Below the pieces are notes generated by a model, which worked only from the letters and a program-made list of their open reading frames with translations, was not told where the DNA came from and did not search any database. From Thermotoga neapolitana DSM 4359 (GTDB taxonomy: Bacteria > Thermotogota > Thermotogae > Thermotogales > Thermotogaceae): a DNA stretch of 64,000 nucleotides. The stretch is taken from contig NC_011978.1 in the NCBI RefSeq assembly GCF_000018945.1, forward strand, positions 1,582,729-1,646,728, in the 5' to 3' direction. This document shows, one piece after another, positions 1 through 64,000 of the stretch (its first letter is position 1; the number at the start of each line of letters is the position of its first letter). Made by a program: the position numbers and the translations under genes.

Positions 1-939
1 GAAAGAACAAAAATCAGGCAGAGAAAGCTGGGAATCGAAAGCGTCAGACCCTGGGATACAGCGGTAGATGTGGATGGAAAGGTCTTGAAACCTTTTTCCT
101 CAGTGGAAGAATTCATGGAAAAAACCGAGAGAGCACTCAAAAGGTTGAACCCCACCTTCGCGGAAAGATTTCGCCTCATGAGGGAAAAGAATCTCCTTGA
201 CCTTGAAAACAGAAAAGGAAAAGCTCCTGGTGGATACAACCACACGCTTCCAAAGACGGGAGCTCCCTTCATCTTCATGAACGCGGTGGGACAACCGGGG
301 GATGTGAGGACGATCTTTCACGAACTGGGACACTCGATGCACTCGTTTGAAACGCTGAGCCTTCCGGTCTTTTACAGACCGCATAGAATGGAAGTTGCGG
401 AGCTCGCCTCCATGTCGTTGGAACTCATCTCCATGGAATACTGGGACGAGTTCTACACCGACCCCGAGGATCTGAAAAAGGCAAAGATCGAAGAACTCGA
501 AGGTGCACTCTACTTTCTGCCGTGGTGCATGATCGTGGACGCCTTCCAGCACTGGATCTACACCAACCCAGATCACACACCAAAAGAAAGGGACGAGTAC
601 TTCGCTTATTTGATGGACAGATTCAACCCGGGAGTGGACTGGAGCGATCTGGACGAAGAAAAGAAAACGAGGTGGCTCTTTCAGCTTCACATCTTCGAAG
701 TACCTTTCTACTACATCGAGTACGGCATAGCACAGATAGGAGCCCTGGCAATTTACAGGAACTACATAGAAGATCCAGAAAAAACACTGAAAGACTATCA
801 GAGATTTTTATCCGTGGGATGTTCGATGCCGGTGGACGAAGTTTATAAAACCGCGGGAATAGAGCTCAAATTCTCGAGGGATTACATAAGAGAGATCGTG
901 GATTTTGTGGCAAAACAGATCGAAGAAATAGAAAAATGA
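1..939 (+). CDS. Oligoendopeptidase, M3 family (C-terminal part)
   Basis: The reading frame is open from the first base, so the start lies upstream and only the last 312 codons are present. The protein is a zinc metallopeptidase of the M3/thimet type that cleaves oligopeptides in the cytoplasm. The HELGH zinc motif sits near base 319, and about 25 residues later a GluLeuAlaSer segment supplies the expected third metal ligand. The rest is the helical M3 catalytic domain, including the Tyr-rich FYYIEYGIAQIG region typical of the family. It ends 23 bases before the stop of the convergent TPM-domain gene, with a shared terminator between them. Family assignment is firm; exact substrate is not known. 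Confidence 0.9.
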   Translation, partial: ERTKIRQRKLGIESVRPWDTAVDVDGKVLKPFSSVEEFMEKTERALKRLNPTFAERFRLMREKNLLDLENRKGKAPGGYNHTLPKTGAPFIFMNAVGQPGDVRTIFHELGHSMHSFETLSLPVFYRPHRMEVAELASMSLELISMEYWDEFYTDPEDLKKAKIEELEGALYFLPWCMIVDAFQHWIYTNPDHTPKERDEYFAYLMDRFNPGVDWSDLDEEKKTRWLFQLHIFEVPFYYIEYGIAQIGALAIYRNYIEDPEKTLKDYQRFLSVGCSMPVDEVYKTAGIELKFSRDYIREIVDFVAKQIEEIEK

Positions 940-963
940 AGCCCTGGCAATGCCAGGGCTTTT
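939..963. terminator. Bidirectional intrinsic terminator
   Basis: An 8-bp GC stem (GCCCTGGC at 941-948 with GCCAGGGC at 952-959) has a 3-base loop. It is flanked by AA on the left and TTTT on the right, so it can act on both strands. It separates the convergent peptidase and TPM-domain genes and overlaps both stop codons. Confidence 0.85.
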
Positions 964-1679
964 CACCATCCCCTCGAAGCACCTCCACCACCGGAAGATC
1001 CTTCACCGAATCCCCCAAAACCTCCTGATCCACCTCTGGAACCACCGAACCCACCAGGAAACCTTGGGCCTCTGTACCAGCGCCTTCCTCTTCCCATGAT
1101 GGAAGAGAAGATGATGAACGCGATGACAATTACAATGATCGAAATACCGCTGATGTCCGTTCCTCTTTCAGGAAGATCAGAAGTCCCGGTGAGTTCCACT
1201 CCGTACTCTTTCGCCACCTCGTTCGCGATGGCAAGGTAGCCGTAATAGATCCCTTTCGAGTACTCTCCGTTTTTGAAATAGGGAATCACGTATTCATCGA
1301 GGATCCTTCCCGCTTTTCCATCTGGAATGGCACCTTCCAGACCGTAACCAACTTCTATTCTCACCTTTCTGTCGTTCATGGCAACGAGGAGCAGCACACC
1401 GTTGTTCTTCTCTTTTTGTCCTATTCCCCACTCTCTGAAAAGCCGATTCGCATACTCTTCGACCGTGAGGCCGGAGAGGGAAGGTACAACGACAACCACC
1501 ACCTGGGCTGTCGTTTTGTTTTCCAATTCTTTTCCAACGGAGATGATCTTTTCCACGGTAGTTTTATCGAGAACACCTACGTAGTCGTTCACGTACTTGT
1601 ACGGGGTCGGCTTTGGAAATTCAACTGAAAGCAAAAGAACCGATGAAACAATGAAAATCAACAGAAAGATCTTTCTCAT
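963..1679 (-). CDS. TPM-domain (YgcG-type) secreted/membrane protein
   Basis: A 238-residue protein with an N-terminal signal segment (about 1-19), a TPM domain (about 27-155, Pfam TPM/Psb32/MOLO-1 type), one transmembrane helix (about 178-195) and a Gly/Ser/Phe-rich tail (about 205-238). TPM proteins are extracytoplasmic; their biochemical role is poorly defined. The Gly-rich tail after the helix is the usual YgcG layout. Its ATG overlaps the stop of lemA as TGATG, so the two are translationally coupled, and lemA-TPM pairing is common across bacteria. The terminator at 939-963 closes the operon. Confidence 0.85.
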   Translation of the reverse strand: MRKIFLLIFIVSSVLLLSVEFPKPTPYKYVNDYVGVLDKTTVEKIISVGKELENKTTAQVVVVVVPSLSGLTVEEYANRLFREWGIGQKEKNNGVLLLVAMNDRKVRIEVGYGLEGAIPDGKAGRILDEYVIPYFKNGEYSKGIYYGYLAIANEVAKEYGVELTGTSDLPERGTDISGISIIVIVIAFIIFSSIMGRGRRWYRGPRFPGGFGGSRGGSGGFGGFGEGSSGGGGASRGW

Positions 1680-2242
1680 CAGAACTTCACCTCGGGAACT
1701 TCCTCGGCTCCCGGTTTCGCTTCAAAGTACTGCTTTTCTTCGAATCCGAACATCTTCGCGAAGATCACACCGGGGAATTTTTTTATAGCGGTGTTGTATT
1801 TCTTCACCGCTTCGTTGTAGTCTCTTCTTGCAACGGCGATTCTGTTCTCTGTTCCGGCGAGCTCATCCATGAGCTGTCGGAAGTTTGCGTCTGCCTTCAG
1901 ATTTGGATAGTTCTCGGCTATGGCAAGTAGTCTCGAAAGGGCCGAAGAAAGCTCTGCATCGGCCTGAGCACTTTCCTGAGGAGTTTTCGCACCTATCAAC
2001 TTCGCTCTGGCGTTCGCTATTTCTTCGAGTATCTCTTTTTCATGCGCGGCGTAGCCCTTTACAGTTTCAACGAGATTTGGAATGAGATCTGCCCTTCTTT
2101 GAAGTTGATTCTGGATCTGGCTGTACTTTTCCTGAACTTCCTGCTCAAGGGAAACAAGGTAGTTGTAGTATCCCACAGTTGTTCCAATGATGACAACTAC
2201 CAGTACGAGTATCACTATCAGTACGATCAGACCTCTTTTCAC
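1679..2242 (-). CDS. lemA: LemA family protein
   Basis: A LemA protein of 187 residues with one N-terminal membrane helix followed by a long alpha-helical domain. It contains the family signature around [21 protein letters not shown] and the later [13 protein letters not shown] segment. LemA proteins are membrane-anchored with unknown activity. I start it at GTG 2242 because an AAGGAGGG site lies 7-8 bases before it; an upstream in-frame ATG (2260) lies in front of that ribosome site and would add six residues. It is co-transcribed with the TPM gene. Confidence 0.85.
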
Positions 2243-2389
2243 TCGGATCCCTCCTTCCATTTACTCATGTTACCATGAAATTCTATATTATGAAAATTCT
2301 CGTTCATGGATATTATCCAAAAAATTCATTTATCATCGATTAATAAGAATTATTGGGTTTTATGATCGAGATTCTTTGTTTTTCTCTCG

Positions 2390-2419
2390 TTGACTTTTCA
2401 TTTTCCTTCGTGTTACCAT
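2390..2419 (+). promoter_or_regulatory. Promoter of the rbs operon
   Basis: A TTGACT -35 (2390-2395), an 18-base spacer and an extended -10, TG-T-TACCAT (2411-2419), predict a start near 2426. That is exactly where the tandem operator begins. Confidence 0.6.
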
Positions 2420-2425
2420 TCTTGT

Positions 2426-2449
2426 GAAAACGATTTCGAAAACGATTTC
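2426..2449 (+). promoter_or_regulatory. Tandem LacI-type operator upstream of rbsK
   Basis: Two exact, abutting copies of the 12-mer GAAAACGATTTC (2426-2437 and 2438-2449) lie at the predicted transcription start. Each copy is an imperfect palindrome (GAAA/TTTC arms around ACGA), and their junction TTTCGAAA is a perfect one. The size and central CG fit LacI-family operators, and the LacI-family gene at 14615 is the obvious candidate to bind here. Confidence 0.6.
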
Positions 2450-2476
2450 ATCAAGACACAAGGGAGGATGTTTCTA

Positions 2477-3367
2477 GTGATTTCCGTCGTGGGGAGTTCA
2501 AACATAGATATCGTTCTGAAGGTTGATCACTTCACAAAACCTGGTGAAACCCAGAAAGCGATAGAGATGAACGTTTTTCCGGGTGGAAAAGGGGCGAATC
2601 AGGCTGTAACAGTCGCAAAAATTGGAGAGAAAGGATGCCGTTTTGTAACGTGCATTGGAAACGATGATTACTCTGATCTGCTCATAGAGAATTACGAAAA
2701 ACTCGGAATAACTGGATATATAAGAGTTAGTCTTCCTACAGGAAGAGCGTTCATAGAAGTCGATAAAACAGGACAAAACAGGATCATCATCTTTCCTGGA
2801 GCGAACGCCGAACTGAAAAAAGAATTGATTGATTGGAATACGCTCTCTGAAAGTGATATCCTTCTCCTTCAAAACGAAATTCCTTTTGAAACCACCTTGG
2901 AATGTGCGAAAAGATTCAATGGAATTGTGATCTTTGACCCCGCACCCGCGCAGGGAATAAACGAAGAAATCTTTCAGTACCTGGACTATCTCACACCGAA
3001 TGAAAAAGAGATCGAAGCCCTGTCGAAAGATTTCTTCGGTGAGTTTTTGACGGTTGAGAAAGCCGCTGAGAAGTTTCTGGAACTCGGCGTCAAGAATGTG
3101 ATAGTGAAGCTCGGTGACAAAGGAGTACTTCTTGTGAACAAAAATGAAAAGAAACACTTTCCGACCTTCAAAGTAAAGGCTGTGGACACAACAGCGGCGG
3201 GGGACGTGTTCAATGGAGCTTTTGCCGTTGCTCTGTCTGAGGGAAAAAATCCCGAAGAGGCGGTAATCTTTGGAACGGCAGCAGCGGCCATATCGGTAAC
3301 AAGGTTGGGAGCTCAAAGTTCTATTCCAGCGAGAGAAGAAGTAGAGGCGTTTTTGAAGAATTTATGA
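2477..3367 (+). CDS. rbsK: Ribokinase
   Basis: A PfkB-family sugar kinase that phosphorylates D-ribose at O5 in the cytoplasm. It shows the GGKGANQ motif near the N terminus and the DTTAAGDVF anion-hole and catalytic Asp motif near the C terminus, and its length fits the family. I prefer GTG 2477 as the start because the AGGGAGG ribosome site (2461-2467) lies 9 bases upstream. The ATG at 2468, often used for the T. maritima protein, directly abuts that site and adds three residues. It is the first gene of the rbs operon behind the tandem operator; rbsD follows after 12 bases. The sequence is, from memory, nearly identical to the crystallised T. maritima ribokinase. Confidence 0.95.
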   Translation: MISVVGSSNIDIVLKVDHFTKPGETQKAIEMNVFPGGKGANQAVTVAKIGEKGCRFVTCIGNDDYSDLLIENYEKLGITGYIRVSLPTGRAFIEVDKTGQNRIIIFPGANAELKKELIDWNTLSESDILLLQNEIPFETTLECAKRFNGIVIFDPAPAQGINEEIFQYLDYLTPNEKEIEALSKDFFGEFLTVEKAAEKFLELGVKNVIVKLGDKGVLLVNKNEKKHFPTFKVKAVDTTAAGDVFNGAFAVALSEGKNPEEAVIFGTAAAAISVTRLGAQSSIPAREEVEAFLKNL

Positions 3368-3379
3368 GGGGGCAGAATC

Positions 3380-3787
3380 ATGAAAAAGGTTGGTATTTTG
3401 AATTCGGAAATTTCTAAGATTGTAGCGGATATGGGACACATGGATACATTAGCCGTTGTGGACTTAGGATTTCCTATCCCGCAGGGAGTAAAAAAAGTAG
3501 ATCTGGTGGTTGATAGAGGAAAGCCTGGCTTGATGGAAGTTATAGAAATTCTTCTTCGGGAGTTAAAGGTGGAGAGAATAATCCTTGCAAAGGAGATGGA
3601 TGAGAAGAGTATACAAACTAAACAGGAACTTCTGAAACTTATAGAGAAAATGAATGGACCAGTTGAAGTCGTTACAGTTCCTCATAAGGAGTTTAAGGAA
3701 ATGTCGAAAAACGTGAAGGGGATTATCAGAACAGGAGCGGACATTCCTTATTCCAATGTAATACTTGTGGGAGGGGTTATCTTCTAA
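3380..3787 (+). CDS. rbsD: D-ribose pyranase
   Basis: RbsD interconverts beta-pyranose and beta-furanose forms of ribose, supplying the furanose that ribokinase uses. The 135-residue length is right for the family. The N-terminal MGHMD segment (family His and Asp) and the C-terminal RTGADIPYSN segment are both recognisable. The start has a GAGGGGG ribosome site. The gene lies between rbsK and rbsB, as in many ribose operons. Confidence 0.93.
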   Translation: MKKVGILNSEISKIVADMGHMDTLAVVDLGFPIPQGVKKVDLVVDRGKPGLMEVIEILLRELKVERIILAKEMDEKSIQTKQELLKLIEKMNGPVEVVTVPHKEFKEMSKNVKGIIRTGADIPYSNVILVGGVIF

Positions 3788-3793
3788 ATTTGA

Positions 3794-4816
<1,023 letters not shown>

Positions 4817-4836
4817 TCACTGAGCTAATCTAGACA

Positions 4837-4872
4837 GGGGGACCCGCGACCTATGAGCGGGTGCCCCCTTTT
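4837..4872 (+). terminator. Intra-operon GC hairpin after rbsB
   Basis: GGGGG-A-CCCGC (4837-4847) pairs with GCGGG-T-(G)-CCCCC (4857-4868) around a 9-base loop, with one bulged G and a short CTTTT tail. It sits between the binding-protein gene and the rest of the transporter. Partial termination or 3'-end protection here would make rbsB more abundant than rbsA and rbsC. Confidence 0.75.
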
Positions 4873-4889
4873 AGAAAGGAGGATGGAAT

Positions 4890-5543
4890 TTGAAATCGAA
4901 GTTAACTAAAAGAAAAGTTATTTCCATGATTGTTGTCTTCTTTATCTTACTTCTGATCTATCTTTCGTGTGATGTCATTCCTATAGAAGAAATGGAGAAA
5001 GGCTTCGATCCCAAAAGATACGCCAGAGAATTATGGTTCAAGCTCCAAGACATGATGAACGAGGGACTTGGTTATGATGCGGTGGAAGTTTTAAATACAT
5101 TGGACGAAAATCCTGAACTTGCTCATCAAAAGTTTGCTAAGGTAGTTGGCGTTTCAAATTACAGATATTACATCATACAGGGTGTAGGAGAAATTGTTGA
5201 AATAAAAGACGATGGAATACTCGTTAAAGTCAGAGAAAACCGCAAAGTTCCAGATTTGTTTCTAAGTAATCACATTTTTGGCAATGGAATAGTCAACGCT
5301 ACTGGTATTGCAAAAATGGAAGATTTTGATAGAATCATTGATTTCAACCTCACTGCCACGGAGCTGAACAAAATAGTGAAAGAAGAGGTGGTCAATTCTT
5401 TCTTAAAACAACTCTCGAAAGGAGCAGGCAGCGTGGGTTCTCTTGTTAGATTCATAGCCGTTTTTACTCTACTCAAAGATGAAGAAATTAAGTATCCAAT
5501 AGAAGCGATTCCGCTTTATCTGGAAATTCAGGGAGGTTTTTGA
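4890..5543 (+). CDS. DUF2291 predicted lipoprotein of the rbs operon
   Basis: A 217-residue protein with an N-terminal hydrophobic helix ending in a Cys (Cys27, in a YLSCD context), suggesting a lipoprotein, although the lipobox is not canonical. The rest resembles DUF2291 proteins, which are repeatedly encoded next to ribose-type ABC transporters; their role is not established. The start is TTG 4890, seven bases after AAAGGAGG, and it follows the GC hairpin. The position between rbsB and rbsA suggests an envelope accessory of the transporter, which is inference. Confidence 0.75.
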
Positions 5544-5544
5544 T

Positions 5545-7116
5545 ATGATGCTCAACACAGAAAAAGAAAGGGAAGTATTGCTGGAAGCCAGAAATATTAC
5601 CAAAACTTTTCCGGGAGTAATCGCTGTCAATAATGTAACTCTTCAAATATATAAAGGGGAAGTTTGCGCTCTGGTTGGAGAAAACGGAGCTGGCAAATCC
5701 ACTCTCATGAAGATTTTGGCCGGGGTATATCCGGATTACGAGGGACAGATCTTTCTGGAAGGAAAAGAGGTTCGATTCAGGAATCCAAGAGAAGCCCAGG
5801 AGAATGGAATCGCCTTAATTCCTCAAGAACTAGATCTTGTACCTAATCTTAGTTCAGCTGAAAATATCTTTCTCTCCAGAGAACCGGTCAACGAGTTTGG
5901 TGTGATTGAATACCAGAAAATGTTTGAACAAGCTTCAAAATTATTTTCAAAGCTAGGAGTTAATATCGATCCAAAAACAAAAGTGGAAGATCTGAGCACT
6001 AGTCAACAACAAATGGTAGCTATTGCTAAAGCACTTTCACTTGACGCCAAAATAATCATCATGGACGAACCAACCTCTGCCATAGGTAAACGTGAAACTG
6101 AACAACTGTTCAATATTATAAGATCTTTAAAAAATGAAGGAAAATCTGTGATTTACATTTCTCATCGATTAGAGGAAATATTCGAAATAGCTGACAGGGT
6201 TGTTGTGATGAGAGATGGTAGAAAGGTAGGAGAGGGTCCCATAGAAGAATTTGATCATGATAAACTTGTTAGATTAATGGTAGGAAGAAGTATAGATCAG
6301 TTTTTTATAAAAGAACGTGCGACAATAACAGACGAAATTTTCAGAGTGGAAGGTATTAAACTGTGGAGTTTGGACAGAAAGAAACTTTTAGTTGATGATG
6401 TGAGTTTTTACGTCAGGAAGGGAGAAGTATTGGGAATATATGGATTAGTCGGCGCTGGAAGAACAGAACTTTTGGAGGCTATATTCGGCGCCCATCCAGG
6501 TCGTACAGAAGGAAAGGTATTCATTGGAGGAAAAGAAATAAAAATTCACTCTCCTAGGGACGCTGTAAAGAATGGGATAGGATTAGTCCCAGAGGATAGA
6601 AAAACTGCAGGACTGATTCTTCAAATGTCTGTTTTGCATAATATAACCCTCCCTTCAGTGGTAATGAAACTTATCGTTAGAAAATTTGGATTAATAGATA
6701 GTCAACTCGAAAAAGAAATCGTTCGTTCGTTTATAGAAAAATTAAACATTAAAACTCCTTCACCCTATCAAATCGTGGAGAACCTCAGTGGAGGAAACCA
6801 GCAAAAAGTAGTTCTGGCAAAATGGCTTGCAATAAAACCAAAGGTACTTCTCTTAGATGAACCTACCAGAGGAATTGATGTAAACGCAAAGAGTGAGATT
6901 TACAAACTCATAAGTGAAATGGCTGTTTCAGGAATGGGTGTAGTTATGGTTTCCTCTGAACTTCCAGAGATACTTGCCATGTCCGACAGAATTCTTGTTA
7001 TGTCTGAGGGGCGGAAAACAGCTGAGTTTCTCAGAGAAGAAGTCACCGAGGAAGATCTTCTGAAAGCAGCAATCCCCAGAAGTGTGAAGGTAGAAACAAC
7101 ACAAAGGGAGGAGTGA
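5545..7116 (+). CDS. rbsA: Ribose ABC transporter, duplicated ATPase
   Basis: A 523-residue ATPase with two fused nucleotide-binding domains. Domain 1 has a normal Walker A (GENGAGKST) but a degenerate signature (LSTSQQQM). Domain 2 has a degenerate Walker A (GLVGAGRTE) with a full LSGGNQQK signature and Walker B (LLLDEP). This asymmetry is usual for RbsA/MglA/XylG. It energises uptake through RbsC. ATG 5545 is 8 bases after GGGAGG; a second ATG follows at once. The gene is clearly more AT-rich than most of the window, with many ATA, TTA and AAA codons. Confidence 0.95.
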
Positions 7117-7123
7117 GTAAAAG

Positions 7124-8119
7124 ATGCAGGTCGAGAGATCCAGAGCGAAGATTTCGTGGTATCAAAGGATATCTCGCTATCAGTCGATTTTCATACTTCT
7201 TGGTCTTATCGTCTTGTTCAGTTTTCTGTCCAATCGATTTCTCACTCTTGAAAATTTCTGGATCATTCTCAGACAAACAGCTGTTAACCTCTGTATAGCT
7301 GTGGGTATGACGTTTGTCATTCTCACGGGAGGAATAGATCTATCTGTTGGTTCTATCCTTGGATTCTCGGGGGCTGTAACCGCAAAACTTTTGAAGTATG
7401 GTCTGATACTAAGTGCGTTTGGTGTCGTGCTCAAGTTCAATCCTCTTGGTGCATCAATAATTGGAGTCTTGGCTGGTTTTGCAATAGGATTGTTCAATGG
7501 GTTTATTATCACAAGATTCAATATTCCCCCATTTGTGGCCACACTGGGAACAATGACAGCAGTTAGAGGATTCATCATGCTTCTGACTAAAGGACATCCT
7601 ATAACGCGATTGGGTGATAGTTTTGACTTCATAGGTTCTGGGTGGTTTTTAGGGATTCCAATGCCAGTCTGGATAGCCGCTATAGCCACAGGAGTAGGCA
7701 TTTTTATTCTCAGAAAAACTCAGTTTGGAAGATATGTATATGCTGTTGGAGGTAATGAAAAAGCAGCAGTTCTCTCTGGTGTGAATTCAAAACTGACGAA
7801 ACTCTGGGTGTACGCGATATCGGGTATCCTCTCGGCTGTTGCAGGTCTAATAGTTACCGCCCGTTTAGATTCAGCCCAGCCAAATGCTGGTTTGATGTAC
7901 GAGCTAGATGCAATAGCCGCAACAGTTATTGGAGGAGCCTCTCTTTCAGGTGGAAAAGGAACTCTCATAGGAACTGTTGTAGGTGCATTGATAATTGGTG
8001 TTTTGAACGATGGGTTGGTACTCGTTGGTGTTTCTCCTTTCTGGCAACAGGTTGCAAAGGGATTCATAATAATAGCTGCTGTGATAGCAGAAAAACTCGG
8101 TAGAGGGGAAAAGGAGTGA
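7124..8119 (+). CDS. rbsC: Ribose ABC transporter, permease
   Basis: An integral membrane permease of 331 residues with about nine or ten hydrophobic segments, of the BPD_transp_2 family. It contains the family segments GMTFVILTGGIDLSVG and GGASLSGGKGTLIGT. It forms the pore energised by RbsA and fed by RbsB. The ATG has GGAGGAG about 10 bases upstream, and the gene starts 7 bases after rbsA. Confidence 0.95.
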   Translation: MQVERSRAKISWYQRISRYQSIFILLGLIVLFSFLSNRFLTLENFWIILRQTAVNLCIAVGMTFVILTGGIDLSVGSILGFSGAVTAKLLKYGLILSAFGVVLKFNPLGASIIGVLAGFAIGLFNGFIITRFNIPPFVATLGTMTAVRGFIMLLTKGHPITRLGDSFDFIGSGWFLGIPMPVWIAAIATGVGIFILRKTQFGRYVYAVGGNEKAAVLSGVNSKLTKLWVYAISGILSAVAGLIVTARLDSAQPNAGLMYELDAIAATVIGGASLSGGKGTLIGTVVGALIIGVLNDGLVLVGVSPFWQQVAKGFIIIAAVIAEKLGRGEKE

Positions 8120-8126
8120 TCAAAGA

Positions 8127-8987
8127 GTGGGTGCATTGACCAGACACGAGGTTCTTGAACTGAAAAGAAAAGCTATCGAAATAAGAAAGATGATTCTCGA
8201 TATGATCTACAAGGCAAAGTCAGGGCATACCGGCGGTTCCTTATCGAGCGTGGAAATCCTGGTAACACTCTTTTACAAAATTCTCAGAGTGAAACCGGAA
8301 GATCCGAACTGGGAAGACAGAGACAGGTTTATTCTGAGCAAGGGTCACAGCGTTGAAGCATATTACGCAGTCTTAGCTGATAAAGGATTTTTCCCGAAAG
8401 AAGAACTCGAGACGTACTGCAAGTACGGTTCTAGGCTCACAGGACATCCCACCAGAAAAGTCCCAGGGGTTGAGGTGAACACCGGTGCGCTTGGTCATGG
8501 TCTTGCCATCGGGGTTGGTATGGCTTTAGCAGGAAAAATGGATGGTAAAGACTACAAGGTTTACGTTTTGATGGGAGACGGGGAGCTGGATGAAGGAAGC
8601 GTCTGGGAAGCAGCACAGGTGGCGTCCCACTATAGTCTTGATAATTTGATAGGCATAGTTGATAGGAATCGTCTTCAGATATCTGGCCACACAGAAGAAG
8701 TCTTGAAACTGGAACCACTCTCAAAAAGATGGGAAGCATTTGGCTGGAACGTGCTGGAAGTTGATGGTCACGATTTTGAGTCACTTTACAAAACGTTTGT
8801 CTCCATACCTAGAGAAACTGGGAAACCACATTTGATAATCGCAAACACGATAAAAGGAAAAGGAATCTCCTTCATTGAAGGAAGAGTAGAATGGCACCAC
8901 AAGGTTCCAAGTGATGAAGAATACAGGAAAGCCATCGAAGAGTTAGAAGAACAGCTGAAAACGCTAGAAGAAGGTGATATGGTATGA
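8127..8987 (+). CDS. Transketolase, N-terminal (TPP-binding) subunit
   Basis: A 286-residue split transketolase subunit carrying the thiamine-diphosphate pyrophosphate domain: the GDGELDEG motif followed by the Asn of VDRNRLQ binds Mg-TPP. Transketolases move two-carbon ketol units between sugar phosphates; in split enzymes this subunit pairs with the C-terminal one encoded next. GTG 8127 follows an AAAAGGAGTG site. Its place after an ABC transporter and before a kinase and an isomerase suggests a catabolic, substrate-specific transketolase rather than the general pentose-phosphate enzyme. That is inference. Confidence 0.9.
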   Translation: MGALTRHEVLELKRKAIEIRKMILDMIYKAKSGHTGGSLSSVEILVTLFYKILRVKPEDPNWEDRDRFILSKGHSVEAYYAVLADKGFFPKEELETYCKYGSRLTGHPTRKVPGVEVNTGALGHGLAIGVGMALAGKMDGKDYKVYVLMGDGELDEGSVWEAAQVASHYSLDNLIGIVDRNRLQISGHTEEVLKLEPLSKRWEAFGWNVLEVDGHDFESLYKTFVSIPRETGKPHLIIANTIKGKGISFIEGRVEWHHKVPSDEEYRKAIEELEEQLKTLEEGDMV

Positions 8988-9919
8988 AAGTTGCTCTCAG
9001 AAAGACAATAGGTGAAAGATTGCTAGAACTTGCGAAGCAGGATGAAAAGATCGTGGTTGTAACCTCTGATGCACGGGGATCCGCGGCCATTGCGGACTTT
9101 TTCAAAGTATTTCCAGAAAGATCAATAGAAGTCGGAATAGCTGAGCAGACAGCAGCTGGAGTAGCCGCCGGTCTTGCCCTCTGCGGAAAGAAGGCCTGGG
9201 TCTTTGGACCTGCATGCTTCTATTCCGCAAGAAATTTAGAGCAGATAAAAAACGACATTGCCTACTCGGATGCCAATGTGAAAATCGTGGCAGTCAGTGG
9301 AGGGGTCAGCTATGGCCCTCTGGGAAGTACACACCATGCTCTCCACGACGTAGCTGTTATGAGAGCCATTCCCAACCTGAAAGTATTGCTTCCCAGTGAT
9401 GCTGTTCTTGCAGCTGCCATCTTGGAACAGTTACTGAAAGATGAGAAACCCGTATACATGAGAACGGGAAGGAATCCGGTACCTGTGATCTATTCACGAG
9501 ACGAAAAATTCGAGGTAGGAAGAGCAATAACATTGAAAGAGGGCAATGATATCACAATAATAGCAACAGGAGAAGTCGTGTGGAGAGCTTTGGAAGCGGC
9601 AAAGATTCTTGAAAAGGAAGGAATAAGTGCAAGGGTGATTGATATGTTTACCGTTAAACCCCTGGATGAAGAAGCAGTTTTCAGAGCTGCTCGAGAAACA
9701 GGAAGAATAGTAACCGTTGAGGAACATAGCATTTTTGGAGGTCTCGGTGGAGCGGTTGCAGAATTCCTTTCTCAAAATTTACCTACTCCTATGAAAATCC
9801 TTGGGATACCCGATGAGTATCCGGTTACAGGAACGCAGGATGAAGTTTTAAAACACTACGGCCTTGCGCCAGAGGGGATTGCAAAAACTGTCTTAGAGTG
9901 GTTCAAGGAGGGAAATTAG
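8984..9919 (+). CDS. Transketolase, C-terminal subunit
   Basis: A 311-residue partner with the pyrimidine-binding domain (GIAEQTAAGVAAGLAL, containing the Glu that activates TPP) and the C-terminal transketolase domain. It overlaps the N-terminal subunit as ATGA, which fits equimolar translation of a heteromeric enzyme. Two-subunit transketolases of this kind are the form used by the described apulose-4-phosphate transketolases, as well as by some general transketolases. Confidence 0.9.
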   Translation: MKVALRKTIGERLLELAKQDEKIVVVTSDARGSAAIADFFKVFPERSIEVGIAEQTAAGVAAGLALCGKKAWVFGPACFYSARNLEQIKNDIAYSDANVKIVAVSGGVSYGPLGSTHHALHDVAVMRAIPNLKVLLPSDAVLAAAILEQLLKDEKPVYMRTGRNPVPVIYSRDEKFEVGRAITLKEGNDITIIATGEVVWRALEAAKILEKEGISARVIDMFTVKPLDEEAVFRAARETGRIVTVEEHSIFGGLGGAVAEFLSQNLPTPMKILGIPDEYPVTGTQDEVLKHYGLAPEGIAKTVLEWFKEGN

Positions 9920-9920
9920 A

Positions 9921-11399
9921 ATGTACGTTCTCGCAATAGATCAGAGTACCTCTGGTACGAAAGCTATTATATTCGATGAGAAAGGAGGAATTGTTCACAG
10001 GGTAACGGTGTACCACAAACAGTACTATCCAAAACCAGGCTGGGTAGAACACGATCCTGAGGAGATCTTTCGAAACACCTTAGATGCATGCAGAAAAGTC
10101 ATTGAAGAATCGGGTATAAAACCGCTCGAGATAGAAGCTCTAGCTATTACGAACCAAAGAGAAACAACCATCTTGTGGGAGAAGAAATCAGGGAAACCAG
10201 TCTACAACGCTGTGGTCTGGCAGTGTCAGAGAGGGGCTTCTCTCTGTGAAGAGATAAAGAAAAGGGGATTGGAAGGGAAGATAAAAGAAAAAACAGGACT
10301 CGTAGTTGATCCTTATTTCTCTGCCAGTAAAATCAGGTGGATTCTGGACAATGTGGAAGGCGTAAAAAACAAGGCAAAGCAAGGAGAAATTGCTTTTGGA
10401 ACAGTGGACAGCTGGCTGATCTGGAAATTGACTAAAGGGGAAGTTCATGCAACAGACTTTTCAAATGCGAGCCGCACACTTCTTCTCAACATTCATGAAC
10501 TGAGATGGGATGAAGAAGTACTGGAGATCTTTGAAATTCCACCTGAAATCCTCCCTGAACTGAAAAGTTCAGATTCTGTCTTCGGTTACACCGATTTGGG
10601 ATTTTTACCGAAAAAAATTCCCATAGTCGGTGTCATGGGAGATTCTTCTGCCGCTCTCTTTGGACAGGGAGGATTCTATTCAGGGGATATAAAGGTTACC
10701 TACGGTACAGGGAGTTCCACCATGTTGAACATAGGGGAAAAACCAAATGTATCAGATTCGCCCATTGTGTGCTCTGTTGGATGGGTCGTAAAAGAGACTT
10801 CCAGTTATGTACTCGAGGGTAACATTCATTCAGCAGGTGACACAATTGTTTGGTTAAAGGAAAAACTCGGAATCATAAGCGATCCCTCTGAAACAGAAAA
10901 AATAGCACTCTCTCTTGAAAACAACGGAGGGGTTTATTTGGTTCCTGCCTTCGTTGGGCTTGGGGCCCCGTACTGGCGAAGTGATGTGAAAGCGGCTATT
11001 CTGGGGCTTCAAAGGAATCATGGAAAAGAACATGTTGTTCGAGCGGCTTTGGAGTCCATAGCCTATCAAGTGAGAGATATCTTCGAGGAGATGGTCAGAA
11101 TATCCAGTAAGGAACCCACCGAGGTCAGGGCAGATGGAGGAATCACAAGAAACAGATTTCTTATGCAGTTTCAGGCGGATATTCTGAACATACCAGTTTT
11201 AGTAAGCAACATAGAGGAAGTATCAGCGAGAGGAGTAGCTTTTGTTGCTTTGCTTCATCTCGGAGCGTTCAGCGATCTTGAAGAGATAAGGCAAAAGATA
11301 ACTTACAGGGAAAAATACGAACCCCGGATGGGTGATGAATTACGGGAAATGTACTATGAAGGGTGGAAAACTGCTATCAGAAAACTACTCACCGAGTGA
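9921..11399 (+). CDS. FGGY carbohydrate kinase, GlpK-like with altered substrate site
   Basis: A 492-residue FGGY kinase closest in overall sequence to glycerol kinase: it keeps AIDQSTSGTKA, NQRET (Arg80, Glu81), VVWQ, and Asp241. But Gln246 and Phe270 of E. coli GlpK, which contact glycerol, correspond here to Ser242 and Ser266 in the GDSS and YGTGSS segments. The pocket is therefore likely wider or more polar, which fits a larger polyol or ketose. Its operon (transketolase, isomerase) points to a ketose substrate. It starts one base after the transketolase stop. Family call is firm; calling it a glycerol kinase would be unsafe. Confidence 0.85.
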   Translation: MYVLAIDQSTSGTKAIIFDEKGGIVHRVTVYHKQYYPKPGWVEHDPEEIFRNTLDACRKVIEESGIKPLEIEALAITNQRETTILWEKKSGKPVYNAVVWQCQRGASLCEEIKKRGLEGKIKEKTGLVVDPYFSASKIRWILDNVEGVKNKAKQGEIAFGTVDSWLIWKLTKGEVHATDFSNASRTLLLNIHELRWDEEVLEIFEIPPEILPELKSSDSVFGYTDLGFLPKKIPIVGVMGDSSAALFGQGGFYSGDIKVTYGTGSSTMLNIGEKPNVSDSPIVCSVGWVVKETSSYVLEGNIHSAGDTIVWLKEKLGIISDPSETEKIALSLENNGGVYLVPAFVGLGAPYWRSDVKAAILGLQRNHGKEHVVRAALESIAYQVRDIFEEMVRISSKEPTEVRADGGITRNRFLMQFQADILNIPVLVSNIEEVSARGVAFVALLHLGAFSDLEEIRQKITYREKYEPRMGDELREMYYEGWKTAIRKLLTE

Positions 11400-11414
11400 A
11401 GGAGGGAAAATGAA

Positions 11415-12830
11415 ATGGAAAAGATGACCTTTGGTTTGATCGTCGGAAACAGGGAATTTTTCCCCGACAGACTGGTAGAAGAAGGAAGAGAAAGGGTAAT
11501 AAAAGTTTTAGAAGGCATGGGATACAGGGTGGTAACCCTTTCACCCTCTGATACGAAACTCGGAGCTGTGGAAACAGCTAAAGACGCTAAAAAGTGTGCG
11601 GAACTTTTTAAGGAAAAAGCCGGGGAAATAGACGGGATTATTGTTACTCTTCCAAATTTTGGTGATGAGAAAGGAGTAGCTCAGGCAATCAGATTGAGTG
11701 GTTTGAATGTTCCTGTGCTGGTCCATGCGTTTCCAGATGATCCGGAGAAGCTCGACCTTCAGAATAGAAGGGATTCTTTCTGTGGAAAAATATCTGTAAG
11801 CAACAACCTGAAGCAATATGGGATAGAGTTCTCCTTGACGACACTTCATACAGAGGATCCAGAAAGTGAAGTATTTAAACGGGACATAGAGAAGTTTGCT
11901 GCCGTGTGCAGAATCGTTAAGGGAATGAGAAACATAAAAGTTGGAGCAATAGGAGCGAGACCCAGTGCCTTCAACACGGTGAGATTCTCTGAGAAGATCC
12001 TTGAAAGAATGAGCATTTCTGTTGAAACGGTAGACCTCTCGGAGATTCTTCACAGAGTTTCTAATCTCAAAGATGACGACGAGAGAGTAAGGAGAAAACT
12101 TGAGGAGATAAAGAAAAATTACAGGTTACAGATTGTACCGGAAGAGAAAATTCTCTTGATGGCAAAGTTTGGATCCGTCATTGACGAATGGATTGAGGAA
12201 AACGATATAAAAGCTCTTGCAATTCAATGTTGGACCTCTCTTGAATGGAATTTGGGAATAACTCCGTGTACCATCATGAGCCTTCTCAACGAAAAAGGAA
12301 AACCTGCCGCCTGCGAGGTTGATATCACCGGTGCTCTCTCTATGTATGTACTCCAGTTAGCTTCTGGACAGCCATCTGCAATAGTTGACTGGAACAATAA
12401 CTACAGAGATGAAAACGAAACAATTCTCTTCCACTGTGGAAATTTCCCGGCTTCTATCTATGAAGAAAAACCTGAAATCAAATATGCAGATGTAATAGGA
12501 ACAACTGTGGGTAAAGAAAGGGCCTATGGAGCTTGTGCAGGGAAGATAAAGACCTCACCGTTCACTTTTCTGAGGCTCACTACAGATGATAACGAAGGAA
12601 AAGTGAAAGCATATGTGGGAGAAGGGCAGATACTGGATGAAAATCCAAAGACCTTTGGAAGCAGGGGCGTGGCAAGAATTGAGAAGCTCCAGGAACTCAT
12701 GAAATACATCTGTGAAAACGGATTTGAACACCATGTAGCGATAAATCTCTCGAGAGTGGCAGATGCTGTGAAAGAAGCTTTGGAAAAATATCTTGGGATA
12801 GTAGTTCATAAACATAACGCTGAAGTTTAG
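11415..12830 (+). CDS. L-fucose/arabinose isomerase-family protein
   Basis: A 471-residue member of the FucI/AraA isomerase fold, shorter than E. coli FucI (about 590). The likely metal and catalytic residues are seen in CEVDITG (Glu301) and IVDWNNN (Asp325), followed by a HCGN segment. Such enzymes interconvert aldoses and ketoses. ATG 11415 is 8 bases after GGAGGG. With the kinase just upstream, it would supply the ketose that is then phosphorylated. The actual sugar cannot be read from the sequence. Confidence 0.8.
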   Translation: MEKMTFGLIVGNREFFPDRLVEEGRERVIKVLEGMGYRVVTLSPSDTKLGAVETAKDAKKCAELFKEKAGEIDGIIVTLPNFGDEKGVAQAIRLSGLNVPVLVHAFPDDPEKLDLQNRRDSFCGKISVSNNLKQYGIEFSLTTLHTEDPESEVFKRDIEKFAAVCRIVKGMRNIKVGAIGARPSAFNTVRFSEKILERMSISVETVDLSEILHRVSNLKDDDERVRRKLEEIKKNYRLQIVPEEKILLMAKFGSVIDEWIEENDIKALAIQCWTSLEWNLGITPCTIMSLLNEKGKPAACEVDITGALSMYVLQLASGQPSAIVDWNNNYRDENETILFHCGNFPASIYEEKPEIKYADVIGTTVGKERAYGACAGKIKTSPFTFLRLTTDDNEGKVKAYVGEGQILDENPKTFGSRGVARIEKLQELMKYICENGFEHHVAINLSRVADAVKEALEKYLGIVVHKHNAEV

Positions 12831-12877
12831 AGATTAAACCAGTTCTGGATGCTCTATGAATAAGAAGGGTGATCTCG

Positions 12878-14398
12878 ATGACTCAAAACAATGTTGAAAA
12901 ATGGGGAACATACGAAATAACACTCAAAGGGAAAGCGGAGGGGAATCCTTTTACAGACGTAGAAATCAAAGCAGTGTTTACAAGCGAAGCTGGTGACAGT
13001 TTTGAAGTGGAAGGCTTTTATGATGGGGAAGATACCTTCAAGATCAGGTTCATGCCGAACAGGACTGGTTTGTGGAAGTACGAGGTAAGAAGCGACATCA
13101 AAGATCTTGACGGTATGAAAGGAGAGTTTCTGTGTGTTGACCCTTCTGAAGGGAATCATGGACCTGTTCGAGTGTGCAACACTTATCATTTCTGCTATGA
13201 AGATGGGACACCTTACCATCCGTTTGGGACAACACTCTATGCGTGGGTACACCAGAGAGAAGAACTCATTCAGCAGACACTCGAATCACTCAGGAACTCT
13301 CCATTCAACAAAGTCAGGATGTGTGTGTTTCCGAAGTACTACGCTTACAATAGAGAAGAACCTCCTATGCTTCCTATGAGCTGGAGAGAGGAAGACGGGA
13401 GATATCAGGTAGAGTTCAATGTGAAGTTTTTCCAGCACTTTGAGAGGTTAGTGAAGGAACTTATGGACATGGGGATAGAAGCGGACGTGATACTGTTCCA
13501 TCCGTATGACAAATGGGGATTTTGCAGCATGCCGGAAGAAGTGGACAAAGCGTACTTGAGGTATCTGATAGCGAGAATTTCTTCTTACAGAAATGTGTGG
13601 TGGTCAATGGCGAACGAATACGACCTTATCAAACCACAAAAAGACTGGGATGGATACTTTCATTTCATAGTGGAGAAAGACCCTTATAACCATCTAAGAT
13701 CAGTGCATCAGTGTTTCAAGTTTTATGATCACACAAAACCCTGGATAACACACGCCAGCATTCAGTGGCAGGGGTCACTGAGATCGTGGAGCGGAGAACC
13801 TGAGATAGATATAGGCATAAATTTAATACCAAAATGGCGCGAGATGTACAAAAAACCAGTTATCATCGATGAATGTGGCTACGAAGGGAACATTGAGTAC
13901 GGATGGGGTAATCTGCCACCACAGGAGATGATGAATCGCTTTTGGGAAGGTGTTACCTCTGGAGGTTATGTGACACATGGAGAAACTTATTACTCTGAAG
14001 ACGAAGTCCTCTGGTGGTCAAAAGGCGGAAGATTGAAAGGTGAAAGTCCAAAAAGAATCGCATTCCTGAGAACGATTATAGAAGAAGCTCCACCGTTTCT
14101 TAAACCTATCAAGCTTGATCCTATGATGGACTGGGACGTTCATTGCATTGGTAAAGAAGGAGAATATTACCTGATCTACTTTGATATCAACAGACCAGTG
14201 AAAAGAACCTTAAAGCTTCCAGAAGGTAAGTACAGAGTAGATTTAGTTGACTGCTGGGAAACAGAGATACATAGTCTGGGGATCTTCCAGGGACAAGTTG
14301 TGATAAGGTTGCCGGGGAAATCGTATGTCGCTTTAAGAATTCAAAAAATGGAGAATAACGACGATTGGATAATTCTCCGAGAAGATGCTAAATTATAA
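12878..14398 (+). CDS. Apiosidase-like glycoside hydrolase (DUF5060-DUF4038 type)
   Basis: A 506-residue protein with an N-terminal beta-sandwich (about 1-90, DUF5060-like), a TIM-barrel of the DUF4038 apiosidase-like type (about 100-420) and a small C-terminal beta domain. The two clan-A catalytic Glu candidates are Glu247 in MANEYD and Glu332 in IIDECGY. There is no signal peptide, so it should act in the cytoplasm on an imported glycoside. I start at ATG 12878; the GTG at 12869 lies inside the ribosome site AAGGGTGAT. Its presence suggests that the operon handles a glycosidically linked pentose rather than only free ribose. Confidence 0.75.
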   Translation: MTQNNVEKWGTYEITLKGKAEGNPFTDVEIKAVFTSEAGDSFEVEGFYDGEDTFKIRFMPNRTGLWKYEVRSDIKDLDGMKGEFLCVDPSEGNHGPVRVCNTYHFCYEDGTPYHPFGTTLYAWVHQREELIQQTLESLRNSPFNKVRMCVFPKYYAYNREEPPMLPMSWREEDGRYQVEFNVKFFQHFERLVKELMDMGIEADVILFHPYDKWGFCSMPEEVDKAYLRYLIARISSYRNVWWSMANEYDLIKPQKDWDGYFHFIVEKDPYNHLRSVHQCFKFYDHTKPWITHASIQWQGSLRSWSGEPEIDIGINLIPKWREMYKKPVIIDECGYEGNIEYGWGNLPPQEMMNRFWEGVTSGGYVTHGETYYSEDEVLWWSKGGRLKGESPKRIAFLRTIIEEAPPFLKPIKLDPMMDWDVHCIGKEGEYYLIYFDINRPVKRTLKLPEGKYRVDLVDCWETEIHSLGIFQGQVVIRLPGKSYVALRIQKMENNDDWIILREDAKL

Positions 14399-14614
14399 AT
14401 GAAATCATTATTAATAGCTAAGTTTTTGTTTTGAATAGATAAAACAGGGTATGAGCGTACCACCATTGACGAGTGTTGCTGTTGACTCTTTATATTTACG
14501 TTTTTCAGCAAGAAAATCATTGAAGGAGTAGCAGCAATGGGAGGTTAAAAGAATAAGGCTTCTCATCAGTGATAAAATTTCATTGAAGATACTCGACAGG
14601 AAGGAGAAATTAGC
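14399..14614 (+). promoter_or_regulatory. Leader and promoter region of the LacI-family gene
   Basis: This 216-base gap has no full-size gene. A candidate promoter is TTGACG (14466-14471), a 19-base spacer and TATATT (14491-14496). Downstream lies a minimal reading frame, Met-Gly-Gly-stop (14537-14548), eight bases after a good GGAG site (14525-14528); it could be a leader or a remnant. I see no hairpin with a T-run to end the preceding operon and no copy of the rbsK operator. Confidence 0.45.
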
Positions 14615-15613
14615 ATGAAAAGGCGCCCTACAATAAATGATGTGGCGAAATTAGCTGGTGTTTCGATTTCAACTGTTTCCAGATATTTGAAAGATCCCTC
14701 GCAGGTCAGTGAAAAGTTAGGAGAGAGAATAAGAGAAGCCATAAAGAAACTGGGATACAAACCCAACAAGATAGCCCAGGGGTTGAGAACTGGTGATTCC
14801 AAAATGATAGGCTTCATCGTACCTGATATAACGAATCCCGCTTTTCTTACTATAGTTAAGGGAGCAGAGGATTTTCTGAGAAAAAAAGGTTATTCATTTA
14901 TCATAGGAGGAACCGATCATAAATCGAAAGATGAAGTAGTGATTCTCGAATCTTTCATATTCCACAACGTAGACGGTGTTATAGTAACATGTACAGGCTA
15001 CGAAAACAAAGCTCTAAAAGAACTTATAGAGAGATATCACCTCAAGTTGGTTTTCGTGGATAGAAGGTATCCCGGCATCGATGCTCCCTATATTGGTGTT
15101 GATAATTTTGGAGGAGTTGCCAGGATGGTTGATTATTTGGTCGAAACAGGTCATAGGTCATTTGCCTACCTTTGTGGAGATATGACCTCAACTGCGAAAG
15201 AACGTCTGGAAGGTTTTCTCGATCGTATGAAAAAGTACAAGATAAAGGATTACCAGGTTCTGTACGGAGAATTCACGTTTGAGAGTGGTTATAAACTCAC
15301 CAAAAGATTGTCAAAAATACCGGACGCAATAATAGCTGGAAACGATCTTATGGCCTTTGGTGTGATAGAAGCTCTGAAAGAGAGAGGATTGGTAGTTCCA
15401 GAGGACGTCAGTGTAACAGGCTTCGACGATATGTTTTTCAGCAAATACTATAAACCTTCTCTAACTACTGTTCGTCAGGATCTTTATGAAATGGGAAAAC
15501 AAGCCGGGAAAGTTCTGTTTGCACTTATTTCTGGAAAGAAGATAAGAAAAAAAGAGTACATACTTCCAACGGAAATCGTTATAAGAGATTCTGTGAAAGA
15601 AAGAAGAGCATAA
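14615..15613 (+). CDS. LacI-family transcriptional regulator (probable RbsR)
   Basis: A 332-residue repressor with an N-terminal helix-turn-helix (about 4-50: DVAKLAGVSISTVSRYL then the hinge KPNKIAQGLR) and a periplasmic-binding-protein-like effector domain. It should bind a sugar and control the upstream locus; the tandem GAAAACGATTTC boxes at 2426-2449 are the best candidate site. ATG 14615 is 8 bases after AAGGAG. It ends 5 bases from the stop of the convergent radical SAM gene. Confidence 0.9.
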   Translation: MKRRPTINDVAKLAGVSISTVSRYLKDPSQVSEKLGERIREAIKKLGYKPNKIAQGLRTGDSKMIGFIVPDITNPAFLTIVKGAEDFLRKKGYSFIIGGTDHKSKDEVVILESFIFHNVDGVIVTCTGYENKALKELIERYHLKLVFVDRRYPGIDAPYIGVDNFGGVARMVDYLVETGHRSFAYLCGDMTSTAKERLEGFLDRMKKYKIKDYQVLYGEFTFESGYKLTKRLSKIPDAIIAGNDLMAFGVIEALKERGLVVPEDVSVTGFDDMFFSKYYKPSLTTVRQDLYEMGKQAGKVLFALISGKKIRKKEYILPTEIVIRDSVKERRA

Positions 15614-15618
15614 TATTT

Positions 15619-16272
15619 CTACGGATACATTTCCAGATACTCCTTCTCTATCCTGCACGGAATGGGGAGTCTTTTTTCAAGCTCTTTCAGTCCTTTTTCT
15701 CTGAAAAGATCGTAGACAACAGCGACCCAGAAATGGACCTTTCCGTGGAGATGCTCCAGTGCTTTCAGCTGGTAGCGGAAGTACTCACCGCTTGCTCCTG
15801 TGATTTTCTCAAAACTTTCTTCATCCCAGCCTTTCACACTCACTCTGATTAAAACGTTGAGATTCACAAAAAGATCCACAAGAGAAGGATCGAACCCAAA
15901 CATCAGACCATTCGTCTCCAGAATGAAGGTGTTGTTCACAAGTTCTATAACTTTTCTCACGTGTTCGGCGGATCTTCTCCCAAGGATCGGTTCTGCCCCG
16001 CTGATCCTGAAAAGATCACACTTTCTTTTCTTTGAGATCTCAAGAAGCCTTTCTGCTACTTCCTCTGGTGAGAGAAAATCCCCTGCACGCTTGGGCCTGA
16101 GGTTTCTGAAGTAGTTCCAGCAGTAGGCACAGAGAAACTTACATCCTACAGTATCCGCTGTAACGATTCCCCCGTAGTAAAGAGAGTATCTGAATCTATA
16201 GTATTTTCGCCTTTCACCCTTCATGACAAGCGATTCCATCTCCATGGCTCTTTGTACCGGATTGAAGGCCAT
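15619..16272 (-). CDS. Radical SAM protein
   Basis: A 217-residue radical SAM protein with the cluster motif CKFLCAYC (Cys-x3-Cys-x2-Cys) and a following SGAEP segment that matches the usual GGEP strand. It should cleave S-adenosylmethionine reductively, but the substrate is not evident. ATG 16272 follows a strong GGAGGGGG site; a longer frame would run into the divergent gene. It is only 30 bases from the start of the DUF429 gene, sharing a palindromic divergent promoter region. Confidence 0.8.
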   Translation of the reverse strand: MAFNPVQRAMEMESLVMKGERRKYYRFRYSLYYGGIVTADTVGCKFLCAYCWNYFRNLRPKRAGDFLSPEEVAERLLEISKKRKCDLFRISGAEPILGRRSAEHVRKVIELVNNTFILETNGLMFGFDPSLVDLFVNLNVLIRVSVKGWDEESFEKITGASGEYFRYQLKALEHLHGKVHFWVAVVYDLFREKGLKELEKRLPIPCRIEKEYLEMYP

Positions 16273-16286
16273 ATTACCCCCTCCTT

Positions 16287-16301
16287 GTGTATAATGTACA
16301 C
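16287..16301. promoter_or_regulatory. Inverted repeat over divergent -10 region
   Basis: GTGTA (16287-16291) and TACAC (16297-16301) form a perfect 5-bp inverted repeat around a 5-base centre. The plus-strand TATAAT (16290-16295) lies within it, 7 bases before ATG 16303. The site could be an operator for both the radical SAM and DUF429 genes. Confidence 0.4.
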
Positions 16302-16302
16302 G

Positions 16303-16995
16303 ATGATCACAGCCGGTGTGGATGGTACGAGGAGAGGATGGGTGTATTCGATAGTGGAGGGAGACAGGGTTCTCGAGATAGGATTCATGGAACACTTCAT
16401 GTTCCTGGACTTTCCCACACTCGTTGATATTCCCATCGGTCTCCCGAAAAAAGGCGAGAGAGAGTGCGACAGACTCACCAGAAGGATCCTTTCAAAGAGA
16501 GCTGCAAGTGTCTTTACGGTCCCGTGCAGAGTGGCCGTTTATCGAGAAAGCTACGAGGATGCACTGAGAGTCAACAGAGAGTGCCAGGGGAAAGGATTTC
16601 CTGTTCAGTTCTGGCACATAGTGGAGAAAGTGAGAGAGGTTGACGTTTTTCTCAGAAGCTATCCAGATCTTTCCGATCAGATCAGAGAATCCCATCCCGA
16701 GCTGTGTTTTCTGAGGATATCAAGCAAAATGATGAAATCGAAACACACCAGAGAGGGTTTGAACCAGAGAATCGAGATCTTGAGAGAACATCTGGTCTTC
16801 GATGTGGAAAATCTGCAGAGAATTTGCAGAGAGTACAGAATACATATCCACGATGTGCTCGATTCACTCGTTCTTGCACTGGCTCAGCAATTTCCTCTTG
16901 AGAGGATACCGGAAGATCCCCCACTGGATGAACACGGCCTTCCCATGCAGATCATTGCACCAGCAAGGACACAGCGTTCGCCGAACCCTGAGTGA
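16303..16995 (+). CDS. DUF429 family protein
   Basis: A 230-residue protein opening with GVDGTRRGWV, the DUF429 signature. The fold is thought to be RNase H-like, and no function is established. No ribosome site precedes either possible start (ATG 16294 or 16303), while a perfect TATAAT ends 7 bases before ATG 16303, so a leaderless transcript is likely. Its last 44 bases overlap the 3' end of the convergent LVIVD gene. Confidence 0.75.
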   Translation: MITAGVDGTRRGWVYSIVEGDRVLEIGFMEHFMFLDFPTLVDIPIGLPKKGERECDRLTRRILSKRAASVFTVPCRVAVYRESYEDALRVNRECQGKGFPVQFWHIVEKVREVDVFLRSYPDLSDQIRESHPELCFLRISSKMMKSKHTREGLNQRIEILREHLVFDVENLQRICREYRIHIHDVLDSLVLALAQQFPLERIPEDPPLDEHGLPMQIIAPARTQRSPNPE

Positions 16996-17902
16996 GGACG
17001 TTGAAAACCTCATTCATGTGAGAAGGATCACTCACATCCACCACAGTCAGGTATCCGTTGAAGTCTGCAATGTAAAGAAATCCTTCATAAAGCCACAGAC
17101 TCTGAGCCTTTCCTCCACTCGTTGGTATGTGATCGAGAACGAACGGGTTTCCAGGATCTGAAACGTCAATCGTTTGAACACCGAACGCGTAGTCTGCAAG
17201 ATACAGCACACTATCTGAAACGATCACATCGTAGGGTGTCTGCGATTCGTAGGTCCCCAGAATTTGAGAGAGATCGTTCGCATCGATGATCGATACCCCT
17301 TCACCGTAGACAACGGCGTAGATCCTCTCATCTGACACGAAGACACTTCTCACCGTTCCAAAATTCACTCTTTCGAGAAATACAGGATTTGCCGGATTTG
17401 AAACGTCCACCACCTTCAAACCTTCATTGTAACAGGCCACGTAAGCGCGGTTTCCTGAAATGTGTACCTTTTCCGCCCAGTCCGCTTCTTCGAGTCTTGC
17501 AACCAGCACAGGGGAAGAAGGATCGGTTACGTTGTAAACCAGAAGACCGTTCGTCCAGTCCGCCACGTAGAGATAATCACCGGATAGGTCTACCCCGTAG
17601 GCGTAGTGGGTGTTCAGCTGATTCAACTGAACGGGATTTTCGGGATCGCTCACATCGAGAACGTGGATTCCGCTCTGACCATCTGCGAGGAACGCATACT
17701 GTCCCGAAACTTCAACATCGAGAGCGCTGTTTGCGAGAGAAACAAAAGAAATACTAACGGGGGTAGCTGTGACGTCGAACACTTCCAGACCTTCCCCGGT
17801 TGCCACCAGGGCATAGACCTTTTCTTGAGGCAGAGCCGGTATCATCTGGAAGCATCCAGAAAGGAATAGAAGAGCGAGAATAACAGGAAAGATCGCCTTC
17901 AT
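16952..17902 (-). CDS. LVIVD-repeat beta-propeller lipoprotein
   Basis: A 316-residue predicted lipoprotein: signal peptide with lipobox LSGC (Cys17), then about six repeats of roughly 40 residues, each with a VxDVSDPxNP-like turn, as in LVIVD proteins that fold as a beta-propeller. It should sit on the outside of the membrane; ligand unknown. ATG 17902 has a GGGAGGTGAT site. Its 3' end overlaps the DUF429 gene by 44 bases, so neither gene has an independent terminator. Confidence 0.8.
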   Translation of the reverse strand: MKAIFPVILALLFLSGCFQMIPALPQEKVYALVATGEGLEVFDVTATPVSISFVSLANSALDVEVSGQYAFLADGQSGIHVLDVSDPENPVQLNQLNTHYAYGVDLSGDYLYVADWTNGLLVYNVTDPSSPVLVARLEEADWAEKVHISGNRAYVACYNEGLKVVDVSNPANPVFLERVNFGTVRSVFVSDERIYAVVYGEGVSIIDANDLSQILGTYESQTPYDVIVSDSVLYLADYAFGVQTIDVSDPGNPFVLDHIPTSGGKAQSLWLYEGFLYIADFNGYLTVVDVSDPSHMNEVFNVLTQGSANAVSLLVQ

Positions 17903-17990
17903 TCTATCACCTCCCTGTGCATTCTACGTCCAGTAGTAAAAGAAAAATGAAAAAACAGTGTAAGATTTATAACTGGAGGGGGGAGATAAC

Positions 17991-19259
17991 ATGAAAAGAT
18001 TTCTGGCAATTCTTTTGATTCTTCCGGTCATGGTGCTTGCGATACATCCTCTGGATCTTCTTGTTCGTGCAAGGGGAAATCCTGTCTACGAGACGATCAT
18101 TGCAACCACAACCCAGGACGGCGACGAGATATACATATTGAAATCCTACGGCATGAACTGGCAGAACATCCAGTGGTTCCACAGAGTGGGCATAATCCTT
18201 CCGTCGAACTTGAATTACAAAGACAGGGCGTTTTTCTTCATAACGGGAGGAAGCAGAAAGGAAGAAAACGAACGCTATTACGATTCGTTTCTGGAAGACG
18301 TAAAAGAGAATCTGTGGGTGGCGAAGGAATTCGAAGCACCTTTCATAGTTGTGGGGGACGTTCCAAATCAGCCGATTTTCGGGCTCAGAGAAGATGCCCT
18401 GATCGCAGAAACGTTCAAAATGTTCCTCGAGAACCCAGATCCGTTTCTTCCCCTCCTTGTTCCCATGACGTACGGTGTGATAAAGGCCATGGACACGGCA
18501 CAAGATTTCCTTGAGAAAAAAGGCGTGGAAATCAAAGGCTTCATGGTATCGGGGGCCTCCAAAAGAGGGTGGACCACGTATCTTACGGCGATCTTCGACC
18601 CACGCGTTTTCGCCATCGCTCCGATGGTGTACGACAATCTGAACATAGAAGCCCAGCTTTTGCATCAGAAAGAGTACTATGGTACCTACAGCGAGAAGTT
18701 GAGAGATTATCAGGAAAGAGGGCTCTTCGAGATTCTCGAAAACGATCTGGGAAAAAGGCTTCTTGAAATTGTCGATCCTTACGCTATGAGATTGAGACTC
18801 TCTCTTCCAAAGATCCTTGTGCTCGGCACCAACGACGAATACTGGACCGTGGATTCGGCGAACCTCTACGTGGATGATCTTCCGGGCGAAACCTTTCTAT
18901 TCTATTCTCCAAACGATCCCCACAACCTGAAGAATGTGAAAGAAATAATAGAGACTCTCTCTTCGTTCTTCAAGATGTACCCCAAACTGCCGAAGGTGGA
19001 ATTCTTTTACAGGGACGGGAAAATATTCGTTGAAAGGATTCCGGAAATTGTAGACGCGGAACTGTGGTTTGCAAGATCGAAGAGCAGAGATTTCAGAAAG
19101 GCGGTGTGGCTCAGACGTGGCGTGGAAGAAACCGATGATTCGCTGATCGGGGTACCTCCTGAAAAGCCTGAAGGTTTTCATCAGGCGTACTTCTTGAGGG
19201 TCACTCTCGAAATCAATGGGTTGAGGATGAAGCTTTGCAGTAAGATGATGGTGGAATAA
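17991..19259 (+). CDS. PhoPQ-activated pathogenicity-related (PqaA-type) hydrolase
   Basis: A 422-residue secreted alpha/beta-hydrolase of the PhoPQ_related family. It has a signal peptide (about 1-17), the nucleophile segment GASKRGWTTYLTA (Ser), GTNDEYW (Asp) and a later NDPH (His). The family is best known from PhoP-regulated genes of enteric bacteria; substrate is unknown. The start has GGAGGGGGGAG upstream. It is divergent from the LVIVD gene across 88 bases, and ends 55 bases from the convergent propeller gene, with no clear terminator between. Confidence 0.75.
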   Translation: MKRFLAILLILPVMVLAIHPLDLLVRARGNPVYETIIATTTQDGDEIYILKSYGMNWQNIQWFHRVGIILPSNLNYKDRAFFFITGGSRKEENERYYDSFLEDVKENLWVAKEFEAPFIVVGDVPNQPIFGLREDALIAETFKMFLENPDPFLPLLVPMTYGVIKAMDTAQDFLEKKGVEIKGFMVSGASKRGWTTYLTAIFDPRVFAIAPMVYDNLNIEAQLLHQKEYYGTYSEKLRDYQERGLFEILENDLGKRLLEIVDPYAMRLRLSLPKILVLGTNDEYWTVDSANLYVDDLPGETFLFYSPNDPHNLKNVKEIIETLSSFFKMYPKLPKVEFFYRDGKIFVERIPEIVDAELWFARSKSRDFRKAVWLRRGVEETDDSLIGVPPEKPEGFHQAYFLRVTLEINGLRMKLCSKMMVE

Positions 19260-19314
19260 CGGGGTGAAATCTTGGGAAAATGTAGTTGGTGAATCTAATA
19301 GTCCAGGTGAAGAC

Positions 19315-20343
19315 TCAATAGACTGTGTAGAAGATGAGTTCTCCAGAATCGGTGCAGAGAACAGCGAATTCTTTTTCGGAGATCTTGAAAATCTTCAGAG
19401 GATACTTTCCCGTTTTAACCGTTTGAACGACTCTATCGTTTTTTATCAGATATATCTCTTCTGCTTCCACAGAAAGTGCCACCAGATAGTTTTCTATCTC
19501 CTCGAGGTAGAGCACAGGGTGCGGCACGTTGATTTGTTTTACGCTTCCGTTTCTGTCAACCACAGAGATAACGGGAGAAACAAGACTGGCAACTGCAATG
19601 TCGGGTCCATAGAAGGAAATACCGTAAGCAAAATCGGGAAGGTTTTTCTTCCACACCACCTTTCCGTTCACCAATTTCACGAGCCAGCCGTTTCGGTAGT
19701 CAAGGACGTAATCACCGCTTGAACCTTCCACGTAGCGCAGAGGTCGAGAGAGTCCCAGACGAACAGAGGTCATGCTACCGTACCTGAGGTAAATCACATC
19801 GGGATCGTCTTCATCTCTCCAATAACAAAGGTAGGCGATTCCTTTCGAAGTTGGAACGAAATAGGTGCTTGAAACTCCTGTTCTGTACCTTTCCACAACT
19901 TTGAAGGAACGTAGATCCACTCCAACGAGCGTTCCCTGGGAAAACAACGAAATGTAAAAAACACCGTTGTGGTAAAGAAAGACCGTGGGATCCCCACCAA
20001 GAAGAATTTCTCTCTTTCTCTTTCCCGAAGGAGTGAGTTCAACGAATTTTCCCTCGAACATATCAGTAACGTAGAAGTTTCCTTTGAGGTACATACCCCA
20101 GACAGGGTAGGAAAAACCTGTGAAACGCGCTGTTACTCTCTTTGAAAGCGCATTCACCGCGACGACTTCTCTTTTCAAAGAATCAACGAGGGTGATGACA
20201 CCCTCGTTGATCGTTCCTCTCAAAGGATTCACATTGAGATCTATCCTCTCTGTTTCGAGGATTCCCGCGAAAACACTTACGATCAGAGATACAAGTAGCG
20301 CTGCAGTTCCCAGTTTGTAACGTAGGTGCTGAATTCCTTCCAA
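19315..20343 (-). CDS. Secreted beta-propeller-like protein of unknown function
   Basis: A protein of up to 342 residues with an N-terminal hydrophobic signal (about 13-27) followed by repeated beta-strand blocks of the YncE/NHL kind. No catalytic motif is visible. The start is uncertain: the frame opens at TTG 20343, inside the 3' end of glnA (61-base overlap), and no ATG or GTG occurs before the signal sequence. It is transcribed after glnA, probably as one unit. Confidence 0.6.
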   Translation of the reverse strand: MEGIQHLRYKLGTAALLVSLIVSVFAGILETERIDLNVNPLRGTINEGVITLVDSLKREVVAVNALSKRVTARFTGFSYPVWGMYLKGNFYVTDMFEGKFVELTPSGKRKREILLGGDPTVFLYHNGVFYISLFSQGTLVGVDLRSFKVVERYRTGVSSTYFVPTSKGIAYLCYWRDEDDPDVIYLRYGSMTSVRLGLSRPLRYVEGSSGDYVLDYRNGWLVKLVNGKVVWKKNLPDFAYGISFYGPDIAVASLVSPVISVVDRNGSVKQINVPHPVLYLEEIENYLVALSVEAEEIYLIKNDRVVQTVKTGKYPLKIFKISEKEFAVLCTDSGELIFYTVY

Positions 20344-21602
20344 TCCTTTTCGGCAGCCTCCACAAATTTTTCGAATATATGTTCTCCCAGTGCATCTATT
20401 ATAACATCGTCTTTCTTGAGTTCTTCGACAGCCTCTTTCAGTGATCCTGGAAGCGATTCTATGTTGAGTTCTTCCCTTCTCTCAGACGTCATGTGGTAAA
20501 TGTTTTCTTCAACCGGCGCGGGAGGCTCGATTTTGTTGATGATACCGTCCAGACCTGCCGCGAGGATAGCCGCGAAGGCAAGATAGATGTTACAGGATGG
20601 ATCGGGTGATCTGTACTCCAATCTTGTCGCTTTTCCTCTTGCCTTTGGAATTCTGATGAGGGCGCTTCTGTTTCCAACTGACCAGGAGATGTAAACGGGC
20701 GCTTCGTAACCGGGAACGAGTCTCTTGTAGCTGTTTATCGTGGGATTTGTGACGGCTGCGAGAGCTTTGGCGTGCTTCAATATACCACCAACGAAGTATC
20801 TGAGTTCTTTAGAAAGCCCAAGAGGATCGTCGGGATCGTAGAAGGCATTTTTGTCACCCCTGAAAAGACTCATGTGGACATGCATTCCCGATCCGTTCAC
20901 ACCGTAGAAGGGTTTGGGCATGAAGGTTGCATGATATCCGTGGAAGATGGCCATGGTCTTGATTACGAGTTTCACGGTCTGGGCATTGTCGGCGGTTCTC
21001 AGGAAAGTGTCGTACCTGAAGTCCACCTCGTGCTGTGAGGGAGCAACTTCGTGGTGCGTTGCTTCAACAGTGATCCCCATCTTTTCGAGAGCTATCGCGA
21101 TGTCCCTTCTGATCTCCTCGACTTTACTGAGCGGCAGAAGATCGAAATATCCTCCATGGTCAAGAAACTCAGGAACAGGTTCTCCTTTTTCGTTGATGGG
21201 AAGGATGAAAAATTCCATCTCGGGACCCGCATACGGTGTGTAACCCAGCTGTTCTGCTTTTTCCATCATTCTTCTTAGTCTGTAACGGGGATCTCCCTCA
21301 AAGGGTTTACCATCTGGAGTGTAAACGTCACAGATGACTCTTGCACTCTTTGCACCATCGACCGTCCACGGAAGAACGGCGAAGGTGTCGAGGACGGGCT
21401 TGAGGTACATATCAGACTCTTCGATTCTCACAAAACCCTCGATGGATGAACCGTCGAACATGATTCCGTCCTCCCAGGATTCGAGAAAAACATCCGGCGT
21501 TATCTCTAAATTCTTCAAGGTCCCGTTGATGTCGGTGAATTGCAGCCTGATGAATCGAACATTCTCCTCTTCGATGATTCTTTTGATGGTCTCAATTGTC
21601 AT
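20283..21602 (-). CDS. glnA: Glutamine synthetase, type I
   Basis: This enzyme makes glutamine from glutamate, ammonia and ATP. The 439-residue length fits the GSI-alpha subclass. The N-terminal beta-grasp domain carries the DGSS signature and the catalytic domain has GSGMHVHMS, the ATP/glutamate site NRSALIRIP and the Arg-rich EYRSPDP segment. I see no clear adenylylation Tyr motif. A very strong GAGGAGGTG ribosome site precedes the ATG. A plus-strand promoter pointing away from glnA overlaps this leader (candidate small RNA at 21652). Confidence 0.95.
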   Translation of the reverse strand: MTIETIKRIIEEENVRFIRLQFTDINGTLKNLEITPDVFLESWEDGIMFDGSSIEGFVRIEESDMYLKPVLDTFAVLPWTVDGAKSARVICDVYTPDGKPFEGDPRYRLRRMMEKAEQLGYTPYAGPEMEFFILPINEKGEPVPEFLDHGGYFDLLPLSKVEEIRRDIAIALEKMGITVEATHHEVAPSQHEVDFRYDTFLRTADNAQTVKLVIKTMAIFHGYHATFMPKPFYGVNGSGMHVHMSLFRGDKNAFYDPDDPLGLSKELRYFVGGILKHAKALAAVTNPTINSYKRLVPGYEAPVYISWSVGNRSALIRIPKARGKATRLEYRSPDPSCNIYLAFAAILAAGLDGIINKIEPPAPVEENIYHMTSERREELNIESLPGSLKEAVEELKKDDVIIDALGEHIFEKFVEAAEKDWKEFSTYVTNWELQRYLYL

Positions 21603-21616
21603 AACAACACCTCCTC

Positions 21617-21645
21617 TTGAACATAAAAAATCATTGTGGTATAAT
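21617..21645 (+). promoter_or_regulatory. Plus-strand promoter inside the glnA leader
   Basis: TTGAAC (21617-21622), a spacer of exactly 17 bases and TATAAT (21640-21645) preceded by TGG give a near-consensus extended -10 promoter. It points away from glnA toward a hairpin-plus-T-run. No plus-strand protein gene follows. Confidence 0.6.
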
Positions 21646-21651
21646 CAATAT

Positions 21652-21736
21652 CCCAAGACATGAAATGAAGTTGTTTGGGCCAGTAAAAATCAAAAACAAC
21701 AACCTTTTCTGTCCCCGGGGACAGAGGGGTTTTTTC
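21652..21736 (+). ncRNA. Candidate small RNA next to glnA
   Basis: The predicted transcript is about 85 bases, from the promoter at 21617-21645 to the terminator ending near 21736. It can form CCCAA/TTGGG (21652-21656 with 21675-21679) or, instead, GTTGTTT/AAACAAC (21670-21676 with 21694-21700); these two stems exclude each other. It would be antisense to any long glnA leader coming from the minus strand. I do not recognise it as a known RNA family. Confidence 0.4.
21704..21735 (+). terminator. Intrinsic terminator on the plus strand
   Basis: CTGTCCCCGGGGACAG (21709-21724) is a perfect 16-base palindrome, extended outward by T-A, three T-G pairs and C-G. It is followed by TTTTTT (21730-21735) and CTTTTT. 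The T-run lies only on the plus strand, where no protein gene ends. Confidence 0.75.
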
Positions 21737-21785
21737 TTTTTGCATCTTTATGCGTAGAATATAACAGCCGTTTGTGAATTGCAAA

Positions 21786-23057
21786 TTATTTGGAAGTTAA
21801 AAAGCGGTTTAGAAATACCTTCAGAAATAAGAACACAGCATATCCTATAGCAAGGCCAAGAGCGCTTCTGTAGATAGAAACCACCAGAGGCGTTTTAACA
21901 TGACAGAACGTGTTGAACATCGAAACGAGCGCAACGCTGCCAAAACTCTCTCTGAGAAAATCGTATTCTCTGAATCCTTCCAACCAGAAAAACGGGTAGC
22001 ACACAATTTCCTTGAAACGGGGCCGAACCATCAAAACACTCTCCAGCCAGTCTCTGAACTTTCTTTCAACTTCCAGCACCCATCCCGAATTTCCCGAACG
22101 CATAAGATAATAGAAACCCACAGGAATGGCAAGGAAAAGGAGCGGCAGGTACTTTTTCCAGTTTCTTCTGTTCTTCCAAAGTCCTGAAAGAAAGAGAAGC
22201 CCGGGAAGAAGTACGAGTGAAAGTTTCACTCCGCGGAAGTCCAGGATACCGTTGAGGTGGTACAGATCGCTGAGACTCAGAGACAGAGAGATCGACAGAA
22301 GGAGAAAACTCAACACTTTCAACCATTTCTTTTTCGGCACAAAATACGCCGCCAGTGTACCGGAAACAAAAAGGAGAGACACGAACCATTCCCTTGAAAA
22401 AGGCAAAACGAAGACTACAGAGAGAAGCAGAGGATTCAGAGAGGTTATCATAAGAATGGGAGGTATCAAGAAGATCCACTTCGGGAAAGGCGGTTCAGAT
22501 TCTGGAGGAGCCGGAAACGGTACAACTTTTCCTTTGAAATAACTGGAAAGCCTCTGAACGAGGAGCTCTTTTTCGTCTATGTCCCTTATCCAGAGAACCT
22601 CCACACTTCGTTCAAGAACGGCTCTTTTGTACCTGTGAAACAGCGCTTCTTCGTCCAGATTCAGCTTTTCTATCTCTTCGGGTTTCACCGTGTGAACACG
22701 AAAGAAGAGGCCGTCTTTCTTCAAAAGTGCGACTTTTCTTGCGAAATCGTAAGATGGATCGAACTCAACGATCCCAAGCCATTTTCCTTTCAATTTCTCT
22801 GCCAATTCTTGAGGCTCCCAGAAGAGAGGTTCACCTTTGAGAATCACGATCTCGGCTTCCGGTGGCAAATCTTTTCTGCTCGAAAGGTCAAAGAGAACCA
22901 CTCGCTTTCCATCGATCATGTCGTCGAACAGAAAGGAAAATTCCATCCCTTTCCTGTCATAAGCCACCCTTTCTGGAAGAAAGAACACGATGAGAACAAC
23001 AGAACTCACCAGAAAAATGAGAAAAAGACTATTTCTCAAGTTTGTAAACTTCTTCAC
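21786..23057 (-). CDS. Polytopic membrane protein (DUF5693-like)
   Basis: A 423-residue membrane protein: one N-terminal helix, an extracytoplasmic or soluble domain (about 30-190), then about seven hydrophobic segments. The layout resembles DUF5693 proteins found near cell-surface polymer genes; that match is from architecture and is tentative. It starts with GTG 23057 after a GAGGTGAT site, overlapping the upstream gene by 29 bases. It probably forms an operon with the next two genes upstream. Confidence 0.6.
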   Translation of the reverse strand: MKKFTNLRNSLFLIFLVSSVVLIVFFLPERVAYDRKGMEFSFLFDDMIDGKRVVLFDLSSRKDLPPEAEIVILKGEPLFWEPQELAEKLKGKWLGIVEFDPSYDFARKVALLKKDGLFFRVHTVKPEEIEKLNLDEEALFHRYKRAVLERSVEVLWIRDIDEKELLVQRLSSYFKGKVVPFPAPPESEPPFPKWIFLIPPILMITSLNPLLLSVVFVLPFSREWFVSLLFVSGTLAAYFVPKKKWLKVLSFLLLSISLSLSLSDLYHLNGILDFRGVKLSLVLLPGLLFLSGLWKNRRNWKKYLPLLFLAIPVGFYYLMRSGNSGWVLEVERKFRDWLESVLMVRPRFKEIVCYPFFWLEGFREYDFLRESFGSVALVSMFNTFCHVKTPLVVSIYRSALGLAIGYAVFLFLKVFLNRFLTSK

Positions 23058-24261
23058 CCACCATCACCTCGACTTCTTCCCTAGTCCAGCCGTAGATCAA
23101 ACTCCCTTTCAGGGAGAGTCCGCCGATCTGGATTTTCCTTTTTGGTCCCAGATACACGGGAACGGGCCTTTCTCTCACAATCACTCTGTGTGGTCTGTTC
23201 ACCACAAAGAAAGCGGTACTCGTGTTACCGAAAGTATCCGTAGCCTTCACAAAGACAACATGATGCCCATCTGGTATCTTCTGGGCTTCTCTTCCATCGC
23301 AGATGTATTCAACTCGAAAAGAAGAAGCGTCTTCTATCTTCTCCGGAGAGAGAACGAGTGGAGGAGTGGTGTCTCTCACATCGATCTCCATTCTCAAAAA
23401 GTTTCCGGATTCATCGCAACCGATAAGGTGATAGACACCAGGAAATTCTGGAGAAAACACAGTGATCTTTTCTCCAGTTGATGGAAGAAACCAGTTCACA
23501 AGAGGTGGTAGAATGAGGCTCTGGCCGAACTCAACAGAAGATTGGTACGATCTTTCCGCGAAAGAAACAGGAAGAGCTTCGAATGAGAGACTGGTGGATT
23601 GTCCCAGAGAATCCACCACTTCTACTTCGAGCTTTGTGGCTTCCGTGGTTTGGTACCACAATTTGCCTTCCCTTCCATTCCAGAGTGTGACGAAGGTAGA
23701 ATCGTCAGTCACATTCAGAAAGACCACCGTTCCGATAAGAGGATGCCACACCTTTGAATATCTCACCTCAGGAGGCTTTGGAGTGACGTCTATGGTGCCT
23801 TCTATTCTCCTTGGAACCTCAATTTTTTTGAAGAAGAAGGAAAGATAGTACTCGAGCTTCTCTTTTGTAATAGATCCCTTTACAACGACCCTGTCGCGTG
23901 AAAAGACTTCAACGGGAAATGCGTCGTAAACGAACGTGAGATCTGTGCTTTCAAGAAGCTCGGCGAAAACATCCTCGGGAATTCGGATATCCCCCACATC
24001 GACTCCGATCGTCACACCGTTGCTCAGGACAAGGGTCGTGCTGTCTGGAAGATCAATGGTGATACCCCGAACCTTCGGAGGAGTGTAAATTGTCTCAAGA
24101 GAGGCTTTGAAGGGTTCCAGGTCGCGTGAAGTTTCAAAAGGGAAAGTTCTGTTCGTTAACGAAACGATGCCGGTGTTGTTGTAAGTGTTGAAGAGCACTT
24201 CCTTAGAAAACAAAAGAAGAGACGAGAGAATGAGAATCAGGAAAGAAATTCTTCTAACCAT
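23029..24261 (-). CDS. Secreted protein of unknown function
   Basis: A 410-residue protein with a signal peptide (about 1-19) and a long beta-rich exported region, including Ig-like stretches around DSLGQSTSLSF and DTTPPLVLSPEKIED. No enzyme motif is visible and I do not recognise a family with confidence. It overlaps rluD upstream by 25 bases and the membrane protein downstream by 29, so the three are likely translated in a coupled way. ATG 24261 has GAGAGGAGTGAT upstream. Confidence 0.65.
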   Translation of the reverse strand: MVRRISFLILILSSLLLFSKEVLFNTYNNTGIVSLTNRTFPFETSRDLEPFKASLETIYTPPKVRGITIDLPDSTTLVLSNGVTIGVDVGDIRIPEDVFAELLESTDLTFVYDAFPVEVFSRDRVVVKGSITKEKLEYYLSFFFKKIEVPRRIEGTIDVTPKPPEVRYSKVWHPLIGTVVFLNVTDDSTFVTLWNGREGKLWYQTTEATKLEVEVVDSLGQSTSLSFEALPVSFAERSYQSSVEFGQSLILPPLVNWFLPSTGEKITVFSPEFPGVYHLIGCDESGNFLRMEIDVRDTTPPLVLSPEKIEDASSFRVEYICDGREAQKIPDGHHVVFVKATDTFGNTSTAFFVVNRPHRVIVRERPVPVYLGPKRKIQIGGLSLKGSLIYGWTREEVEVMVGEEVYKLEK

Positions 24262-25151
24262 TCATCACTCCTCTCTTCTAAAAGGTTCAGAACGCTGAGA
24301 AGATCATCTGGAAGGGGTGCCCTGAAGTCCTTTTCCTCCTCAGTCCACGGATCGATGAACTTCATTCTATAGCTGTGGAGGAACTGTCTTTTTAAACCGT
24401 ATCTCTTTCGAAACTCTCTGTTGAAATGTCTGTCACCGTAGGTGTCGTCTCCCACAACGGGAAAACCTATCTGCGAAAGGTGTCTTCTTATCTGATGCTT
24501 TCTACCCGTGTGTATCTTCACGCGGAGAAGCGAAACATCTTTCAGAGGTTTCACCGAAACGATCTCAGAAACCGCTTCCTGCCCATCGAGAGGAATGGTG
24601 ATTTTCATGTTGTTCTCTGGAACTCCTCTTACGAGCGTGACGTATTCTTTCTCTATGTTTCTGCCCTTGAACAGTTCCGTGAGAATTCTCGCGGCCTCTC
24701 TGTTTTTGGCAACAACGAGAAGCCCAGAGGTTTCTTTGTCGAGTCTGTGAACGAGAAACGGTGAAAACCCCTTTTCCTGACCGTAATAAAGGAGTCCTTC
24801 TATCAACGTCGCAACATGAACACCTTTTCCTGGATGTATGGCTATGTTCGGTGGCTTGTTCAGCACAAGGTAGTGATCGTCTTCGTAGAGCACGTCGAGT
24901 TTCATGGGAACTGGTGTGAGGTCTTTCTTCTCAGATCTCTTCGGAAGATTTTCCAGATTCACATACCGGAGCTCTACCACGTCTCCTTCTTCCAGATCGA
25001 AAGAAGGATCCTTCACGCGTTTTCTGTTGACATACACCTTTCCCTTTCTGATGAGTTTGTATATCACCGAAAGGGGTACGTCTTTCAGCTGGTTCCTCAG
25101 AAATTTGTCCAGCCTTCTGTAGAAATTCTCCCTGGTGACTTCCATTCTCAT
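24237..25151 (-). CDS. 23S rRNA pseudouridine synthase, RluD/RluA type
   Basis: A 304-residue enzyme with an N-terminal S4 RNA-binding domain (about 12-75) and a catalytic domain carrying HRLDKETSGLLVVAKN, in which the Asp is the nucleophile. It isomerises uridines in ribosomal RNA. RluD is the likeliest paralogue given the S4 domain, but RluA-family members are hard to tell apart. It begins 5 bases after panD ends. Confidence 0.85.
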   Translation of the reverse strand: MRMEVTRENFYRRLDKFLRNQLKDVPLSVIYKLIRKGKVYVNRKRVKDPSFDLEEGDVVELRYVNLENLPKRSEKKDLTPVPMKLDVLYEDDHYLVLNKPPNIAIHPGKGVHVATLIEGLLYYGQEKGFSPFLVHRLDKETSGLLVVAKNREAARILTELFKGRNIEKEYVTLVRGVPENNMKITIPLDGQEAVSEIVSVKPLKDVSLLRVKIHTGRKHQIRRHLSQIGFPVVGDDTYGDRHFNREFRKRYGLKRQFLHSYRMKFIDPWTEEEKDFRAPLPDDLLSVLNLLEERSDEWLEEFLS

Positions 25152-25156
25152 GACTT

Positions 25157-25501
25157 TTATTTCTCCTGAACGATTTCGTTTTTCTCGTTGAGAACGATCG
25201 TTTTCGCTTTCACAGGTTTGTCACTGAAGGTGAAAGCCATGATGATCACTCTGTCACCTTCTTCACCGAGTCTTGCGGCTGCACCGTAGAGGTTTATCTC
25301 ACGGCTTCCCCTCTTTCCCTTTATGACATACGTTACGAATCTTTCGGCGTTGTTGACGTTCACCACCAGTACGAGTTCTCCCTCGCTGATGCCCGCTTTT
25401 CCCATCAGCTCTTCGTCTATTTCTATGCTTCCTTCGTAGTAAACTTCTTTTCTCGTGATCGTAGCCATGTGAATTTTGGACTTCAGATATATGTTCAGCA
25501 T
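25157..25501 (-). CDS. panD: Aspartate 1-decarboxylase
   Basis: PanD makes beta-alanine for pantothenate and coenzyme A. The 114-residue length is normal. The precursor self-cleaves at a Gly-Ser bond to form a pyruvoyl group; here it is the GS of the YEGSIEID segment. The N-terminal [10 protein letters not shown] and the GAAARLG segments are conserved. ATG 25501 follows GGGAGGGTGA; a longer frame is rejected. Confidence 0.9.
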
Positions 25502-25539
25502 CGTTTCACCCTCCCGAAAGATTTTATCATGCAAAGATA

Positions 25540-25548
25540 TGTTATGAT
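25540..25548 (+). promoter_or_regulatory. Extended -10 promoter of the methyltransferase-PadR operon
   Basis: TG-T-TATGAT at 25540-25548 is a good extended -10. The predicted start near 25555 leaves a leader of only about 12-20 bases, containing AGGAGG. Confidence 0.45.
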
Positions 25549-25566
25549 TTTACAGAAACACAGGAG

Positions 25567-26331
25567 GTGGGAAATATTTACAAGCGATTCGCACGAGTTT
25601 TTCACGAGGGGCCGTACACATCGTTCTCGAGAAGAATAGCGAAAAATTTCGCCAAGATTCTGGAAAACTTTCATATTCGAGGAAAAAAAGTGCTGGATGT
25701 GGCCTGTGGAGAAGGAACATTCGCTGTGGAGATCGCAAAGCAGGGTTTCGAAGTGGTGGGAGTGGATCTGTCACCTGAGATGCTCAAATTCGCTGTGGAG
25801 AGGGCAGAGAGAGAAAACGTGCCCGTAGTTTTCCTGAAGATGGACATGAGGGACCTGAGCTTTCAGGAAGAATTCGACATAGTCACGTGCTGGTTCGACA
25901 GTTTGAACTATCTTCTTGATTATGATGATCTGAAGAGAACGTTCAAAGGGGTGTGGAACGCTCTGAAACCGGGTGGGCACTTTCTTTTCGACATGAACAC
26001 CATATACGGTCTGTTCATGGCGAGTCAGGAAGGTCCTGTGTACATCCAGCAGGACAGTTCGAACGTTTTTGAAGTTCAGGATATAGAGTTCGATCTGGAA
26101 GATTCCATTGCCACTTTCTACGTGACGGTTTTTGAGAGAAAAGAGGGAAACCTTTGGGAAAGGTTCGATGAGATACACAGAGAAAGAGGCTATAAAATCA
26201 AAGAGATAGCAAGCGCTTTGAGAGAAGCAGATTTCATATTTTCTTTTTACGACGACCTTTTGAACAAAACTCCGGTATCCGATTACAGTCGAAGGCTCTG
26301 GTGTGTTGCAAGAAAGGAGATAGAAAGATGA
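25567..26331 (+). CDS. Class I SAM-dependent methyltransferase
   Basis: A protein of about 250 residues with motif I VLDVACGEGTFAVE and the following acidic VVGVDLS, the SAM site of class I methyltransferases; substrate unknown. The start is odd. GTG 25567 overlaps the AGGAGG ribosome site (25562-25567), while at the ideal spacing of 8 bases lies ATT 25576, which would give a protein opening with Tyr-Lys-Arg-Phe-Ala, as relatives often do. It overlaps the PadR gene as ATGA. Confidence 0.8.
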   Translation: MGNIYKRFARVFHEGPYTSFSRRIAKNFAKILENFHIRGKKVLDVACGEGTFAVEIAKQGFEVVGVDLSPEMLKFAVERAERENVPVVFLKMDMRDLSFQEEFDIVTCWFDSLNYLLDYDDLKRTFKGVWNALKPGGHFLFDMNTIYGLFMASQEGPVYIQQDSSNVFEVQDIEFDLEDSIATFYVTVFERKEGNLWERFDEIHRERGYKIKEIASALREADFIFSFYDDLLNKTPVSDYSRRLWCVARKEIER

Positions 26332-26681
26332 GGTTTCGAGGTGGAAGAGGAATTCACGGATGGTGGCTGGCCAGCGTTCTCCTTTTGCTCATAGCAGAAG
26401 AACCCTCACATGGGTATGAACTCGCGGAGAAACTTTCGGATTTCGGAATAGAGGTACCCGGTATCGGCCACATGGGAAACATCTACCGCGTGCTGGCAAG
26501 TCTTGAAGAGGGCGGTCTTGTCCAGACCGAATGGGACACGTCGGTGAGCCCTCCCAGGAAGGTGTACAGGATCACACCGCGGGGAAAGATGTATTTGAGG
26601 GAAACCTTGAAAAACCTGGAGGAGATGAAAGAAAGAATAGAGATGCTCGAAAGGAGGATAAAGAAAGCGCTTCAAGAGTAG
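26328..26681 (+). CDS. PadR-family transcriptional regulator
   Basis: A 117-residue winged-helix regulator: the segment after the start leads into SHGYELAEKL, the PadR recognition region, then MGNIYRVLASLEEGGLVQTEW and a C-terminal coiled helix (about 85-117) for dimerisation. ATG 26328 is 8 bases after AAGGAGA and overlaps the methyltransferase stop, so it may regulate that operon. Its 3' end overlaps the convergent deaminase gene by 10 bases. Confidence 0.85.
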   Translation: MRFRGGRGIHGWWLASVLLLLIAEEPSHGYELAEKLSDFGIEVPGIGHMGNIYRVLASLEEGGLVQTEWDTSVSPPRKVYRITPRGKMYLRETLKNLEEMKERIEMLERRIKKALQE

Positions 26682-27889
26682 AGTTCTTTTTCGATTCTCT
26701 TCAACTCTCTTTTCACTTCATTCTCGTCTATGGTTGGGTATTTTCCATCGTAGTAGATCCACCTTCCTGCCACCATGGTGGCAAAGACGTTTCCGGAAAA
26801 GGCATGGACGAGATGACTCTTGATGTGCCTGGAGGGAAACATCTCTGGAAGTTCCAGATCGATCACCACAAGGTCTGCGTTCCATCCTTCTTCCAGTTTT
26901 CCACTCTTGAAACCCATCGCCCTCGCCCCATTGATCGTTACCATCTTCAGACACGTTTCAACATCCATCCTGCGTGGATCTTCCATTTTCTGAAGGAGAC
27001 TGGCAACTCTCATCTCGAAGAAGAGGTTCAGAGAGTTGTTGCTCGCGGATCCATCCGTTCCGAGCGTGACTTTCACACCACGTTCTATCATCTTCCAGAC
27101 AGAAGCGATGCCGTTTCCGAGTTTCAGATTGCTGGCAGGATTGTGCGAGACAAAGAAAGGCAGATCCTTCAGCGAACGAAAGTGTTCCTCTGGAAGGTAA
27201 ACGCAGTGGGCAGCTATCGTTTTCACGTTCTTCATGCCCAGCTCCAGTAACTCTGAAAGATCGTAGTTTTCCTTCGACGTTTCGTAAAGATGGATGGTTA
27301 TGGGGGCATCCAAGGATTTTGCAACATCGAAGATCCTTTTTAGGTACTCCTTTGAACACAGATACGGTGAATGTGGACCGAAACCGACCAGGATCCTTCC
27401 GTCGAATCCGTTCCACTCACGGTAGAGCTTTAAGTTTTCATCGAGACGCCCTCCGTCGTCTCCATGATCGTCGACAAGGCCACGTGTGAGAAGTGCTCTC
27501 ATTCCGAAGTCTCTGACTGCCTTTGCAACCCATTCTTCGTGAAAGTACATGTCGACAAAGCCCGCTGTTCCATGCCTTGCCATCTCCATCTGTGCAAGAA
27601 TCGTGCCGTAGTAGATCATCTTTTCTGTCAGTCTGTCCTCCAAAGGAAGGACCCTGGAAAACAACCAGTCTTCAAAACTGAGATCTTCTGCCACCCCTCT
27701 CAGAAGGGTCATTGGAGCGTGCGTGTGCGTGTTGAAAAGGGCGGGCATGATCATCTTTCCAGAAAGGTCCACGTCGACCTTTGTCTTTCCCTGAATCACC
27801 CGCTTTATGATCCCCGATTCTATTTCAACGGCGCCAAAGAACGGTTCAGAAGAAAAATCCTTCAGTATGAGGCAGTTTCCCAGGATCAT
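26672..27889 (-). CDS. mtaD: 5-methylthioadenosine/S-adenosylhomocysteine deaminase
   Basis: A 405-residue amidohydrolase that deaminates MTA and SAH to the inosyl forms. Metal ligands are in NTHTHAPM, AAHCV and GTDGSASNNS, and a HLYET segment carries a further His. It matches my memory of T. maritima TM0936, whose function was assigned from structure, with many substitutions. ATG 27889 has a GGAAGGAGAG site and overlaps the CBS gene as ATGA. The same genome region encodes mtnA (49898), so two steps of methylthio-nucleoside recycling are near each other. Confidence 0.93.
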   Translation of the reverse strand: MILGNCLILKDFSSEPFFGAVEIESGIIKRVIQGKTKVDVDLSGKMIMPALFNTHTHAPMTLLRGVAEDLSFEDWLFSRVLPLEDRLTEKMIYYGTILAQMEMARHGTAGFVDMYFHEEWVAKAVRDFGMRALLTRGLVDDHGDDGGRLDENLKLYREWNGFDGRILVGFGPHSPYLCSKEYLKRIFDVAKSLDAPITIHLYETSKENYDLSELLELGMKNVKTIAAHCVYLPEEHFRSLKDLPFFVSHNPASNLKLGNGIASVWKMIERGVKVTLGTDGSASNNSLNLFFEMRVASLLQKMEDPRRMDVETCLKMVTINGARAMGFKSGKLEEGWNADLVVIDLELPEMFPSRHIKSHLVHAFSGNVFATMVAGRWIYYDGKYPTIDENEVKRELKRIEKELYS

Positions 27890-28323
27890 TCTTTTCTCTC
27901 CTTCCACAGAGCAAGGAGAATCTCGAGGGAGTTGAGATCTCCTATTATTTCACCTTCTTCGTTCAGAACAGGCATTTCCTGTATGTTGTTGTCGATCATC
28001 ATTTTCAGGGCTTCCTCCACCGGTGTGTCCGGATGAACGTACACAGGAGGTACCATTATCTCGGATGCGCTCTTTGCTACCAGTTTTTTCATGGAAGAGC
28101 GAACAAGTTCCTCTTTCGGAATGAATCCGAAGAAGTGAAACCCTGTTACCTTCAGAAGATGAAGAACCGGTATCATACCAACGAGTTTTCCATCCCTTAC
28201 AACGTATACGGTTCTTGTGATGGGATCTTCCAGTATTTTATCGACAACTTCCTCTATGGGATCATCTTCTTCCACGATCGTTGGATTCAGAGAGATCAAT
28301 CTGCACACGTCTTTCACTTTCAT
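27886..28323 (-). CDS. CBS-domain protein
   Basis: A 145-residue protein made of two CBS motifs (about 1-70 and 75-140), which together form a Bateman module. Such modules bind adenosyl ligands such as AMP, ATP or SAM and regulate partners. It lies between an ion transporter and the MTA/SAH deaminase in one operon, so either could be the partner. It corresponds by position to the T. maritima CBS protein TM0935 (from memory). Confidence 0.88.
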   Translation of the reverse strand: MKVKDVCRLISLNPTIVEEDDPIEEVVDKILEDPITRTVYVVRDGKLVGMIPVLHLLKVTGFHFFGFIPKEELVRSSMKKLVAKSASEIMVPPVYVHPDTPVEEALKMMIDNNIQEMPVLNEEGEIIGDLNSLEILLALWKERKE

Positions 28324-28332
28324 GGTATCACC

Positions 28333-29610
28333 TCAATATCTGAACAAAAGGTACACCCCAGAAACCAGAAGACTGATTAAGAGTACAGGAAAACCCACTT
28401 TGAAATAATCCCAGAACGTGATGTGTTTTCTGTCCGCAACCAATGAGGTTCCTATGATGTTCGCAGACGCTCCAACCAGGGTACCGTTTCCCCCCAGACA
28501 CGCTCCTAAAGAAAGCGCCCACCAGAGAGGCCTCAGGTCAGAAAAATTCTCCGGCGACAGAATCGCAAGTTTCTTTATCACCGGAATCATCGTGGCCGTG
28601 AACGGAATGTTGTCGACGAATGCTGAACTGATGCCGGATATCCCCAGAACAGATATCAGTGCACGTTCCATCTTTCCGCCTGACATTCTGGAAACAAGAG
28701 CCGAGATCTTTTCCAGAACACCCGTTTCTTCCAGCCCGCCGACGACGAGAAAAAGACCTATGAAGAAGAAAATGACGCCCCATTCGATCTCTTTGAGAAC
28801 TCCTTCTATTTCCTCCTTGTTCAGGAAAGCAAGAGAGAAGAACCCGGCGAACAGGGCCACCTCGAAACTCTCCAGCCCGAGCACCTTTTGGAGGGAAAAA
28901 AGAACGAGGACAAAAACTGTCAGCGTTATGGACAGATAGAAGAGTTTTTTGTTGACGATGGCCCTTCTTGGATCGAACCCTTTGACCACCTCTGTTGGCA
29001 CTTTTTTGAAGATGACCCTTCTGTAGACGATCGAGAGAAACCCCATTACAACGAAGAATACCAGAACGGCTGCGGGGGCCACGTTGAGAACAAAATCCAG
29101 GAAGTGGAGTTTTGCCGCCGAAGCGATCATGATGTTCGGAGGATCTCCTATCATCGTGGCGGTTCCGCCTATGTTCGAGGAGATGATCTCAGATATTACA
29201 AAGGGCACCGGGTCGAGATCCACCGTATCACAGACCACGAGGGTAACCGGCACGAACACGAGGATCGTCGTCACGTTGTCCAGGAAGGATGAAAGAAGGG
29301 CCACAAGAAAGTTGATCGAAAGAAAGAAAAAGAACACGTTTCCTCTGGAAAATTTCACGGAGTACAATCCCAGAAAATGAAACAGACCACTTCTTTTTGT
29401 GACGGCAACGAAGATCATCATGCCTATCAAGAGAAATATGGTGTTGAAGTCCACGTACCTGACGAGTGCTTCGATGGGATCTTTGAACACAAGAAAGAGT
29501 GTGGCGCTTCCTCCCAGCATGGTGATAACCGCTCTGTGGTGTTTTTCCAAGACGATGAAGAGGTATACTATTATAAAGATCAGAAGGGAAACGAGAGCAC
29601 TCTCGAACAA
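28333..29610 (-). CDS. ArsB/NhaD-type ion transporter
   Basis: A 425-residue membrane protein with about 11 hydrophobic segments of the IT superfamily (CitMHS/ArsB/NhaD). Family segments include SSFLDNVTTILVFVPVT, IGGTATMIGDPPNIM and, in the second half, AFVDNIPFTATMIPV. The ion (arsenite, sodium/proton or other) cannot be told. It starts with TTG 29610 after GGAGGAGAT. Only 24 bases separate it from the divergent TolB-like gene, so its promoter must lie within that gene; a perfect TATAAT on the minus strand (29665-29670) is a candidate. Confidence 0.85.
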   Translation of the reverse strand: MFESALVSLLIFIIVYLFIVLEKHHRAVITMLGGSATLFLVFKDPIEALVRYVDFNTIFLLIGMMIFVAVTKRSGLFHFLGLYSVKFSRGNVFFFFLSINFLVALLSSFLDNVTTILVFVPVTLVVCDTVDLDPVPFVISEIISSNIGGTATMIGDPPNIMIASAAKLHFLDFVLNVAPAAVLVFFVVMGFLSIVYRRVIFKKVPTEVVKGFDPRRAIVNKKLFYLSITLTVFVLVLFSLQKVLGLESFEVALFAGFFSLAFLNKEEIEGVLKEIEWGVIFFFIGLFLVVGGLEETGVLEKISALVSRMSGGKMERALISVLGISGISSAFVDNIPFTATMIPVIKKLAILSPENFSDLRPLWWALSLGACLGGNGTLVGASANIIGTSLVADRKHITFWDYFKVGFPVLLISLLVSGVYLLFRY

Positions 29611-29617
29611 ATTATCT

Positions 29618-29627
29618 CCTCCGGAGG
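29618..29627. promoter_or_regulatory. Back-to-back ribosome sites in one palindrome
   Basis: The perfect palindrome CCTCCGGAGG supplies GGAGG to both divergent genes: seven bases before TTG 29610 on the minus strand and (as GGAGGT) six bases before ATG 29635 on the plus strand. No promoter fits between the two starts. Confidence 0.8.
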
Positions 29628-29634
29628 TACAGAG

Positions 29635-30804
29635 ATGAAAAAAACCCTTTTTTCGATCTTTGCTATTATACCTCTTCTCTCTTTCGCAATTGTAACTCTG
29701 AATTTAAGCCTGTTCAGTACGGATCAGGCCTCATCTGTTTTGATGGATGTGAAAAGCAAGATATTCGAACTTCTGCCGGAAGAGGCAACCGTTACCAATT
29801 CGGCGACGGCGACGTTTTCGATGACCTTTTTCCTCTCGTACGACGCAACGGACAATGTGTACATTGGAGAGTGGAGATACAAAGATGAAACGGTAAGATA
29901 CGAGTACAACCCCGGAGGATACAAGTATTACAGGGACTTCGTGATGGAGTGTGCCTCTTTTCCGCTTGAGAAGGTCTCTTTCTATCTGTTCTCGAAGGGT
30001 GAGTTCCCGGAGGTGTTTCGCCTCACGTATCATCCTGCCCTCGACGAGTACAGCGATTTCTCCAGTGAGTATTTCGTTTTCTCCTCAGAAAGGCTTTCTG
30101 GAAACAGGAATCTGTTTCTGATCGACAGAAAAAATGGAGATCTTCTTTCCCTGCCTGTGTACGGTAGCAGCGAGTACTTTCCGAGGATATCCCTGGATCA
30201 AAAGTACCTGCTCTTTCAGGGTTCACTCCATGGAAACTGGGGCATATACTACATGCCGATCTCAAAAGATTATTCCTCGAAGATAAAACTCATCTCACGG
30301 GGTAGATTTGCGGCGTACAATCCCAATTGGCTCGACGAAAACACGATGGTGTACGTTCAGGAAGATGCCACCTCGAATCATCTCGTTGTGAAAGATCTCG
30401 TAACGATGAGGGAAAAGACGTACGATCTTCCGTTCGACTGGGTTTTCACACCCGTCAAGGGCAGAGATGGAATCGTTTTCGTTGGTTTGAAAGAGTCCGA
30501 CTTTGGAATATACGAACTCCTTCCGGATGGAACGGTGACGGTTCTGGAAAACAGTCCTTACAACGAGTTCGATCCGGATGTGTTTGGAAATTACCTGATT
30601 TTCTCCTCGAACAGGGACGGTGTTTTCAGGATATACGCAAAGGATTTGGAAAGTGGGAAAGTCTGGTGCCTGACGGAAAAGATCCCTTACGATGCGTTCT
30701 ATCCTGCGTTCTCTGAGGACGGAAAGTTGGTGGCTTTCTCTGTGTACGAAAAGGGTAGTGAGCCAGACATCTGGATCGTGCGCTTCAGAGTTCCTCAGGA
30801 GTGA
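29635..30804 (+). CDS. TolB-like (PD40) beta-propeller exported protein
   Basis: A 389-residue protein with a signal peptide (about 1-19), an N-terminal domain (20-120) and then WD40-like PD40/TolB repeats such as SSEYFPRISLDQKYLLFQG and YDAFYPAFSEDGKLVAFS. It should be extracytoplasmic; no Tol-Pal genes are nearby. ATG 29635 is chosen for its GGAGGT site and the signal peptide. Its 3' end overlaps the convergent Mrr-like gene by 20 bases. Confidence 0.75.
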   Translation: MKKTLFSIFAIIPLLSFAIVTLNLSLFSTDQASSVLMDVKSKIFELLPEEATVTNSATATFSMTFFLSYDATDNVYIGEWRYKDETVRYEYNPGGYKYYRDFVMECASFPLEKVSFYLFSKGEFPEVFRLTYHPALDEYSDFSSEYFVFSSERLSGNRNLFLIDRKNGDLLSLPVYGSSEYFPRISLDQKYLLFQGSLHGNWGIYYMPISKDYSSKIKLISRGRFAAYNPNWLDENTMVYVQEDATSNHLVVKDLVTMREKTYDLPFDWVFTPVKGRDGIVFVGLKESDFGIYELLPDGTVTVLENSPYNEFDPDVFGNYLIFSSNRDGVFRIYAKDLESGKVWCLTEKIPYDAFYPAFSEDGKLVAFSVYEKGSEPDIWIVRFRVPQE

Positions 30805-31243
30805 TGTTCTTCACAACGTGAACCTTCTTTATGAATCCTCCTGCTGATTCAAGTAATTCCAGCTCTTTTTCAAGGGACTGCGATATCTCACCGTTGGTGA
30901 ACACACCCACTTCGACAGCACCGTAGATGTAGGCAGCCGCAACGAGTTCTTTCACCACACTCTTTTCCACGGCAGAACTTCTCAACTTCACCTGAAAAAC
31001 AACGGTTCTTCCGCGCTTTTTTGCGACGATGTCTGCACCAAAGTCTTTGCTTTTTCGAGTCACCCTCACCTTTTTGAAACCGTGTTCCCGAAGATATTCC
31101 CTTGCGAACTCTTCGAATCGATAGGGGTTCTTCAGACCGGTCTTCAGAAGAGATCTTAATCTTTCGTTTCTCTTTCTTCTTCTGAGAAAGAACCAGATGA
31201 GAACAAGGCTAATAGACAACAGAATCAAAACGACGTATATCAT
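30785..31243 (-). CDS. Membrane-anchored Mrr-like restriction endonuclease-fold protein
   Basis: A 152-residue protein with one N-terminal transmembrane helix (about 2-21), a basic linker, then a PD-(D/E)XK domain of the Mrr_cat kind: YLREHGFKKVRVTRKSKD, GADIVA (catalytic Asp) and VVFQVKLR (Gln-x-Lys). The catalytic set looks complete. Membrane-tethered Mrr domains are known in bacteria but their role is unclear. It overlaps its upstream paralogue by 35 bases. The start is ATG 31243 after GAGGGTGA. Confidence 0.75.
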   Translation of the reverse strand: MIYVVLILLSISLVLIWFFLRRRKRNERLRSLLKTGLKNPYRFEEFAREYLREHGFKKVRVTRKSKDFGADIVAKKRGRTVVFQVKLRSSAVEKSVVKELVAAAYIYGAVEVGVFTNGEISQSLEKELELLESAGGFIKKVHVVKNITPEEL

Positions 31244-31622
31244 CACTTTTCACCCTCGTTCTGTGAATTCTGAAAGTTCTCTTCATCCTCTCAAAGGCCT
31301 CCTGGGATTCTTTTGTAATGGAAGAATAAACCACTCTTACATCGCGCACCCTGTTCACATACGCGGTGTAGAGGATCTCCTTCACAACATCGAAGTTCAC
31401 ATCTCCAACCGCAACGATCAATCTTCTAGCACCCTTTTTTATCAAAAACAGCTCGCAGCCGTTCACCGTCCTCTGAACGATCTGATATCTCTTCCTCTCG
31501 TAGTGTTTTCTCACGGCCTGGCAGACAAGATCCGGTGTTATCTCTCTTTTCCTCTCCGAGAGTGCAAGAAAAACGATGAAAAGAACGACAGCAACTGTGA
31601 GGACGATTCCCAGAACGCTCAT
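31209..31622 (-). CDS. Membrane-anchored Mrr-like paralogue, catalytic residues lost
   Basis: A 137-residue protein with the same plan as the next gene: one N-terminal helix, basic linker, then strands that align with the Mrr-like domain. Where the partner has GADIVA it has CELFLI, and where the partner has FQVK it has VAVG, so the catalytic Asp and Lys are missing. It is best read as an inactive partner or sensor. ATG 31622 has AAAGGGTGAT upstream; GTG/ATG starts 6-9 bases earlier lie within that site. It is divergent from the MoxR operon. Confidence 0.6.
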   Translation of the reverse strand: MSVLGIVLTVAVVLFIVFLALSERKREITPDLVCQAVRKHYERKRYQIVQRTVNGCELFLIKKGARRLIVAVGDVNFDVVKEILYTAYVNRVRDVRVVYSSITKESQEAFERMKRTFRIHRTRVKSDDIRRFDSVVY

Positions 31623-31639
31623 TTTCATCACCCTTTCCT

Positions 31640-31661
31640 ATGATATCAAACGTGGTATCAT
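31640..31661. promoter_or_regulatory. Symmetric divergent promoter between nuclease pair and MoxR operon
   Basis: ATGATA and TATCAT arms (31640-31645 and 31656-31661) form an inverted repeat, and each arm is the -10 part of an extended -10 (TG-A-TATCAT on the minus strand, TG-G-TATCAT on the plus strand). The geometry suggests shared control of both operons. Confidence 0.5.
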
Positions 31662-31685
31662 TGATGAGGAAAGGAAGGTGGAAGC

Positions 31686-32741
31686 GTGAAGGTGGAAGAA
31701 GCAAAATTCCTGGCAAAGAAAATCATGCTGGCAGGAGAGATTCCCCTTCTGGTAGGTCACTTCGGAGTTGGAAAGACAGATATCGCAAGAGACATCGCAG
31801 AGGAAACAGGCAGAAAACTGATCATACTGGTTCTCTCACAGATGGAACCAGGAGATCTGATAGGGCTTCCTGCACGGTCTGAGGAAAAAACGGTGTTTTT
31901 GAGACCAGACTGGTGGCCAGAGGACGGAAACACCCTCCTCTTTCTGGACGAGATAAACAGAGCGCATCGTTCTGTGAGGAATGCGATCATGCAGCTTCTC
32001 ATAGACAGAAGGATCCACAACCATGTTCTTCCGGAGGGAACATGGATCATGGCGGCCATGAACCCACCGGAGGAAGAATACGACCAGGCAGATCTCATAA
32101 CGGATCCCGCTTTCATATCGAGGTTTTTCATACTCGAGGTCAATCCGGATGTTTCGGAGTGGTTGGAATGGGCTGGAAAAAACGGTGTTTCAGAAGAAGT
32201 GAGGAGTTTCATCAAAAACTATCCGGAGTTTCTCTTTCCGGAGAAGAGCCTCTCCCTGAAAACATCTCTGAAACCTTCCCCAAGGAGCTGGTACAAACTT
32301 TCAAACGTTCTGAAGACCCTCACAGAAGAGGAAAAGGAAAAGTACGGATACGTGTTGGCCGCGGGAATCGTGGGCCCGGAGGCAGCGAAAGCCTTCTACG
32401 ACTCCTTCTTCCAGAAAACACGGGTGCCTTCTGTAGAACGTGTCCTTTTGAAAGGTGAAATGGAGGGTATGGACGATGTTCATGCGGCAAACACCCTCGT
32501 TTTGAGAGTTGTGGACTTTTTGAACAAAACAGATAGAACCACCCTCGAGAGGAATTTGAACGTCATTTCAGAGAACCTTTCAAAACTCGCTGAAAGAGTT
32601 CCAAAGGAATCTTTCTATGGTATTCTGAGGTTCATAGTCGATGAATCCCAGAAAGATGGTGAAAAATCCGATCTCTTCGATAAAATTCTGGAAAAGATGG
32701 TGGAAAAAGAAGAACTTCGAAAAATGGTGAGTGAAATATGA
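31686..32741 (+). CDS. MoxR-family AAA+ ATPase
   Basis: A 351-residue AAA+ ATPase with Walker A GHFGVGKTD (about 22-30), Walker B LLFLDEINRAH and sensor segment IMAAMNPPEEEYD, as in MoxR chaperone-like ATPases. MoxR proteins usually act with VWA-domain partners to insert or remodel targets, and the next gene encodes one. It begins with GTG 31686 after GGAAGGTGG and overlaps the VWA gene as ATGA. Confidence 0.88.
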   Translation: MKVEEAKFLAKKIMLAGEIPLLVGHFGVGKTDIARDIAEETGRKLIILVLSQMEPGDLIGLPARSEEKTVFLRPDWWPEDGNTLLFLDEINRAHRSVRNAIMQLLIDRRIHNHVLPEGTWIMAAMNPPEEEYDQADLITDPAFISRFFILEVNPDVSEWLEWAGKNGVSEEVRSFIKNYPEFLFPEKSLSLKTSLKPSPRSWYKLSNVLKTLTEEEKEKYGYVLAAGIVGPEAAKAFYDSFFQKTRVPSVERVLLKGEMEGMDDVHAANTLVLRVVDFLNKTDRTTLERNLNVISENLSKLAERVPKESFYGILRFIVDESQKDGEKSDLFDKILEKMVEKEELRKMVSEI

Positions 32742-33927
32742 AACCTGAGGAACTGCTGAAGAAAGCTGTTTTGAATCTGGGAAAAAAATCCCCATTCTAT
32801 TACTACGTTCTCCTCGGAATGAAGATCGTCCCGTCAAAGTCCATCAGGAACCTGAAGATCTCCTTTTCCACAACAGGAGACGTGATGTTGCTTTACAATC
32901 CTGAGGCTCTGGAGAAAAAGCATGTGAGAATGGTCGAGGCTCTCCTGTTGCATGAGGTCATGCACGTGATCTTCCAGCACTTTCGAATAAAACCAAAAGA
33001 TGAAAGAGACAGAAAAATATGGGACCTTGCCATGGACGCTGCCATCAACCAGTACATTCCTGAACTTGCAGCATTCGGTGTTCCGCTCGACGTTCTGGTC
33101 AAAGAGGGTCATTCCGTGGACAACGACACGCTGTTCGTTCTACCACCAGAGTGGATGATGTTCGAAAACGCAGAGACCTACCACAGATGGATTTTAGATG
33201 AGATGGAAAGACTCGGAAGATACGATGTAGAGGTGGTCTCAGAGTTTCGAGAAGGTGTGGACGATCATTCGGGACTGTTCGAAGAGGACTTTCCAGTTGA
33301 GATGATCCTGGAGCTTACGAAAGACAGAACCAAAAAGGCTTTCAACATCTTTGGAGATTCACTTCCCTCCGGGGTTAAAAGGGAAATTCAGCTTTTGCTG
33401 GAAAATCCTGAACTCGACTGGAAGACCCTTATCCGGCGATTCTTTGGAATTTCCATAAAGGCGGATCGATACACCACACCATTGAGACCGAACAGAAGGT
33501 ACGATCATCTTCCAGGGTGGCGAAACGAATACCTTTCCAGGGTGGCTGTTGTGATCGACACAAGTGGAAGTATCGTGGAAAAGGAACTGAATCAGTTCGT
33601 ATCGGAACTGGAGAGACTCGCAGGCATTTTGAAAGAAGAGATCTGGCTCGTTCAGGTGGACAGGAATGTGACCTCCGTTGTCAGGTACAGATCGGGAGAC
33701 TGGCGGGATCTGGAGATCGTGGGCGGCGGAAGTACTGACCTTCAGCCGGCCGTTGATTACTCCGAGAAGGTGCTGAGGGCGGAAGGTACGATCGTTTTCA
33801 CAGATGGCCACACGGATGTTCCATTTGCAAGAAGAAGGATTCTCTTTGTGCTCTCCAGATTCCACAACGAGGATTTTCAGAAAGAAGCCCGGAGGATGTA
33901 CGGTAAGGATGCGGTGGTGGTGCTATC

Positions 33928-33931
<4 letters not shown>
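32738..33931 (+). CDS. DUF2201 metallopeptidase-like / VWA-like protein
   Basis: A 397-residue protein with an N-terminal putative metallopeptidase domain (HEVMH at 72-76, HExxH type) and a C-terminal VWA-like domain with the MIDAS-type segment VVIDTSGSI and later TDGHTD. This is the DUF2201_N plus DUF2201 arrangement that accompanies MoxR ATPases. The MIDAS-like site would bind a divalent ion and a protein ligand. Whether the HExxH site is proteolytic is unknown. It overlaps both neighbours by 4 bases. Confidence 0.85.
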
Positions 33932-34889
<958 letters not shown>

Positions 34890-34896
34890 GGAAGAA

Positions 34897-34926
34897 GGGG
34901 TGGGTTTCCACCCCTTTAGAATTTTT
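34897..34926 (+). terminator. Intrinsic terminator after ferredoxin
   Basis: GGGGTGG (34897-34903) pairs with CCACCCC (34908-34914) over a 4-base loop; AA/TT extends the stem, and a T-run follows at 34922-34927 after a short gap. Confidence 0.8.
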
Positions 34927-34949
34927 TCAGATCTGTTTCTTTTTCTCCG

Positions 34950-34979
34950 TTGACCCGACAAACCTGTTCGTTGGATAAT
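34950..34979 (+). promoter_or_regulatory. dnaA promoter
   Basis: TTGACC (34950-34955), 18 bases, GATAAT (34974-34979). The predicted leader of about 29 bases opens with a small hairpin, GCACA-CCT-TGTGC (34988-35000), just before the ribosome site. Confidence 0.55.
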
Positions 34980-35014
34980 TATTCTTGGCACACCTTGTGC
35001 GGGGGTTTCCCAGA

Positions 35015-36337
35015 ATGAAAGAGCGAATACTCCAGGAAATAAAGACCAGAGTGAACAGAAAAAGTTGGGAACTCTGGTTCAACTCTTTCGAAGTGAAAAC
35101 GATAGAGGGAAACAAGGTGATCTTCTCCGTGGGGAATCTCTTCATAAAAGAATGGCTGGAGAAGAAGTATCATTCGGTGCTCTCAAGAGCGGTGAAGACG
35201 GTTCTTGGACACGACGCTACCTATGAACTGACCTACGAATCGTTTGACTCACACACATCCTACAGTGAGCCTCTTGTGAAGAAAAAGGCGGTTCTTCTCA
35301 CACCACTGAACCCTGCCTACACTTTCGAGAATTTCGTTGTTGGACCGGGAAATTCCTTTGCCTACCATGCTTCACTGGAGGTTGCCAAGAATCCAGGAAA
35401 GTACAACCCGCTTTTCATATACGGAGGAGTGGGACTTGGAAAGACGCATCTTCTTCAGTCGATAGGTAACTACATAGTTCAGAGAGAGCCCGATCTGAGG
35501 GTGATGTACATCACCAGCGAGAAATTTCTGAACGATCTTGTTGACAGTATGAAAGAGGGGAAACTTGCTGAGTTCAGAGAAAAGTATAGAAAGAAAGTGG
35601 ATGTCCTTCTGATAGATGATATTCAGTTTCTCATAGGAAAAACGGGTGTTCAAACAGAACTCTTCCACACCTTCAACGAACTTCACGACTCGGGAAAACA
35701 GATAGTCATCTGCTCTGACAGAGAGCCACACATGTTGAAGGAGTTTCAGGACAGGTTGATCTCCAGGTTTCAGATGGGACTCGTTGCAAAGCTGGAGCCA
35801 CCTGACAGGGAAACAAGGAAGAGCATCGCAAGAAAAATGCTTGAAGTTGAAGAGGGAGAACTTCCGGAAGAGGTTCTGGATTTCGTTGCAGAGAACGTGG
35901 ATGACAACCTGAGAAGACTCAAAGGTGCGATAATAAAACTTCTCGTTTACAAAGAAACCACGGGAAGAGAGGTCGATCTGAAAGAGGCAATCGCACTTTT
36001 GAAAGATTTCATAAAACCCGAAAGAAAGCCGATTCTCGATCCCATCGATGAGTTGATAGAGATCGTCTCGAGGGTGATGGACGTACCGAAGGAAGAAATT
36101 CTATCGAGCAGCCGGAACGCAAAGGCACTCATGGCCAGAAGAATAGGAATGTACATTGCGAAGACTTATCTGAAGAGTTCCCTGAGGACGATTGCGGAGA
36201 AGTTCAACAGGTCCCATCCTGTGGTCGCCGATAGTGTGAAAAAAGTTAAAAATTCCCTGCTCAAGGGAAACAGGCAGTTGAAGATGTACATCGATGAAAT
36301 CGTCGGGGAGATATCCCATAGGGCTTCAAGTGGTTAA
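35015..36337 (+). CDS. dnaA: Chromosomal replication initiator
   Basis: A 440-residue DnaA. Domain I is at about 1-80, a short linker follows, and the AAA+ domain (about 105-320) has Walker A GGVGLGKTH and Walker B LLIDDIQFL. The C-terminal DNA-binding domain holds the signature FNRSHPVVADSVKKV. I start at ATG 35015, as in T. maritima DnaA; the GGGGG ribosome site before it is weak. No cluster of DnaA boxes lies around the gene. It ends overlapping the convergent trmB gene by 12 bases. Confidence 0.97.
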   Translation: MKERILQEIKTRVNRKSWELWFNSFEVKTIEGNKVIFSVGNLFIKEWLEKKYHSVLSRAVKTVLGHDATYELTYESFDSHTSYSEPLVKKKAVLLTPLNPAYTFENFVVGPGNSFAYHASLEVAKNPGKYNPLFIYGGVGLGKTHLLQSIGNYIVQREPDLRVMYITSEKFLNDLVDSMKEGKLAEFREKYRKKVDVLLIDDIQFLIGKTGVQTELFHTFNELHDSGKQIVICSDREPHMLKEFQDRLISRFQMGLVAKLEPPDRETRKSIARKMLEVEEGELPEEVLDFVAENVDDNLRRLKGAIIKLLVYKETTGREVDLKEAIALLKDFIKPERKPILDPIDELIEIVSRVMDVPKEEILSSSRNAKALMARRIGMYIAKTYLKSSLRTIAEKFNRSHPVVADSVKKVKNSLLKGNRQLKMYIDEIVGEISHRASSG

Positions 36338-37255
36338 CTCCTCAGCGATCTTTCTGAGAGACCACTTCATGGCAGGAGTTCTGTAAGGATCGGAACCATC
36401 GTCCAGTTTCAAGATCCATCTTCCGTTTTTCCCCGAAAGATCCAGATAGTAAATTTGACGAAAATCTCCCTCGTCCGTTGAGATCACCTTCAAAAGGTAG
36501 CCGCTGTCTCTGTAGACTCTTTTCACGACAAACACTTTGTTTTTGTTTTTGAACACCTTTCCTTCCAGACTCTTCAGTTTTTCCCAGGAAACCGTACCTT
36601 CAAAGGTGACGTGCGCCACGGTGTTTTCCCCCTCCAGCAATCTTTTCACCGCTCCGTGTCTTATTTTGCGTGCAATAATCAGGAAGGTTCTTTTACCCTG
36701 AGATTTCCACTTTCTCTCGTAGCGTGTTTCCACTTCCCTTTGAAAGTTTTCCACAAAAGAATCCACCACGAAATATTCGGAGGTATCAAAGGCCTCGCGC
36801 ACCTCTTTAGCGTACCATTCCTCATCAGTTGCAAACTCAAGAGTACCGTCCATTTCCAGAACAGTGGACAGGGTCTGCATGAAATCGTGGCTGGTGATTC
36901 TTCTGTTTTCGTGCCTTTTCTTTGGCCAGGGGCATGGAAAATTCACATAGACCTTTTCTACGCTGTTGTCGGGAAAGAGTTCTCTCAGACCGAATCTGCC
37001 GTCCACTTTCACAAGTTTCACGTTCGTCAGACCGTATTTTTTGAATTTCTTCTGCGCCTTGACGAAAGAGGTTATGGAAACCTCAAAACCCACGAAGTCC
37101 TTTTCGGGGTGCTTTCTTGCCATCTCCGCAAGGAACTCGCCGTTTCCAAAGCCTATCTCCACGACGATTTTCGACTTTCTACCAAAGATCTGTGACCAGT
37201 CAAGAGGAAAGAACGGAAAACTCTGAGGTTTTATTTCGTAATCTACTACAACCAC
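36326..37255 (-). CDS. trmB: tRNA (guanine-N7)-methyltransferase with C-terminal extension
   Basis: TrmB methylates G46 of tRNA using SAM. The SAM motif EIGFGNGEF and the catalytic-region segments FPCPWPKKRH and FATDEEWYAKEV are clear. At 309 residues it is about 90-100 longer than E. coli-type enzymes; the extra C-terminal part (after about 205) recalls the long tails of enzymes from other thermophiles such as Aquifex. I prefer GTG 37255, which has GAGAGGTGG about 8 bases upstream, over GTG 37264. It overlaps the upstream gene. Confidence 0.88.
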   Translation of the reverse strand: MVVVDYEIKPQSFPFFPLDWSQIFGRKSKIVVEIGFGNGEFLAEMARKHPEKDFVGFEVSITSFVKAQKKFKKYGLTNVKLVKVDGRFGLRELFPDNSVEKVYVNFPCPWPKKRHENRRITSHDFMQTLSTVLEMDGTLEFATDEEWYAKEVREAFDTSEYFVVDSFVENFQREVETRYERKWKSQGKRTFLIIARKIRHGAVKRLLEGENTVAHVTFEGTVSWEKLKSLEGKVFKNKNKVFVVKRVYRDSGYLLKVISTDEGDFRQIYYLDLSGKNGRWILKLDDGSDPYRTPAMKWSLRKIAEELTT

Positions 37256-38106
37256 CTGAGCCACCTCTCAGTTTCTATGAGATTCAGGTTCTTTTTTTGC
37301 GCGTACTCAATGACCTTCAGGTATTCCTCCCGGGTTATGCCTCTGCTCAGGCCATACTTTCTCGCCAGATATTCCGGGCGAAACTGTGCCATTATGTTCA
37401 CAAGAGGCTTTGGTTCTATCTTTGAAAGCAGATCGATAACGCCCAGACTGTTCTCGATGTATCCTGGAAGAATCAGGTGTCTTACAAGAACACCCTTCTT
37501 CATGATACCATCCTTCAACACAGGTTCTCCAGTTTGTTTCACCATGACTTTCAGGGCTTCGAAGGCAATCTGAGGATAGTCCGCGACCCCTGAAAGTTTC
37601 ATACCAAGTTCCGGATCACTGTACTTGAAATCGGGCATGTAGATGTCCACAAATCCTGCCAGTTGCTCAATCGTCTCAACGGACTCGTATCCACCACAGT
37701 TGTAGACAACGGGTATTTTCCTTTCTATTCTTTCAAGGGCATCAACGATGAAGGGAACCTGATGGGTTGGAGTCACCAGATTGAGGTTTTCCACACCCAT
37801 GTTCTGAAGTTCCACAAATATCTCTGCCAGCCTTTCGATGGTGATTTCTCTTCCCACACCAAGTTGACTGATTTCGTAATTCTGACAGTAAACACATTTC
37901 AAATTACAGAAGGTGAAAAAGACCGTGCCGCTTCCTCTACTCCCGACAAGGATTCTTTCCTCACCGAAATGAGGGCCCCATGAGGAAACGATGGGGCGGT
38001 TAGAAACACCGCAGACTCCCTTTTCACCTTTCAGACGATTCACACCACAGGTTCTGGGACAGATATCACACCTTTCCAGCTTTCTGTAGAAAACAGCGCT
38101 TTTCAT
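37246..38106 (-). CDS. AmrS/PflA-like radical SAM protein
   Basis: A 286-residue radical SAM protein with the cluster motif CNLKCVYC and an N-terminal Cys-rich segment (CDICPRTCG...GVCG). That N-terminal Cys pattern is typical of the PflA-like family that includes AmrS; the AmmeMemoRadiSam partners are not in this window. It overlaps the TPR gene upstream as ATGA. Substrate unknown. Confidence 0.8.
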   Translation of the reverse strand: MKSAVFYRKLERCDICPRTCGVNRLKGEKGVCGVSNRPIVSSWGPHFGEERILVGSRGSGTVFFTFCNLKCVYCQNYEISQLGVGREITIERLAEIFVELQNMGVENLNLVTPTHQVPFIVDALERIERKIPVVYNCGGYESVETIEQLAGFVDIYMPDFKYSDPELGMKLSGVADYPQIAFEALKVMVKQTGEPVLKDGIMKKGVLVRHLILPGYIENSLGVIDLLSKIEPKPLVNIMAQFRPEYLARKYGLSRGITREEYLKVIEYAQKKNLNLIETERWLRWL

Positions 38107-39242
38107 ATCCTCTTCAGGAAGTACTCGGCATCGTCCGTGTATTCACTGTCTGGGAACTTCTCTATGAAGTCTTCAAATAGTCTCCTTGCAGTGGAGAGAT
38201 CTCCTTTGAAATAGTAACTCAGCGCCCTGTAGTAATATACATCGTCTTTGAAGTAAACGTTTTCTTCTCCTATCTCTTCTATGGCAAGATCGAATCTCCT
38301 TATAGCTTCATCGTACTCCCTTCTCAGGTAGAACATGTAGCCGAGAAACCAGAGAGATTTTGCCCTCTCTATGCGACTCTCTTTCGATGGAACGTAGACC
38401 ACAGAAGGAGTGGACTCTCTGGTTGAAATCGTACTCAACGCCGATTCTATTTGAGAAAGTTTCCTGTTGAGGTTTGCCAGGAGATCCTTCAGGCTTTCGA
38501 GATCTTCAGAGACAGTTTTCACGTCGCTCTGCACTTCAGTGAACCTTCCCTCAACAAGATCGTTCAGTTTTCCCATGCTTTCACTGAGAACTGCTATGTT
38601 TGACAGCACATCTTCAACACGCTGCTCCAGTGGCTTTATATCGACCGTCTGTTCGATCACCGGTGTTTCAGATTCTTTCTTTACACTCGAAGGAACAATG
38701 TAGAGAGCAAAAAGGGAAACAAGAAAGATGGCCACAAGGAGAGAAATGGTCAGGATCTCAAAGAGACCTGTCTTTCGGCTGGAAAGACCATTTTCGAGAA
38801 GCACAGGATGTGTTCTATCGAGTTCCATTAGAAGCTTTCTATACTTCTCCATAGCCTTTCTGTCGTTACGCTGTCTGGCGAGTTTGTACCTCAACGCAAT
38901 GACTTCGACCAGCTCAGGATAATCTTTCACGATGGACTCAACGATGGAGATGGCTCCCTGGACGTTTTTTCTTTCGAGTTCTTTCAGGGCTTCCTCTGCC
39001 TCTCTCGAATAGTCTATGCTGTACTGACTTGTTGCATGTTCGTAGTGTTCTGCGTACTTTTCTTTCAACTCTTCGGGTAGAGACTCGTAGATTCTCTTTA
39101 CCGCCTTCCAGTTTCGAGCGGCGTACTCTACCTCCAGTTCAAGGTGAGGAAACTCTCCGGGAAAGAGAGAGAGAAGATTGCGGGCTTCGGTTATCCTTTT
39201 TTCGCTCAGAAGGTCCCTGACGATTTTTTCCACAGCGTTCAT
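38103..39242 (-). CDS. TPR protein with central membrane helix and coiled coil
   Basis: A 379-residue protein: a helical N-terminal TPR-like region (about 1-155), one transmembrane helix (about 164-188), a coiled coil (about 200-270) and C-terminal TPR repeats (about 290-379) ending in a BamD/YbgF-like [15 protein letters not shown]. The C-terminal repeats would be outside the cytoplasm and may bind envelope proteins. It overlaps nnr by ATGA. Exact function is unknown. Confidence 0.75.
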
Positions 39243-40735
39243 TCTTTCAGCCCCCTTATGGCTTTCGGGATAAGCCTCAAAAGCTCTGAGGTAGTGAGCC
39301 CTCTTTCATCGTCTTCGAAAAGATCCGCCGCCATTCCATGCAGATACACCGCAAGAAAACTTGCCTCAAGAGGAGATAGTTTCTGAGCCATGAAACCTGA
39401 GATCATCCCGGTCAGAACGTCCCCACTGCCCCCTTTCGACAGCCCCGTGTTGCCTGTTGTGTTGAAGAACGTATTCTCTCCATCTGTGACGATGGTGGTG
39501 GCTGATTTCAAAACAAGAACGCACCGGTGTTTTCTGGCGAACTCTTCCGCGAAAATGTAGTTGTACTTCACCTCATCTATCGTTTTGCCGGAGAGCCTTG
39601 CCATTTCCCCAGGATGCGGTGTTATCACCGTTGGTTGATTTCTCTCCGAAAGTACCGACACATCGAGAACGTTCAAACCGTCGGCGTCCAGAACAACAGG
39701 TTTTTCCAGTTTTTTCAAAAATTCGTTGACGAATCTTCTCGTGTCATCGTTGTTTCCAAGTCCAGGACCGACAGCCACCACATCGACCTTCTCCGCCATC
39801 CTCAAACACTCTTCTACATTTTCAGCGCTGAAGTATCCATTTTTCGTTTCAACGGGAACGGAGATGAGTTCAGGAAAGCTGGATGTTGCAACCAGATTCT
39901 GTGGAAAGGGCACCACAAGAGTCACAAGCCCCGCTCCCACCTTCAAGGCTCCCATACCAGTCAGAACAGGTGCTCCAGAGTACAGCTTTGAACCTGCTAC
40001 AACCAACACCTTTCCGTATGTCCCTTTGTGAGAATCTTTTGGTCTTTCTGGCAGCAGCGAAACTGCCATCTCTCTGGTTATCACATGCCTTTTGAGTGGC
40101 TCCAGAAGAGATCGAGGGTGTCCAATGTTTGCGACCTTCAGTCTTCCTGCGTATTCCCTTCCTGGAAAAATGAGGTGTCCCACCTTTGGCGCTCCGAAAG
40201 TCACCGTGAGGTTTGCTTTCACGGCGGTTCCAAGAACCTTCCCCGTGTCTGCATCCACACCAGATGGGATATCAACCGATACAACGTAGGTGTTCGCGTT
40301 GTTCACAGAATCTATCACTTTTGCGTATTCACCTGTGACTTCTCCCTTCAATCCTGTTCCAAAGATTGCATCCACAACCACATCGTACTCTTTCAGGAGA
40401 GAAGCGTCAAAATGCTCGAGGACTTTCCCTCCAAATCTGAGGTAGAGGTTGTAGTTGTAATCACAGTCAGGTGTTCTGCTCTTTCCAAGGAAAACAACAA
40501 GAACATCCCTGGCCACATTCAGAAGGTTTCGTGCAACAACGAATCCATCGCCCCCGTTGTTTCCCCCTCCACAGAGAACGAGAAATCTTTGTCCAGAAAG
40601 GTTTCCCAGTTCCTCTTCCAAAGCAAGAAGAACCGAGATACCCGCTCGCTCCATAAGGACCTTCGAATCCATACCGTATTCGTTTATTGTGATCTCATCG
40701 ATTTCTTTCATCTCTCGACCGGTTGTCACTTTCAC
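39239..40735 (-). CDS. nnr: Bifunctional NAD(P)HX epimerase / ADP-dependent dehydratase
   Basis: This enzyme repairs hydrated NADH and NADPH. The N-terminal YjeF_N domain (about 1-215, with [14 protein letters not shown]) epimerises NAD(P)HX. The C-terminal ribokinase-like domain (about 225-498, with [10 protein letters not shown] and [15 protein letters not shown]) dehydrates it using ADP. The fused 498-residue form matches T. maritima TM0922 in layout. It starts with GTG 40735 after GAGAGGTGAT. Confidence 0.95.
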
Positions 40736-40741
40736 TTTGTA

Positions 40742-41206
40742 TCACCTCTCGCCATAGAGAAAACGATAGATGAAATATATCCTCTTCACCTTCTTCAGAT
40801 ATCTTTGTGCACTCTCGATGTATCTTCCATCGTTCAAAGCGCTGGGTCCAACGTTGTAAGCCATGATCGCCCTGTCGAGATCACCGTAGATGTCCCTCAA
40901 AAAGCGAAGATAGACGATCCCGTAGAGTATGTTTCCCTCCGGGTTTTGATAGTCCTGAGCGAGAGCAAATTTCTCTTTCAACCACATCGCCGTCGATGGC
41001 ATGATCTGCATCAATCCAAACGCACCCGCTGAGGACACAGCGGTTCTGTCGAAGTTACTTTCTACCCAGATTATACTCTGGATGAGCCTGGGATCTATAT
41101 CACCGGAATAACTTGAAATGTAATCATAATAGTCGTCTGGAAACAACCTGTACAGGTTCGCAAAGAACAGCAGGGCGAAAAGAAAACACAGAAAAAGGAC
41201 TCTCAC
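40742..41206 (-). CDS. SLT-type lytic transglycosylase
   Basis: A 154-residue exported enzyme with an N-terminal signal/anchor (about 1-20) and an SLT domain: the catalytic Glu of VESNF and the GAFGLMQIMPSTA signature, then AYNVGPSA. It should cleave the peptidoglycan glycan chain. It overlaps the alcohol dehydrogenase gene as GTGA and ends 6 bases before nnr. Confidence 0.9.
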   Translation of the reverse strand: MRVLFLCFLFALLFFANLYRLFPDDYYDYISSYSGDIDPRLIQSIIWVESNFDRTAVSSAGAFGLMQIMPSTAMWLKEKFALAQDYQNPEGNILYGIVYLRFLRDIYGDLDRAIMAYNVGPSALNDGRYIESAQRYLKKVKRIYFIYRFLYGER

Positions 41207-42282
41207 ACACTCAGGGCCTCCCTGTAGATCATCAGGATTTTTTCTTTTGTGAAAGTCCCCGGTGTGTTCGACACGTGTTTTGCCCTTGATGCTTTCTCAG
41301 ACCACCTTTCCAGCTCTTCCTGAGAGACCTCAACCCTTTGATAGAGACCCAGATCTTTCAGAAAATTCAGCAGACTTTTTCTGAATATCCTGTTCACTTC
41401 ATCGACACGATCGGGAATTTCCTCTCTCATGACGTTCATAACGAACGGCAGGACCATACCAGTTGCCCTTCCGTGTTTTATTCCCTTTTCCGTGGTGAGG
41501 GGATACCCCATGGCGTGGGCAAGGGTTGTACTCGTCTGGGCGATCACCATCCCGGCAAGGCAGGAGGCTATCAGCATCTTTCTTCTGGCCTTTTCATCAC
41601 CGCCCATGGCTTTGGGAAGATATTTGTGAATGATTTTCATGGCTTCAAGGGCGAGGGCATCCGATGGAGGAGTCGCCCTTCTGGAAAGGAAACCTTCCAC
41701 GGCATGGGAGAGGGCATCAACACCCGTTGACAGGACCAGATCCTCCGGCATGGAATAAGTGTACCTGGGATCCAGGAAGGCGTAGACGGGAAACATCAAC
41801 CTACATCCTCTTTTGTTTCCTTCCTGATCCGTGAGAACAGAGTACGGTGTCACCTCGCTGCCGGTTCCCGCTGTTGTTGGGATCTCCACAACAGGAAGCC
41901 ATCTTCTGATCTTCTCACTGTCATAGAGATCTTCAACATTGAGATCTTTCTCCTTCAAAAGAACCGAAATCGCCTTGGCGAAATCCATGGGACTTCCACC
42001 ACCAAGCCCCACCACGAGATCAAAATCTTCGTCTCTGAACCTTTCGGCTGCCCTTTCAACGCTCGCAAAGGAAGGATTCTCTTCGACCTCATCGAAGACG
42101 ACATAGGAAATGTCGAGCTTTTCCAGAAGGTCTGTTAGATCATCGAGTGAGCCGTTCTTTTTCGAAGATGTTCTGCCCGTAACGATGAGTGCTCTTTTTC
42201 CTAGTATCTTCATCACGGGACCTCTTTTGGAAAGGATATGATCTCCAAAGAACACGTCCGTGGGCATGTAGAACTCCCACAT
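41203..42282 (-). CDS. Iron-containing alcohol dehydrogenase
   Basis: A 359-residue group III alcohol dehydrogenase. It has the dinucleotide segment GLGGGSPMDFAKA and the metal-binding Asp/His residues in TGVDALSHAVEGF, AHAMGYPLT and GIKHGRATG. It matches my memory of T. maritima TM0920, annotated as 1,3-propanediol dehydrogenase; the natural substrate is unproven. ATG 42282 follows GAGGTGGGG; the GTG at 42291 lies inside that site. Confidence 0.92.
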   Translation of the reverse strand: MWEFYMPTDVFFGDHILSKRGPVMKILGKRALIVTGRTSSKKNGSLDDLTDLLEKLDISYVVFDEVEENPSFASVERAAERFRDEDFDLVVGLGGGSPMDFAKAISVLLKEKDLNVEDLYDSEKIRRWLPVVEIPTTAGTGSEVTPYSVLTDQEGNKRGCRLMFPVYAFLDPRYTYSMPEDLVLSTGVDALSHAVEGFLSRRATPPSDALALEAMKIIHKYLPKAMGGDEKARRKMLIASCLAGMVIAQTSTTLAHAMGYPLTTEKGIKHGRATGMVLPFVMNVMREEIPDRVDEVNRIFRKSLLNFLKDLGLYQRVEVSQEELERWSEKASRAKHVSNTPGTFTKEKILMIYREALSV

Positions 42283-42292
42283 GTTCCCCACC

Positions 42293-42709
42293 TCAACTTT
42301 CGTAGACGATCTCGTAGGTCACCTTCGAGGAACACTTCAGGATGGCAGAGACGCTGCAATACTTTTCCTGAGAAAGTTGAACAGCCTTTTCGACTTTGTC
42401 CTTTGGGGGCTCACCATCGAACTTGAAGATGTACTTCAGGTGAACCCTGGTGAAGATTCTGGGATGATCTTCTGCTCGCTCGTACTCGATCTCTATCCTG
42501 AAATCCTTCATCCGGTCGACCACTTTCATTTTCCTCAGGATGGACACCACGTCCATTCCCGTGCACCCCATGAGGCCAGAAAGAACAAGTTCAAGAGGCC
42601 GGGGGGCGGCATCCTTTCCCCCGACCTCTTCTTTGGCATCCATTATGACATCGTGATTGGAATCTGTCCTGACATGAAACATCATGTTTCCGATCCAGCG
42701 TGCCTGCAT
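42293..42709 (-). CDS. OsmC/Ohr-family protein
   Basis: A 138-residue OsmC-family protein. It has the [14 protein letters not shown] segment, with one catalytic Cys in GCTG, and a later [10 protein letters not shown] with the second Cys. This Cys pair is the thiol-dependent peroxidase site that reduces organic hydroperoxides. It fits oxygen protection in an anaerobe. It is followed closely by the alcohol dehydrogenase gene. Confidence 0.9.
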
Positions 42710-42718
42710 TCTTTCACC

Positions 42719-44737
<2,019 letters not shown>

Positions 44738-45670
44738 TTATTTTATCAGAAATTCGCTCAGAAAAAAAGAAAAAATACCGGAGACAGCGGGAGTGAGAAA
44801 CCACCCGCTCAGTATCCGGATTAAAACTTTCTTGTTTCCTAACCTCATTCCCCTCGCGTACCCTGCTCCCAGAACGGCTCCCACAATGGCCTGAGAAGAA
44901 GAGACAGGAATGCCCACCAGACTGAAAAACCAGACGGTCACGGCCTGAGAAAGAACCGCCACAAGAGATGTAAAGTGATCTAACTCTATTAATTTCTTCC
45001 CGACGGTCATCATCACGTTTTTGCTGTAGGTGAGGATACCAAAGGCGATACTAACTCCACCAAGAAAGGCTGCCTGCTCAACGGTGAGGAGTTTTCCCAC
45101 GAACACCCCCGTTACATTTGCAACGTTGTTCGCACCAAGTGAGAACGCCCCGTATGCTCCAAAGACCCATGCGAAAACCTTTATGACTCTGTCCTGCATC
45201 TGAACGCTTGGGATCTTTCGAAAGATGTACGAAAAAGCCGGATAGAAGATCAGACTCAAAGCCAGTGCTCCCGTTGGTGTCAGAAACCACACGATGAATA
45301 TCTTCGTCAAAGCGGGAAGGTCGAGCCCCTGAATTCCCATCGTGGAGAGGTTTGCTCCCACTATTCCTCCAACCACCGCCTGGGATGTAGAAACCGGTAT
45401 TCCAAACTTCGTCATGATCGTCACGGTAAGGGCACCGCAGAGAACAGAGATGCTGGAAGCGACAAGATCAGAGGTGCTGAGCGAACCTATATTCTGAAGG
45501 CCTCTTGCCTCACCCATCACCGCTCCGAGTACAACGAAAACAGATGCCACGATCGTGGCTCTCCTGTAGGGAGTGAGGCCAGATCCAACGAAAGGACCGA
45601 AAACGTTCGCCGCGTCGTTCGCACCAAGGGACCATCCAAGAAAGAGCGAGGGTAAAAGATAAACCAGCAT
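44738..45670 (-). CDS. pit: Inorganic phosphate transporter, PiT family
   Basis: A 310-residue membrane protein with the duplicated PiT signature: GANDAANVFGP in the first half and GANNVANVTG in the second, plus two GIPVS-S-SQA motifs. It should import phosphate by symport. ATG 45670 has GGAGGG five bases upstream; an ATG at 45685 lies before that site. An extended -10 (TG-A-TACAAT) lies upstream on the minus strand. A DUF47 protein, the usual PiT accessory, is encoded at 47505 on the other strand. Confidence 0.92.
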   Translation of the reverse strand: MLVYLLPSLFLGWSLGANDAANVFGPFVGSGLTPYRRATIVASVFVVLGAVMGEARGLQNIGSLSTSDLVASSISVLCGALTVTIMTKFGIPVSTSQAVVGGIVGANLSTMGIQGLDLPALTKIFIVWFLTPTGALALSLIFYPAFSYIFRKIPSVQMQDRVIKVFAWVFGAYGAFSLGANNVANVTGVFVGKLLTVEQAAFLGGVSIAFGILTYSKNVMMTVGKKLIELDHFTSLVAVLSQAVTVWFFSLVGIPVSSSQAIVGAVLGAGYARGMRLGNKKVLIRILSGWFLTPAVSGIFSFFLSEFLIK

Positions 45671-45796
45671 GGTATCCCTCCACATTGCTTACGATTTTCT
45701 ATTGTATCATTTTGAACCTCTCTTACGGTACAGCAGTCATACAAACAGAACGTAGAAAGTTCCTGACAGAACTTCACAATATTTTAAAAATACGGT

Positions 45797-45938
45797 ACCC
45801 GTTTAGGAAAGAAATTAGAATGTTCTCTTAACCTGTTACATTTACAATGAAGACTGGAAGATGAAAGTTGACCCCCCTATCCCCCTTGAGATACACCCCC
45901 CACGGCTTTGGCGGGCTCGAAAGAGCCCGCATTTTTTT
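45797..45938 (+). ncRNA. Candidate small RNA ending at an orphan terminator
   Basis: The terminator at 45911-45938 ends a plus-strand transcript, yet no plus-strand gene lies upstream. A weak promoter CTGACA (45763-45768), 16 bases, TAAAAA would start near 45797; TACAAT at 45843-45848 is another option, so the 5' end is uncertain. The RNA would carry the C-rich tract 5' of the terminator stem. I do not recognise a family. Confidence 0.35.
45911..45938 (+). terminator. Perfect intrinsic terminator without an upstream gene
   Basis: GCGGGCTC (45911-45918), loop GAAA, GAGCCCGC (45923-45930), then a run of seven T (45932-45938). The T-run exists only on the plus strand. Confidence 0.85.
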
Positions 45939-45943
45939 ATATG

Positions 45944-45952
45944 TGATAGAAT
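45944..45952 (+). promoter_or_regulatory. Promoter of the DUF114-rnhB-flagellar superoperon
   Basis: TG-A-TAGAAT (45944-45952) is an extended -10 six bases after the orphan terminator. It predicts a leader of about 38 bases before GTG 45997, so this operon does not depend on readthrough. Confidence 0.5.
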
Positions 45953-45996
45953 TGTACACGATGGATATCATCGGATATCATCTGGAGGTGTTGACT

Positions 45997-46851
45997 GTGC
46001 TCGATATAGGTACCCTGATTTTCCAGATATTCTGGATGATTTTCATTTTCTCTCTCATTACTCCATTTTTGAAGAACTCTGCTCTCAAGTCGGCAAGAGA
46101 AACCCTGATAAGAACCTTCGAAAAGAAGAGAGGCAGTCGTGTGATCACACTCATTCACAGAACGGAATCCATCAGCTTCTTTGGTTTTCCGGTGAGGCGC
46201 TACATAGATATAGAAGACTCCGAAGAGGTATTGAGAGCGATAAAGCTAACTCCGGAGGATATGCCGATAGATCTGATAATCCACACGCCCGGAGGACTGG
46301 TTCTGGCAGCAGAACAGATAGCAAGGGCGCTGAAAAAGCACAAGGGAAAGGTCACCGTCTTTGTTCCGCACTACGCTATGTCTGGAGGAACTCTGATAGC
46401 GCTTGCAGCGGACGAAGTTGTCATGGATGAAAACGCCGTCCTTGGACCCCTCGATCCCCAGATTGGAAACATGCCGGCACCCTCCATTCTCGCCGCCGTC
46501 AGAAAGAAGGATGTGAACGAAGTTGATGATCAGACGCTGATACTGGCCGATATAGCCGAGAAAGCGATAAGGCAGATAAAGGAATTCGTCACAGAAATTC
46601 TGAAGGATAAGATGCCAGAGGAGAAAGCAAAGGAAATAGCAGAGAAACTCTGTGAAGGGAACTGGACACACGATTATCCTCTGACCGTTGACAAATTGAG
46701 AGAACTCGGTTTGCAGGTGAGCACCGATATGCCACAGGAAGTGTACGATCTGATGGATCTTTACAAACAGTCCGAACCGAAAAGACCCTCTGTCAGTTAC
46801 GTTCCGGCTCCTTATTACAGGGGAAGGGAAACACGTGGTGAAGGTAGATGA
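45997..46851 (+). CDS. SDH-type Clp-fold serine protease (DUF114)
   Basis: A 284-residue membrane protein with one N-terminal helix and a ClpP/SppA-like domain: IDLIIHTPGGLVLAAEQIA, then PHYAMSGGTLIALAADEV with the likely nucleophile Ser, and DENAVLGPLDPQ. The family is called SDH for its Ser-Asp-His set, and probably acts in membrane protein quality control. GTG 45997 is 7 bases after GGAGGT; longer starts are less supported. It overlaps rnhB. Confidence 0.8.
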   Translation: MLDIGTLIFQIFWMIFIFSLITPFLKNSALKSARETLIRTFEKKRGSRVITLIHRTESISFFGFPVRRYIDIEDSEEVLRAIKLTPEDMPIDLIIHTPGGLVLAAEQIARALKKHKGKVTVFVPHYAMSGGTLIALAADEVVMDENAVLGPLDPQIGNMPAPSILAAVRKKDVNEVDDQTLILADIAEKAIRQIKEFVTEILKDKMPEEKAKEIAEKLCEGNWTHDYPLTVDKLRELGLQVSTDMPQEVYDLMDLYKQSEPKRPSVSYVPAPYYRGRETRGEGR

Positions 46852-47572
46852 TTTCTACAGAAAAGAGTACGGTGTGGTCGCGGGGATAGACGAAGCCGGC
46901 AGAGGTTGTCTGGCGGGGCCAGTCGTGGCTGCTGCCGTCATTCTGGAGTACGATATAGAGGAAGTGTGCGACTCCAAACTCCTCACATCGAAAACGAGGG
47001 AAAAGCTGTTCGATGAGATAATGGAAAAGGCAGCCGTTGGAATCGGTATGGCCACACCGGAGGAGATAGACCTTCAGAACATATTCAACGCTACAAAGAT
47101 GGCTATGAACCGAGCGTTGGAGAATCTCCCTGTGAAACCCTCTTTCGTGATCATAGACGGAAAAGGATTAGATTTGGGCGTTCCCGGTACCTGTCTGGTC
47201 GGTGGTGACAGGAAAAGCAAACTCATAGGAGCAGCATCCATCATCGCCAAGGTGGTCAGAGACAGATTGATGGAGAAACTACACGATCTGTATCCTGAGT
47301 TTTCTTTCCACAAACACAAGGGTTATGCCACGAAGGATCATTTGAACGAAATCCGTCTTCACGGAGTTCTTCCCGTCCACAGAATGAGTTTCAGACCGGT
47401 TCTGGAGAATCTTTCCAGAGAAAGGCTTGAGGATTTTCTTGAAAAGAAACTCATCTCAAGGGAGCGTTTTGACAGGATACTGGGTCTTCTGGAGGCGAGA
47501 GAAGGTGTGGCTTTCGGGAAAGAAAGAGTCGGACATAATCTCACTCTTTTTCAAACACGTGGACAAGGTTGA
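46835..47572 (+). CDS. rnhB: Ribonuclease HII
   Basis: RNase HII removes ribonucleotides from DNA and RNA primers. The GIDEAGRG motif gives the first catalytic Asp and Glu, and further Asp residues are in VIIDGKG and AKVVRDRLM. At about 245 residues it has the C-terminal helical extension of the Thermotoga enzyme, but it shows many differences from my memory of T. maritima RNase HII. GTG 46835 or 46838 is the start after GGAAGGGAA. Confidence 0.95.
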   Translation: MVKVDDFYRKEYGVVAGIDEAGRGCLAGPVVAAAVILEYDIEEVCDSKLLTSKTREKLFDEIMEKAAVGIGMATPEEIDLQNIFNATKMAMNRALENLPVKPSFVIIDGKGLDLGVPGTCLVGGDRKSKLIGAASIIAKVVRDRLMEKLHDLYPEFSFHKHKGYATKDHLNEIRLHGVLPVHRMSFRPVLENLSRERLEDFLEKKLISRERFDRILGLLEAREGVAFGKERVGHNLTLFQTRGQG

Positions 47573-48146
47573 GGAAACACTGGTCTGTGTGTTCGATCTG
47601 CTGAAAAATTTCCTGGAAGGATCGGATGAGATCGACATTCTCTATCAGCGTGCCCAAAGACTGGAGAGTGAAGCGGACAGACTCAGAAGAAAGACCGAAC
47701 TGGAGATGTACAGTGGTGCCTTCCTGCCGAATTTCCGTGGAGACCTCCTCGGCTTGATAGAATCTTTGGACAAGGTTGCAAACAAGGCTGAATACGTGGC
47801 GGATATTCTCGCTCTTCAAAAGCCTGAGATTCCTCCAGAGATAAAGGATCTCGTCCTGAAACAGATGGATTACTCTCTGAAGGCTTTTAGATCGTTGAAG
47901 ATGGCGCTGAAATATCTCTTCGAAGAAATGGACAGGGTAGGAGATTATGTTCTGGAGGTTGAAAGGTACGAGCACGAAGAAGATCTGGTGGAAAGGAACG
48001 CACTGAGAAAGCTCTTTGAAATGGAAACCGACAAATGCACAAAACTCGAAGCGAAAGAACTCATCAGAAGCATAGGAGACATTGCAGACAGAACGGAAGA
48101 TGTCTCTGATAGAGTAGAAATCGTGCTTTTGAAGAGGAGGTTCTAA
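47505..48146 (+). CDS. DUF47 family, PhoU-like phosphate-transport accessory
   Basis: A 213-residue all-helical protein of the DUF47/PhoU-like family, with the repeated acidic helices LYQRAQRLESEADRLRR and YEHEEDLVERNALRKLF typical of this fold. Such proteins usually regulate PiT transporters, and pit lies 1.8 kb away on the other strand. I choose GTG 47505, nine bases after GGAGG, which gives a 68-base overlap with rnhB; a longer frame exists but lacks family residues. Confidence 0.75.
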   Translation: MWLSGKKESDIISLFFKHVDKVEETLVCVFDLLKNFLEGSDEIDILYQRAQRLESEADRLRRKTELEMYSGAFLPNFRGDLLGLIESLDKVANKAEYVADILALQKPEIPPEIKDLVLKQMDYSLKAFRSLKMALKYLFEEMDRVGDYVLEVERYEHEEDLVERNALRKLFEMETDKCTKLEAKELIRSIGDIADRTEDVSDRVEIVLLKRRF

Positions 48147-48147
48147 A

Positions 48148-48915
48148 ATGGGAAAAACGGGAAAACTCTTCGAAGAACTCGTGTCCATCATGGAGAAGCT
48201 TCGCTCCCCGGAGGGTTGCGAGTGGGACAGAAAACAAACTCATGAGAGTCTGAAACCCTATCTCATCGAAGAGTGTTACGAACTGATCGAGGCGATCGAT
48301 AAAAAAGATGACGAAATGATGAAAGAAGAACTCGGAGATGTTTTGCTCCAGGTTGTGTTCCACTCTCAAATAGCAAAAGAGAGAAATGCCTTCTCCATAG
48401 ATGATGTGGTCGAACACTTGAATTCCAAGCTCATCAGACGCCATCCCCACGTTTTTGGAGACAGTTCCGGTTATTCCTACAAACAATGGGAGGATATAAA
48501 GGCTCAGGAGAAAGGAAAGAAGAAATCATCGAGGGTTGGAGAGATAAATCCTCTCGTTCCTGCCCTCTCCATGGCAAGAAGAATTCAGGAAAACGCTGCA
48601 CAGGTGGGATTCGACTGGGACAACATCGAGGGGGTGTATGAGAAGATAGAAGAAGAACTTGAAGAACTCAAAAAGGTCAGAAGCACGGATGAAGCAGAGG
48701 AAGAACTCGGTGATCTTCTGTTTTCCATAGTCAATCTGTCCAGGTTTCTTGGGATCGATCCCGAATCTGCCCTCAGAAAGGCCACCAGAAAGTTCGTGGA
48801 GAGGTTCAGGAGGATGGAGGAGATGATAGAAAGGGATGGACTGGTGCTGGAGGAACTGTCTTTGAGGGAACTGGACGAATACTGGAACAGGGCGAAAGGA
48901 GGAGATGAGGAATGA
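48148..48915 (+). CDS. mazG: Nucleoside triphosphate pyrophosphohydrolase
   Basis: A 255-residue MazG with two tandem MazG domains, each carrying the EExxE...ExxD metal motif: EECYELIEAI plus EELGDVLLQ, and EELEELKK plus EELGDLLFS. It hydrolyses NTPs to NMP and pyrophosphate and helps clear aberrant nucleotides. It starts one base after the DUF47 stop and overlaps the next gene as ATGA. Confidence 0.95.
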   Translation: MGKTGKLFEELVSIMEKLRSPEGCEWDRKQTHESLKPYLIEECYELIEAIDKKDDEMMKEELGDVLLQVVFHSQIAKERNAFSIDDVVEHLNSKLIRRHPHVFGDSSGYSYKQWEDIKAQEKGKKKSSRVGEINPLVPALSMARRIQENAAQVGFDWDNIEGVYEKIEEELEELKKVRSTDEAEEELGDLLFSIVNLSRFLGIDPESALRKATRKFVERFRRMEEMIERDGLVLEELSLRELDEYWNRAKGGDEE

Positions 48916-49901
48916 AAAAGGTTTTCCTCGTAATTCTTCTGGTGACAACGGCCACTTTCTTTTCGCAGGCAACGACCACATCGAGCACGGTGGTTGCCAT
49001 CGTCAACGGCCAGCCGATCACTTCGGATCTTCTCGAACTCGAAGCGGATATAAACGGTATTCTCAAAAGCATCGCACAGATCGATATGAGATTCTTCAAC
49101 GTTCTCACAGGAACCGAGGAGGGATTGAGACTCCTTTTGAAATACAAAATGGAAGTTTTGAATTCACTGATAGACGATCTCCTCATACAGCAGCTTGCAG
49201 AAAAAGAGGGGGTCGGTGTAACAGATGAAGAGGTGAATGCAGAAGTCGAAAAAAGACTGAAAGAAACGGTGGAGTCGATGGGGATAACCCTTGAAGATCT
49301 GGATAAGTTCCTTCAGAGTGCAGGTTACGGTGATCTTGAAACGTTCAAAAAGCGCCTCAAATGGCACCTGAAAACCCAGCTTTCGCTTCAGAGACTTCAG
49401 GAAAAGATCACCCAGGATGCAACGGTGACGGTTGAGGAAGCCCAGAATTACTACAACCAGAACAAAGAGGCGTACAGAGTGCCGGCTGCCGTTCATCTCT
49501 ACAGGATCTCCGCCGAAGAAAAAGGAAAAATCGATGAGGCCCTCTCAAGGATCAGAAAGGGAGAGGATTTCCTTGAGGTCGCAACAAAGGTGGCAACAGG
49601 AGGAGACCTGGGCTGGATCGAAGAAGGAGAACTTGAAAAGGATTTGGAGAGTGTCATCTTTGAAGCGCCGGAGGGTGCCATACTCGGTCCGTTCGAATCG
49701 AAGGGTGGTTTTATGCTCTACAAAGTTGTAGAAAAGAGGGCTTCCTCTTACAAAAAGTTCGAAGAGGTGAAAGAGGAAATCATCAACAAACTGCTCTCGG
49801 AGAAAAAAGCACAGATCTGGAACGACTGGTTCAACAAAACGTTCGAAGAGTTCAAGAAGAACAGTCATATAGAAATAAAACTTGGAGGGAGCGGGGAATG
49901 A
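48912..49901 (+). CDS. SurA/PpiC-like periplasmic peptidyl-prolyl isomerase
   Basis: A 329-residue exported chaperone: signal peptide (about 1-20), a SurA-like N-terminal helical domain (about 25-185, with [11 protein letters not shown]), a parvulin-type domain (about 190-285) and a C-terminal helix returning to the chaperone domain. It should fold outer-sheath (toga) or secreted proteins. It is linked by 4-base overlaps to mazG and mtnA. Confidence 0.85.
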
Positions 49902-50929
49902 AGTTAAAGACAAAGACGATGGAATGGACAGGAAACTCCTTGAGGCTGCTGGACCAGAGGAAACTTCCCTTCATCGAGGAGTACGTAGAATGCAAAACAC
50001 ACGAAGAGGTCGCACACGCGATAAAGGAGATGATCGTCAGAGGAGCACCTGCCATAGGTGTCACGGCTGCCTTCGGATACGTTCTGGGTTTCAGAGAGTA
50101 CCGTTCAGGAGATCTGAAGGAATGGATGAAACAGGTCAAGGAAGTTTTATCTCGAACCAGGCCCACGGCCGTGAACCTGTTCTGGGCCCTGAACAGGATG
50201 GAAAAAGTCTTTCTTGAAAACCTGAAAAACGAAAACCTTGGTGAAATCCTCGAAGAAGAAGCCATGAAAATGGCACAGGAGGACATAGAGACGAACAGGG
50301 CGATCGGCAGAAACGGAGCAGAACTCATAGAGGATGGTTCGACAATTCTCACTCACTGTAACGCAGGTGCGCTTGCGACGGTGGATTACGGCACGGCCCT
50401 CGGGGTGATAAGAGCCGCCGTGGAGGCGGGAAAACGTGTGAGGGTGTTCGCCGACGAGACGCGTCCCTACCTTCAGGGGGCAAGGCTCACCGCCTGGGAG
50501 CTCATGAAAGACGGTATAGAGGTCTACGTCATAACGGACAACATGGCAGGATGGCTTATGAAAAGAGGAATGATAGACGCTGTGGTCGTGGGAGCCGACA
50601 GAATCGCTCTGAACGGAGACACCGCAAACAAGATAGGAACTTACTCCCTTGCCGTTCTGGCGAAAAGAAACAACGTTCCCTTCTACGTGGCGGCTCCGAT
50701 ATCTACGATAGACCCTACGATAAAAAGCGGTGACGAAATACCAATAGAGGAGAGGAGGGCAGAAGAGGTAACCCACTGTGGAGGAAACAGGATCGCTCCT
50801 GAAGGGGTGAAGGTTCTGAATCCGGCCTTCGATGTCACAGAAAACTCTCTGATAACAGCGATCATAACGGAAAAGGGTGTCATCAAACCACCTTTTGAGG
50901 AGAACATAAAGAAGATCCTCGGGGTGTAA
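49898..50929 (+). CDS. mtnA: S-methyl-5-thioribose-1-phosphate isomerase
   Basis: MtnA converts methylthioribose-1-phosphate to methylthioribulose-1-phosphate in methionine salvage. The 343-residue length fits. Catalytic Cys lies in [13 protein letters not shown] and the catalytic Asp in [19 protein letters not shown] and [12 protein letters not shown]-like ([14 protein letters not shown]) segments are conserved. It overlaps the SurA-like gene as ATGA and stands directly before fliR, an unusual neighbour for flagellar genes. Confidence 0.95.
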
Positions 50930-50931
50930 CC

Positions 50932-51702
50932 TTGGATCAGATTTTTGCCTTTTTGGAGGAAAAGTTCCTTGCGTGGATGTGCTTGTTCACAAGATTTACA
51001 GGCTTTTTTGTGATCGCCCCTTTCTTTTCTGAAAGGGCATTTCCGGTTGTCGTGAAGGTTTTCCTTGCGCTCTTTACGAGCTGGTTGACCCTTTACTCGT
51101 CGAACATGAGTTTGCCACTCGATACGCCCGTTCTCACCTTAACACTGAACCTGTTGTTTAACTTTCTCGTGGGATTCAGCCTTGGGTTCATCGTGTATCT
51201 TTTCCTTCAGGCATTCAACGGAGCAGGTTACATCTTTGGTTTTCAGATGGGATTTGGTATGGAGGAAGTGCTCGCGTTCGGAGAAGAGCAGACGAACCCT
51301 ACAGGGGAATTGATATACCTTCTGGGTCTGACAGTTTTTGTGCTCATAAAAGGACCTCTTCTGATCTTCGAGGGTCTGAAGGATTCTTTAGAAGTGTTTC
51401 CCGTGAACCTTGTTAATTTAAAAGAAGATTTTTTCTCCTACATCGTGCAAAGGTCTGATGAATTCTTCGTGATGATCCTGAAGATCGGAATTCCCATCAT
51501 CGCGTTTATGTTCATCGTCAGCATCGTACTGGGAATCGTCTCCAGACTCATTCCACAGATGAACGTTTTCATGGTTGGACTGCCGTTGAAGGTGATGATA
51601 GGTTTCGTTCTGATAGCGGGGATGTTGCCGATATGGGCGGACATGGCTCAGAGTATCTCAAATCTTGTCTGGAACGCTATTCAAGAGCTTCTTGGGAAAT
51701 AG
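50932..51702 (+). CDS. fliR: Flagellar export protein FliR
   Basis: A 256-residue polytopic membrane protein (about six helices) of the flagellar type III export gate, with FliR segments RFTGFFVIAPFFSERAFP and GFQMGFGMEEVL. It starts with TTG 50932, two bases after mtnA; the ribosome site is weak, suggesting coupling. Its 3' end overlaps the open frame of flhB. Confidence 0.93.
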   Translation: MDQIFAFLEEKFLAWMCLFTRFTGFFVIAPFFSERAFPVVVKVFLALFTSWLTLYSSNMSLPLDTPVLTLTLNLLFNFLVGFSLGFIVYLFLQAFNGAGYIFGFQMGFGMEEVLAFGEEQTNPTGELIYLLGLTVFVLIKGPLLIFEGLKDSLEVFPVNLVNLKEDFFSYIVQRSDEFFVMILKIGIPIIAFMFIVSIVLGIVSRLIPQMNVFMVGLPLKVMIGFVLIAGMLPIWADMAQSISNLVWNAIQELLGK

Positions 51703-52754
51703 TTCCTCTACTGTTCGCTGAAGCCGAACGAACAGAGCGCGCCACTCCAAGGAAGAGAAGGAGAGTAAGAGAGGAAGGTCGAGTTCCCGTCTCAAGAGAA
51801 CTCAACATGGCTATCACCTTCCTCATATTCGCCGTTGTCTTGAAGATATTCGGACCACAGGGGATCGCAAGCATCGCCCGGGATGTCAGTGCCTTTCTTT
51901 CCCTCGAAGAAACAGAAGATCTTCTGAGCGCTCTTGGATATTTTAAAGATATTCTTTTGATGATCGGAGCCCTTATGCTCTTCACCATGGCCGCTGGAAT
52001 TCTGGTGGGGGCGATTCAGACGAGGTTTCTTCTTGCGTTCAAAACCCTCAGACCCGATCTGAACAGGATAAATCCGGTGGAAGGGTTCAAAAGACTGTTT
52101 TCTCTGAGATCAGTGGTCGAACTTTTGAAGGCCGTTATGAAAGTGGTGGTCATCGGTGTTGTCGTTTATCAGGTACTGAAAGATCGCTGGTACGAGATGG
52201 TTCTTTTGAGTGACATGGAACTGGAAGATGCCTTTCTGAACCTCTGGGATGTGGCATCTGAAGTTTCTCTGAAGAGTGGCATAGCCCTTCTTGCACTGGC
52301 CGTGTTCGATTATGCCTATCAGAGATGGGATTACGAAAAAAGCATTCGAATGACAAAACAGGAAGTGAAGGACGAGTTCAAGGAAGTCGAAGGAAACCCT
52401 GAGGTGAAGCGAAGGCAAAGGCAGATGATGTATGATATCCTACGAAGGAGAATGATGGAGGAGGTCCCCAAGGCCGACGTTGTGATCACCAACCCAACGC
52501 ATTTTGCCGTAGCCCTGAAGTACGATCCCGACACGATGAACGCACCAACCGTGGTGGCGAAGGGTGTGGACCATCTGGCCCTGAAGATCATCGAGATCGC
52601 AAGGGAAAACGGTGTTGCAATCGTGAGAAACCCTTCTCTTGCCCGAACGCTGTATTACAGGGTGGAGATAGGTGAGGAGATACCGGTGGAATTCTACAGG
52701 ATAGTGGCAGAAGTACTCGTTTACGTTTACACGAGAAAAGGGGTGAGAATTTGA
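51633..52754 (+). CDS. flhB: Flagellar export switch protein FlhB
   Basis: FlhB controls substrate switching of the flagellar export gate. It has four membrane helices (about 45-230) and a cytoplasmic domain with the self-cleavage motif VITNPTHFAVALKY (NPTH). The usual N-terminal segment ERTERATPRKRRRVREEG begins about 28 residues in. ATG 51633 overlaps fliR by 70 bases; the family start would lie near CTG 51711, nine bases after the fliR stop, where no ATG/GTG/TTG exists in frame. The start is therefore uncertain. Confidence 0.92.
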   Translation: MGGHGSEYLKSCLERYSRASWEIVPLLFAEAERTERATPRKRRRVREEGRVPVSRELNMAITFLIFAVVLKIFGPQGIASIARDVSAFLSLEETEDLLSALGYFKDILLMIGALMLFTMAAGILVGAIQTRFLLAFKTLRPDLNRINPVEGFKRLFSLRSVVELLKAVMKVVVIGVVVYQVLKDRWYEMVLLSDMELEDAFLNLWDVASEVSLKSGIALLALAVFDYAYQRWDYEKSIRMTKQEVKDEFKEVEGNPEVKRRQRQMMYDILRRRMMEEVPKADVVITNPTHFAVALKYDPDTMNAPTVVAKGVDHLALKIIEIARENGVAIVRNPSLARTLYYRVEIGEEIPVEFYRIVAEVLVYVYTRKGVRI

Positions 52755-54787
52755 AAAACGTCGATATCGTGGTCTCTCTGATGATAGTGGCCATCGTGCT
52801 TCTGATGGTACTTCCAATTCCAGATAGAATGCTGGATTTCTTTCAGATTCTCAACTTAACCCTCTCGATGATAATACTTTTTTCCACGATGTACATAAGA
52901 AGCGCACTGGAACTTTCTTCATTCCCGACTTTGCTTCTTGTGGTAACACTCTTCAGGCTGGGACTCAACGTGGCTTCAACGAGGCTCATCCTTCTGGAAG
53001 GTCCACAGTTTCAGGGAAGGGTCATAAGAACCTTTGGGGATTTTGTGGTCAGGGGAGATTACGTTGTGGGATTGATAGTGTTCTTGATACTGGTCATCAT
53101 CCAGTTTGTGGTCATCACAAGGGGTGCCGAGAGGATAGCGGAAGTAGCGGCAAGGTTTACCCTCGATGCCATGCCAGGAAAACAGATGAGTGTGGACGCG
53201 GATCTGAACAGCGGCCTGATCACAGAAGAGGAAGCAAGGAAAAGGCGAGAGGAGATAAGAAGAGAAGCGGATTTCTACGGTGCTATGGATGGTGCCAGTA
53301 AGTTCGTGAGAGGGGATGCCATAGCGAGTATCATAATCGTTTTCATCAACATAGTTGGTGGGCTTCTCATCGGTGTTTTGAGGCACGGTATGAGTCTTGG
53401 GGAAGCGGCACAGGAATACGTGATCCTCACGGTGGGAGACGGACTTTCCGCCCAGATACCCGCTTTGCTGGTTTCCACTGCAACCGGTATCATCGTGTCC
53501 AGGGCAGCATCGAAGGAGAATCTCGGAAAAGACCTGGTGTCGGAACTTTCTCGCGAAACGAAGGTCATCATCCTCACAGGCGGTGTTTTGATCTTTCTGG
53601 GACTTTTCACTCCCATTCCGTTTTTCAGTGCTCTTCTGGGAGGGGCTTTGATCCTGCTTGCGGTCTATGCCTCAAGGGCCGTTCCTCAGGAAGAACTCGC
53701 AGGTCCATCGCCCGCGGAAAGACCGAGTGGTCCTGTACTGTCAACCCCTGAAGAGGTGGCTGAGGTGATACAGAGCGACACCGTTGAGGTGGAGATCGGA
53801 TACGGTCTGATTCCCCTCGCCGATCCATCCCAGGGCGGTGACCTCCTCGACAGGATCACATCCATAAGAAAACAGCTTGCCTTCGAATTGGGTCTTGTGG
53901 TATCTCCCATCCGGGTGAGAGACAGTGTCCTTCTGAAACCAAACGAGTATTCCATAAAGATAAGGGGAAGTGAGGTTGCTCGTTATGAGCTGATTCCAAA
54001 CAGGCTCCTCGCAATAAATCCTGGAACCGCTGAGGAGAAAATACCCGGCATACCAACCAGGGAACCCGCCTTCAACCTTGAGGCGTACTGGATAGAAGAG
54101 TGGAGAAAAGAAGAAGCCCAGCAGAAGGGTTACACCGTGGTGGATCCTCCCACCGTCTTCGCCACACACCTTTCTGAAGTGCTGAGAAGACACGCCGATG
54201 AACTGCTCGGAGTCAAGGAGTTCGAACTCCTTGTTGAAGGTCTGAAAGAGAAGTTCCCGAAACTGGTTGAAGATCTCATACCGGACGTTATGAAACCAGC
54301 TGAGGTGAAAAAGGTTTTGCAGAGACTCCTGAAGGAAGGTGTTTCCATCCGGAACCTTCCGACCATTTTCGAAACACTTTTGGAAAGCGCAGAAAAGAGC
54401 AAGGACATAGATTTCCTGGTGGAAAGTGTGAGAAAGGCTCTGAAAAGGCAGATCGCTTCTCAGGTGCGCTCCGATGACGGTAAAATACACGCGGTAGTCC
54501 TCGAAAGGGAACTGGAGCAGAAACTCGCCGAATCGATAAAGGAAGTGGGGGAAGAAAGAGAACTCCTTCTGAATCCAGAAGTGTCACGAGAACTCATGAA
54601 CAGGATATCTGCTGCCCTGAGTGATCTGATGAAAAAGGGGTATCAGCCGGTTGTAGTCTGTTCTTCCAGCATCAGGTCGTACCTTTCCAGATACATAGCA
54701 AGGAGTGTCCCAGGTGTTTTTGTGATCTCCTACGATGAAATACCGGACGATTACACCCTCCAGATTGAAGGCGTGGTGAAACTGTGA
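52751..54787 (+). CDS. flhA: Flagellar export gate protein FlhA
   Basis: A 678-residue protein with about eight N-terminal membrane helices (to about 310) and a large cytoplasmic domain that forms the nonameric export ring. The FHIPEP-region segments TLFRLGLNVASTRLIL and DAMPGKQMSVDADLNSG are conserved. It starts with TTG 52751 overlapping the flhB stop as TTGA. Confidence 0.96.
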   Translation: MKNVDIVVSLMIVAIVLLMVLPIPDRMLDFFQILNLTLSMIILFSTMYIRSALELSSFPTLLLVVTLFRLGLNVASTRLILLEGPQFQGRVIRTFGDFVVRGDYVVGLIVFLILVIIQFVVITRGAERIAEVAARFTLDAMPGKQMSVDADLNSGLITEEEARKRREEIRREADFYGAMDGASKFVRGDAIASIIIVFINIVGGLLIGVLRHGMSLGEAAQEYVILTVGDGLSAQIPALLVSTATGIIVSRAASKENLGKDLVSELSRETKVIILTGGVLIFLGLFTPIPFFSALLGGALILLAVYASRAVPQEELAGPSPAERPSGPVLSTPEEVAEVIQSDTVEVEIGYGLIPLADPSQGGDLLDRITSIRKQLAFELGLVVSPIRVRDSVLLKPNEYSIKIRGSEVARYELIPNRLLAINPGTAEEKIPGIPTREPAFNLEAYWIEEWRKEEAQQKGYTVVDPPTVFATHLSEVLRRHADELLGVKEFELLVEGLKEKFPKLVEDLIPDVMKPAEVKKVLQRLLKEGVSIRNLPTIFETLLESAEKSKDIDFLVESVRKALKRQIASQVRSDDGKIHAVVLERELEQKLAESIKEVGEERELLLNPEVSRELMNRISAALSDLMKKGYQPVVVCSSSIRSYLSRYIARSVPGVFVISYDEIPDDYTLQIEGVVKL

Positions 54788-55932
54788 AAATAAAAAAATA
54801 CCTCGCCGAGAGCATCAGAGAAGCGATGATGATGATGATAAAAAGAGAACTTGGGGATAACGCCGTTATCCTGAGCTCTCGTAGGATAAAAAAAGGTGGA
54901 TTCTTCGGAATAGGAGGAAAGACGTACTTCGAGATAACCGCCGCCGTGGAAGAAAAAGAAGAGGAAAAGAAGGTAGAAAACGCTTCTACTTACAGACTTC
55001 AGGAGATCCTGATAAAGAACAGACGAAGCCTGGACGATAATATTAAGGACGAGTTCGACGAGATAAAGAGAACCATAAGTGAAATCAAACAAATCCTTGT
55101 GAAAGAGAAGAGCCAGACCCTTCCAGAAGGGCTGTCGAAGATCTCCTACGGTATGGAAAAACAGGAGATAATACCGGAAATCAGATACAAAATAGTGGAG
55201 TTTTTGAAGATGAAGTACGGTGATCTGGATCCCGGCTCAAAAGAAGCCTTCAAAATTCTCTCTGAGCAGTTTTCCAACATCATAAGAACGAAAGTACCGG
55301 ACTTTGAGAATGTAAAGGTTCTCTTTGTTGGAACAACTGGAGTTGGTAAGACAACAACACTTGCAAAGCTTGCTGCAAGGTTCAAGATAGAAGAGAAAAA
55401 GCGTGTGGCGATACTCACACTGGACACCTACAGAATAGCCGCAGCCGAACAGTTGAAGACGTACGCGGAGATAATGGATATTCCCATGAAGATCGCATAC
55501 ACACCAAAGGAAGCAGAATACGAAATGATGGCACTGAAGGATTACGACGTTCTTCTCATCGACACCGCGGGAAGGAGCCATCAGAACGATCTTCAAATGA
55601 GCGAGGTCAAAGCCCTGGCAGAGGCTGTGAAACCGAACATCACGTTTCTGGTCGTCGCCATGAACTACAAACTGGACGACATGAAGAAAATTCTGGAGAA
55701 ATTCTCTGTGGTGAGACCCACACATCTCATCCTCACGAAGATGGACGAAACATCCGTTTATGGTACTTTTGTGAACATCTCAGAAATCACAGACATTCCA
55801 ATCGCCTTTGTAACAAACGGTCAGAGAGTGCCAGACGACATCTTCGAAGCAAATTCCGTGGAACTCGCGAGGATCGTAACCAGTGAGGTGTTAAGCTGTG
55901 CCGGATCAGGCGGAACATCTCAGGAAAAGTGA
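54784..55932 (+). CDS. flhF: SRP-type GTPase FlhF
   Basis: A 382-residue SRP-family GTPase that helps place flagella at the pole. It has a charged N-terminal domain (about 1-100, with [18 protein letters not shown]), the NG domain with P-loop [15 protein letters not shown], then [21 protein letters not shown] and TKMDE. GTG 54784 overlaps the flhA stop. Together with FlhG it sets flagellar number and position. Confidence 0.95.
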
Positions 55933-56725
55933 ACCGAAGATAGTGAGTGTTCTCAGCGGAAAAGGCGGTGTGGGGAAATCCGTAATAGCGGTCAACCTTG
56001 CTCTGGCGCTGAAAGAAACAGGAGCGAATGTGCTTTTGCTGGATGCAGATGTGGGATTTGGAAGCGTCGAGATCCTCCTTGGTTTCATGGCGCCCAAGAC
56101 ACTGAAAGATTTTTTCAAATCCGATATGAAGATCGAGGACATCGTTTTCAGCACAAAATACGGTGTGGATGTTCTCAGCTTTGGAATTGACATGGAGGAT
56201 CTTCTCCTTTTCAATCTGAGCGATCGAAGACGTTTCTTCGATTGTTTTTCCAGGCTTCTCAAAAAATACGATTATCTGATAGTAGATTTTCCACCGGGGT
56301 ACAACGAGAACCTGGACAGTTTCTACCTGCAGTCTGACTTCCTCATCCTTGTGACAACACCGGAGCCAACTTCCATCATAAACACTTACACACTGATGAA
56401 AATTCTGTCCGTCAAGGGAGTCTCTCCAGAAGAAGTTTTCCTTGTCATGAACATGGCAAAGAACATGAGAGAAGGAAGAATCGCTGTGGACAGACTGAAA
56501 AGGGTGATCGAAAGATTCGTTGGCTTCACGATAAAACACTCCTTTGTGGTGAAAGAAGATCCCGTGGTTCACAAGAGTGTGGTCTCGCAGGAACCGTTCG
56601 TTCAGCGTCACCGGAAGTCCCAGCCGTCTTTTGCGATATATGGGCTCAGAGAAAAGATCCTGAGAGAGCCTGTTCGGAAAGAGGGTTTCCTGACCAAAAT
56701 AAGACAGATGCTTGGGATAGGGTGA
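55898..56725 (+). CDS. flhG: MinD-like ATPase FlhG (FleN/YlxH)
   Basis: A 275-residue deviant-Walker ATPase with [19 protein letters not shown] and [17 protein letters not shown]. It partners FlhF to control flagellar number. The short N-terminal segment before the Walker box contains a QAEHLRK stretch reminiscent of the activator motif that stimulates FlhF GTPase. GTG 55898 follows GAGGTG and overlaps flhF by 35 bases. Confidence 0.92.
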
Positions 56726-56729
56726 TACG

Positions 56730-57419
56730 ATGCAGTATTACACCGAACTTGTGAAGGCTTCTGATGTGATAAGGCCCGGACAGAGTGTCATTGTGGAAGT
56801 TTCCTATCCGGAGGATCTCGAAGGTGAGTACAAAAGTAGCGTTCACGACGTTGATTTCGAAAGAAACCTTCTGGTACTCTCCATGCCGAGTTTCAAGGGA
56901 AGACTGGTTCCTCTTCCGCGAGGAACGCGATGTACAGTGAAGATCGTGGACAGTTCTGCGATATACACGTTCAGAACGGCTGTACTGGAAAGTGGTAGGG
57001 ACGAAGATGGTTTTCCCATCACCAAAGTGTTGTTTCCAAACAGGTTGAGAAAGGTACAGAGAAGAAGATTCAAAAGGATAAAGATCTTTCTAGAGGGATT
57101 CTACAGGGTCTCCTCCAAAGATGAACCACTGAAGAGGTTTGTGACGAGAGATTTCAGCGCAGGTGGTATGCTGATGGTGGTGAACGACATCTTAACGGTG
57201 GGACAGATCATATACGTTACGATGGATCTGGATGAAAACCTGAAACTGGTGGATCAGCCTGCCCGGATCGTAAGAGAAGCAGGAATTCTTGAAACGGGTG
57301 AGAGAATGTACGGAGTGGAATTTTTGAACGTTTCTCCATCCCTGGAAAAGAAACTAGTGACTTTCGTTTTCAGAAAGGAAATTGAAATGAGAAACAAGGA
57401 AAGGGGAGATATCGAGTGA
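56730..57419 (+). CDS. PilZ-domain (YcgR-type) c-di-GMP effector
   Basis: A 229-residue protein with an N-terminal YcgR-like domain (about 1-105) and a C-terminal PilZ domain: the c-di-GMP-binding RRRFKR (RxxxR) and RDFSAGG (DxSxxG) motifs are intact. YcgR proteins slow flagellar motors when c-di-GMP is high. Its place in the flagellar-chemotaxis operon supports that role. It overlaps cheC as GTGA. Confidence 0.88.
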   Translation: MQYYTELVKASDVIRPGQSVIVEVSYPEDLEGEYKSSVHDVDFERNLLVLSMPSFKGRLVPLPRGTRCTVKIVDSSAIYTFRTAVLESGRDEDGFPITKVLFPNRLRKVQRRRFKRIKIFLEGFYRVSSKDEPLKRFVTRDFSAGGMLMVVNDILTVGQIIYVTMDLDENLKLVDQPARIVREAGILETGERMYGVEFLNVSPSLEKKLVTFVFRKEIEMRNKERGDIE

Positions 57420-58030
57420 ACATCTCCGAAAGACAAAAGGATCTTCTGAAAGAAATCGGAAACATAGGAGCCGGAAACGCTGCAACGGCGATATCTTACA
57501 TGGTGAACAAGAAGGTGGAGATTTCCGTTCCAACGGTGGAGATAATCCCCCTCAGCGACGTGATATTCGTGGCGAAAGATCCAGAAGAGATCGTTGTAGG
57601 CGTGAAGATGCCCGTGACAGGAGAGATAGAAGGTAACGTCCTCCTCATAATGGGAACGCAGGTGGTGAAAAAGATCCTGGAGATACTCATAGGACACGCA
57701 CCTGAAAATTTACTACAGCTCGATGAGTTTGCTGCTTCGGCGCTTCAGGAAGTGGGAAACATCATGTGTGGTACCTACGTTTCGGCTCTTGCAGACTTTT
57801 TGGGATTCAAGATAGACACGCTTCCACCTCAACTTGTGGTGGACATGATTTCTGCGATATTTGCAGAAGTTTCGATCGAGGAGCTAGGAGAGAGCGTCGA
57901 TGATCAGGTGGTGTTCGTCGAGACATCTCTCACCGTGGAGGAAGAGGAACCGCTGACCTCATATCTGATGCTGGTACCGAAGCCAGGGTACCTGAAAAAG
58001 ATCTTCGAAAGGATGGGTGTTCAGGAATGA
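57416..58030 (+). CDS. cheC: CheY-P phosphatase CheC
   Basis: A 204-residue CheC with the two phosphatase motifs EIGNIGAGNAATA (helix 1) and EVGNIMCGTYVSAL (helix 2), each with the Glu-x2-Asn pair that dephosphorylates CheY-P. It binds CheD, encoded next, with an ATGA overlap. It is close to the crystallised T. maritima CheC (from memory). Confidence 0.95.
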   Translation: MNISERQKDLLKEIGNIGAGNAATAISYMVNKKVEISVPTVEIIPLSDVIFVAKDPEEIVVGVKMPVTGEIEGNVLLIMGTQVVKKILEILIGHAPENLLQLDEFAASALQEVGNIMCGTYVSALADFLGFKIDTLPPQLVVDMISAIFAEVSIEELGESVDDQVVFVETSLTVEEEEPLTSYLMLVPKPGYLKKIFERMGVQE

Positions 58031-58500
58031 AAAAGGTAATAGGTATTGGAGAATACGCCGTTATGAAAAACCCGGGGGTGATCGTGACCCTGGGACTGGG
58101 ATCGTGTGTTGCCGTGTGTGTGAGAGACCCCGTTGCGGCCGTTGGTGGTATGGCCCATGTAATGCTTCCGGACAGCGGAGGGAAGACCGACAAACCCGGA
58201 AAGTACGCAGACACGGCAATTGAAACGCTGGTGAAAGAGCTTGAGGCACTTGGGGCAAAGAGAGAAAGAATGGAGGCAAAAATTGCCGGTGGAGCCAGCA
58301 TGTTCGAATCCAAAGGAATGAACATAGGTCAGCGAAACGTAGAAGCGGTGAAAAGACACCTGAAAGAACACGGAATAAAACTTGTGGCAGAAGACACCGG
58401 TGGTAACAGGGCAAGGAGTGTCGAGTACAACATAGCCACTGGAAAGCTTCTTGTGAGGAAGGTGGGTGGTGGTGAACAATTAGAAATAAAGGAAATCTAG
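58027..58500 (+). CDS. cheD: Chemoreceptor glutamine deamidase CheD
   Basis: CheD deamidates chemoreceptor glutamines and is regulated by CheC. The 157-residue protein has the catalytic Cys27 in GLGSCVAV and His44 in MAHVMLPDS. The chemoreceptor at 42719-44704 is a possible substrate. It ends TAG, sharing its last base with the fliA start (TAGTG). Confidence 0.96.
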   Translation: MKKVIGIGEYAVMKNPGVIVTLGLGSCVAVCVRDPVAAVGGMAHVMLPDSGGKTDKPGKYADTAIETLVKELEALGAKRERMEAKIAGGASMFESKGMNIGQRNVEAVKRHLKEHGIKLVAEDTGGNRARSVEYNIATGKLLVRKVGGGEQLEIKEI

Positions 58501-59162
58501 TGTGGGATAAAGAAAGGGCAATAAAGAGTTTGCTTCCTGTTATAAAACGAATAGCCGAAGATCTGGTGCAGACCCTTCCACCGAACGTGGAGGTAGAAGA
58601 CCTCATTCAGGAAGGAATCCTTGCAGCACTCTCTGCTTTTGAAAGGTACGATCCGTCCAAAGCGAGTTTTACAACATTCGTAATAAAAAGAGTGAAGGGG
58701 GCAATGTATGACTACCTGAGAAGGATAGACTGGATGCCAAGAAATCTGAGAAAAAATGTGAAACTTGTGGAGAAAGCGATACACGAGAGTGAAGAGTTCC
58801 CTTCGGACGAGGAACTGGCCAGGAAAACCGGGTTGGAACTGAAAGAAGTGATTCGCGCCAAAAACGAGATGATGAGAAGACAGATTCTCATGATAGATGC
58901 CTTCGATGAAGAGTTAGCGTTGAAAACAGAAGGACCAGATGAAACAGCGTACCGGGAGATCTTAAAAGAGAAAATAAAAAAAGCGATTGAGAAGTTGTCC
59001 GAGAAAGAAAAACTCGTCCTCTCACTGAGGTTTGAAAAAGAGCTTTCCCTGAAAGAAATAGCACGCGTTCTGGGTGTTTCCGAGTCCAGGGTTTCTCAGA
59101 TCGTGAGCCTTGCCCTCTTGAAAATAAAAAGGGAAGTGATGGGCGATGATCAGACCAGTTGA
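58500..59162 (+). CDS. fliA: Flagellar sigma factor sigma-28
   Basis: A 220-residue sigma-70-family factor of the FliA/SigD group. Region 2 includes YDPSKASFTTFVIKRVKGAMYDYLR, region 3 follows, and region 4 is a helix-turn-helix (SLKEIARVLGVSESRVSQI). It directs late flagellar and chemotaxis genes. GTG 58500 is 7 bases after AAGGAA. No anti-sigma factor FlgM is recognisable next to it. Confidence 0.96.
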   Translation: MWDKERAIKSLLPVIKRIAEDLVQTLPPNVEVEDLIQEGILAALSAFERYDPSKASFTTFVIKRVKGAMYDYLRRIDWMPRNLRKNVKLVEKAIHESEEFPSDEELARKTGLELKEVIRAKNEMMRRQILMIDAFDEELALKTEGPDETAYREILKEKIKKAIEKLSEKEKLVLSLRFEKELSLKEIARVLGVSESRVSQIVSLALLKIKREVMGDDQTS

Positions 59163-59454
59163 CTTCCAGGGTTTTGTTGTCAAAGGTGTAGAGTCCACCC
59201 AGAGCATCTCTCAGACTTTGAATCAGCAGGCACTGATGCAACAAATAGCAGGACAGCATCTGGTGCAGCAGTTCAACAGAGAACAAAGCATGGTGAAAAG
59301 AAGTGTTTTCGCAGAAGGTGTCGAGGTGAGAACTTCGACGGAGGGAAAAGGAAGGAATGAAAATCGTTCTTCCTACAATCTCAGGATCCAGAAGAGAAAA
59401 CAGGTCAGTCTGAGAGAGGAGAGCAAAGGACTGTTCATGGATGTGAGAACATGA
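59146..59454 (+). CDS. Unknown small protein after fliA
   Basis: A 102-residue soluble protein with a Gln/Ser-rich first half (SISQTLNQQALMQQIAGQ) likely to form a helix, and a basic second half. I do not recognise a family. It overlaps fliA by 17 bases and the next gene by ATGA, so it is part of the flagellar operon. The position recalls the small coupled genes after sigD in Bacillus, but there is no visible sequence link. Confidence 0.6.
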   Translation: MIRPVDFQGFVVKGVESTQSISQTLNQQALMQQIAGQHLVQQFNREQSMVKRSVFAEGVEVRTSTEGKGRNENRSSYNLRIQKRKQVSLREESKGLFMDVRT

Positions 59455-59933
59455 CAATTGCCTATCTGGAATCAAAAAAACTGGATGGAAAATTCGTGGG
59501 AGGGCTTCTCACCGTCGACGAACGGGGTATTCCACAGGAGTTCAAGTACACCGAACCTGTGGTTCCAAACGAACTCCAAAGAATACTGTACGGTGGTTCT
59601 CTCGAGGTCTATCTGAAAACAGAACTCATAGCCAGAACATTGCTGAAGAAGATGGAAAAGAATCCGGATTTCATATTCGTCCGCGATCCGGAGCTTCTGG
59701 AAGTGGATGAAAGATTGGTCCTCCTTGTTGAGAGAAATGAAAAAGTAGAAGAGCCGGTTCGCATTTCTGAAGAAGAAGTCATTCTTCCATTCAAAGGAAC
59801 AGCGCTCAAGGTCATAGGGAAACTCTCGGACGATCGTTTGGAAAAACTGTTGAACCTTCTGGAAGCCTTTGATGTTCTTGAACCATTTCAAAGACTGGAC
59901 AGGGCGCTGGAGTACGTATGTTCAGGCGAGTGA
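59451..59933 (+). CDS. Unknown protein of the flagellar operon
   Basis: A 160-residue soluble protein, acidic and mixed alpha/beta, without a signal peptide, membrane helix or motif I recognise. It is coupled to both neighbours (ATGA overlap upstream, 16-base overlap downstream). Any role in motility is inferred from position only. Confidence 0.6.
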   Translation: MTIAYLESKKLDGKFVGGLLTVDERGIPQEFKYTEPVVPNELQRILYGGSLEVYLKTELIARTLLKKMEKNPDFIFVRDPELLEVDERLVLLVERNEKVEEPVRISEEEVILPFKGTALKVIGKLSDDRLEKLLNLLEAFDVLEPFQRLDRALEYVCSGE

Positions 59934-60583
59934 TCTACTTTTTCAAAAGATGGCTGGAAGGGTTCATTCTAGAACTGAAAGGTCCAAAGGTGAGCGGTAT
60001 AGAGGTGGATCTTTTTCCTCCTTCTGTGATCGAAGAAATCTTCCAGAGTCAAGTGAACGTTTTTTCGCTGAAAAGAGAACCACAGGTTCACGAGGAAAAG
60101 CTTGAAAACGAGATGATACGGGTCGAAAACTGTTTCCCAACTGCTGAGATCTCTCTTCGATCTGGAAACCTGGAAATTTCAACCGTCGATACACAGCTTT
60201 TCGATGAAATGTCACTGAAAACCTCAGTTTTCTCGGAGAGCGTCTCTTTCCCTGCCAGGGTTCATTCGGTTTCCTCAAACACACCGGCTGTTTTCTCAAA
60301 AATGGACCTTTCTGTCCTGAGGAGGATGAGGGTAAAAAGGGAAACGCATGTTGACAGGAAAAAAATAGAAGGAGCACTGAAAGTGCTCCTGATGGAATTG
60401 AAAGGAAAGCAATTCAAACGCATCGGTTTTGTTGGATACTACAGGAACGTTCCGTCTGGGAAGTTGTTCGTTGTGAACAGAGAACTTTTTGTCGACGTAG
60501 AAGAAGGTCCTTCAAAAGATCTCATGGTGTTCGAAGTTGAAACAGAAAGATCGAAACGCTACATATTCATTCCTGTTCAATAG
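59918..60583 (+). CDS. Unknown last protein of the flagellar operon
   Basis: A 221-residue protein with an amphipathic, aromatic N terminus (MFRRVIYFFKRWLEGF) that may touch the membrane, followed by a mixed domain. No family recognised. It is the last gene of the superoperon and its 3' end overlaps the convergent 76-residue gene by 17 bases. Confidence 0.55.
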   Translation: MFRRVIYFFKRWLEGFILELKGPKVSGIEVDLFPPSVIEEIFQSQVNVFSLKREPQVHEEKLENEMIRVENCFPTAEISLRSGNLEISTVDTQLFDEMSLKTSVFSESVSFPARVHSVSSNTPAVFSKMDLSVLRRMRVKRETHVDRKKIEGALKVLLMELKGKQFKRIGFVGYYRNVPSGKLFVVNRELFVDVEEGPSKDLMVFEVETERSKRYIFIPVQ

Positions 60584-60797
60584 CTTCAGAAAGTTCTTCG
60601 ATGTTTTCCAGAACTACTTTGAAGAACTTAAAGGCTTCGACATCGACCTCCGAGTTTTTGTTCATGAAGTAGTAGGTGACCTTTTTCCTGAAGTTTTCTC
60701 TTTCTTCAGAAGACATTCTGATGATTTGAAGAACGATGGCTTTGATCCTTGGATCATCCTTCATGGCATCCAGAATTTGCTGGACCTCGGGCTTCAT
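60567..60797 (-). CDS. Unknown small helical protein downstream of SpoVS
   Basis: A 76-residue, highly charged and largely helical protein with no recognised family. ATG 60797 overlaps the spoVS stop as ATGA, so the two are translated together. Its tail overlaps the convergent flagellar-operon gene by 17 bases. Confidence 0.6.
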   Translation of the reverse strand: MKPEVQQILDAMKDDPRIKAIVLQIIRMSSEERENFRKKVTYYFMNKNSEVDVEAFKFFKVVLENIEELSEAIEQE

Positions 60798-61072
60798 CCC
60801 TCATTCTTGCTGTTCTCCAGAAAGACCTTGAAAGATATACCCGTTCTCACATCGTCCCCTATCTTGATTTCGATGAACCCCGGCACGACAAAGAGGTCCT
60901 TACCGGACTCCTCCAGGAACCTTCTGGCAACCGCCAGTGCCTTCACTGCCTGGTTCACAGCCCCCGCGCCAATCGCCTGAATCTCAACCCTGTCGCTCTT
61001 GGAAAGAGAACCAGCGATCGCACCAGCCACTTTGTTCGGATTCGAGTTTGAACTGACTTTCAAAACTTCCAT
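60794..61072 (-). CDS. spoVS: SpoVS-like (Alba-fold) protein
   Basis: A 92-residue protein of the stage V sporulation protein S family, beginning EVLKVSSNSNPNKVAGAIAG and containing the IGAGAVNQAVKA segment. The family has an Alba-like fold thought to bind nucleic acid. Thermotoga does not sporulate, so its role here must differ. ATG 61072 has AAGGAGG upstream and a good promoter of its own. Confidence 0.93.
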   Translation of the reverse strand: MEVLKVSSNSNPNKVAGAIAGSLSKSDRVEIQAIGAGAVNQAVKALAVARRFLEESGKDLFVVPGFIEIKIGDDVRTGISFKVFLENSKNEG

Positions 61073-61110
61073 TCTACCATTCCTCCTTACTCACGGGTTC
61101 TCTAACTTGC

Positions 61111-61140
61111 ATTTTATCACAAAGGTTCCGAACATTTCAA
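61111..61140 (-). promoter_or_regulatory. spoVS promoter
   Basis: On the minus strand TTGAAA (61140-61135), 18 bases, and TAAAAT (61116-61111) preceded by TGA make a strong promoter just after the galT stop. The T-rich and TTTC-rich junction shows no terminator for galT. Confidence 0.6.
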
Positions 61141-61142
61141 AC

Positions 61143-62147
61143 TTACTCTATTGTTACTTCTCTCAGATATTTTGCGGCATCTTCCGGTGGAACGGTGTTT
61201 ATGTAGAAACCTGTTCCCCATTCGAATCCTGCCACTTTCGTCAGCCTTGGAAATATCTCGATGTGCCAGTGGTAATAGTCCTTTCCCTCCAGGTTCGTTG
61301 GAGCCGTGTGTATGAGGAGATTGTACGGAGGATTGTCCAAAGCCGAGTAGATTCGATACAGGACGTTTTTCAGAATCTTTGAAAGAGAGGTTACTTCCTC
61401 TTCCGATATCATGTGGAAGCTGTTCATGTGTCGTTTGGGAAGGATCCATGTTTCAAACGGAAACCTTGAAGCGAACGGTTCTATAGCTATGAAGTGGTCA
61501 TTCTCCTCAACGATCCTTTCTCTTTCCTTTTTCTCCTCATCGATGATGTCACAGAAAGGACACCTTTCCTTGTACTCGAAGTACTCTTTGGATCCTTCAA
61601 GTTCTTCCTGAACCCTCTTTGGCATGATGGGAAGGGCAATTATCTGACTGTGGGGATGGCTGAGAGAGGCTCCTGCATCTTTTCCGTGGTTTTTGAAGAT
61701 CAGAATGTATCTTATCCTCTCGTCCTTCATGAGCTGTTCGTATCTTATCTTGTAGGCCCAGATCACTTCCTCCACGTTCTTGTACTCCATGACGGCCAGG
61801 TGAGAGTTGTGATCGGGTGTTTCCACAACAACATCGTGGTATCCAAAACCCATAGCGGCGTCGTACATGCCTCTTCCATACTTTCTCAGGGGGGTGTTTG
61901 GGTCCACTGCCGGAAACTTGTTTGGAACGACCCGAACCCACCATCCGGGCGTGTTCGGTTCTGTGTCGGCCGGTCTGAAAGCGAAGATCTCGGGAGGCGT
62001 GGTGTGCTCGTTTCCATAGTCGAACGGACAGAATCCTTCCTGAACCTCTTCAACCTTTGTTCTCACAAAATCGTTGGGCCTTTTTGCCCTCTCGGTGGCT
62101 ATTATGACCCATCTCTTTATTATGGGATCCTTTCTGAACTCAGCCAT
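61143..62147 (-). CDS. galT: Galactose-1-phosphate uridylyltransferase
   Basis: GalT exchanges UMP between UDP-glucose and galactose-1-phosphate in the Leloir pathway. The 334-residue protein has the active-site HPH at 164-166 (SHPHSQIIALP), where the second His forms the uridylyl intermediate, and a CPFC metal-binding pair. It starts 12 bases after glgA, with GAGGGGGAG overlapping the glgA stop. Confidence 0.95.
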   Translation of the reverse strand: MAEFRKDPIIKRWVIIATERAKRPNDFVRTKVEEVQEGFCPFDYGNEHTTPPEIFAFRPADTEPNTPGWWVRVVPNKFPAVDPNTPLRKYGRGMYDAAMGFGYHDVVVETPDHNSHLAVMEYKNVEEVIWAYKIRYEQLMKDERIRYILIFKNHGKDAGASLSHPHSQIIALPIMPKRVQEELEGSKEYFEYKERCPFCDIIDEEKKERERIVEENDHFIAIEPFASRFPFETWILPKRHMNSFHMISEEEVTSLSKILKNVLYRIYSALDNPPYNLLIHTAPTNLEGKDYYHWHIEIFPRLTKVAGFEWGTGFYINTVPPEDAAKYLREVTIE

Positions 62148-62159
62148 CTCTTCTCCCCC

Positions 62160-63622
62160 TCACTTTCCAACTTTGGCAAGGGCTTTTTTGTAAAGTTCCA
62201 CGTACTCCTTTGCTGATCTGTCCCATGAGAGATCTGTGTTCATAGCGTTCGTCATGATCCTCTTCCAGTGTTCTTTCTCTCTGTAGTAAAAATGCAGCGC
62301 TCGAGAGATGGCCTTCAAAAAATATGAAGAATCAAAGGGTTTGAAACCAAACCCGGTTCCTTCCATGGTTTGAGGATCGTATTCCTTCACCGTATCCGCA
62401 AGCCCACCGGTGTACCTTACAACGGGAACTGTTCCGTATCTCATGCTGAACATCTGTCCAAGGCCACACGGTTCGTACTTGCTGGGCATGAGGAATATAT
62501 CAGAGCCGGCGTATATATCTTCTGTGCCAAATCCACGTCGAACTTTATGTTCACTGAAACCTTATCTGGATACTTTTCCTGGAACTTTCTCAGAGCGCTT
62601 TCGTAGTATTCATCACCCGTTCCCAGAACAACGATCTGAAGATCAAAGAGCGTGAGATAGTCCATGATGTCGAGCAGAAGGTCGAGCCCCTTCTGTGGGA
62701 CGAGTCTGCTGATGAGACCTGCCACGGCAGTTTCTTTTTTCACAGGAAGTTTCAGTTCTTCCTGAAGTTTCACCTTGTTTTCCCATTTGAGTTCCAGGTG
62801 ATTCACATCGTAGTTGACGTAGATTCGCCTATCTGTTGCGGGATTGTAGAGTTCGTAATCTATCCCGTTCAGGATTCCATATAGATCTTTTGATCGCATC
62901 CTCAGAACTCCATCCAGTTTTTCACCGTACTCTTCCGTTTGAATCTCCTCAGCGTAGGTTGGGCTCACCGTGTTTATCACATCGCTGAATACAATCCCGC
63001 CCTTCAGGAAGTTCAGCTGACCATAAAACTCAAGACCATCGATGGAAAATACGTAATCTGGGAGACCAGAGAAAGAAAGGTACTTTGGATCGAACACACC
63101 CTGATAACCAAGGTTGTGTATGGTGAGAACTGTTGCGGTTTTGGAGAAGTACGGATCGTCCCTGTAAAGGGTCTTCAGGTAAACGGGGATGAGCGCTGTC
63201 TGCCAGTCGTTCACGTGGATGACATCGGGCTTGAGGTCGAGGTGTTTCACCAGATCCAGCGTGGCAGCAGAGAAGAATATCGACTGCTCTCCGAGATCAG
63301 GACCAGCGTAAACATCGTCGGCCGAAAAGTAGTACTCGTTCGCCACGAAGTAGGTCTTCACGTTGCTTCCAGGAAGTGTGGACTCATATATATCGAATTT
63401 TTCGCTTGTTTTCACATAGGAGGCGGAAATATCACTGGCCACCTTTTTGAGATCGTAGTCGAATTTTTCCGCGTTCTTTTCAACCAATCTGTGCTTTGGC
63501 ATCACTATAAAAACCTCTACTCCCTGCTTTTCCAGGTACTTTGGGAGCGTTCCGGCAACGTCTGCCAGACCTCCCACCTTTGCAAACGGAAACACCTCGT
63601 ATGAAACAAAGACCACTCTCAT
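62160..63622 (-). pseudogene. glgA: Glycogen synthase with a frameshift
   Basis: GlgA adds glucose from ADP-glucose to glycogen. The N-terminal part has the KVGGLADVAG motif that binds the donor. The first frame runs from ATG 63622 through the segment DVDLAQKIY, then goes out of frame and stops at 62441 after about 19 wrong residues. The remaining domain, starting AGSDIFLMPSKYEPCGLGQ and including the YTGGLADTV segment, continues in another frame to 62160. The break is at the TATATAT tract 62512-62518, which is two bases longer than expected. Restoring it would give the normal length of about 485 residues. Either a true mutation or a sequencing error. Confidence 0.85.
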
Positions 63623-64000
63623 CTTTTCACCTCCGGTTTCAGTGGTGCATCGTGTGGAAACACCAGAAGATCAACGTCTCCCACATCGGAGAGGAACCTC
63701 TTCGCATGACCTTCTTCGTACCCTTTGATTATATCATAGTAACTAAGCCTGTTAGGTATCACATCTCCCGTCACAAGTACCCTCCCCATGTTTTCCGTGT
63801 AAAGAAGGAAAGAAAGGTGTTCTCTGGCGTGCCAGGGAGTGTGAAAAACCTTCATCTTTCCATCCATGAGAACTTCGCTCCCTTTCAACGGAACAATCCT
63901 CTTCCAGGAAGATATCACCTGAGAGTAAAGTCTTCCAAGAAGAGGACCAAAGGATCGATAATTCTTTGTTGCGTAGCTTTCGTGTACATAGAAAGTCGCG
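63619..64000 (-). CDS. Metallo-beta-lactamase-fold hydrolase (C-terminal part)
   Basis: The gene begins beyond the right edge; 126 codons are visible. The segment HTPWHAREHLSFLL and LVTGDVIP match the second half of an MBL fold (His and Asp metal ligands), and a final FPHDAP adds another His. The N-terminal HxHxDH motif would lie outside the window. It overlaps glgA as ATGA. Substrate unknown. Confidence 0.75.
   Translation of the reverse strand, partial: ATFYVHESYATKNYRSFGPLLGRLYSQVISSWKRIVPLKGSEVLMDGKMKVFHTPWHAREHLSFLLYTENMGRVLVTGDVIPNRLSYYDIIKGYEEGHAKRFLSDVGDVDLLVFPHDAPLKPEVKR

Follow-up and report, generated by a model that had tools for sequence, protein, structure and literature searches.

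A predicted antisense transcription unit conserved opposite the glnA leader in Thermotoga

Organization of the glnA leader region

The DNA analysed is a stretch of 64,000 nucleotides from Thermotoga neapolitana DSM 4359 (contig NC_011978.1), referred to below as the window. The glnA gene lies on its minus strand, and is preceded on the same strand by a gene for a membrane-like protein matching DUF5693 (Pfam PF18949), at 21786-23057. The position of the glnA promoter implies a leader of about 149 bases, which passes through the whole of a second, oppositely oriented feature on the plus strand (Table 1). In most Thermotoga species the glnA promoter is weak, with at most 9 of the 12 consensus positions matched.

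Table 1. Features of the glnA leader region (positions in the window)
Feature	Position	Strand	Remarks
glnA, type I glutamate--ammonia ligase (439 aa)	20283-21602	-	
glnA leader, about 149 nt (putative start)	21603-21751	-	antisense RNA overlaps at 21652-21735
Antisense promoter: -35 TTGAAC (21617-21622), TGG (21637-21639), -10 TATAAT (21640-21645), 17-bp spacer	21617-21645	+	
Invariant CCC, 7-9 bases past the -10 box, presumed transcription start	21652-21654	+	
Candidate antisense RNA of about 84 nt with a poorly conserved body	21652-21735	+	5' end placed by T. maritima spacing
Intrinsic terminator: 11-pair stem, CCGG loop, T6	21704-21735	+	58 bases past the antisense promoter
Near-invariant block GCATCTTTATGC (minus strand GCATAAAGATGC)	21742-21753		spans the putative glnA start
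glnA promoter TTTGCA-16-TATATT	21758-21785	-	-10 box also kept in sister genus G010

An earlier note on this DNA had pointed to a near-consensus promoter on the plus strand, followed by a GC palindrome and a run of six T residues. A promoter scan found the letters as described, with 10 of the 12 consensus positions matched and a TG before the -10 box. The palindrome was found as well: the hairpin CTTTTCTGTCC-CCGG-GGACAGAGGGG occupies 21704-21729 and the T6 run, at 21730-21735, adjoins it directly, forming a terminator with an 11-pair stem and a folding energy of -15.8 kcal/mol (z -2.5). The plus strand carries no protein gene at this unit.

A study of T. maritima transcripts gives 7 bp as the spacing between the -10 box and the start (PMC3636130). 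At this distance from the antisense -10 box lies the first C of a CCC triplet, in all six distinct Thermotoga sequences compared. By contrast, CCC occupied positions 7-9 in none of 25 gene promoters from a 464-kb sample (the window and a further 400 kb of the genome, both strands), where purines predominate. The sequence would encode, opposite the glnA leader and with its own promoter and terminator, a cis-encoded antisense RNA. This agrees with the proposal of the note, a stand-alone non-coding RNA of about 85 nt that opposes a long leader of glnA. The candidate RNA does not reach the glnA ribosome-binding site.

The two stems of this RNA, which the note had taken to be mutually exclusive, can form together: the minimum-energy fold of the 84-mer contains both, one beside the other. 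The 5' stem, CCCAA/UUGGG, was discarded as a conserved element, being missing from three of the genomes (G001, G005 and G002), and the whole RNA is not unusually stable (z only -0.7).

The same 464 kb served as background for the rarity of the arrangement. Promoters matching at least 10 of 12 positions numbered 69 on both strands, and three promoter-terminator pairs lay outside genes. The other two are tRNA genes, indicating that the pattern marks real non-coding genes in this genome; the pair in the glnA leader is the only one with no downstream gene or recognised product, and the only one with a TGn element. Only one copy of the palindrome is present genome-wide, even when up to 2 mismatches are allowed, and a DNA search returned no further copy of the region, so that a repeated element or mobile insert was rejected.

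Two other readings were set aside. None of the Rfam covariance models reached its gathering score anywhere in the window, and hits with E values up to 5 were at chance level; on these grounds a glutamine riboswitch or another Rfam leader was rejected. A leader peptide (48 amino acids here, on the minus strand, its stop codon overlapping the glnA ATG) was dismissed because its frame is shifted, truncated or lost between species.

Conservation and strand preference in Thermotoga

Seven Thermotoga genomes were compared; two are identical at this region, leaving six distinct sequences from one genus. The earlier note had held that loss of the promoter and palindrome in near relatives would speak against the unit; both are kept in all seven genomes. 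The antisense promoter matches the consensus at 10 positions in five of the six distinct sequences and at 12 of 12 in the sixth, and TG is always present. Of 14 positions in the hexamers and TG, 11 are invariant, compared with 2 of 14 spacer positions (Fisher p = 0.002). G002, the most divergent species, has an insertion that relocated the -35 box, and its promoter now reads as a perfect TTGACA-16-TATAAT.

The sister genus G010 retains the -10 box of the glnA promoter but has a leader of only about 30 nt, without the insert. In the other Thermotogales glnA leaders that could be read, the antisense promoter was not found. These observations identify the antisense unit as a feature of Thermotoga.

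The terminator is present in all the Thermotoga sequences, with a weaker T-run in G005 and G002. Of 30 lower-stem positions summed over the sequences, 26 are paired in the plus-strand RNA and 17 in its minus-strand counterpart: in most species the G-U pairs of the former correspond to A-C mismatches in the latter. The plus-strand RNA is therefore the better candidate for the strand under selection. Covariance, which the note had suggested as a check, lent no help: no stem pair showed a compensatory two-sided change among the six distinct sequences of this single genus.

Alternatively, the hairpin could have its main role on the minus strand, within the glnA leader, acting there as an attenuator or 5' stabiliser and leaving the plus-strand unit secondary. 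Read on that strand, the hairpin folds with a z of -3.4, and a U-rich stretch follows it in all species. The inner stem of G002 is also more stable on that strand, so the hairpin may have an additional function in the glnA leader. As the chief role we regard this as unlikely, though not negligible: the A-C mismatches fall on the minus strand, the T-run abuts the stem directly on the plus strand only, and the conserved plus-strand promoter would be left unexplained. A DNA operator at the palindrome was also rejected, since its centre varies and G002 carries an extra base, which would be more in keeping with an RNA loop than with a dimer site.

The body of the RNA varies among the Thermotoga sequences, the 5' end being better conserved than the middle. 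Such variation is to be expected if the opposite strand is itself the target. The conserved 5' AUCCCNRACAC could also be the seed of a trans-acting small RNA, encoded by chance opposite the glnA leader; other bacteria have small RNAs whose C-rich 5' seeds bind ribosome-binding sites, and the gradient of conservation would fit. The variable body stands against this, as does the absence of excess pairing over shuffled RNAs: among 225 gene starts (400 kb, crude start prediction) the best duplex reached -25.8 kcal/mol, within the -19.4 to -31.3 kcal/mol of the shuffled RNAs. We give trans action little credence.

Predicted effect on glnA

On balance we think it probable, from the arrangement of the sequence, that the antisense unit represses glnA in cis, by convergent transcription, antisense pairing or both. 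Action in cis fits better than a trans target because the weak glnA promoter is opposed by a stronger one, the RNA would stop before reaching the glnA start, and its body has drifted freely. RNA polymerase would start at the strong extended -10 promoter adjoining the glnA ribosome-binding site and proceed in the direction of the glnA promoter for about 84 bases, until stopped by the terminator some 15 bases before the glnA start. On the way it may collide with, or block, polymerases coming from the weaker glnA promoter. The RNA, complementary to the leader from about +17 to +100, might in addition pair with the nascent leader, and the terminator would prevent antisense transcription from entering the glnA promoter. 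From these features we infer antisense transcription, repression of glnA and a split of the effect between collision and base pairing. Counting against this proposal, the T. maritima study reports few non-coding RNAs and antisense transcripts that are mostly weak (PMC3636130), and the predicted RNA leaves the glnA ribosome-binding site uncovered.

The promoter and terminator may have been kept for another reason, such as a roadblock by a parked polymerase, the RNA itself having no role. Its body is unconserved, and the footprint of the antisense promoter would cover the glnA start codon. The terminator is conserved too, however, which argues that an elongating polymerase reaches it, and we consider this alternative improbable.

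Repression in cis would have parallels. In Clostridium acetobutylicum an antisense RNA opposes the 5' part of the glnA mRNA, as the predicted Thermotoga RNA does; in the clostridial case transcription begins downstream of glnA and the RNA extends over the ribosome-binding site, whereas the Thermotoga RNA would start within the leader and leave that site uncovered. Antisense attenuation of the pT181/pIP501 type employs a short antisense RNA encoded inside the leader with its own terminator, an arrangement shared by the Thermotoga unit, but no clear sense-strand terminator or anti-terminator switch was found in the glnA leader.

In the helD/pps system of B. subtilis the leader houses an antisense promoter stronger than the sense promoter; its transcript, about 90 nt long, ends at a terminator, and the sense promoter is repressed (PMC12802891). 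Induction of the sense gene by rifampicin is a further mark of that system. The glnA unit resembles it in its strong extended -10 antisense promoter in the leader, its weaker sense promoter and its proximal intrinsic terminator. In most species a weak sense promoter, with at most 9 of 12 positions matched, faces an antisense promoter with 10-12, strength being read here as consensus match only. The -10 boxes are 112 bp apart, compared with 45-55 bp in helD/pps, and the antisense spacer is 17 bp rather than 19; the presumed start is CCC instead of G, and the target here is glnA. Since the helD/pps definition calls for promoters 45-100 bp apart (the limits of the search) and a long antisense spacer, the glnA unit falls outside it: it may work by analogy with helD/pps and is not classed as a member.

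The link between the candidate RNA and nitrogen is inferred solely from glnA being the gene opposed. Glutamine is the amino donor in CTP synthesis, and it may be speculated that a start at C lets the antisense promoter respond to CTP. A complete loop, in which ample glutamine raises CTP, CTP raises antisense transcription from CCC and glnA expression falls, is a long shot; if true, it would provide nitrogen feedback with neither protein regulator nor riboswitch. T. maritima is reported to have very few non-coding RNAs and short leaders, leaving little room for regulators (PMC3636130). A conserved antisense unit on a central nitrogen-assimilation gene would in itself be a compact, protein-free control at about 80 degrees, and convergent-promoter control would thereby extend to the Thermotogota.

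Sequence relationships of the surrounding DNA

The block GCATCTTTATGC at 21742-21753 is near-invariant in Thermotoga, G002 differing by one base, and G010 keeps only GCAT. It is possibly an operator or an element of the initial transcript.

Positions 1-25561 of the window are essentially 100% identical to genome G006, which we take to be T. maritima, and identity is about 75% beyond about 25.7 kb. The near-identical tract takes in glnA and its leader and extends to the left of the window; this could be due either to recent transfer or to a mixed assembly. Between 14000 and 33000, identity to genome G001 is 97% over 14000-19284 and then steps rightward to 85% and 76%, a further sign of the mosaic nature of Thermotoga genomes.
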